28,864 nt of DNA from a virus: the IMG/VR virus record IMGVR_UViG_3300020428_000058, positions 1 to 28,864 of that record. One strand, given 5' to 3'. Positions within the stretch are counted from its first letter, which is position 1. Each line of letters begins with the position of its first letter. A program made the position numbers and the translations under genes. The notes beneath the pieces were generated by a model. The model had not been told where the DNA came from. It ran no database searches and saw nothing but the letters and a program-made list of their open reading frames with translations. Positions 1 to 28,864 of the stretch are shown one piece after another.

Positions 1-1
1 C

Positions 2-448
2 AACGTAGCCATTATCGAAGTGAATGACCAGCCGGTTAGGGATTGGTCAGCATTTCGATTGAGTAACGAGGTAGGCATCTCGTCTGCCCCACCAAGAGAA
101 AGTTTAGGTTCAAGGTTTCTTGAGACTATTCGTGACACATTTATCGAACAGTTCGACTTTGAACGAAACGCAGCGTTAGACCTCGAGGACGATGACTTAG
201 TCAACGACCTCTTGTTCGAGCACCAGCACGACATCATTCATAACGTTGTCGACGGCTGTGTGCCTATCTACACTCACCAGATCTGGGAGACCTTCACAGA
301 CCTCTGTGCATGGTCCGAGGATCTATCTGAGTTAGGTGGCCCGGAGACCGACATGAACAAGAACGCCATGACGGCGCTCTACATGATTGGTTGCAGGCTC
401 GGCGATGCTCTCTGGCGAAGTTATAAACGTGAGCTGATGACGTCATGA
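2..448 (+). CDS. Hypothetical phage protein, probably 5'-truncated by the window edge
   Basis: The frame is open from base 2 and ends at the TGA at 446-448. A GTG at position 20 would give 142 residues, but no Shine-Dalgarno sequence precedes it and the codons upstream still read as protein, so the true start probably lies left of the window. The protein is soluble and acidic, with an Asp/Glu-rich stretch (around residues 53-60 counted from the GTG) and several Trp residues; no signal peptide or membrane segment is visible. I do not recognise the family. Its stop overlaps the ATG of the next small gene by 4 nt (ATGA), which points to one co-translated early operon. Confidence 0.7.
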   Translation, partial: NVAIIEVNDQPVRDWSAFRLSNEVGISSAPPRESLGSRFLETIRDTFIEQFDFERNAALDLEDDDLVNDLLFEHQHDIIHNVVDGCVPIYTHQIWETFTDLCAWSEDLSELGGPETDMNKNAMTALYMIGCRLGDALWRSYKRELMTS

Positions 449-564
449 TTCAGCTCACCGAACGAGGGAAATTTAGTGCGTTCGTCACTTGTTTCTTGAT
501 CGCATATGTCTGGGTCTCAAACTCTGACATTCAATATTGCATCGAGACGGGCATCTGCCCATGA
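445..564 (+). CDS. 39-aa predicted single-pass membrane miniprotein
   Basis: A short ORF starts at the ATG that overlaps the previous stop (ATGA) and ends in a TGA that overlaps the next ATG at 561. Both junctions are 4-nt overlaps, which is strong context for a real, translationally coupled gene. After a short polar N-terminus (about 9 residues) it has a hydrophobic stretch at about residues 10-24 (AFVTCFLIAYVWV) and then a short tail with two Cys (32 and 38). One membrane helix is likely. Function is unknown; a role at the host membrane during early infection would be a guess. Confidence 0.55.
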   Translation: MIQLTERGKFSAFVTCFLIAYVWVSNSDIQYCIETGICP

Positions 565-740
565 CGACGACCGCTAACACTCACTCAGTTGAGCGGCGAA
601 CTGTGCCGCTCGGCATGGGACTGAACACCGTTGTGTTTCTTGTTAAAGACAACCTCGGGAGAACAGTCCGCTTCGCTACCAGTCAGCAAGAAGCTGACAT
701 GGTGGCTGAGTCCTTATCCGAACCACGACCAGACGAATAG
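561..740 (+). CDS. Small hypothetical protein (59 aa)
   Basis: I chose the ATG at 561 because it overlaps the stop of the 39-aa gene; an in-frame TTG at 537 is possible but would overlap that gene by 28 nt. The protein has a basic N-terminus, a central beta-like segment (GLNTVVFLVKDNLGRTVRF) and an acidic helical C-terminus. This resembles small phage proteins in which a beta-hairpin is followed by one helix, but I cannot name a family. It lies 14 nt upstream of the next gene in the same operon. Confidence 0.6.
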   Translation: MTTTANTHSVERRTVPLGMGLNTVVFLVKDNLGRTVRFATSQQEADMVAESLSEPRPDE

Positions 741-754
741 AGAGGAGGATCAAC

Positions 755-979
755 ATGTCTAGACAATCTCAAATTACTGAGGCGCTCACCAAGTTGCGTG
801 AAATGAAAGCCATTCAGGCATTTCATAAAGGCAACAATAAGGCCGAACCAAACAACCTTGAATGGTTCGTGCAGGTGAACGAACTGGAACTTCTCTATCT
901 AAACAGTCGGGAGGTCGAAAGTTTTATTAATGGCGCTAAAGCGGTGCTGGTGGTTGCGAGTCAACCTTCAGTTGCCTAG
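755..979 (+). CDS. Small hypothetical protein (74 aa)
   Basis: The ATG at 755 is preceded by a strong ribosome-binding site (GAGGAGG at about 741-748) with good spacing. The protein is mostly helical (ITEALTKLREMKAIQAF) with a second half that also looks helical; no cysteines, signal peptide or membrane segment are seen. It is the last gene before the terminator at about 1013-1060, so it closes the first early transcription unit. Function not recognised. Confidence 0.65.
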   Translation: MSRQSQITEALTKLREMKAIQAFHKGNNKAEPNNLEWFVQVNELELLYLNSREVESFINGAKAVLVVASQPSVA

Positions 980-1012
980 ACTGTAAACAATGTTGTTCCC
1001 CAACCGGATCTA

Positions 1013-1060
1013 CCGGCTGGCCTTTGGGTTCCTCCTCGGGTCAGCCGGTTTTTCTGTTTT
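1013..1060 (+). terminator. Rho-independent terminator with long C/U-rich loop
   Basis: A stem of CCGGCTG (1013-1019) pairs with CAGCCGG (1042-1048) and extends by about four more pairs, including wobbles (1020-1023 with 1038-1041). The remaining loop spans 1024-1037. A T-rich tract follows (TTTTTCTGTTTTT, about 1049-1061). It sits between the first early unit and the endolysin gene. The loop reads TTGGGTTCCTCCTC and is complementary to the ribosome-binding region of the minus-strand HTH gene starting at 2083 (see findings). A weaker competing hairpin, CCGG 1004-1007 with CCGG 1013-1016, shares the left arm. Confidence 0.75.
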
Positions 1061-1084
1061 TGGCGACAGTTTCCGGGTGGCTAA

Positions 1085-1825
1085 ATGATGCACTCAAGAT
1101 CTGTATGGAACGCAGCCCCTCCGAAGAAAACCCGTCCGTTTAAGAACGTCGACGGCATCGTTATTCATTTCGCTGGGTTCGCCATAGCTCCGAACCGTGA
1201 CACTCCCGGTCTGTTGAGGTCAATTCAGCAAGTCCATCAGGGCAAGCCTCGAAACTGGTGGGACATTGCCTACAACGTTCTCGTCGATCAGTCTGGAGAG
1301 GTCTGGTCTGGTCGAGGTCTCACCGTCACCTCTGGAGCTAACGGTGTGACCGCTAGCAACAAGAGTCATGTGGCGATCTGTGCGCTGATCGGTGCTGGAC
1401 CAATTCCTCCGGCAATGATTGACGGCATTAAGACTGCTGTCGATCTGATTCGGGACAGGTGGCCAGGTGCAATTGACATCATGCCGCACAGCCAGATCAA
1501 ACCAACTATTTGCCCCGGCGATCCTCTCCGCACCCTTATCGCTAACGGTGATCTGGACCCGGGCAACAACACACAGAAGGTGACGTTCGACTTCATCGAG
1601 CGAGGCTCTAAGGGCACTCGGGTGGCTCGACTGCAGACAGCTATCGGTGCGACACCTGATGGAGCTTTCGGTCCTCGGACGGAAAGCGCAGTTGAGGAAC
1701 TGACTCGTGCCATTTACCCTTTTGGTGGGATGGTCTCTGGGAGATGTGGGCCTGAGCTGTGGAACTACGTTCTTTGGACTGAAGGGTTAGAGCAGCGGCC
1801 CATACTTAGCTCGGTACTCACTTAG
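1085..1825 (+). CDS. Endolysin: N-acetylmuramoyl-L-alanine amidase with peptidoglycan-binding domain
   Basis: This 246-aa enzyme cleaves the amide bond between muramic acid and L-Ala in peptidoglycan. Residues about 20-150 form an Amidase_2/PGRP domain. Expected zinc ligands are H28 (IVIHFAG), H135 (MPHSQ) and C143 (CPGD); the conserved catalytic Tyr matches Y63 (DIAYNV). Where T7 lysozyme has Lys two residues before the Cys ligand, this protein has Thr (T141), as in many PGRP-type amidases. A linker at about 155-165 leads to a PG_binding_1-like domain (about 171-210, with LQTAIGATPDGAFGPRT). There is no signal peptide, so it needs a holin; the holin candidate is on the other strand at 12194-12397. 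The 3' end overlaps the convergent HTH gene by 39 nt. The ATG at 1085 is followed by a second in-frame ATG at 1088. Confidence 0.92.
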   Translation: MMHSRSVWNAAPPKKTRPFKNVDGIVIHFAGFAIAPNRDTPGLLRSIQQVHQGKPRNWWDIAYNVLVDQSGEVWSGRGLTVTSGANGVTASNKSHVAICALIGAGPIPPAMIDGIKTAVDLIRDRWPGAIDIMPHSQIKPTICPGDPLRTLIANGDLDPGNNTQKVTFDFIERGSKGTRVARLQTAIGATPDGAFGPRTESAVEELTRAIYPFGGMVSGRCGPELWNYVLWTEGLEQRPILSSVLT

Positions 1826-2083
1826 TTCTTCTTTCAGCTCGATAACTTGTTGGAGAGCTAGAACCAGTTGTTCTTGGACTGCGACCAGTCTGTCATTCTC
1901 GGCGCTCGGTCCTCGTTGCCCTGTCTTCAGAGGGACGTTGTGTTTGTTGAGAACTTGGTAGAGACGTTGCCGAGTGATCCCTAGGTCTTGCGCCACGTCG
2001 TCGGCTGACCTCTCATCTTCTGTTGGTTCCCAACCTTCGTAGTGGTCTATTACCTGCTGGTCACGTTTCGTCATTGACGGCAT
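1787..2083 (-). CDS. HTH DNA-binding protein with C-terminal coiled coil (candidate regulator)
   Basis: This 98-aa protein has a helix-turn-helix at about residues 24-50 (DDVAQDLGITRQRLYQVL) and a C-terminal coiled coil at about 66-92 with heptad-like leucines, which suggests a dimer. A good ribosome-binding site (GGGAGGA) lies seven bases before the first ATG; a second ATG is at codon 4. It is the only minus-strand gene in the early half of the window. It is divergent from the Cro/CI-like gene at 2245 and overlaps the endolysin 3' end tail to tail. The context suggests one partner of a lysogeny or early/late switch. Its ribosome-binding site is complementary to the terminator loop at 1023-1035. 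It is not a classical CI: no peptidase domain is present. Confidence 0.8.
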   Translation of the reverse strand: MPSMTKRDQQVIDHYEGWEPTEDERSADDVAQDLGITRQRLYQVLNKHNVPLKTGQRGPSAENDRLVAVQEQLVLALQQVIELKEELSEYRAKYGPLL

Positions 2084-2135
2084 TTGGGTTCCTCCCTTGC
2101 TAAGGCGAAAGGTTACCCGTTAACTAGACAGGTCA

Positions 2136-2164
2136 TTGACTTTATGAGAATACTTTTCTACTTT
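2136..2164 (+). promoter_or_regulatory. Candidate sigma70-type promoter for the XRE regulator operon
   Basis: A -35-like TTGACT at 2136-2141 is followed, after a 17-bp spacer, by a poor -10-like TACTTT at 2159-2164. This would start transcription near 2171, upstream of the gene at 2245, and place the two inverted repeats at 2174-2206 just downstream of the start. The -35 matches well; the -10 matches only half of the consensus, so the assignment is tentative. Confidence 0.4.
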
Positions 2165-2173
2165 AGTTTGTTA

Positions 2174-2206
2174 GTTGCGCAATTATTCAGCGGATAGTTG
2201 TGCAAC
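2174..2206. promoter_or_regulatory. Candidate operator pair in the divergent regulator region
   Basis: Two similar near-palindromes lie between the divergent HTH genes: GTTGCGCAAT (2174-2183, with an inner perfect TTGCGCAA) and GTTGTGCAAC (2197-2206). They share the pattern GTTGYGCAAY and their centres are 23 bp apart, about two helical turns. Paired dyads of this size between divergent phage regulators are typical repressor sites. Which of the two HTH proteins binds cannot be told from sequence. Confidence 0.45.
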
Positions 2207-2244
2207 GCACTAAGTTCAACGCAAACCCTACGAGGAGGACATAT

Positions 2245-2664
2245 ATGAAAGTTACGACCGCTCTGGCTTATCGAGTACAACAAGAGTTGTCTCGACATCC
2301 CAGAATCACAAACCGGAAGGAGCTGTCTCAGTACTTGCAAATATCTGAGTCAGCTTTAAGTCGATTGTTATCTAATCCGAATCGAAAGATGTCTCAGAAC
2401 ACATTCGACAAACTCGCTTCGTTTCTAGCAGTCCCGTTCGACAAACTCGAAGCTGTTCTTGCAGACGACGCAATGACTGACGATGAGCTGAGAGCTGAAC
2501 ATGCGGTGATGCAAGAGAGAGCTGCGGCGCAGACTCGGCAGATCCTTGACCTGTCCCGACGCCTCGAAGATCTCGAAGACATCTTTAACACAAGGATCGA
2601 GGGCAACAACGAAGGGAGGCAAGCAGATGGACCAAATGAAGGGACACTCAGCGGAACAAGCTGA
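2245..2664 (+). CDS. Cro/CI-like XRE-family HTH regulator with coiled coil
   Basis: This 139-aa protein has an XRE/lambda-repressor-type HTH at about residues 24-66 (KELSQYLQISESALSRLL, then a helix ending in AVPFDKLEA). A charged helical region at about 80-118 is likely a coiled coil for oligomerisation. The C-terminus is low-complexity and polar. I chose the ATG at 2245 because GAGGAGG at about 2232-2238 is ideally placed; an in-frame GTG at 2200 lies within a candidate operator. It has no LexA-type peptidase domain, so induction by RecA cleavage is not expected from this protein. Its 3' end overlaps the next gene by 38 nt. Probable role: early repressor or Cro-like switch component. Confidence 0.82.
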   Translation: MKVTTALAYRVQQELSRHPRITNRKELSQYLQISESALSRLLSNPNRKMSQNTFDKLASFLAVPFDKLEAVLADDAMTDDELRAEHAVMQERAAAQTRQILDLSRRLEDLEDIFNTRIEGNNEGRQADGPNEGTLSGTS

Positions 2665-3283
2665 AAGAAACCTCGATGAGTTACGACGTCAAGGTTGGTG
2701 GTCTGGGGCTGAATTTGCGTGGGAACCTTCCCGCACGGATCTCCTTCGCTGGAGGGCAATTGCTCGAGAGGCTGAGAGCAGAGCAGACGAGCACATCGTT
2801 CGTCTTGACGCCAAAACTGCACTCTTCCTTGAACGACTAGTTGGTGGTCAAACCCTCTACATCTATCGAAATGAGGACTACACCAACTTTGGTCTCAACG
2901 AACGAGAGTTTGTACCCTTTCCGAGCTGGCTTTGGTTGTGCAAACGGCAACGTCAGCCGGTTCTTCCATGGCAGTGGTCGAATTACACGTTGAAGGCCAA
3001 TTATTGGAAAAGCGCTTTTAACGTGCTTGGCAGATATGGAATTATGGCCGATTCTTCGATGGGCATAAACGAAATGAATGTGCTCTTACGAGTCTTTGTG
3101 AAGAGCGGCAAAAGGGTGCAGACCCATACGTTTGAAGTTGACCGTCGAAAGGCTACGGAGGTTGAGGCAAAGATTGCTATCTGGCAACAAACGAAGGAAC
3201 CGAACTTAGACCCGAATGACTCAATCATGATGGATCTGATCGATTCTGACGAATACCTAGGAGGTGTTCTCGACTTCAGTTAA
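2627..3283 (+). CDS. Hypothetical protein (218 aa)
   Basis: The ATG at 2627 is preceded by GGGAGG (2614-2619), so I prefer it to the upstream in-frame ATG at 2546, which lies deep inside the regulator gene. The protein is Trp- and Arg-rich in its first half (LRRQGWWSGAEFAWEP; PSWLWLCKRQRQPVLPW), has a beta-rich middle (about 150-175) and an acidic C-terminus. No membrane segment or catalytic motif is visible and the family is not recognised. It is co-transcribed with the XRE regulator and followed by the inverted-orientation terminator-like hairpin at 3332-3368. Confidence 0.7.
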   Translation: MDQMKGHSAEQAERNLDELRRQGWWSGAEFAWEPSRTDLLRWRAIAREAESRADEHIVRLDAKTALFLERLVGGQTLYIYRNEDYTNFGLNEREFVPFPSWLWLCKRQRQPVLPWQWSNYTLKANYWKSAFNVLGRYGIMADSSMGINEMNVLLRVFVKSGKRVQTHTFEVDRRKATEVEAKIAIWQQTKEPNLDPNDSIMMDLIDSDEYLGGVLDFS

Positions 3284-3331
3284 CTGTCTCACCCTAAAAG
3301 TAATGTCTTTTAACTTTCCCGGAACGGGGCG

Positions 3332-3368
3332 AAAAAAGAGTGAAGGGCCGTTGGACCGGCCCTCACTC
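3332..3368 (-). terminator. Hairpin with its U-tract on the minus strand
   Basis: GAGTGAAGGGCCG (3338-3350) pairs with CGGCCCTCACTC (3357-3368), twelve pairs with one bulged A and a 6-nt loop. On the plus strand no T-run follows it. On the minus strand the stem is followed by six Ts (complement of A3332-3337). It is therefore oriented to stop leftward transcription, although no minus-strand gene is visible to its right until 11279. The 3284-3406 interval otherwise contains nothing convincing as a gene. Confidence 0.6.
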
Positions 3369-3406
3369 CTAGCCCCCGAAGGGACTCCCACGAGAAGGAC
3401 AAATGC

Positions 3407-3943
3407 ATGCCCAACTCAGGCACCACCATACCGTCGACCAACACTGGTTGGCGGGATCAAATAACAGAAGCAGTATGTAACAACGGTGAAGCGTCACCTG
3501 AAGCAGTGAAAGAGCTGCTTAAAAGGCACGTTTCGCTGGACGACCTAACGAGAGGACCCGTCTATGAACGGGTCATTATTCTCAGCCATTTAGGCTTCAC
3601 TCCGAGCCAGATCTCTGAAGCTCTTATCCAAGCAGAAGAGCGGGTCAACTACCTGCTGCGTTCAGCTCGGTCAGACACTTGGAGAATTATCGAGGAACAC
3701 CTAAACGGTTACACAGCTCAAGAAATTTCGGAGCTAACCGAATTCTCTAAGGCGTACATCTATCGGATACTGAAGAAATACAACTTTCGTCCACACGTTC
3801 ATAACGCACCCGGGCTGACCTCTCGTCAAGAGGAGGAAGTTCTTCGCAGATACCGGGAGGGCGAAGCTCAGAAGACTATCTCTCGGATGACTGGGGCAAC
3901 TGTCGCTCAAGTCAAATACCTGTTGAAACGCAGGACCCGATGA
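3407..3943 (+). CDS. Protein with three tandem helix-turn-helix units
   Basis: The 178-aa product shows three HTH-like segments: about residues 55-85 (HLGFTPSQISEAL), 92-124 (HLNGYTAQEISELTEFSKAY) and 140-174 (YREGEAQKTISRMTGATVAQ). The second and third resemble the HTH of resolvases and phage regulators. A basic tail (LLKRRTR) ends the protein. AGAAGGA upstream gives the ribosome-binding site; a nearby ATG at 3403 is in another frame. Its stop overlaps the next ATG by 4 nt, so it is translationally coupled to the nuclease. It could be a transcription factor or a DNA-binding partner in replication or recombination. Confidence 0.72.
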   Translation: MPNSGTTIPSTNTGWRDQITEAVCNNGEASPEAVKELLKRHVSLDDLTRGPVYERVIILSHLGFTPSQISEALIQAEERVNYLLRSARSDTWRIIEEHLNGYTAQEISELTEFSKAYIYRILKKYNFRPHVHNAPGLTSRQEEEVLRRYREGEAQKTISRMTGATVAQVKYLLKRRTR

Positions 3944-4791
3944 AGAAGATGCGTCAAAGCACGATCGGTACAGCACAAACATGTGCTCACCGGTTGACGT
4001 ATGACCTTGACCCTCGCATCCCGTATTCCTCAGGTGTGGTTCGAGCCATAGGTACAGCAATTCATGCTGGTCACGAGGCTTACTATTTGAACCGCCAAGA
4101 GACCGGTGTTTGTACGGGAAACATCAGGCCGTGGATCGAGCGAGCGTTAGATGTATTTCAAGCCGAGATTGATCGAGCTGACGAACGCTTCTCATGGCAG
4201 TACCAACCTAAGAAGGCTCGCTCTGACGAGATCATTCTGAACTTCGAAGAAGCAGCAATGAAGATCGGTACAGCGATCTCCTTCTACCATCAGAACGAAC
4301 ACTATTGGGACTCAAGCTACGAGGTTCTTGGTGTCGAGGAATCATTCGACCTTCCATGGGAAGGACATGATGACTGGGTACGTCATGGCACTATCGACCT
4401 AGTTCTCCGGGAAACAAAAACTGGGGACGTGATCCTGTGTGATCACAAGAATTCGTTAGCTAAACCTAGAGCTGACAAGTACCGTGCCCATAAGACACCT
4501 CAAGCTGCCTACTACCTCGGGGTATTCCCTGAACTTGGGGTAGCTGAGTCTGACGCCAAACTGCGATTCGTCTATGACGTAATCGCTTTAGATGGTCCCA
4601 CATTCCATCGCATCGAGGAACCTCGGACCGAAGCTCAGGTAGAGGCAACAAAACTGAGAGCTGAAATGCTCGCTGACCTCATCGATGCCGATGGGCCCTA
4701 CCTGCCTAACACTGAATCATTTCTCTGCTCGAAAGCGTATTGCGACTACTGGGACATGTGCCCGTTCGGCGCATCGTTTCGAGCTTCTTAG
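3940..4791 (+). CDS. RecB/Cas4-like PD-(D/E)XK exonuclease with four-cysteine iron-sulfur motif
   Basis: This 283-aa nuclease has the RecB-nuclease core: H42 and H45 in AIHAGHEAYY, E133, D153 (GTIDLV), and D168-x-K170 (CDHKNS), followed by a QAAYY motif (QxxxY). One N-terminal Cys (C15) and three C-terminal Cys (C263, C268, C274) fit the AddB/Cas4 arrangement that holds a 4Fe-4S cluster. Known relatives are phage and Cas4 exonucleases that process DNA ends during recombination or replication. No cas1, cas2 or CRISPR array is present, so a CRISPR role is not supported. It is coupled to the triple-HTH gene upstream and is followed 22 nt later by an unknown 192-aa gene. Confidence 0.87.
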   Translation: MKKMRQSTIGTAQTCAHRLTYDLDPRIPYSSGVVRAIGTAIHAGHEAYYLNRQETGVCTGNIRPWIERALDVFQAEIDRADERFSWQYQPKKARSDEIILNFEEAAMKIGTAISFYHQNEHYWDSSYEVLGVEESFDLPWEGHDDWVRHGTIDLVLRETKTGDVILCDHKNSLAKPRADKYRAHKTPQAAYYLGVFPELGVAESDAKLRFVYDVIALDGPTFHRIEEPRTEAQVEATKLRAEMLADLIDADGPYLPNTESFLCSKAYCDYWDMCPFGASFRAS

Positions 4792-4813
4792 ATCCCACGA
4801 AAAGGAAACACCA

Positions 4814-5392
4814 ATGAATAAAGATATGTCCATAGTCAGCCAAACGGCTGGCAAATTAACAGCTCAGGTAGTGCAGAGCGATACAGCTATAGCCGCAGTA
4901 CGAAACGGAGTGTTTGCCGAGATCCATGAAACGATTCTTTGCACACTGATCGACGCAGCTACTGAGACAGCTCCTGCTGCCCCCGTAGTGCAACTAGCTC
5001 CAGAAGCTCAACAACACGAACAGGCTGTAGCGAACGTGCTCAACACTTTCGATGGAGCGACTGTCACGACCGATGTTGGGACGACCGACTATCGGCCCGG
5101 TCCCCCGGTCCAGATCACTGACAAGTCTTCAACCATTGAAATGCTTGAGGACGCTTTGTTCCACAACCCTGACCACTGGAAAGTATGGGACACGCCGAAA
5201 GCGTCAATGAACGGTGGCAACTCACCTGACATCACGCACGAGACTTTGAAGCAGGCCGGTGGAAACTACAAGGTCAGCGTTTTCATGGTCTCTAAATACG
5301 CTGGGCAGTCCGCTCCTGAGTGGGCATGGACGAAGCTCGGCAAGCAACCTCAATACGCTGCCTTGTTGGCAGACGGGAAAATTACTGCCTGA
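4814..5392 (+). CDS. Hypothetical protein in the replication cluster (192 aa)
   Basis: The ATG at 4814 follows AAAGGAAA; longer in-frame starts lie inside the nuclease gene. The N-terminal half (about 1-55) is helical, then comes an Ala/Pro/Val/Gln-rich linker (about 50-72), and the C-terminal half (about 110-192) is a Trp-rich compact domain (DHWKVWDTP; APEWAWTKLG). There are no catalytic motifs. Position between an exonuclease and a helicase would suit a single-strand-binding or recombination partner, but I cannot show an OB fold. Its TGA overlaps the helicase ATG by 1 nt. Confidence 0.68.
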   Translation: MNKDMSIVSQTAGKLTAQVVQSDTAIAAVRNGVFAEIHETILCTLIDAATETAPAAPVVQLAPEAQQHEQAVANVLNTFDGATVTTDVGTTDYRPGPPVQITDKSSTIEMLEDALFHNPDHWKVWDTPKASMNGGNSPDITHETLKQAGGNYKVSVFMVSKYAGQSAPEWAWTKLGKQPQYAALLADGKITA

Positions 5393-6258
5393 TGTCATTG
5401 CGAGTCCTTCCAGAAGTGAAGGACGAGCTGTACCAGTGGGCAACGTCGGACATAGTTCGAGTACCTATTGGTTACTCGTTCTTTGATGACCGTACTCATG
5501 GCGGCATGGCACCTGGCCAAGTGATGATCATGCTTGCCCGAACAGGTGTTGGTAAGACGTGGTTCTTAACTAACGTCGCCGTCAATAACCCGAGTGTTCC
5601 GACCGTTCTCTTCTCACTGGAGATGGATGGCCGGTACATCTTGGAACGCTTAGCCAGCAATTTTACTGGCACGTCGACCACGACTATCGAGTCGACAATG
5701 CGAGAGCACGGCAAATGTTCAGCAATCGAGATGACCAGTTCTTCCCTCCCTCTGCTGGTTATCGATGATGAGCCCGACCTCGGACTCGGTGATATGAGCG
5801 AAACGCTAGATCAATATGCGTCTCGTCTCGGATCCCGACCGAGGTTGGTCCTCATCGACTACCTCGAACTGGTACGAACTTGGGGAGATAACCAGATGGA
5901 CTCTGTGCAAAGCATGGCTAGGTCACTCAAGGTCTTTGCCCGTGAAAATGATGTGGCCTGCATAGTGCTCCATCAGGTGAAGCGAGGTGACGCTAACGCT
6001 GGTCACCGACCGCTCGACTTGACTGACGGAAAGTTCGGCGGCGAAGAATCCGCTGACTACGTCTTGGGGATGTACAAGCCATCTCTCGATCCGAACATTT
6101 CTCAAAAGATGCGTGAGTACATGGAGAACGACATCAGGTTGCAGTTTCTAAAAACGAGAACAGGTGGGGGTATTCATCCAGATGGTGTTCAGCATCATTG
6201 GAACCCAGCAACCGGGAAGATCACCAGACCACTCGTTCAAGACCAGCTCAATATATGA
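5392..6258 (+). CDS. DnaB-type replicative helicase, single RecA-like domain
   Basis: This 288-aa protein matches the C-terminal ATPase domain of DnaB. It has a Walker A at residues 49-56 (ARTGVGKT), the DnaB motif FSLEMD (74-79), a Walker B ending in D156 (LVLIDYLEL), the sensor H194-Q195 (VLHQVKRG), and a basic KTRTGG motif (254-259) typical of DnaB motif H4. The N-terminal primase-interacting domain of cellular DnaB is absent, so this is a minimal phage helicase. The ATG at 5392 overlaps the previous stop (TGATG). It should unwind DNA at the fork with the primase encoded at 6702. Confidence 0.9.
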   Translation: MSLRVLPEVKDELYQWATSDIVRVPIGYSFFDDRTHGGMAPGQVMIMLARTGVGKTWFLTNVAVNNPSVPTVLFSLEMDGRYILERLASNFTGTSTTTIESTMREHGKCSAIEMTSSSLPLLVIDDEPDLGLGDMSETLDQYASRLGSRPRLVLIDYLELVRTWGDNQMDSVQSMARSLKVFARENDVACIVLHQVKRGDANAGHRPLDLTDGKFGGEESADYVLGMYKPSLDPNISQKMREYMENDIRLQFLKTRTGGGIHPDGVQHHWNPATGKITRPLVQDQLNI

Positions 6259-6340
6259 CGAAATATCAAGGTCCTAGGGGTAGGCGGCGATGCTGCAAAG
6301 CCCTTAGGCGGCTTCCTGTGCGGAGCAAAAAGGGGAAATC

Positions 6341-6547
6341 ATGAACAAACCTAACTCTGTGAGCCATGTCGGCGATGACATCCACCTGTGGCTGGAAATA
6401 GGACAACAGTCCGGGTGGTGCGGCCAAGTGACCTGCGGCACACACGACGGACCTGAGATGACTGAATCCGAGTACGACTCGATGGACGAATACGACGACC
6501 CGTGTCTTCCGATCGTCCGTATCTGGATACCGGAGGACATGAAATGA
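6341..6547 (+). CDS. Small Cys-containing protein, actinophage-type (68 aa)
   Basis: The ATG at 6341 follows AAAAAGGGG. The protein contains GWCGQVTCGTHDG (C27, C32, H35) and a later DDPC (C55), a spacing consistent with a small metal-binding fold. The combination of CxTHDG followed by an acidic stretch, DPC and a beta strand (IVRIWIP) is one I associate with small proteins of actinobacteriophages; this is from memory, not a search. It lies after an 82-nt gap from the helicase and its stop overlaps the next start by 4 nt. Confidence 0.72.
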   Translation: MNKPNSVSHVGDDIHLWLEIGQQSGWCGQVTCGTHDGPEMTESEYDSMDEYDDPCLPIVRIWIPEDMK

Positions 6548-6705
6548 AACTGACCTGCTGCGCCGGGAACCTTTCACTACGACCGATCATGCGTAACTAC
6601 CGACAGATCGACAACGTCAGAGTAGGCATATCGATCTTCAAATATCCCGAGCTACTGAAACTAGAGACCTACGTTCCCGAAAGAGACCTGGGAGGCGAAG
6701 GGTGA
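6544..6705 (+). CDS. Small hypothetical protein (53 aa)
   Basis: The ATG at 6544 overlaps the preceding TGA (ATGA), and the TGA at 6703-6705 overlaps the GTG of the primase gene, so the gene is coupled on both sides. A longer in-frame version from 6502 would need 46 nt of overlap. The product begins MKLTCC and is otherwise basic and beta-like, with no recognised motif. It may be a small accessory protein of the replication genes, but that rests only on position. Confidence 0.6.
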   Translation: MKLTCCAGNLSLRPIMRNYRQIDNVRVGISIFKYPELLKLETYVPERDLGGEG

Positions 6706-7628
6706 AACGCAACCAGATGCATGACCTGCGAGATCAGGTCAAGAGCACCGTCACCATGACCGAAGCCCTCGACATCTTAGGTTTCGAACCACCTAACAGA
6801 AGCGGCAAAATCAGGTCACTGCAGAACCCCTCAGAACGCACACCTTCACTGCATGTTTATGACCGTGACTGGTACGACTACTCCACCGGGGAAGGTGGCG
6901 ACGTTATCGACTTCGCCATGAAAGCTCGAGGACTGAGTTACCACGATGCATTGGAGCGTTTAAGCGGTCGACGGTTAGATCCGCTGAAAATAAAGAAGGT
7001 CCGCAAATATGAACGGCAACTCGAGAACCTCAACGACACTTTCGTTGGACAACCACAAGCATCACCGGCCGGATATCGAAGAGCTGAAGAGTTTGTGGCA
7101 AAGAAATGGCCCTACCTGCAACTTGACGATCTCTTGGGTTTCGATGTCAGGGTCACCGAAACAGAACTATGGACACCACATAAAGATGCTTCAGGCATCG
7201 TCCGAGGAATAAAGAGAAGGTCCACCGAGACAGGAGCGAAGTATTCGATTGCCGGGTCGACCTTTACTTGTGAGCCATACCGGGTTCGACATTTAGTTGC
7301 CACTCCTCTAGCTGTGCTGGTCGAAGGCGAGTCCGACTTGTGGTGCATGGAAATGTGGCTACGAAAGAACGGATGGCAATACAAGGCGTTCGCATATGCC
7401 CTTCCCTCTGGAGCTGCGACGTGGCGAAATGAATGGAAAGAACTATTCAGGAAACATCAACACACAATCATTTGTCTCGATGATGACGACGCCGGTCGAA
7501 CAGCAACAAAGAAGATTGCATACGAGCTGCAGGACACAACATCAGTCTGTCCTCCCGGAGGTCGAGTGGCAGAAGCCATAGAAACCGCTGACCAATGGTT
7601 GGCACCAGTGATGGAGCTGGCACTCTGA
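6702..7628 (+). CDS. DnaG-type primase with degenerate zinc domain and Toprim domain
   Basis: This 308-aa primase-like protein makes the RNA primers for phage replication. Residues about 16-90 align with the CHC2 zinc domain (NPSERTPSLHVY; then YDYSTGEGGDVIDFAM), but all Cys/His zinc ligands of that domain are missing. The Toprim domain begins near residue 200, with the acidic E208-G-E210 (VLVEGESD) and D260-D263 (ICLDDDDAGR) expected to bind magnesium. It starts with GTG at 6702, preceded by GGGAGG. It is shorter than cellular DnaG and has no separate helicase-binding domain. It pairs functionally with the helicase at 5392. Confidence 0.87.
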   Translation: MKRNQMHDLRDQVKSTVTMTEALDILGFEPPNRSGKIRSLQNPSERTPSLHVYDRDWYDYSTGEGGDVIDFAMKARGLSYHDALERLSGRRLDPLKIKKVRKYERQLENLNDTFVGQPQASPAGYRRAEEFVAKKWPYLQLDDLLGFDVRVTETELWTPHKDASGIVRGIKRRSTETGAKYSIAGSTFTCEPYRVRHLVATPLAVLVEGESDLWCMEMWLRKNGWQYKAFAYALPSGAATWRNEWKELFRKHQHTIICLDDDDAGRTATKKIAYELQDTTSVCPPGGRVAEAIETADQWLAPVMELAL

Positions 7629-7978
7629 TGTGGGTTTATCTTTGGCTACTACTTGACTGGACTGGGTTCCATGCAGAGCCCCCACATAGCGAGATTCCCG
7701 CTGTCGTCGAGGAGTACTTCGGAGCTGAGGAGGCATCCACAGCTCTCGGTGTCTTCTGGTGTGAGAGCTTGCATCGACCTACCGCTGTGTCCCATACCGA
7801 TGACCACGGGGTTGCTCAGCTCTCCCATTGGTACTGGGGAGAGGAAGCTTTTGGCGAGCGATGGAACCATGTTTATGAGATTCGACCCAATATTGCTATG
7901 GCTTTCGAGATCTGGAAATGGGGCGAAAAACGCTTTTCAGATGGATGGGTCCTTTGGGCCTGTGGACGTAATATCTGA
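7628..7978 (+). CDS. Lysozyme/lytic-transglycosylase-like protein
   Basis: This 116-aa protein resembles the small actinobacterial and phage transglycosylase/lysozyme fold. Helix EASTALGVFWCES carries the likely catalytic Glu (E46, after C45), followed by the family-like run AVSHTDDHGVAQLSHWYW, a helical NIAMAFEIWKWGE and a final WVLWACG. The pattern is ...CESxxxPxAV...GxxQ...A...SGWxxWxCG, as in resuscitation-promoting-factor-like and SLT enzymes. The N-terminus (MWVYLWLLLDW) is hydrophobic and could act as a signal or anchor. The ATG at 7628 overlaps the primase stop (TGATG). A cell-wall enzyme here, inside replication genes and far from holin and endolysin, is unusual. Confidence 0.7.
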   Translation: MWVYLWLLLDWTGFHAEPPHSEIPAVVEEYFGAEEASTALGVFWCESLHRPTAVSHTDDHGVAQLSHWYWGEEAFGERWNHVYEIRPNIAMAFEIWKWGEKRFSDGWVLWACGRNI

Positions 7979-8007
7979 ATTCCACCCCTTGGCTAAACGT
8001 CACCAAT

Positions 8008-8349
8008 ATGTTCGTATATATGAGCAAGGCGAGGGCCAAAGGCACCAAATTTGAGAACGAAGTTCTCGCTGGACTCCAACAGATATGGCCTGACGCTGAT
8101 CGGGCTAAAGCAGGTAACCCATCCAACGACTTTCATGGCTGTCCTTTCCCTGTAGAAGCTAAACACAGGAAAAGGTGGGAGATACCTGAATGGGTTCGCC
8201 GCATTCGTGTGGCAGCCGGAGGTGACAATCAATGGGCGTTGGTAGTTGCCTCCGGCGACCGGCGTAAAGCCGACTCGTCGACAGTGATGGTTGTCGACTG
8301 GGAATTCGGCCAAGAACTATTAGAAGCGTGGGATCATGGTCATAGCTAG
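8008..8349 (+). CDS. PD-(D/E)XK nuclease, Holliday-junction-resolvase-like
   Basis: The 113-aa protein has the resolvase pattern: RAKGTKFENEVL (E16 and E18 in helix 1), then D41 (SNDFHG), E50-x-K52 (VEAKHRK). The total length suits small phage Holliday-junction or VRR-type nucleases that resolve branched DNA before packaging. A second start (ATG at 8020) is nearer the conserved region; neither has a clear ribosome-binding site. Its 3' end overlaps the next nuclease-like gene by 14 nt. Confidence 0.75.
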   Translation: MFVYMSKARAKGTKFENEVLAGLQQIWPDADRAKAGNPSNDFHGCPFPVEAKHRKRWEIPEWVRRIRVAAGGDNQWALVVASGDRRKADSSTVMVVDWEFGQELLEAWDHGHS

Positions 8350-8878
8350 AACACAGGCTCAGAAACGCCACGACTTTGCTAACGCTCGGGAGTACGAAGA
8401 GTATGTAGCTGAACGTCTCGGAGTGACTTGTCACACAAGATTCAACTCTGCCGACGACCTCGACATATGGGTCCCAGGTTTCTTTGTTGAGGTAAAAGAA
8501 AAGAACCAGCATTTCGGTAAACGCTGGCACATCCTCCCCGATGTGATCGAAGAGAATCTGTTTATCGTCGATGAGCTGACAGTGCGTAAAGCATTGCGCT
8601 GGTACCCAGACGTGTTCTACCTCCTCAAGGACAATGTGGGTGACCCCACTGGTCCTCGACTGTTCCTTGTTCCCATTTGGGAGCTGGTAGCTATCGAACG
8701 AGAACGAGTCGACAGGGTCGGACAGACCGGTCACTTGAAAGGAAAGTGGGTCGTCGACGTCACTAAATTCCGTCGGATATCTGACGAATCCGATATTCCC
8801 CAGATAGCATTGTCAATGTTGACTAGTCAAGCTTGGAAAAAGTCCGAATGTCTTGGCGGCGACATAGGTACGGTCTAG
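8336..8878 (+). CDS. PD-(D/E)XK-like nuclease, second of a tandem pair
   Basis: The first third of this 180-aa protein carries a nuclease-like core: EYEEYVAERLG (acidic helix, about 19-29), D43 (DDLDIWVP) and E52-x-K54 (FFVEVKEKN). The rest is beta-rich and acidic with no assigned motif. Together with the preceding gene it makes two adjacent small PD-(D/E)XK proteins. The ATG at 8336 lies inside the previous gene. Roles could include endonuclease, host-DNA degradation or resolvase subunit; sequence alone does not decide. Confidence 0.66.
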   Translation: MVIARTQAQKRHDFANAREYEEYVAERLGVTCHTRFNSADDLDIWVPGFFVEVKEKNQHFGKRWHILPDVIEENLFIVDELTVRKALRWYPDVFYLLKDNVGDPTGPRLFLVPIWELVAIERERVDRVGQTGHLKGKWVVDVTKFRRISDESDIPQIALSMLTSQAWKKSECLGGDIGTV

Positions 8879-8880
8879 TT

Positions 8881-9420
8881 ATGCACGGGAAACTCGTTGG
8901 GCTCGGTTGTCGAGCACAAGTTGGTAAAGACACTGCAGCAGCAGGTCTTGGTTTCCGTCGCTTAGCATTTGCTGACAGTGTGAGAGCACTAGCTGGCCGC
9001 ATCGACCCGTACGTGAACGACTTCGGCCTGCGGCTTTCCGACGCTGTTGAGCGTCTCGGATGGGACGGAGCCAAAGTCGAAGTAGATGAAGTTCGACGAC
9101 TCCTCCAAGAACTTGGTGGTGGTGCCCGTGAACTGATCGGCACTGACATCTGGGTTCACCCAGTAATGGTTTATGCCCAAGACTTAATGCTTATCGGAGA
9201 AAGCGTCGTTATCACTGACGTGAGATACCCGAACGAAGCCGATGCCATCCAATCTGCTGGAGGCACCCTTATTCGTATTGATCGCCCAGACGTTCCACGT
9301 CTTGACCACCCGACCGAAAACGCCCTCGATGACTATGACTTTGATCACGTCATCGATAACAGCGGCAGCGTAGAAGAACTCTGCGACGCCGTAAGGGCAA
9401 TCGTCGGCAGTGGCTCGTGA
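8881..9420 (+). CDS. Deoxynucleoside monophosphate kinase (dNMP kinase)
   Basis: The 179-aa product has a P-loop at the N-terminus (GLGCRAQVGKDTAA; Lys at residue 16), the family-typical RRLAFADSVR, the block GWDGAKVEVDEVRRLLQ, an IGTDIWV motif and VVITDVRYPNEADAI. These match phage dNMP kinases (T4 gp1-like), which phosphorylate dNMPs to dNDPs for phage DNA synthesis. I chose the ATG at 8881, just before the P-loop; an upstream TTG at 8833 overlaps the nuclease gene. It overlaps the sigma-like gene by 11 nt. Confidence 0.9.
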   Translation: MHGKLVGLGCRAQVGKDTAAAGLGFRRLAFADSVRALAGRIDPYVNDFGLRLSDAVERLGWDGAKVEVDEVRRLLQELGGGARELIGTDIWVHPVMVYAQDLMLIGESVVITDVRYPNEADAIQSAGGTLIRIDRPDVPRLDHPTENALDDYDFDHVIDNSGSVEELCDAVRAIVGSGS

Positions 9421-9673
9421 GATACCGGTAGATCCTGAACATCTAGCCCGTAGACCTGCTCTCGAGCCTCAAGAGGCTAAGTCGCACGAAACCCTTATAG
9501 ACGCTGTTGAAGAACTGCCAGAACTCGAACGTTCTGTAGTTGAACTACTTGTTTGGGGTGGTTTAACGAAGGTCGAAGCAGCAGAAATGCTTGGCATCTC
9601 TCGATCGTACGTTCACAAATTATGGAGAAGGGCTCGTGGCCTACTCAAAGACCAGTTGTCAGACAATCACTGA
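9410..9673 (+). CDS. Sigma-70 region-4-like HTH protein
   Basis: This 87-aa protein has a disordered start, then LPELERSVVELLVWGG and the HTH KVEAAEMLGISRSYVHKL, which follow the order of sigma70 region 4. No region 2 is present, so it cannot be a full sigma factor. Such lone region-4 proteins are frequent in actinophages and may guide RNA polymerase to late promoters or act as simple DNA-binding regulators. It starts at a GTG 11 nt before the kinase stop and overlaps the next gene. Confidence 0.8.
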   Translation: MAREIPVDPEHLARRPALEPQEAKSHETLIDAVEELPELERSVVELLVWGGLTKVEAAEMLGISRSYVHKLWRRARGLLKDQLSDNH

Positions 9674-9902
9674 GTGGGGCCGCTGCGAACAGCGACCTCG
9701 ACATGATTCGAATTGGTGCTCGTACCACTATTTCTCTTCACAGATCGAAGACTTCAGGCACGACTCGTACTATCACCGCAAAATAGCTAAAGGCATCCTC
9801 TCCTCGAGTCATGACGTTCTGTCAGCTACAGAGATAGATGCCCTGTTTAAGGGCCGGACAAGAAACGATGGCCGACGCACCGACCTGTACACCGTCCTCT
9901 GA
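9636..9902 (+). CDS. Small zinc-finger-like protein (88 aa)
   Basis: I chose the GTG at 9636 because GGAGAAGGG lies just upstream; a TTG at 9591 is also in frame. The N-terminus contains C8, C17 and a CSYH at about residues 27-30, in a TSCQ...GRCEQ...NWCSYHYF arrangement that fits a small zinc-binding knuckle (C-x8-C-x9-C-x2-H). The remainder is basic (HRKIAKG; FKGRTRNDGRR). It overlaps the sigma-like gene by 38 nt and its TGA overlaps the next ATG. A nucleic-acid-binding or protein-interaction role is plausible. Confidence 0.58.
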   Translation: MAYSKTSCQTITEWGRCEQRPRHDSNWCSYHYFSSQIEDFRHDSYYHRKIAKGILSSSHDVLSATEIDALFKGRTRNDGRRTDLYTVL

Positions 9903-10198
9903 TGGAGGGCTTCACCGACCAAGGTGATCCAGTCGAACTCAGCTTCACCACCATGATGACGCTAGGCAGCGATGGCGAGCTGACCTCAGTTCACCGGATC
10001 CCAGACGAACAGTTCGTGCACACCTGTGACGAAGATGCCAAATGCATCTGCGGACCTCATGTGATCATCAACGTCATGCAAATGGGGCCACTGCCAATGG
10101 TCCAACATCAGCCGCTCTACAAGGCGTACTACGACGACTACGACGCTGATGAGCCAGGTATCGATATCCCTTATTTCGACCTCGATGACGAAGATTGA
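9902..10198 (+). CDS. Small acidic protein with CxCGP motif (98 aa)
   Basis: The product contains VHRIPDEQFVHTC and then CICGPHV (Cys 48 and 50), a pattern common in short actinophage proteins, plus an Asp/Glu/Tyr-rich C-terminal tail (YYDDYDADE; FDLDDED). No enzymatic motif is seen. Cys and His residues could bind metal. The ATG at 9902 overlaps the previous stop (TGATG). It is the last gene of the early plus-strand operon before the regulatory block upstream of the integrase. Confidence 0.72.
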   Translation: MEGFTDQGDPVELSFTTMMTLGSDGELTSVHRIPDEQFVHTCDEDAKCICGPHVIINVMQMGPLPMVQHQPLYKAYYDDYDADEPGIDIPYFDLDDED

Positions 10199-10246
10199 CT
10201 GGCGGACAAAAGTAAACTCCGGTATAGTCATTTTCAGTGGGTTGTC

Positions 10247-10295
10247 CATGCATGTGAAGTAGCTACTTGACTGGTCAATCCCTGTAAACTTGACA
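10247..10295. promoter_or_regulatory. Palindrome-rich control region upstream of the integrase
   Basis: Within the 151-nt intergenic region 10199-10349 are CATGCATG (10247-10254), the perfect 12-bp palindrome AAGTAGCTACTT (10257-10268), the inverted repeat TTGAC-TG-GTCAA (10267-10278) and a second ACTTGAC (10288-10294). TTGACA at 10290-10295 could be a -35; a weak TAAAAA lies 15 bp on. The integrase ribosome-binding site GAGGAG (about 10337-10342) follows. The dyads may be operators or integrase/excisionase sites; attP could be here but cannot be proven from one copy. Confidence 0.45.
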
Positions 10296-10349
10296 TATCA
10301 GCCTAAACCCTAAAAAACAGGGGTATAAAAGTTACTGAGGAGCTTTACT

Positions 10350-11312
10350 ATGCAGGTCCATCAAGCAGCAATGATATACCTAAACGACCCCAAATCGGGG
10401 TTAACCAAAGCAGGCTCTCGAGCGAACTATCGTTCCGAACTGAACAAGCTCGACCAACATCGAGAGCTGGATTCCTTCACCGAGCGAGACCTTGTCGATG
10501 CCTGCCACACACCCTGCATCAAGGGCGAGCGTAAAGGGCAACGACCCTCGGACGGAACGATCTACTCACGTAGAAAGGTGTACGAAGGTTTCTTCAAATA
10601 CGCCATGTTCATGGACTGGATCAAGAAAGATCCATCTCTCTACCTACAACGTCACCTCGGAGGTCGAGGCCAAGCAGTCAAAGAGAACAATTGGCTCACC
10701 CGTGAGGAAGTCACCAACGTGCTTGACGCTGTCGACATGGACCACATCGCTGGTCCCCGAGACAACCTTTTCATGCGTCTCGGATTCACTGTCGGCCTTC
10801 GGGTCAGCGAGCTGGCAAACCTTCGCTGGAAAGACATCAACTTCGACCGAAGAGAAATCTCACTGGTAGGTAAGGGCGACAAGATGGCTGTGGTCTCAAT
10901 CACCAAGAACACTTTCGGGTATCTCATGGATTGGCATGGCCAATGCGCCGTTGAGATTGGCAGGAAGCCGCACAACGAAATGGTGATACCGAGAATCAAG
11001 TCGGTAGCCGCTTACAACGAAGAGACGGGTAGCTGGCTGTCAGAAAGAATCCAAAGCATCGACTGGGCAGGCGAGCCACTCACTAACACGACTTTAGGCA
11101 GAGTGTGTAAGCACTACTCAGAGAAGGTTGGTGTCAAGTTCGCACCGCACGACATGCGCCGCACGTTTGCTGGGCTCTTGTTTGAGAAGGTCGACATCTA
11201 CCAGCTCAAGGAAGCTATGCGTCACTCAGACGTATCAGTAACCGAGCGATACTTGCAGACTCGACCCGATGGTGCAGCTCAGGCAGTACGTGACGCTGGA
11301 CTCGACTTCTGA
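10350..11312 (+). CDS. int: Tyrosine recombinase (phage integrase)
   Basis: The 320-aa protein has a SAM-like core-binding domain (about 1-105) and a tyrosine-recombinase catalytic domain (about 115-310). Catalytic residues visible are R151 (GLRVSELANL), a beta-hairpin Lys (K175 or K178, VGKGDK), H267-x-x-R270 (HDMRRTFAG), H292 (MRHSDVSVT) and nucleophile Y301 (TERYL). It should insert and, with a partner, excise the phage at attP/attB. No excisionase was identified; the small HTH genes are candidates. The ATG at 10350 has a GAGGAG site. Its last 34 nt overlap the convergent small membrane gene. Confidence 0.93.
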   Translation: MQVHQAAMIYLNDPKSGLTKAGSRANYRSELNKLDQHRELDSFTERDLVDACHTPCIKGERKGQRPSDGTIYSRRKVYEGFFKYAMFMDWIKKDPSLYLQRHLGGRGQAVKENNWLTREEVTNVLDAVDMDHIAGPRDNLFMRLGFTVGLRVSELANLRWKDINFDRREISLVGKGDKMAVVSITKNTFGYLMDWHGQCAVEIGRKPHNEMVIPRIKSVAAYNEETGSWLSERIQSIDWAGEPLTNTTLGRVCKHYSEKVGVKFAPHDMRRTFAGLLFEKVDIYQLKEAMRHSDVSVTERYLQTRPDGAAQAVRDAGLDF

Positions 11313-11476
11313 TCGGTCCAGAGGTGCCACGTCAGATAGGACCATGCACAGCCCAGCACCACTCGACCTATGTGATGGTCACGGTACCTCCACCAGCAGG
11401 CACTGATCGTTGGGAAGCGGCCACTGAGGATCGCCGCTAACTCCCATCCCGCAAGGATGGCAGTCACCGTTCGCAT
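11279..11476 (-). CDS. Small membrane protein at the end of the late operon (65 aa)
   Basis: Reading from ATG at 11476, the protein has hydrophobic segments at about residues 4-18 (VTAILAGWELAAIL) and 36-52 (HIGRVVLGCAWSYLTWHLW), with Trp/Arg between. This organisation resembles small actinophage membrane proteins of unknown function (a GR.PTIS segment, then a Trp-His-rich helix). The first nine codons also form a hairpin in the mRNA. It follows the zinc-ribbon gene by 10 nt and overlaps the integrase 3' end by 34 nt. A role in lysis or superinfection exclusion is possible but unproven; a longer start at 11539 is less likely. Confidence 0.55.
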   Translation of the reverse strand: MRTVTAILAGWELAAILSGRFPTISACWWRYRDHHIGRVVLGCAWSYLTWHLWTDQKSSPASRTA

Positions 11477-11509
11477 CGGCGAACAGCTAACCCCCTTGAT
11501 AATCGGGGG
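11469..11509 (-). promoter_or_regulatory. Two hairpins over the ribosome-binding site and start codon of the small membrane gene
   Basis: In minus-strand mRNA a CCCCC/GGGGG stem (11505-11509 with 11491-11495) hides the purine run AAGGGGG that could act as Shine-Dalgarno. A second perfect stem, GTTCGC/GCGAAC (11479-11484 with 11469-11474), contains the ATG (11474-11476) at its loop edge. The upstream stop codon (11487-11489) lies between the two. Ribosomes finishing the upstream gene would open the first hairpin, so translation is probably coupled. Confidence 0.45.
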
Positions 11510-11747
11510 CACCGGGTTTGGCAAAGACCGAGGGGTCACCTGTCGCCCAAAACTTTTCTACGTTTGGATTCACTGAGTCAGCGCCGGTGAATCCTGTTGT
11601 CTTGATCGACTTGAGTGTTTCACGAGCCTCGTCGAAGTCGTAGGCAAGATTGCAATGGGGGCACCAGATGCCGCCATCACCAACTCTGCTGCAATGGGGG
11701 CATTCCTTCAATGGCCAAACTCCTGTCTCAGGATGTCGTCGCACCAC
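11487..11747 (-). CDS. Zinc-ribbon protein (86 aa)
   Basis: The protein has two CxxC knuckles, CPHC at 16-19 and CPHC at 29-32, separated by nine residues, which fits a zinc ribbon. The remaining sequence is polar (NPNVEKFW; KPGAPDYQGG) without other motifs. Its start (GTG at 11747) is inside the preceding gene, with a 40-nt overlap. Being near the end of the late operon among lysis-type genes does not reveal a function. A DNA- or protein-binding accessory is the simplest reading. Confidence 0.65.
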   Translation of the reverse strand: MVRRHPETGVWPLKECPHCSRVGDGGIWCPHCNLAYDFDEARETLKSIKTTGFTGADSVNPNVEKFWATGDPSVFAKPGAPDYQGG

Positions 11748-12136
11748 ACCTTGGTGCGGCAGGCACGTTCAATGACATCGGTTCTCCACCAAAGGTCACC
11801 GATCTGCCACTGCAAGTCCTCTTCAAGGACTCGATTCATTTCGTCGATCTCTTCCTCGAGTTCCTCGATGGTGTCTTCCAAGTCCTCTGTGTCAGGGGCC
11901 TCAATATTCGAGATCGTGTTCTCCAGGCTTTCCAGTCGAGTAAGGACCGCCTGATCAGCAAACGACTTGTTCGTTTCTATGACATTGACAGTGTCTTCGA
12001 GGTTCGAGATCCGGTTTGCAGTTCCGGCAGCAGTCCAAGCCACCGTTCCCCCAACAAACAGAATTGAGGCAATGAACCCCAACGTGATCTTGGAAACCTT
12101 TAGTTCCCGTATGTCGTTAACACTGTCATCAGCCAT
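11708..12136 (-). CDS. Membrane-anchored coiled-coil protein, spanin-like topology
   Basis: The 142-aa protein has one membrane helix at about residues 17-40 (LGFIASILFVGGTVAW) followed by a long acidic coiled coil (about 42-108, rich in Glu/Asp/Leu) and a short basic C-terminal end. This N-in, coiled-coil-out topology is that of inner-membrane spanins and of some phage accessory membrane proteins. A true spanin pair would imply a Gram-negative outer membrane, which conflicts with the actinophage signs, so the name is not assigned. Its ATG overlaps the stop of the lysine-rich gene (TAATG), next to the holin. Confidence 0.7.
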   Translation of the reverse strand: MADDSVNDIRELKVSKITLGFIASILFVGGTVAWTAAGTANRISNLEDTVNVIETNKSFADQAVLTRLESLENTISNIEAPDTEDLEDTIEELEEEIDEMNRVLEEDLQWQIGDLWWRTDVIERACRTKVWCDDILRQEFGH

Positions 12137-12213
12137 TAGTAGCCGCTTACTTTCTTTTTCTTAGACGCCTTTTTCTTAGACGTCTTCTTTTTCTTAGGCG
12201 TCGACTTTCGCAT
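12136..12213 (-). CDS. 25-aa lysine-rich peptide between holin and coiled-coil gene
   Basis: ATG at 12213 is preceded by AAAGGA with 5-nt spacing and the TAA overlaps the next ATG by 1 nt (TAATG). The peptide is MRKSTP followed by KKKK, TS, KKK, AS and KKKK, ending VSGY: 12 Lys and one Arg in 25 residues. The coding DNA consists of three near-repeats of TCTAAGAAAAAG. It overlaps the holin 3' end by 20 nt. Such a strongly cationic peptide could bind nucleic acid, teichoic acid or membrane, or act only as a leader for the next gene. Because it is so short its reality rests on the coupling and ribosome-binding site. Confidence 0.55.
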   Translation of the reverse strand: MRKSTPKKKKTSKKKASKKKKVSGY

Positions 12214-12397
12214 TCCAATCCTTTACTGCGTTCTTAAGAACGGAGAGAGCTGCTGCACCAGCAGCAGTGAAAGCTCCTTTAGCTGATGAAAGATCAGCGA
12301 GTACGAATATCGACAAGAAGCTCTGAACGAAAGTGCTTACCGACTTCTCGATAACGGACTTCCATCCGACTTGCCTTTGTTTAACTTGAATAGTCAT
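12194..12397 (-). CDS. Holin, r1t-like
   Basis: The 67-aa protein has a basic amphipathic start, then a membrane-like segment (STFVQSFLSIFVLAD, about 21-35) and a second (GAFTAAGAAALSVLKNAV, about 41-58). The ER..TFVQSFL...LSVLK pattern is that of r1t-type holins of actinophages and Gram-positive phages, which form membrane lesions so endolysin can reach the wall. It has a GGAGG ribosome-binding site partly inside a hairpin (12399-12415). The endolysin it would serve (1085-1825) is encoded on the opposite strand more than 10 kb away. Confidence 0.75.
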   Translation of the reverse strand: MTIQVKQRQVGWKSVIEKSVSTFVQSFLSIFVLADLSSAKGAFTAAGAAALSVLKNAVKDWNAKVDA

Positions 12398-12398
12398 T

Positions 12399-12415
12399 AG
12401 ACCTCCAATAGGTCT
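12399..12415 (-). promoter_or_regulatory. Hairpin occluding the holin ribosome-binding site
   Basis: In minus-strand mRNA, AGACCT (12410-12415) pairs with AGGTCT (12399-12404) around a 5-nt loop. The Shine-Dalgarno GGAGG spans 12402-12406, half in the stem, only 4 nt before the holin ATG at 12397. The stem could slow holin translation and thus delay lysis; alternatively it is a coincidence of a short palindrome. Confidence 0.4.
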
Positions 12416-12426
12416 CCCGAAAAGTG

Positions 12427-14340
12427 TTACGAACCCACTTTTCTGAGGGTTAATTTCGCAATCATTCTCAGCGCAGAACCGCTTCTAGAAGGCTCATACA
12501 GCGTCACAGCCTCTACCTCACAAGACTCAACTTCGTAGCTCTCCGTGGCTCCTGTGACGTGCCAGTCGATGTCCTGATACCTGACTCTGGTCTGCACCAG
12601 ATTCTGTAAATCTCGGGCCCTCAACACGCCAGCTCCCTCCCCATTCTCAGGAAGAGGAGCACCGTTAAGACCTTTAAGTTGATCCCCACAATCGACAGGT
12701 ACCTGCACCAACGTGTCAGCCAGACCCAACGGATGGAAACGAGTTGACAAGAACGTGAGAGCACAGTCCCCTGAACCGTTGCCAACGAACTCGAGCTTCA
12801 ACCCAAGTTCTTTCGCTTGTTTAGAAATAGCTACCGTATGGCTCTTTAATGACTCAGACACTGAACCGTTCGCTAGAGCTGTGAAGTTCGCTCCACCGTC
12901 GACGGTGACTGAAGCAGTGATCGACTCCCCTGTTCCCAACGGATCCATAGTTAACGACACGTCATCCCAGATCTTGAACAGAGCTGACGCACCATCGAAG
13001 AGACTTGTCTCGAGTGTGCCTGCAGTCTCAAACGCTGCACTGTTCACCCGGTAAATGCCACGGTCTTTTACAGCGAAGACAGGTAAACCCTGCCAGATAG
13101 CAATCGAGGTCACGTCCCCATCGAGGGCCGCTTGATACCACTTCGCATATCCGCCTGTGGTCAAGCTGACAGCTCCGACCCCAGCTTTAGTTCCGGTCAT
13201 GGTCTTCCACCCGAACAGCATCAGATCTTCGTAAGCGGCAAACGCACCGACCTGATGATCAGCCGAGGTCCCTATGTCTGCCAGCTCAACAACCGTTGTT
13301 GCTACGAGAGCCCCTGACCCATCAGGCACACACTGCAAAATGACTGCTTGCCCTTGACTCGAGCCCTCTGGTCGATACCCACGAACCCACACATAGCCAC
13401 CGCCAGTGGCTACTGAAGTGGGAATCATTCCACCCGGCATCTTTAATGCCTCGAACGGTACGAAGAAGTCTCCGCTCTCGTCGACTCCGAGCTTCCATGC
13501 GTACACACTGCCGTTAGTTCCGGCGTAACCACCGAAATAGAAATGCCCATTGGACGTGTCGCCAAGAGTGATCGTCGAACCAACAGGCAGAGTTAAATGA
13601 CCGGCGGTCTTCTCCTCAGCTCCAGAGTCATTAAGGGTGGTGAATCGGTTTGCGGTCGACCCCGCAGACTTGACCGCTGCACAGATCCGCCCCGCAGCCC
13701 AAGTGACTGAGAGAGCATCCTGTGTTGACCATGCGGAACCTGGTGTGGAGGTAGTCCCCCTGTAGATGTCAGAGCCATCTGCCGTATACCAATACTGTCC
13801 GTCGGAGGCAAGGTCGTTAATTGTGATGCCGCCAGCAACAGTGATGTCTGAAGGCGATCCACCAGCCGTCTGGATTCGAGAAACCTCCGTAGCTGACGAG
13901 ACGTAGTAAAGGTCATCTCCAACAACCACGAGTTTAAGTCCGGTATACGTTTCAGCTTCCTCGAGGACAGTTGCATTGAGTAGTTTGATCCGACCTTTCT
14001 CAGTAAAGGGATCTAGTCCCACCGAGTCCCAGTAGGCAGAAGCAGTAGACGCTCCTCGGTGGTAGTACTTCTGACCGGCACCTGAATCCCAGTCATCTGC
14101 AGCAGCGAACGAGTACCGCTCGATAGCTTCACTGAACGGAGTGTCTGAAGTAGCTAGACGCTGAGGATCCAAAGGAACAATCGTCCGTAGATACTCCATC
14201 CCCTTATCGGGGTTATCGGCAAGCATGTACCCAGTGCCATTAATGCCGACCTGATAGAGACGACCAACGGCGCTCTCATCGGCAAAGGCATGTACATCCG
14301 GGTACTCGACAGATACTAGGAGTGTGTCTTCAGCAGCCAT
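12427..14340 (-). CDS. Large beta-rich tail protein, propeller-like
   Basis: This 637-aa protein is the largest late product in the window. It has many short beta-type repeats with YY/YW and GG/DG turns (for example GDDLYYVSSA, DGQYWYTADGSDIYRG, NGHFYFGGYAG, GGYVWVRGY), consistent with a beta-propeller or beta-helix fold, and a C-terminal region (about 480-637) that looks like a separate domain. It has no peptidase, lysozyme or cysteine motif. The sequence begins directly at the ATG at 14340, which overlaps the previous stop by 1 nt. Likely a tail or baseplate component; substrate unknown. Confidence 0.68.
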   Translation of the reverse strand: MAAEDTLLVSVEYPDVHAFADESAVGRLYQVGINGTGYMLADNPDKGMEYLRTIVPLDPQRLATSDTPFSEAIERYSFAAADDWDSGAGQKYYHRGASTASAYWDSVGLDPFTEKGRIKLLNATVLEEAETYTGLKLVVVGDDLYYVSSATEVSRIQTAGGSPSDITVAGGITINDLASDGQYWYTADGSDIYRGTTSTPGSAWSTQDALSVTWAAGRICAAVKSAGSTANRFTTLNDSGAEEKTAGHLTLPVGSTITLGDTSNGHFYFGGYAGTNGSVYAWKLGVDESGDFFVPFEALKMPGGMIPTSVATGGGYVWVRGYRPEGSSQGQAVILQCVPDGSGALVATTVVELADIGTSADHQVGAFAAYEDLMLFGWKTMTGTKAGVGAVSLTTGGYAKWYQAALDGDVTSIAIWQGLPVFAVKDRGIYRVNSAAFETAGTLETSLFDGASALFKIWDDVSLTMDPLGTGESITASVTVDGGANFTALANGSVSESLKSHTVAISKQAKELGLKLEFVGNGSGDCALTFLSTRFHPLGLADTLVQVPVDCGDQLKGLNGAPLPENGEGAGVLRARDLQNLVQTRVRYQDIDWHVTGATESYEVESCEVEAVTLYEPSRSGSALRMIAKLTLRKVGS

Positions 14341-15014
14341 CAGCTCGACCTAAGTCCGTAATTATTCTTTGCTTGCAGTCGAATCGAATAATTCTGCCCA
14401 CTCATAAACGTGAACGGAATATCAATCGATGTACCTGACCCGGTTGTCCACCCTGAATCGAAATGAATGAATTCAGTAGCGTCAGGATCGACAACTCGCA
14501 CCCGATATTGAGCTTGAGTATTTGGAGAGTCAGAGAACGACCAAGCAAGAGTCACATCAGTTGCCTGAGTAATTGTCATCTGATCGTCAGCAGGTTTTGC
14601 GACTCCCTCGAGTGTGGTGATTGTCACAGTCGGAGCGCCCCACGCATACGTCTTATTGGCTGAGACCTCTGGGGCATGGACCTGTGAGGTGTCTCGAGTT
14701 GACACCACCCACTTAATTACTTGGGCAGCCGGGATGGCATTCGCATCCATATCGACAGCAAGAGAGACATCAGAACCAGTACGCCAACCACTGTCCCAGT
14801 ACGTTTCCGAACCCGCCGAATTTTGAGCTTGTACACGGTAAGCCCCCTGACTCTTTCCATCGGAGCTGTTAAAGGTCCAGCTCACCGTCGACAACGCATC
14901 GACATTCGCAGTGAGAGTCGCATCGACTCCCGTTGTTGTTGGGGCAGTACCCAGCGTTGGAGCTGAACCGGCGATTGCCTTAACGCCCACCGCTGATACT
15001 GCAAGAGCAGACAT
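14340..15014 (-). CDS. Tail protein with two fibronectin-III-like repeats
   Basis: This 224-aa protein contains two related beta domains. The first has YRVQAQNSAGSE then DSGWRTGSDVSL; the second has YRVRVVDPDATE then DSGWTTGSGTSI, each preceded by SWTF or AWSF. This is the pattern of fibronectin type III or Ig-like modules often found on phage virions. It lies between two other tail genes with 1-nt TGATG overlaps on both ends. It may add adhesion to the host or to sugars; no enzyme motif is visible. Confidence 0.66.
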   Translation of the reverse strand: MSALAVSAVGVKAIAGSAPTLGTAPTTTGVDATLTANVDALSTVSWTFNSSDGKSQGAYRVQAQNSAGSETYWDSGWRTGSDVSLAVDMDANAIPAAQVIKWVVSTRDTSQVHAPEVSANKTYAWGAPTVTITTLEGVAKPADDQMTITQATDVTLAWSFSDSPNTQAQYRVRVVDPDATEFIHFDSGWTTGSGTSIDIPFTFMSGQNYSIRLQAKNNYGLRSS

Positions 15015-16039
15015 CAGTACTCCGTGATTAAATTGCCGTCGTCATCAGTCATTTCGGTAGCAAGATATTCAGGGTCTTGACGTTCACTGATGACAATCCA
15101 CATAGCCTGCTGACCGATCTCACCTTTAATTGTGAGACAACAGTCATCCATTGACCATGTAACTGGAGAGCCGCTAGGGCAAGAAACGATGCTCCAAGGA
15201 TCTCTTGATAAAGCTCTGAAAGTCCCGGGCGACATCCGTCCAACGTCATCCATGCACACTGTCACCCGACTTGCGTCCAACGTCACAGTGCCCCGATAAA
15301 TCAGATCAGCTCGAGGACCCTCAACGAAAGAATGACGGAGTCGTTTGTCCTCGACTACCGGGTGTTTAATATCGAACGTTCCGCTCGTCTTTGCGAGCGC
15401 ACCATTGACCGTGACCCCAGTAGCGTTGGCCGTCAACCTTGTTGCGTTCGCTGTTCGCAACAGCACAGCCGGAGATCCACCTGCACCAGCGTTGTCAGCT
15501 TCGATAGATAGCTCACCACTCGCAGCACCAGAAATAAAGTTCGTGATGTTGCCAGTGGTGTGCTCGAGCTGAATCGTTGGATCAGCCGTATATATATGTA
15601 AAGCCTTGTCGGGCGTGTTAGCTCCCGCAGGCCAAGCTGCCGGAGCGTTCGAATCTTTTATTCCGAGTCGATCATGTGTGTGGTTGTACGTCAGGTTCGC
15701 AGTCGTCATCATGAGATCGTCCAAGATCCCTGAGGTAAGGGCAGCCACAATCGTGCGGCCTGTATCCCACGACTGAGCAGCGGTCGACTCCTGTCCACGA
15801 ACCACAGTCAACGTATAAGGGTTCGAAGAACCGCTAACACCTGTGACCTTCACAATTTCCGGGGCATGCTCGTTACCCTCCGGGTCAATAACCATCATCA
15901 GATAGTTCGATGCTGACAGCCCAGCAGGAGGGGTGAAGCTGCCATCGATGTTCACAGAGATTGAAGTATCTCCGCTAGACCCGATAGCAGTATTTAATTT
16001 GCCTTGAACAAGGTTCTGGAACGATCGTGTGAGGCTCAT
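15014..16039 (-). CDS. Tail-fibre-type protein with C-terminal DIKHP-domain
   Basis: This 341-aa protein begins with a fibre-like segment (residues 1-115, VRGQESTAAQSWDTG), has a middle of beta-repeats (about 145-210) and a C-terminal domain that starts with SGTFDIKHPVVEDKRL and RHSFVEGPRADLIYRG. That domain occurs in many marine phage and cyanophage fibre proteins, as I recall. The end has Cys pairs (DDCCLTIKG). It probably forms part of the tail adhesin apparatus. Start and stop are linked by 1-4 nt overlaps to neighbours. Confidence 0.68.
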   Translation of the reverse strand: MSLTRSFQNLVQGKLNTAIGSSGDTSISVNIDGSFTPPAGLSASNYLMMVIDPEGNEHAPEIVKVTGVSGSSNPYTLTVVRGQESTAAQSWDTGRTIVAALTSGILDDLMMTTANLTYNHTHDRLGIKDSNAPAAWPAGANTPDKALHIYTADPTIQLEHTTGNITNFISGAASGELSIEADNAGAGGSPAVLLRTANATRLTANATGVTVNGALAKTSGTFDIKHPVVEDKRLRHSFVEGPRADLIYRGTVTLDASRVTVCMDDVGRMSPGTFRALSRDPWSIVSCPSGSPVTWSMDDCCLTIKGEIGQQAMWIVISERQDPEYLATEMTDDDGNLITEY

Positions 16040-16947
16040 AAGAGGTGTGGCATCTTTCGGTAAGTTCTATATTTCGGAAGCCCTTGCATTGACTTCGCTT
16101 CGTCGATCCTTCTGTAAACCTCGCCCCACAGCTCACGAGCCCAACGAAGGTTGACTCCCTGCCGCATAGCGGCCTCTTGATTCCATTCCTCGATCTTGTC
16201 CACGTCGGTACGGTTCACCTCACGACGAGTGACGGCGTATGCCGCAGCCCACAGAGCTGGAATGTCCTCAGCTCCTATCGGAACATCGATAGTCGACGAG
16301 TCACCAGACCCGGTGAAAGCGTAAGGTGTCTGATACACCACGATCACAGAGTCATTGTTCTCAACCGACGTTGGAGTCCTGAGAGCCTTGCCTGTCGGCA
16401 CCACACCAGTCGGCATGTCCTGTTCGAACTGCCAGCCACCAATATCGATAATGCGGCCAGTCTGAGCAATCATGTGACGAACCGAGTAAACCCTCATCGT
16501 GTCTACAGGCATCGAAATCCACTGCATGTCAGTGGTGCGAGTCATCGACTCAGACACTCTGTGAGGGAGCTGAGCATTCATCACCGACTTGAAGCAACGT
16601 TGAATCCAGTCGCTAATCGAAGAGCGAGGCCATGGTGGATTAATAAGTGCGGTCGCATTGGTTGCGTGACCGCTGGTTGCGGAACTCCCTGCATAGCCTC
16701 GGCTGACCGACAAAACGGGCGTCGAGTCATTGCTCTTACTCGTTATCAACATCAGCTCATCACCGATCTCCAGAACATCCGTCGCTTGAACACGACTGGC
16801 ATCATCGACCGTCAAGGTCGTATCGGTAGGAGAGTCCAATGCGCTTGATCCGACCGTCACCTGAAAGGGGCGTTCCGAAGTTCGGTACAACATCTCTAAC
16901 GTGTCGTCTATAAGCCCGCCGAGGGTCACAGTAGTTGTGGTAGCCAT
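16036..16947 (-). CDS. Neck/adaptor-like virion structural protein
   Basis: This 303-aa protein has an N-terminal beta region with LTVDDASRVQATDVLEIGDELM and VSRGYAGSSATSGHATN (residues about 45-95), followed by an all-helix region (SDWIQRCFKSVMN) and a C-terminus with Arg/Trp-rich helices (EEWNQEAAMRQGVNLRWARE). The RGYxGSxAxxH segment is common in phage tail-terminator or adaptor proteins. The ATG at 16947 has an AGGAG site. It is placed with tail genes, so a connector between head and tail or within the tail is the best guess. Confidence 0.6.
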   Translation of the reverse strand: MATTTTVTLGGLIDDTLEMLYRTSERPFQVTVGSSALDSPTDTTLTVDDASRVQATDVLEIGDELMLITSKSNDSTPVLSVSRGYAGSSATSGHATNATALINPPWPRSSISDWIQRCFKSVMNAQLPHRVSESMTRTTDMQWISMPVDTMRVYSVRHMIAQTGRIIDIGGWQFEQDMPTGVVPTGKALRTPTSVENNDSVIVVYQTPYAFTGSGDSSTIDVPIGAEDIPALWAAAYAVTRREVNRTDVDKIEEWNQEAAMRQGVNLRWARELWGEVYRRIDEAKSMQGLPKYRTYRKMPHLL

Positions 16948-16970
16948 CTCATTCTCCTACCCCTGAAACG

Positions 16971-17891
16971 TCACCTTCTGCGTACCGCTGAAGGGGTCGG
17001 GCGGTACCGATTCACTGCAATATGGGATAAATGCTGGGCCACTTCGCCAAATGGGCCAGTCAGATTAAAGGCCACAAGGATCTCTTCTGATTGAGCTGTG
17101 ACTCTGTTGTTGCCACCGCCTGAGTAATCCAAAGCCTCGAGCGCAGATCCAGTCTCCGCATCCACAGGAGTCACATCCACCATCACCCCGGACATCAAGC
17201 CCTCGCCGTAAGAGCCTTCCATCTGATAGGGGTAATCGTTCTGGTATCCCATGGCCATGTGACCGAAGCGATAGCGGTAATCACGAACATTCTGGTACTT
17301 AAAGTTCGTGCGGTACTGCATCGAGGAGCCGTACGAGTAGCTGAACGTGTCAGTCGACGAGATAGCTACAGCTCCCAAAGCTTCGAGAGCTGCGGCAGCA
17401 TCAGTGAGAGTCATCGTGACAGTGGTCGACACCCAATTTTCTGTACCAGTGCCAGAGTCTGTTTGAAGAGTGAAGAACAGGCCGGGAGTACCTTCGGTAC
17501 CAGTGCTCGAGTCAGTCGAATTAACCGACGTGCCCTGAATATTTAATGTCTCAGCACCAGCAATAGCTTCGGTCTGATTAAGACCAACCGTACCAACAGT
17601 CTCCTCAAGGAACTGCTGGGAATCGGTTGTTCCCTGCGCTGCAAGCGACTCGACACCAATACTCGGAGTCGACTCCGTGACAGAGAACGTGTCCGTAGGA
17701 GTGACATTGACAACAAGCGTTGCCGAATCGGCAACAGTGAACGTGTCAAAGATCGGATCATCGATGCCGTTCCGATACGTGACCTTCGACCGGTAGTCAT
17801 ACGTGTTTCTATACCCAAGAGGGAAGACACCAAACTGGTACTTCCCCTCGTGCCGATAAAGCTCGGCGTTGCGGTACGCAACTGCCGGCAT
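16971..17891 (-). CDS. Tyr-rich structural protein with low-complexity Ser/Thr repeats
   Basis: This 306-aa protein has repeats of YRN (residues 6-8, 27-29, 39-41) in its first 45 residues and a second YR/YQ cluster at about 190-230 (QYRTNFKYQNVRDYRYRFG). In between is a Thr/Ser-rich stretch with FTVADSATL, TDTFSVTEST and STDTFSYSYG, suggestive of a repetitive beta fibre. The C-terminus is basic (VNRYRPTPSAVRRR). I do not recognise the family; it is probably a virion fibre or tail protein. Two nt separate its ATG from the previous stop. Confidence 0.6.
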   Translation of the reverse strand: MPAVAYRNAELYRHEGKYQFGVFPLGYRNTYDYRSKVTYRNGIDDPIFDTFTVADSATLVVNVTPTDTFSVTESTPSIGVESLAAQGTTDSQQFLEETVGTVGLNQTEAIAGAETLNIQGTSVNSTDSSTGTEGTPGLFFTLQTDSGTGTENWVSTTVTMTLTDAAAALEALGAVAISSTDTFSYSYGSSMQYRTNFKYQNVRDYRYRFGHMAMGYQNDYPYQMEGSYGEGLMSGVMVDVTPVDAETGSALEALDYSGGGNNRVTAQSEEILVAFNLTGPFGEVAQHLSHIAVNRYRPTPSAVRRR

Positions 17892-17893
17892 AA

Positions 17894-18085
17894 CTAGCTA
17901 ATCAGTTTGACCCAAGCGCCAGAGGCAGGGTCGTACTCGTAAGGGACAGAATCAAAGTCGTCCGGTAAGGGAAGAGCAAACTCAGGAATTTCTTGAACCT
18001 CGTCAATGATATTTGTTTCGGGTCGTGTTCCCGGTTTCGCTTGCCCTGCGTTCGGTCCCGTTGTGTAGTAGTAGTCGCTCGCCAT
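17894..18085 (-). CDS. Small acidic/Tyr-rich late protein (63 aa)
   Basis: This short protein starts MASDYYYTTGP and continues with a Pro/Asp/Glu-rich segment (PLPDDFDSVPYEYDP). No membrane helix or enzyme motif is seen. It lies 2 nt from both neighbours within the tail module, so it is likely a real minor virion or assembly protein. Function not recognised. Confidence 0.6.
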   Translation of the reverse strand: MASDYYYTTGPNAGQAKPGTRPETNIIDEVQEIPEFALPLPDDFDSVPYEYDPASGAWVKLIS

Positions 18086-18087
18086 GC

Positions 18088-19743
18088 TTAACCCTTAGTC
18101 CACGTTTCGGTAGGTTGCGTTAAAGCCGTCGTCGCTGTGCCGGTATTAGCGAAAGAAGTGTAATTCTGTCCAAGCGCTCCAGTGTTAAACGCAAGAATGT
18201 CGCCTGCTGTTCCTGTAGCAGTTGAAGCGCCGTAGACAATCGTGTAGTCACCAACCGTGTACGTTGCTGAACCCGCCCCGTCGGTGGGGAGCTTGAAGAC
18301 AATGCACTCGTTACGGTCAACGCTGTTCGTTGTAAGAGTCGCAATGCCGTAGACATGTTCGTCTGTGGAATCGATCTGCAAACTTCGAAAATAAGCCTGA
18401 TTCGCTACACCGCTGCCATCAGCAGTGCGATAAACCAGAATCTTTCGCTGCCAAATGTTCGTTTGATTAGCAATGTCGTGCTTAATTAAATAGCTCTGTG
18501 AAGGAGTATTGCCGTTGTCTCTGACAATGAAATAACAGTGAGTGTCAGTTGAGTCGTTGATCGGAGGGGACGCACAATCGAACTGTGTTGGTGTTGCTGG
18601 GCTGTCCGCTGCGTTTACTGCGTAACGGTAACCAAGACTCCAACCTGAATAGCCACCCGTGTACGGATCCCACTTACTGATGTAAGCGTTACCGGCATAA
18701 GTCCCGCCCACAACGTCAAAAATGCCATTCCAGTAATATGCGCCCGGAGTCCCGGTCGCCCTATACGGACCAATCTTCGGAGAGTTAGCGTAAACACCAC
18801 CGAACGAACCGCCGCTGCCTACAGGGGCCAGTCGAGCCGACTGCATCGAAGACCAACCATTATAAAATTGGTTGGAATCCTCACCGTATTGGTTTTGGTA
18901 ACCACCGTAACTTGAATGGTAGTCACGGTTGACGTAAGCAAACCGCTCGTTGTTTATGCCTACACCCGTCGGATAAGACCCCATGTTTGGAGGATTTCCA
19001 TAGATCATGACTGGGTAATAGTTGCCGCTGCCTTGATTCAGATTGTTACCAGTAGCAGGATCAACCGGCATCATTAGAGGGAGATACGCCGCATAACCGC
19101 CCCAGCTATTGTGATAGCCGTAAAAGACATGGATAGCGTAGCTCTCGTTAGGAGCAACCTTTAATCCCATATTGGTGCTGCCGTAACTGTCATATCCGCT
19201 GAGGAATTGCTGGCCGTCACCAGCAGCAGGACTTGTGCCGTTGTCACCAAACCATTGCAGGGCATACGACGAGTCAAGTTTTGCTCGCCAAGCGGTGTAC
19301 CCAGAAAAAGCCGTAGTGTCACCCGATATATAAAGATTCGTGCCAGCAGCGGTCAAGTTCGATAAACGGGTCCAGTAACCAGTGCCGCTCGAACCAACTT
19401 CAAACTTGTTGTTATTTACTAGACCGTTGCCGTTTGATTGAACCTTAGCTATTGCAGGGCAAGCCATACTTGCGCTGGTGTCATACTGGGTACACGAAAT
19501 ATAAATGTTGTCGCTGGAATCAAGCGAGAGTTTGCCAGCAGATACCTTGTCGCCTGTAGCAGTGTCCGTGTAAATGCCGGGGTTCCAAGAAGCGAACCAT
19601 CCCGTAAACGGTTTCGGCCACAGGCCGTCACGGACCGACTCACTGACCTCAGCCAGCGACCAGATACCGGACGCAGCGGCAGTAGTCGGAACAACTTCCG
19701 GTCCTACTACAGAGGCATTCTGGCCGTAACCCGGAGTACTCAT
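18088..19743 (-). CDS. Large receptor-binding tail protein, beta-rich
   Basis: This 551-aa protein has an N-terminal tail-docking motif (ASGIWSLAEVSESVRDGLW, residues about 24-42) shared with the protein at 21190-21900, and then a long beta-rich body with Gly/Tyr/Asn-rich repeats (SYGSTNMGLK; GGYQNQYGEDSNQF; WDPYTGGYSGWSLG). Several segments such as DSSDNIYISCTQ, SYALQW and DSTDEHVYG resemble blades of beta-propellers. This is the expected design of a receptor-binding fibre: a short anchor and a variable exposed domain. Its ATG at 19743 overlaps the small gene upstream by 4 nt. Confidence 0.72.
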   Translation of the reverse strand: MSTPGYGQNASVVGPEVVPTTAAASGIWSLAEVSESVRDGLWPKPFTGWFASWNPGIYTDTATGDKVSAGKLSLDSSDNIYISCTQYDTSASMACPAIAKVQSNGNGLVNNNKFEVGSSGTGYWTRLSNLTAAGTNLYISGDTTAFSGYTAWRAKLDSSYALQWFGDNGTSPAAGDGQQFLSGYDSYGSTNMGLKVAPNESYAIHVFYGYHNSWGGYAAYLPLMMPVDPATGNNLNQGSGNYYPVMIYGNPPNMGSYPTGVGINNERFAYVNRDYHSSYGGYQNQYGEDSNQFYNGWSSMQSARLAPVGSGGSFGGVYANSPKIGPYRATGTPGAYYWNGIFDVVGGTYAGNAYISKWDPYTGGYSGWSLGYRYAVNAADSPATPTQFDCASPPINDSTDTHCYFIVRDNGNTPSQSYLIKHDIANQTNIWQRKILVYRTADGSGVANQAYFRSLQIDSTDEHVYGIATLTTNSVDRNECIVFKLPTDGAGSATYTVGDYTIVYGASTATGTAGDILAFNTGALGQNYTSFANTGTATTALTQPTETWTKG

Positions 19744-19970
19744 CCGAGCAGCGCTGCGATCTGATCGTCAGTCAAGCCAAGCTCTTTCAGCTTCGCTCGC
19801 CCTGCATCAGCATCTTCTTGATGTTTAGCTTGAGCAGCAGCTATCGCCTCAAACTCTTTTTCTGCTTCCACAGCTCGCAGCTCTCTGTCTGCGATCTCTT
19901 CGTCAGTTAAGTCATGGTAAGTAACTTCACCAGTCTCGCAGTTAATTTCTACCGATTGTATTTCGGTCAT
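19740..19970 (-). CDS. Small tail-fibre-assembly-like protein (76 aa)
   Basis: The protein has a two-strand start (VEINCETGEVTYHDL) followed by an acidic helix (TDEEIADRELRAVEAEKEFEA) and an amphipathic C-terminus (LKELGLTDDQIAALLG). This pattern of ETGEVT...DLTDEEI is common in small phage proteins that sit next to fibre genes and are thought to be assembly chaperones. It is located between two fibre genes, which fits. It overlaps the 551-aa gene by 4 nt. Confidence 0.7.
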   Translation of the reverse strand: MTEIQSVEINCETGEVTYHDLTDEEIADRELRAVEAEKEFEAIAAAQAKHQEDADAGRAKLKELGLTDDQIAALLG

Positions 19971-19979
19971 CTTTATTCC

Positions 19980-20588
19980 TTACTCCTCGAACCCATACAG
20001 ATAAATGGAAGATCCTTGCCGCCAGTTGCTGTTGTCTATATCGAACGACAATTTGGTAACCGTCAACATGTCTGAGGAATACGAAGTGCTCCAACGGTAA
20101 GCAGACTGATTGACTAGTCCGGTGTTGCTGCCCATTCCTGAAGCACCGTTACAGTTTTGGGCGTACCCTCCGACTGCACCTATCGTCATGTAAGTGAGCT
20201 GCCCACCTTCAGCGGCTTGCTTAGGCAGAGGCATATCTATCGCCCAGCATGCGTGCGCTGTGTTGCTGCTGCTGTTGTACGTGTAGTTGCTGCCATCTTG
20301 GGGAAACCCAACACTGTCAGTAGAACTAAACTCGTTACCTGTGTAGCTATTGAGGTTGTAACCACCAATGTTCCTGCCCATATACCAATTGGTGCCACCA
20401 CTCATATTCACGTAGTCGTTATTGATACCTATGCGAAGTCGTGAAGGGGCGTTTGCGCTAGCTGCACCTCGCCCTGAAAAGAAGATACGCAACCACGAAT
20501 AGCTCGTAGTCGTCAAACCAGTAAACCGGACATAGCTAGTCGTGCTGTTTGCCAATTCGTGTTTGCCAAGAAATTTGAAGCCAGCCAC
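19980..20588 (-). CDS. Tail-fibre-type protein, paralogue A
   Basis: The GTG at 20588 follows AGGAG and starts VAGFKFLGKHELANS; a longer in-frame start (20624) would overlap the upstream gene. The 202-aa protein has the layout of a known marine tail-fibre domain: an opening strand region (YVRFTGLTTTSYSWLRIFF), a variable Gly/Asn/Ser-rich middle and a terminal LSFDIDNSNWRQGSSIYLYGF. It shares this plan with the next two genes upstream in the operon. Likely receptor-binding or decoration of tail fibres. Confidence 0.68.
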   Translation of the reverse strand: MAGFKFLGKHELANSTTSYVRFTGLTTTSYSWLRIFFSGRGAASANAPSRLRIGINNDYVNMSGGTNWYMGRNIGGYNLNSYTGNEFSSTDSVGFPQDGSNYTYNSSSNTAHACWAIDMPLPKQAAEGGQLTYMTIGAVGGYAQNCNGASGMGSNTGLVNQSAYRWSTSYSSDMLTVTKLSFDIDNSNWRQGSSIYLYGFEE

Positions 20589-20590
20589 TT

Positions 20591-21190
20591 TTACTCCTGA
20601 TAGTACCCGTAGATAGCGATCCACGACCCAGCACTAAAGTTTGCTGAGTAATACGAAGCAAAGGTCAACGACGTAATCGAAGCGTCAGTTCTACCGGGCC
20701 AATTGTTTACAGTCCGGTACACATCTTGGTCGAAAGCGCTTTCTCCGATTGTGCTGCCATACCCTCCAGTTGATTCAGCGTAAACAGTGATGTCTCTTTC
20801 AGTGCTTTTAAGTTCTTTGACTGGATTGAAAACAAGAATCCGAGCAGGCATACCACTTCGATCAGCGAGCCCGCTCATCGTGTTACCGGCACACACCCCG
20901 ACAATGCTGTTTTGCACAGTCCCTAAATTGCTTGCCCAAATATTTCCGGGATAACTGTTACCAGACGAGTAACCAACAGCAGTATTGGCTGTGCCACCGT
21001 CACCGCTCGTAACGCCGATACCGCTACTTGGAGTTAGCGTGAAGGCGTCCCAAGTGTTGCTTGCTCTGTCAGTCTTCAGCTCTGCGTGAATTTCCAATAC
21101 AGAATAAGGGTTGACATCGAGGCCACTAAACACGATAGATGCAGCAGGGCTAGCGAGCTGGGTATAACCCAAAGTTCGAAAGTCAGACAT
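20591..21190 (-). CDS. Tail-fibre-type protein, paralogue B
   Basis: The ATG at 21190 overlaps the previous stop (TAATG) and follows GAGGGCAGG, so I prefer it to the longer in-frame start at 21217. The 199-aa protein opens with LGYTQLASPAASIVFSGL and YSVLEIHAEL, has a variable middle with GYSSGNSYPG, and ends with LTFASYYSANFSAGSWIAIYGYY. The start and end motifs match paralogues A and C, the middle differs strongly. It is probably a fibre tip component. Confidence 0.68.
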   Translation of the reverse strand: MSDFRTLGYTQLASPAASIVFSGLDVNPYSVLEIHAELKTDRASNTWDAFTLTPSSGIGVTSGDGGTANTAVGYSSGNSYPGNIWASNLGTVQNSIVGVCAGNTMSGLADRSGMPARILVFNPVKELKSTERDITVYAESTGGYGSTIGESAFDQDVYRTVNNWPGRTDASITSLTFASYYSANFSAGSWIAIYGYYQE

Positions 21191-21900
21191 TATTTGCCTG
21201 CCCTCGTGATACCCCACAACGTAACTTTTGTTTCGCCATCCCAGTACTGGCTGTCATTTCTAAAAGTTATTTTGGTTACTGCCGTACCTGTGTTGTCGTT
21301 CTTACCTGCCCAGCCTTGTCTTCCACCAACCCAAGAACTAGGAGCACCCATAGCAGAGGACCTGTAATACATGTTCTTGTAAGTGTTCGCTTCGGTATAC
21401 CCGAATACCGCAAACTCGATTGGGTGAATAGTGTGGTCATAACTCTGGTAGTAGTCAGTGCTATAACCAATGTTATATATCTGGTTAGAGTTACTGCTCC
21501 GTGAAGCGAACGGGGCTGTCGCCGGGTTAGGGTCGCCGTACATTTCGGACCACCCGTAACCGTTAGTGCCACCACTGTTATCGTCATTCACCCACACTTC
21601 AACGGCGGACATCCAAAAACCATTACCGGTAGGCCAGCGGTAAACCTCGGCACCTAGCGTTACCCACAAATCGTCATACGTTTGAGGGATAGTGGAGAAG
21701 ATAATGTCCGCTGCACCATGAGTAACAGTGGCTGCTGCAATCTTTTCTATTGCAACTGGATCGGTCGGTATTTGCCACTTACCCGCAGCAATCATTTCTG
21801 ATGCTTCGGTGATCTGCCAAATGCCACTAGCACTGGCTTGGGAAGGTTCCGACTCAGCGCCTATACGGCTCCACGTCTTACCCGACTCAATTCCCGGCAT
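21190..21900 (-). CDS. Tail-fibre-type protein, paralogue C with N-terminal anchor
   Basis: This 236-aa protein begins with an anchor segment (ASGIWQITEASEMIAAGKW, about 24-42) almost the same as in the 551-aa fibre, then repeats the domain of paralogues A and B: ATVTHGAADIIFSTIPQTYDDLWV at the start (shortened motif here FSTIPQTYDDLW) and a terminal ITFRNDSQYWDGETKVTLWG. The central part is Gly/Ser/Tyr-rich (YSTDYYQSYDH). It is probably the anchored version on which A and B assemble. Confidence 0.7.
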   Translation of the reverse strand: MPGIESGKTWSRIGAESEPSQASASGIWQITEASEMIAAGKWQIPTDPVAIEKIAAATVTHGAADIIFSTIPQTYDDLWVTLGAEVYRWPTGNGFWMSAVEVWVNDDNSGGTNGYGWSEMYGDPNPATAPFASRSSNSNQIYNIGYSTDYYQSYDHTIHPIEFAVFGYTEANTYKNMYYRSSAMGAPSSWVGGRQGWAGKNDNTGTAVTKITFRNDSQYWDGETKVTLWGITRAGK

Positions 21901-21903
21901 TTA

Positions 21904-22233
21904 TCAGACGTCAATCTCGAGCACAGATAGGGTTATGTCTAGCTGCGCAGCACTATCGGAGTAGGCATCCAAAATATCTGAAGCCTCTAAAACCTGCTTG
22001 CCAGCCACGAGGCCGATAGCAGCGTTCAATGGAACCGAAATTTCTTTCGCTATGAACTTGGTGAGACTGGTGGACGAGTCAGTAACTTTGGCGCTCACAG
22101 GATGAGCACCTGAGCCAATGTTCGCTGCCTGCAACTGCAACACAATTGCGACTTTCGAAGCCCCAACCGTGTACGTGTTGGAACCAGCAACGCCTGCCGC
22201 TTCCCAGTTAAAAGTTTTGAATGTATTTGCCAT
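21904..22233 (-). CDS. Small tail/virion protein (109 aa)
   Basis: The protein is all beta in appearance, with strands around YTVGASKVAIVLQLQAAN, a Ser/Thr turn (KVTDSSTSLTKF) and a final LDITLSVLEI. This outline (variable inner sheet, ending in a SVLEI strand) matches small beta-sandwich proteins found in tail regions of marine phages. No enzyme motif is present. It lies 8 nt downstream of the preceding fibre gene and 3 nt before the next. Confidence 0.6.
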   Translation of the reverse strand: MANTFKTFNWEAAGVAGSNTYTVGASKVAIVLQLQAANIGSGAHPVSAKVTDSSTSLTKFIAKEISVPLNAAIGLVAGKQVLEASDILDAYSDSAAQLDITLSVLEIDV

Positions 22234-22241
22234 GTTCTACC

Positions 22242-22691
22242 TCAGCTCAATGCCAAAATCAGTGGGATGGGCGAATCAGCAGCCGCCCAAACCAAACCAG
22301 TAGCAGCCGTAGAATCAGCCGTTAATACCTGACCGTTCGTCCCGACCCCCAATCGAGTAACCGTGTCATCGGCAGTCGCAGCGTAAATATCGCCCTTCGC
22401 ATTAACTGTCGATTCGAGTACAGCTCCGCTCAACGAAGTGAGAGCACCCGCACCGGGGTTAGCTGCCCACTGAGTTGAACCATCTGCTTGCTTAACAAGG
22501 ATCTGGTCCGTCGACGCACTATTGGCGGCCGAGGAACCGATACCTAGTTTCGTTTCAATCTGAATGATTGCCTGTGAATGATTGGTATGAACCTCATCGT
22601 GCAGCTTGCCCGGATCATCCATCTCATCAGATGCCGCAATGTTCGGCTGCTGGGTAGTGGTGTCTAACGTTGTTGGATAGTTAGTTGCCAT
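22242..22691 (-). CDS. Tail-fibre protein (short, repetitive)
   Basis: This 149-aa protein has the marine/actinophage fibre layout: NYPTTLDTTTQQPN at the start, LHDEVHTNHSQAIIQIETKLGIGSS as a helix, and VNAKGDIYAATADDTV followed by GTNGQVLTADS as beta repeats. Such repeats are typical of the shaft domain of fibres. It ends after a short hydrophobic tail (IPLILALS). No catalytic residue is expected. One nt separates its ATG from the upstream stop. Confidence 0.75.
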   Translation of the reverse strand: MATNYPTTLDTTTQQPNIAASDEMDDPGKLHDEVHTNHSQAIIQIETKLGIGSSAANSASTDQILVKQADGSTQWAANPGAGALTSLSGAVLESTVNAKGDIYAATADDTVTRLGVGTNGQVLTADSTAATGLVWAAADSPIPLILALS

Positions 22692-22692
22692 G

Positions 22693-23190
22693 TCAGGACA
22701 CCGTGATCGCTACAGTCAAAGTCCATTCAGACCCTGAGGCTTTTGTTCCAAGTGCCGCAACCTTCCGGTTGAGGTTCGTTGCAGCGTCACTCGACCCGTT
22801 CGCAACAGTCCACTCGTTCCAAGCGAAGTTGCCTTCAGCAGAAGCCCAAATCGAGCGGAACGTCACAGTCTGACCAACCACGCTCGGATACCCAGACTCC
22901 ATGCCTTGGTAATCCTTGTTCAAGCTGGCCTGCAAACCGGTTTGGCTCGCAGTTGCTGCCGTTGTCGAGTCACCTACACCGATGTAGGCGTTACCGGCAG
23001 AGAACGCTGTTCCGCCAGTAGCGGTAAGGAGTTGAAGCAAAGCTTCAATGCCATCGTTAAGAAGTAGGTTGTCCTTACGTTCGACCACCTCATCGGGCGG
23101 GAGACCCGCCTTGCGATCAGCGGCAGAATGCCACTTCTCAACAGTGGCCAGAACATCCCACGTTTTCGAATCAGTGGTTTCAGTGGACAT
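22693..23190 (-). CDS. Conserved phage tail protein (165 aa)
   Basis: This protein has an N-terminal helical stretch (ERKDNLLLNDGIEALLQLL), then a beta domain with GNAYIGVGDSTTAATASQTGLQA and the strongly conserved-looking FAWNEWTVANGS and RKVAALGTKASGSEWTLTVAI. I recognise this combination from tail-associated proteins of many uncultured marine phages. It starts at the ATG 23190 with AAAGG upstream, after the hairpin at 23221-23253. Likely a tail tip or fibre-attachment protein. Confidence 0.7.
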   Translation of the reverse strand: MSTETTDSKTWDVLATVEKWHSAADRKAGLPPDEVVERKDNLLLNDGIEALLQLLTATGGTAFSAGNAYIGVGDSTTAATASQTGLQASLNKDYQGMESGYPSVVGQTVTFRSIWASAEGNFAWNEWTVANGSSDAATNLNRKVAALGTKASGSEWTLTVAITVS

Positions 23191-23220
23191 AAATTAAAAG
23201 ACCTTTCGAGATGTGGATAA

Positions 23221-23253
23221 GGGCCCGCCCAGCTTTCTTGCAAGGGCGGACCC
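23221..23253 (-). terminator. GC-rich hairpin between head and tail genes
   Basis: In minus-strand mRNA GGGTCCGCCC (23244-23253) pairs with GGGCGGGCCC (23221-23230), ten pairs including one G-U, with a 13-nt loop. It lies in the 81-nt gap between the capsid-proximal gene (stop at 23272) and the tail gene starting at 23190. Only a short TTATC follows, not a full U-tract, so it could be a leaky terminator, an RNA processing site or a stabiliser that adjusts tail-gene expression. Confidence 0.5.
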
Positions 23254-23271
23254 CACCACGAGGCGCACGAC

Positions 23272-23697
23272 CTAAGCGGTTGTGCTGTCTGTCCGACGAT
23301 CATGCGGGGTGCGGACGAAGACGCCCACATTCGCATTGCCGGTACCTGAGTGATCCATCACTACATGCATGTACTGTTTGTACACCTGTGCAGATAGAAC
23401 ACGAGTTGTGTTGTCATCAGCGTTAGTGATGTCTTGGAAACGGCCATAAGAGACCACGTTTGTGAGCCCGCTGGAATCATCGGAGCCGAATATTTCGACC
23501 TCGAATGCAGTTACACCAGCGGCGACAGTTCCAACCACTAATTCTAAATTTACCATGCAAGGACGGTCAACTTGGAGGGACGATGAAGCAGTAGTTGTAT
23601 CTGCTGAAACGTTTCCTTGAGCCAAGATGACGTTACTTGCTGTTTTTGCGTCCCGGATTGTTGTACCCGGTCCTACTGTGCGTGTTGCTTGTGCCAT
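23272..23697 (-). CDS. Capsid-proximal virion protein (head decoration or neck candidate)
   Basis: This 141-aa protein follows the major capsid gene by 12 nt with a GGAGG site upstream. It is beta-rich (VNLELVVGTVAAGVTAFEVEIFGSD, then VYKQYMHVVMDHSG) with an N-terminal region rich in Ala/Thr. Position directly after the major capsid gene is typical for decoration or head-completion proteins. No catalytic motif or metal site is visible. Confidence 0.6.
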   Translation of the reverse strand: MAQATRTVGPGTTIRDAKTASNVILAQGNVSADTTTASSSLQVDRPCMVNLELVVGTVAAGVTAFEVEIFGSDDSSGLTNVVSYGRFQDITNADDNTTRVLSAQVYKQYMHVVMDHSGTGNANVGVFVRTPHDRRTDSTTA

Positions 23698-23709
23698 ACG
23701 TCAGCCTCC

Positions 23710-24648
23710 TTAAGCGTTTGTTATGCCGTGTAGACGACAAACAGAGAAGCTGTTAGCTACAACGATGCCGGGGTATACCTCAACTCGTCCGAGGTGACCC
23801 GGAGCAGCTTCAGTTTCACCAAAGTCTTTGACATCGAATGAGCCACCAAGACCCAAGATTCCATACACGTTTTCATCAGTCCCGAAGGAGATGGCGTATA
23901 TGGAGCTGGTCACACTTGACGAACCCTTAGTTTCATCGAAGTCAAGAATGGCGTTGCCATCCTTGTCGTCACCGATGATCCTGATCTGGGTGCCGTTGTA
24001 AACGTTGACCTGACGACCAAAGGAGTCAGTTCCAACGTCAATCAACGAAATACCCGAATAGGTGGTTCGTGCAAGAGTGTTGATCTTGCGACGTAGCGTA
24101 CGGTTCATCAACAATGCGTCAGGAGCGGATTGTCCACGAAGGGAGTCCCACGCTTCATCAAGCAAGTCGAGTGTTAGTGGATCGCCGTTAGTACCCGCTG
24201 ATACTTTCTGACCAAGACCTTCGTCGATTAGAGCGTTGATGCCCTTGAAATCTTTCGAAGTGCCAGTGCCATCGAAGAAGCTCTTGTCGAATGTACGAGA
24301 CATTGCTTTCGAGAACTTCGAGTACTGACGTGCCTTAGCTGAAATCTGATCAGCCTGTACACGAACGATGTAGTTGTCTATGAAGACTTCGCCGCCCAAA
24401 ATAGCGCAACCGAAGAATCGTTCGGTATCGCTACCCGTGCTTCTCGTGTACGTGCTATTGACGTCACGAAATTCAGGGTCAGGCAGGGTGTCCTCAACTG
24501 AAACCTTGAGAGCGTTGCCAGTAATAGATGTGAACGGCAGCATCTCCATGATTGGAGATTCTTGGATGAGGGTAGTAACTACGCCTCGACCAAGTGTCGT
24601 CGATCCATACTTAGCGGCCTCAAGGAGACTAAGAGAGCCTGCGGCCAT
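23710..24648 (-). CDS. Major capsid protein, HK97-fold type
   Basis: The 312-aa protein follows the scaffold-like gene and has the features of a HK97-type shell: an N-terminal helix (LSLLEAAKYG), FTSITGNALKVSVEDTLPDPEF as the extended loop region, helix DQISAKARQYSKFSKAMS (spine helix), FFDGTGTSKDFKGINALID, a ALLMNRTLRRKINTL segment and C-terminal beta strands. The order fits phage coat proteins of Gram-positive phages. An AGGAG site precedes the ATG at 24648. It builds the icosahedral head. Confidence 0.87.
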   Translation of the reverse strand: MAAGSLSLLEAAKYGSTTLGRGVVTTLIQESPIMEMLPFTSITGNALKVSVEDTLPDPEFRDVNSTYTRSTGSDTERFFGCAILGGEVFIDNYIVRVQADQISAKARQYSKFSKAMSRTFDKSFFDGTGTSKDFKGINALIDEGLGQKVSAGTNGDPLTLDLLDEAWDSLRGQSAPDALLMNRTLRRKINTLARTTYSGISLIDVGTDSFGRQVNVYNGTQIRIIGDDKDGNAILDFDETKGSSSVTSSIYAISFGTDENVYGILGLGGSFDVKDFGETEAAPGHLGRVEVYPGIVVANSFSVCRLHGITNA

Positions 24649-24691
24649 TAGTTATTTCTCCTTATAGGAATAATCGGATGGTAGGAGCTGG

Positions 24692-25153
24692 TTATCCGGT
24701 ACCTCGAAGAGCTGCATCAATCGCATCGAGCCCCATCAAGTTCTGGGTGTTGTTAGCTGGAGTGGAAATTCCACCCACTGCTGCAACCTCCCGAGCCCTT
24801 GAATGAGCTGCGGTGTCTTGACTTTCTGGAGCGAGGAAGTCATTGACTGCCCGTTCCAATTCATCGCCTTCGAGGCCACGTTTGGCCAGCATGTCCTTTG
24901 CGAGGTCGGCCTGCATCGCTTGACGCTCTCCTTGGAGAGTTTCAGCTCTTTCAGCCATCTCACTCAGGTTGACCCCTTGGAGATCTTCGGGTTTCACTAA
25001 GCCGTATCCGTGTTCCGTAATCAGCTCTCGGGCTTTTAGGCCGGATAACTCGTTAGCGAGTTCCTTGTTCTCTTTGAGAGTCGACTCCAACTTCTGTCGG
25101 AGGTGCGACCCACTTTCCTCAACGTCGTCTATACCGTCGCCGTCAAAGTCCAT
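24692..25153 (-). CDS. Scaffold-like head assembly protein
   Basis: The 153-aa protein lies immediately before the major capsid gene, the usual place for a scaffold. Its middle is a long charged coiled coil (HLRQKLESTLKENKELANEL; MAERAETLQGERQAMQA), with a helical C-terminus (LMGLDAIDAALRGTG) that may bind the coat protein. At the start is DFDGDGIDDVEE, which resembles a calcium-binding DxDxDG loop. The ribosome-binding site is GTAGGAG. No protease gene is visible in this window. Confidence 0.77.
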   Translation of the reverse strand: MDFDGDGIDDVEESGSHLRQKLESTLKENKELANELSGLKARELITEHGYGLVKPEDLQGVNLSEMAERAETLQGERQAMQADLAKDMLAKRGLEGDELERAVNDFLAPESQDTAAHSRAREVAAVGGISTPANNTQNLMGLDAIDAALRGTG

Positions 25154-25159
25154 GATGTC

Positions 25160-25186
25160 TCCTACGCCCGGGATAGTCCTACGCCC
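25160..25186 (-). repeat. 10-bp direct repeat around the scaffold ribosome-binding site
   Basis: GGGCGTAGGA (minus strand) occurs at 25160-25169 and again at 25177-25186. The copy nearer the gene supplies the TAGGAG ribosome-binding site for the ATG at 25153. The 90-nt gap 25154-25243 also holds a possible stem GTGGGG/CCCCAC. It may be a small duplication of a translation signal that raises scaffold expression. Confidence 0.45.
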
Positions 25187-25243
25187 ACAACCACCGGGGA
25201 TAGAAGTGGGGAATGGTTCTACACCCCACCCAAAGTGTGTGTA

Positions 25244-26815
25244 CTAGTAGGTCCTTCGACCTGGCTGAGCGAGCCTATTTCCGGCTCTTTGAGCCGCAAA
25301 CCCGCCTCCAGCTTGACCTAGAGCACTTTCAGTAGCCTGCGCATACCGCAAGTCAGATGACTCACCTAACAATGAACCTTCGAAAGCGCTTTGCAGTTGA
25401 CTGACGTTGACATTCGGCGATTGAGTAGCTCGAGCCAACATGCCTTGCAAGGCGCTCTGACGCTGTCCGAGAGTGTTGTAAGCCCCACGGAGACGTGCCC
25501 CGTCAATGCCCTGAGAAATAAACTTCTCCAAAGTTTCAGTGTCCGGCATAGCAAAGCCAGCTTCAGTAGCTGCACTACCTAACACCGCATACTCAAACGC
25601 AGATTCCATTTCCTCTAAACCTAAGAGAGCGCTGCCGCTCGAATTCTGGAAGATAGCTCCCATAAGGTTTTGGGCAAACATCGGATCCATACGCAGCACC
25701 CTTGCCACAGTCGTGTCATCGACCTCACCCGTAGCTTGCAGATCCCCAAGGCTCTTAGTTAAACGCTCAATACCAACCGTTGTAGCCCGCTGAATGAACG
25801 TGTCATAGTCAGTGGTACTCCCGGTAGTGGCTTCGTTGTAAGCGTCCTCGAGTGCTTTCTTTTTTGTTGGGTCGACAACAGCATCGAACAGATCGTCGAC
25901 AGTTACATCGATGCCACCATAAACATAGAAAGCGTCACGAAGTTCTTGTGACCCCGTCTCAAGTTCTCGATATGTTCCGAGCCTGTCCCCCAGCTCATTT
26001 GCATCAATACCCGCTTTCATGAAAGCCGCATAATCCTGAGGGGATTCTGTTGTCGGGTCATGGAAACCAAAGTCAATGAGCTGCTGACGATAATCATCAA
26101 CCGTGTTCATGTAAGCGGCTTCACTAGCGAACCGCATCGTTCCGTCATCTCGCAGAATTCCTGGAAACATCTGAGAGTATTTCTTATCGGCACGAATGTT
26201 GGCGATAATCCCGTCACCCTCGAAACCGTCTTGCACCCAACCAAGAATGTCGTCGTACCAGTCGGACGCCCAAGGAAACAAACCAATCAGTGTTTGTCGT
26301 AACGCATTGGGGTTACCAACGGTGCTGGTCCCTCTGCCCGAAGTGTTGCTGCCCTTTGTTCCACTGTTGTAAGCAGGGTTGGGATTCCAAACAACGGCAC
26401 CTCTTGAGTCCAGAGTCGTAATGTATTTAGAGTTCCCTTGAGCATCATCAGGAGCACTATCGGCATCCTCAGGCTTCACAGGCGCAGAATAATAATCTGG
26501 GTTGCTCATCCATCCGCCCGGTATCGGACTGCCGTCATAACGACGACCCTGAATGAATTGGGCTTGGTTGTCTACAGGATCAACAGGGTTATTGATACCA
26601 CCCGGAGTGTAGAAAGCGTCACCAGCAGCTTGACCTGCCGTAGCTGGACCCCATCCACCTTCAGGTGCGAAGTTGTCACTTACCCCAGTCCACACATAAC
26701 GAACCCCACCCTCAACAAAGGTCCCGTCATTGGTGTTAATGACCTTGCCTAGGCCAGTGACAGCGGGACCGGTGTACGGATCACCTAACTCAAAATTGGG
26801 GTTATCGGTTGCCAT
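25244..26815 (-). CDS. Large helical virion protein of unknown function (523 aa)
   Basis: The N-terminal 160 residues are Gly/Asn/Pro-rich and extended (GGVRYVWTGVSDNFAPEGG). The rest is helical and acidic, with segments such as IDANELGDRLGTYRELETG, DDLFDAVVDPTKKKALEDAY and FAMPDTETLEKFISQGIDG. The C-terminal end (AGGGFAAQRAGNRLAQPG) is Ala/Gly/Arg-rich, as in proteins ejected with DNA. No clear lysozyme or transglycosylase residue was found. Placement upstream of the scaffold suggests a portal-associated or internal head protein; an ejection protein is the best guess. Confidence 0.6.
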   Translation of the reverse strand: MATDNPNFELGDPYTGPAVTGLGKVINTNDGTFVEGGVRYVWTGVSDNFAPEGGWGPATAGQAAGDAFYTPGGINNPVDPVDNQAQFIQGRRYDGSPIPGGWMSNPDYYSAPVKPEDADSAPDDAQGNSKYITTLDSRGAVVWNPNPAYNSGTKGSNTSGRGTSTVGNPNALRQTLIGLFPWASDWYDDILGWVQDGFEGDGIIANIRADKKYSQMFPGILRDDGTMRFASEAAYMNTVDDYRQQLIDFGFHDPTTESPQDYAAFMKAGIDANELGDRLGTYRELETGSQELRDAFYVYGGIDVTVDDLFDAVVDPTKKKALEDAYNEATTGSTTDYDTFIQRATTVGIERLTKSLGDLQATGEVDDTTVARVLRMDPMFAQNLMGAIFQNSSGSALLGLEEMESAFEYAVLGSAATEAGFAMPDTETLEKFISQGIDGARLRGAYNTLGQRQSALQGMLARATQSPNVNVSQLQSAFEGSLLGESSDLRYAQATESALGQAGGGFAAQRAGNRLAQPGRRTY

Positions 26816-26817
26816 TT

Positions 26818-27963
26818 CTAGAATCCCATCCTTCGGCCAGCCATACTCAACTCACTGATCATGCTGTCTCGAGCGTTCTCTGTTCCCAGCCACCTGTTTG
26901 TTTTCCTAATCGATGTCTCATAATCGGAAACCGATAAGCCATCCTGTAGAGCTTTAGCGAGATCCTTGTCAGTGTGATCAGGCATTGCGGTCTCATACAA
27001 GGTTGCGTGTGCTCGACGCCAAGGATCGGAGTACGTCACCCAATCCATACCGATCGGCTTATTGGGGTAAAGAGTGAGTGACTGTGCGTCGAGCTTCTCT
27101 TCGAGTTCCTCATCGCTCAAGTCGTTGTTAATGATGTCATTGCCGTACTTACTGATCATCTCGTTAGAAAGACTGAGACCGTACCTGTTGCCGACATCTC
27201 TGATCTCACCCTTCTTCGTTTCGAGATCAATGACTTCTTGCTTGCCTGCTCGTTCCTCCTCGAGGAGACGACGACTCCAAGGAGAACCGTCAATCTGTTC
27301 AGCCAGCGGTTGCAGCCACTGGTTAAGTAAACGATTCTGACTGATAGTGCCTTGAGCGAGTTGTTCGGCTTTCGTCAACCAGCCCTTAAACACCGGGTTT
27401 TGACTTAACTCCGCCGTAGTTTGCGGCAACTGCAGATTCTGGCCAGTGTAAATTCTCCACAGCTCTGTGATAACACCCAGCTCGTTCGCTACCTGAACCT
27501 GCCGCTCTGCGGCACTCGACCCTGACCACGTCTTCTGCTTATTGGTTGTGTTGTTGAAGTAGTCAGTGTTGCGATAGGCGTTGATGAAATCTAATTCTCG
27601 GAACTGCTCCCCGATTCCGTAGTCGCCTTGCAAGATCTGAGCCATCACCCCCTGAATACTTGCGTTACCGGCAGCGAGTGGGCCCATGCCAATCTGGAAA
27701 GAGTTGACGATAGACATGTTGTCTCTTAGGTCGACACCTTGGGCAGCGGGCTTCAACCAAGTCCAAGTACCAGACAAACTTTGAAACGTCTCAGAATCTA
27801 TTTGCTGAGGCACCTCATTTGAAGGTGCTGCAAAAAGTTCTTGACCGAAGGTGCTGACGCCAAGACCGTCTGTGACACTTCGGTAATACTTACCGTCAAC
27901 CAAATACAGGTCCGTAGAAGGCTCCAAATAGGAAGCTCCGGGGACAGGTTCAACAAAGCTCAT
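26818..27963 (-). CDS. Large helical virion protein of unknown function (381 aa)
   Basis: This protein opens with an extended segment (EPVPGASYLEPSTDLYLVDG) and then is mostly helical, including KKGEIRDVGNRYGLSLSNEM and NDIINNDLSDEELEEKL, a pattern (helix, GLSLS turn, helix with LSDEE) that I have seen in actinophage structural proteins encoded between portal and scaffold. There is no membrane segment. Its ATG overlaps the previous stop by 4 nt, and the 523-aa gene starts 2 nt after its stop. Probably part of the internal head complex. Confidence 0.62.
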   Translation of the reverse strand: MSFVEPVPGASYLEPSTDLYLVDGKYYRSVTDGLGVSTFGQELFAAPSNEVPQQIDSETFQSLSGTWTWLKPAAQGVDLRDNMSIVNSFQIGMGPLAAGNASIQGVMAQILQGDYGIGEQFRELDFINAYRNTDYFNNTTNKQKTWSGSSAAERQVQVANELGVITELWRIYTGQNLQLPQTTAELSQNPVFKGWLTKAEQLAQGTISQNRLLNQWLQPLAEQIDGSPWSRRLLEEERAGKQEVIDLETKKGEIRDVGNRYGLSLSNEMISKYGNDIINNDLSDEELEEKLDAQSLTLYPNKPIGMDWVTYSDPWRRAHATLYETAMPDHTDKDLAKALQDGLSVSDYETSIRKTNRWLGTENARDSMISELSMAGRRMGF

Positions 27964-28862
27964 CGTGTGTTCCTCATAAGTTCCATAGCTCTAGCCATCG
28001 TGCTCTTCACAAGTGGGTCTTCCATGCCTTGCGTTGTTCCAGCGAAAGCCGAAACGTCTGCCGTGTTACCTGACCTCATGCCAGCTCTACCTGCGTCACG
28101 GGCAAGCGTGGGATCTTCGAAGCTGCTTAAAGCAAAGTTACCGAACCGTGCCGCATACTGTTCCTGCGTCAAACCTGACTTCTGATACTCCTCACCAAAC
28201 AGATCCTGATACAAGTCGGTGTCTTGAAGGAACCCTAAAGCAGCATCATCCGCTGTTGGTCTCGCATACATATCACCCTGCATCTGCCCAGTCCACGGTG
28301 TCACCGTCGCATTCTGACGTTGACTCCAATCAGCGATATCTTCTTCGAAGTTTTGTTGGAAGTCGTTCAACGTGTCGTCGTCAGGGGTAGTTAAGAACAA
28401 AGCCTGATACAGATCTCTAAACGTTTCCCTCGCACCGCCCTCTGACACAGCAACCTCAGGAGTGCGTTCGCTATACCCATAACCACTAATGAAGTTCAGG
28501 TACTCCTCATTAGAACTGAAACTTGAACCGCTGTTGGCAAGATCTCTGTATCGCTTTATAGCGCCGTCTTTGAAGTTCACCTGTTCCTCGGTTAGCTGCG
28601 TGGGATCAACAAACATCAGCTCCGCTGTTGTTTGCGTAGCACCAGCCTCACCTCGACGGTAAGCCTCAGCGTTCTCTTTCTCCCACTCTGAAGCAAACAG
28701 GTAAGCCAACTCGTAGCTGCCACCAAGCTTTCGATGTCCTTCAGCTACAAGACCAGCCGTGTCACTCATCGTGCCTGCAATCCCGGCTTCTTCTCGAGCT
28801 GCATGAGCAGTCAAAATGACTCGCCAGTCCATTCCCTGACGAGTTGAAGCTCTGACCGCTTT
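27960..28862 (-). CDS. Large helical late protein, probably truncated at the right edge
   Basis: The frame is open to base 28862 at the edge; an ATG at 28832 would give 290 residues but no convincing ribosome-binding site precedes it (only GGGA right next to it) and the ten codons before it read as protein. I therefore treat it as partial. The body is helical and acidic (SEWEKENAEAYRRGEAG; FQQNFEEDIADWSQRQN), with a MARAMELMRNTR end. It is the first of three such proteins before the scaffold. The missing upstream genes are probably portal and terminase. Confidence 0.62.
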   Translation of the reverse strand, partial: KAVRASTRQGMDWRVILTAHAAREEAGIAGTMSDTAGLVAEGHRKLGGSYELAYLFASEWEKENAEAYRRGEAGATQTTAELMFVDPTQLTEEQVNFKDGAIKRYRDLANSGSSFSSNEEYLNFISGYGYSERTPEVAVSEGGARETFRDLYQALFLTTPDDDTLNDFQQNFEEDIADWSQRQNATVTPWTGQMQGDMYARPTADDAALGFLQDTDLYQDLFGEEYQKSGLTQEQYAARFGNFALSSFEDPTLARDAGRAGMRSGNTADVSAFAGTTQGMEDPLVKSTMARAMELMRNTR

Positions 28863-28864
28863 GG

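Follow-up and report, generated by a model that had tools for sequence, protein, structure and literature searches.

A predicted terminator loop complementary to the shared Shine–Dalgarno sequence of the upstream operon in a family of uncultured phages

Small RNAs of Alphaproteobacteria with CCUCCUCCC motifs reportedly carry in their loops an anti-Shine–Dalgarno (anti-SD) motif of the same type as the phage loop described here; these RNAs are bacterial and from other phyla, and we know of no tie between them and an operon with a matching extended Shine–Dalgarno sequence (SD). Mycobacterial B11 represses mRNAs through C-rich hairpin loops that pair with their ribosome-binding sites (PMC10470900), and in S. 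aureus initiation on the icaR mRNA is prevented when its 3'-UTR pairs with its SD (PMC3868564). Among phages, the T4 nuclease RegB shuts off early genes at their SDs (GGAG) (PMC3014915). Cluster K mycobacteriophages have 11–19 copies of the Start-Associated Sequence (SAS), an extended SD, at the starts of non-structural genes, and a single reverse copy without a gene has been noted in four of them (PMC3203893).

We analyzed an entire IMG/VR virus record (28,864 bases; the window), the start of which falls within an operon that ends in a predicted terminator hairpin (Table 1). As in B11/6C, a C-rich hairpin loop is set against the ribosome-binding sites of many mRNAs in an actinobacterial setting (PMC10470900), but B11 is an independent sRNA of the host that has two C-tract loops and acts on scattered targets, whereas the phage element is one loop, part of a predicted terminator, and is matched to the extended SD of the operon that it would terminate. 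Rfam gave no match in the window at gathering and none in 900–2300 at E up to 10, and descent from B11/6C is not supported. It would share with icaR a 3'-UTR motif directed at the SD of its own mRNA (PMC3868564); icaR, however, is one gene with a long 3'-UTR, whereas here the terminator loop itself faces the SDs of a whole operon. RegB likewise achieves early-gene shut-off at SD sequences (PMC3014915), but is a protein endoribonuclease, whereas the agent proposed here is RNA pairing. While anti-SD loop regulators are already known, the phage terminator-loop form with an operon-wide SD appears to be new: no phage element of this kind was described in the literature searched, which took in few subscription journals.

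Table 1. Features around the predicted terminator hairpin of the window
Feature	Position	Strand	Remarks
SD GAGGAGGA of gene 755–979	742–749	+	8 nt complementary to loop
Last gene of upstream operon, 74 aa, no assigned function	755–979	+	Homologue precedes hairpin in seven phages aligned
Predicted terminator hairpin	1012–1049	+	Stem ACCGGCTGGCCT (1012–1023)/GGGTCAGCCGGT (1038–1049), 12 bp; stem varies among relatives, pairing kept
Apical loop TTGGGTTCCTCCTC	1024–1037	+	Its GTTCCTCCTC (1028–1037) is the putative anti-SD; invariant among eight aligned hairpins of this loop type
U-rich tail TTTTCTGTTTTT of predicted terminator	1050–1061	+	From sequence
Endolysin (amidase), first gene past terminator	1085–1825	+	Homologue at same place in all lineages
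HTH gene, 98 aa	1787–2083	-	Missing in several relatives that retain hairpin
SD and first start-codon base of HTH gene	2083–2095	-	13 nt complementary to loop; possible extra target in this lineage
SD CGAGGAGGA of XRE gene	2231–2239	+	9 nt complementary to loop; possible extra target
XRE-type HTH gene, 139 aa	2245–2664	+	

The window hairpin has a predicted folding energy of -31.2 kcal/mol (z -5.4), and no shuffled sequence folded equally well. With its GC-rich stem-loop followed by a U tract, 1012–1061 has the makeup of an intrinsic (Rho-independent) terminator, as do the corresponding sequences of relatives. A preliminary description of this DNA had come upon the loop as one half of a near repeat, and its coordinates hold: 1019–1035 (GGCCTTTGGGTTCCTCC) and 2079–2095 (GGCATTTGGGTTCCTCC) are identical in 16 of 17 positions, and an exact 13-nt run (1023–1035 and 2083–2095) fills the terminator loop. 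Its caution that a 13-nt match can occur by chance is also well placed. The bare repeat says little, because the window contains 14 direct repeats (maximal, exact, 13 nt or longer), against 6.3 in shuffles (range 2–11). The GGAGG core of any SD pairs with CCUCC, so the match between loop and SD is partly given, and we agree with the same description that the CCTCC part is expected against a strong ribosome-binding site. It is in the conservation of the loop, and in its agreement across lineages with the SDs of the upstream genes, that these sequences depart from chance. The preliminary description could not include this upstream partner, since the record starts partway through the operon. Other terminators of the same genomes (window 11566, L004 8369, L006 10699; L numbers denote loci) have no such loop, and no minus-strand gene using the loop's complement as SD was seen. 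A separate block, GTTTTTGGCGACA (window 1055–1068), lies between the terminator and the endolysin start and is conserved in relatives.

Relatives were opened in IMG/VR with the endolysin and a DnaB-type helicase as queries; blastn of window 1–8000 against phage records gave no relatives, and helicase searches of those records gave distant ones only. One contig, L041, was found in an Acidimicrobiaceae MAG, which suggests actinobacterial hosts, and this family of uncultured viruses is probably actinobacterial. In the lineages having the hairpin its position is constant, directly 5' of the endolysin homologue. The stems differ greatly among relatives yet remain fully paired (ACCGGCTGGCCT/GGGTCAGCCGGT; GACCCCGGTCGATGA/TCATCGGCCGGGGTT; GAGCCCTTCCGTTAC/GTAGCGGAAGGGTTC), and GTTCCTCCTC is unchanged above them in all eight aligned sequences. 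Ten folded hairpins have z values of -4.1 to -8.6. Matches to GTTCCTCCTC in L013–L015 and L023 and at window 27252 lie outside such hairpins and were discarded as chance.

An IMG/VR scan for the hairpin alone, with no gene used, returned L109; 12 of the 14 new matches were not such hairpins, and the SDs occurred in none of those 12. In an unrelated phage (L106, reverse strand, 1857–1895) a terminator-like hairpin has the loop GTTCCTCCTCCTTA, with no matching SDs within its 6.8 kb. At the same junction before the endolysin, four phages have a different structured element with GAGGTTGTCCTCCTCCC (L027 7425–7500, L030 6150–6230, L033 7395–7495, L034 1680–1755). Its outer stem varies with pairing kept, and the early SDs of these phages are GAGGAGGA; this element was rejected as a terminator of the same kind. 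Both cases weigh against the riboregulator reading given below.

The genes upstream of the hairpin share an extended SD, which differs from lineage to lineage. Over ten loci, the SD motif proper to the lineage was counted at 63 upstream and 2 downstream starts relative to the hairpin (a count in which 3 sites figure twice). By motif, the counts are 37 upstream and 2 downstream for GAGGAGGA in seven loci with loop UCCUCCUC (the 37 include the 3 sites counted twice), 21 and 0 for GAGGAGAG in two loci with loop CUCUCCUC, and 5 and 0 for AAGGAGGA in a single locus with loop UCCUCCUU; each of these motifs is nearly missing from the other lineages. L019 and L021, for example, have GAGGAGGA at nine and seven genes upstream, and at one and none downstream; L002 has CGAGGAGGAACA at three upstream genes. 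In L109, the last 5.3 kb before the hairpin contain twelve SDs of the GAGGAGGAA type, and the 6.5 kb preceding that stretch contain none. L109 extends the L009 lineage and adds no new one, because the two hairpins are nearly identical and its last three SD sites are those of L009.

Counted over starts, which were called crudely, complementarity of at least 8 nt to the locus's own loop occurs at 41 of 90 upstream but 2 of 152 downstream (Fisher p 8.5e-19, an overstatement because loci within one lineage are not independent; exchange of loops between lineages is the fair test). The element thus presents a predicted unpaired loop complementary to the ribosome-binding sites of several genes, as in an anti-SD loop riboregulator, and is located at what would be the end of the operon whose SDs it matches.

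Between lineages, loop and SD change together in sequence, the pairs being GAGGAGGA(A) with UUCCUCCUC, GAGGAGAG with CUCUCCUC, and AAGGAGGA with UCCUCCUU. L013, L014, L016, and L017 have the loop UUACUCUCCUCU, and GAGGAGAG serves as the early SD in L013 and L016 (9 and 12 upstream, 0 downstream). L035, with the loop UUCCUCCUU and AAGGAGGA as SD (5 upstream, 0 downstream), differs from GAGGAGGA by one compensated change. In L041 (loop CAACCUCCUCGUG), four of the five called upstream starts have a 9–10 nt complement through ACGAGGAGG, and no downstream start exceeds 7 nt. In L012, the SDs GAGGAGAC and GAGGAGAG are complementary to the loop UUAGUUCUCCUC over 7 nt only, which counts against the model. 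When loops were exchanged among six lineages, a small number of independent ones, the true assignment fell within the top 2 of 720.

Two rival explanations are set here against these data. Strong SDs are frequent in early genes, and an inherited, functionless C-rich terminator loop could resemble their complement by coincidence. The ordinary nature of the 13-nt repeat and the expected pairing of CCUCC with GGAGG are compatible with this, but a loop that stays invariant above rebuilt stems, and shifts in step with lineage changes in the SD, makes coincidence improbable. Alternatively, the loop might be kept for another partner, either a protein that binds RNA or a role, at the level of DNA, for short homology between SDs and terminator at gene boundaries. 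Repeats linked to SDs in cluster K have been suggested as sites for some RNA or protein (PMC3203893). Such a partner would not account for a loop that is complementary to the SD, tracks changes in the SD, and occupies the apical position, and we consider it very doubtful.

The preliminary description had proposed that an RNA with this loop could silence one or both of the regulators encoded downstream, HTH and XRE. Both matches on which it relied, the 13-nt run over the HTH start and the nine-base pairing with the XRE SD, were confirmed (Table 1), and pairing of an anti-SD loop with mRNA starts is, from the sequences, very probable; HTH is nevertheless not the main target. HTH homologues occur in the window, L007, L002, L012, L035, and L041, and in none of the other loci searched. 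Their starts are complementary to the loop over 13 nt in the window, 12 in L007, and 10 in L002, but over only 5–7 nt in L012, L035, and L041. The corresponding lengths for XRE are 9, 5, and 9 nt in the window, L007, and L002. The TTTGG by which the run is extended in the window is conserved in neither L007 nor L002. Searches for protein relatives of HTH and XRE in IMG/VR, and of HTH also in phage records, found nothing.

That the loop is a specific silencer of HTH (and XRE), and thereby of a lysis–lysogeny-like switch, is accordingly hard to believe. The RNA–RNA interaction prediction that had been suggested gives a strong loop–HTH duplex of -25.8 kcal/mol, and the complement is long in the window, L007, and L002. 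On the other side, L006, L009, L013, L016, L019, and L021 keep the loop with no HTH homologue found there, and in L012, L035, and L041 the HTH start fails to match the loop of the same locus. HTH and XRE cannot explain the conservation of the loop, because it is kept without HTH and the complement elsewhere is weak; they may be further targets in the window's own lineage. The original finding is real and larger than first noted, and its main target is the upstream operon.

We judge it rather probable that the hairpin at the 3' end of the early transcript acts as an anti-SD riboregulator on the leftmost operon, presumably an early one, and shuts off early translation. The co-variation of loop and SD lends indirect support to repression through direct pairing. 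We call the operon early because it has many small genes of no assigned function and because the protein of gene 20–448, which matches phrog_4239, also has a weak match to Ocr-like anti-restriction proteins. The hairpin would serve as the intrinsic terminator of this operon. As full-length transcripts, or a 3'-end fragment, build up, the loop would pair over ~8–11 nt with SDs of the early genes, either in trans or on the message that carries it. Paired SDs would keep 30S subunits off, by analogy with B11/6C or the icaR 3'-UTR, and early translation would cease. Genes past the terminator would be spared, since their SDs do not match the loop; HTH and XRE, which also have the motif in the lineage of the window, may come under the same control. 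Predicted duplexes between the loop and the early SDs tested range from -16 to -23 kcal/mol (-13 to -14 in L012) and are stronger than those between SD and 16S tail; only at window gene 755 are the two about equal. In the window, however, duplex energy does not discriminate, because imperfect duplexes at non-target starts reach -16.3 kcal/mol.

The pairing might instead be confined to one message, the 3' end folding onto its own SDs mainly for mRNA stability or to form an RNase III site, and not be diffusible. Loop and SDs do lie on the same operon, and the icaR 3'-UTR of S. aureus, in pairing with its own SD, both prevents initiation and creates a substrate for RNase III (PMC3868564). Nonetheless, a single loop faces 7–12 SDs per message, and hammerhead ribozymes between genes in L012, L013, L016, and L041 should cut the message apart; action in trans is therefore favored in those loci, and we regard confinement to one message as unlikely.

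A parallel in cluster K is possible, but the evidence for it is mixed, and we take it as a lead rather than support for an anti-SD riboregulator. In Adephagia (JF704105.1, about 58659–58714; L042 28660–28715), a strong hairpin, GCGCGG-CCTCCTATCC-CCGCGC, has the reverse SAS in its loop, and this loop is retained in six K1 phages (Adephagia, Anaya, Curiosium, Validus, SgtBeansprout, and Niklas). Both systems thus have an extended SD motif repeated at many starts, with one reverse copy in a hairpin loop in the K1 phages. Sequence and phages are different, however, and the loop is lost or altered in further SAS-bearing cluster K phages. As a second case of loop–SD co-variation cluster K failed, in that SAS is unchanged but the loop altered in Ekdilam, Shandong1, and Unicorn, and Yuna and Marshawn keep SAS without the loop. 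Nor do the phages studied here repeat GGGATAGGAGCCC, the SAS motif, at gene starts; their shared SDs are GAGGAGGA, GAGGAGAG, or AAGGAGGA, and only the layout is alike.

We put forward tentatively a broader possibility, namely a phage RNA circuit in which the terminator loop of an early operon is the anti-SD to an operon-specific extended SD, the operon limits its own translation, lineage-specific pairs co-evolve, and the SAS of cluster K could be the target half. If true, this would be an early shut-off switch made of RNA alone, in which the 3' end of an operon signals against all of its own starts, and base-pairing would control a whole operon through a shared extended SD, leaving co-variation as its trace. 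It also offers a direct test of the SAS repeats, unexplained since 2011, because K1 phages have their reverse copy in the loop of a hairpin.

The early operons contain other RNA elements as well. Type II hammerheads (RF02276) form arrays in early-operon spacers (L012 517–2359, L013 1951–3403, L016 474–3420, L041 662–2145), each a short distance 5' of a shared SD; hammerhead ribozymes are known to flank prophage genes (PMC3088659). The early-operon leader (L013 1620–1690; also L012 110–180 and L041 20–90) is hammerhead-like, with a stem III in which CTCCTCGT would pair with the first SD, ACGAGGAG; the Rfam match of the L013 leader is below threshold (22.1 bits against 48.5). The tRNA-like part only of tmRNA (RF00023) is matched in the early operons of L016 (4979–5060, 58 bits) and L012 (1828–1919, 50.7 bits), the remainder being replaced by 13 and 31 nt, respectively. 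In the window, a non-coding block with the hairpin GGGCCGTTGGACCGGCCC lies at 3290–3400, between genes 2627–3283 and 3407–3943, and a similar block occurs in L007 and L002.
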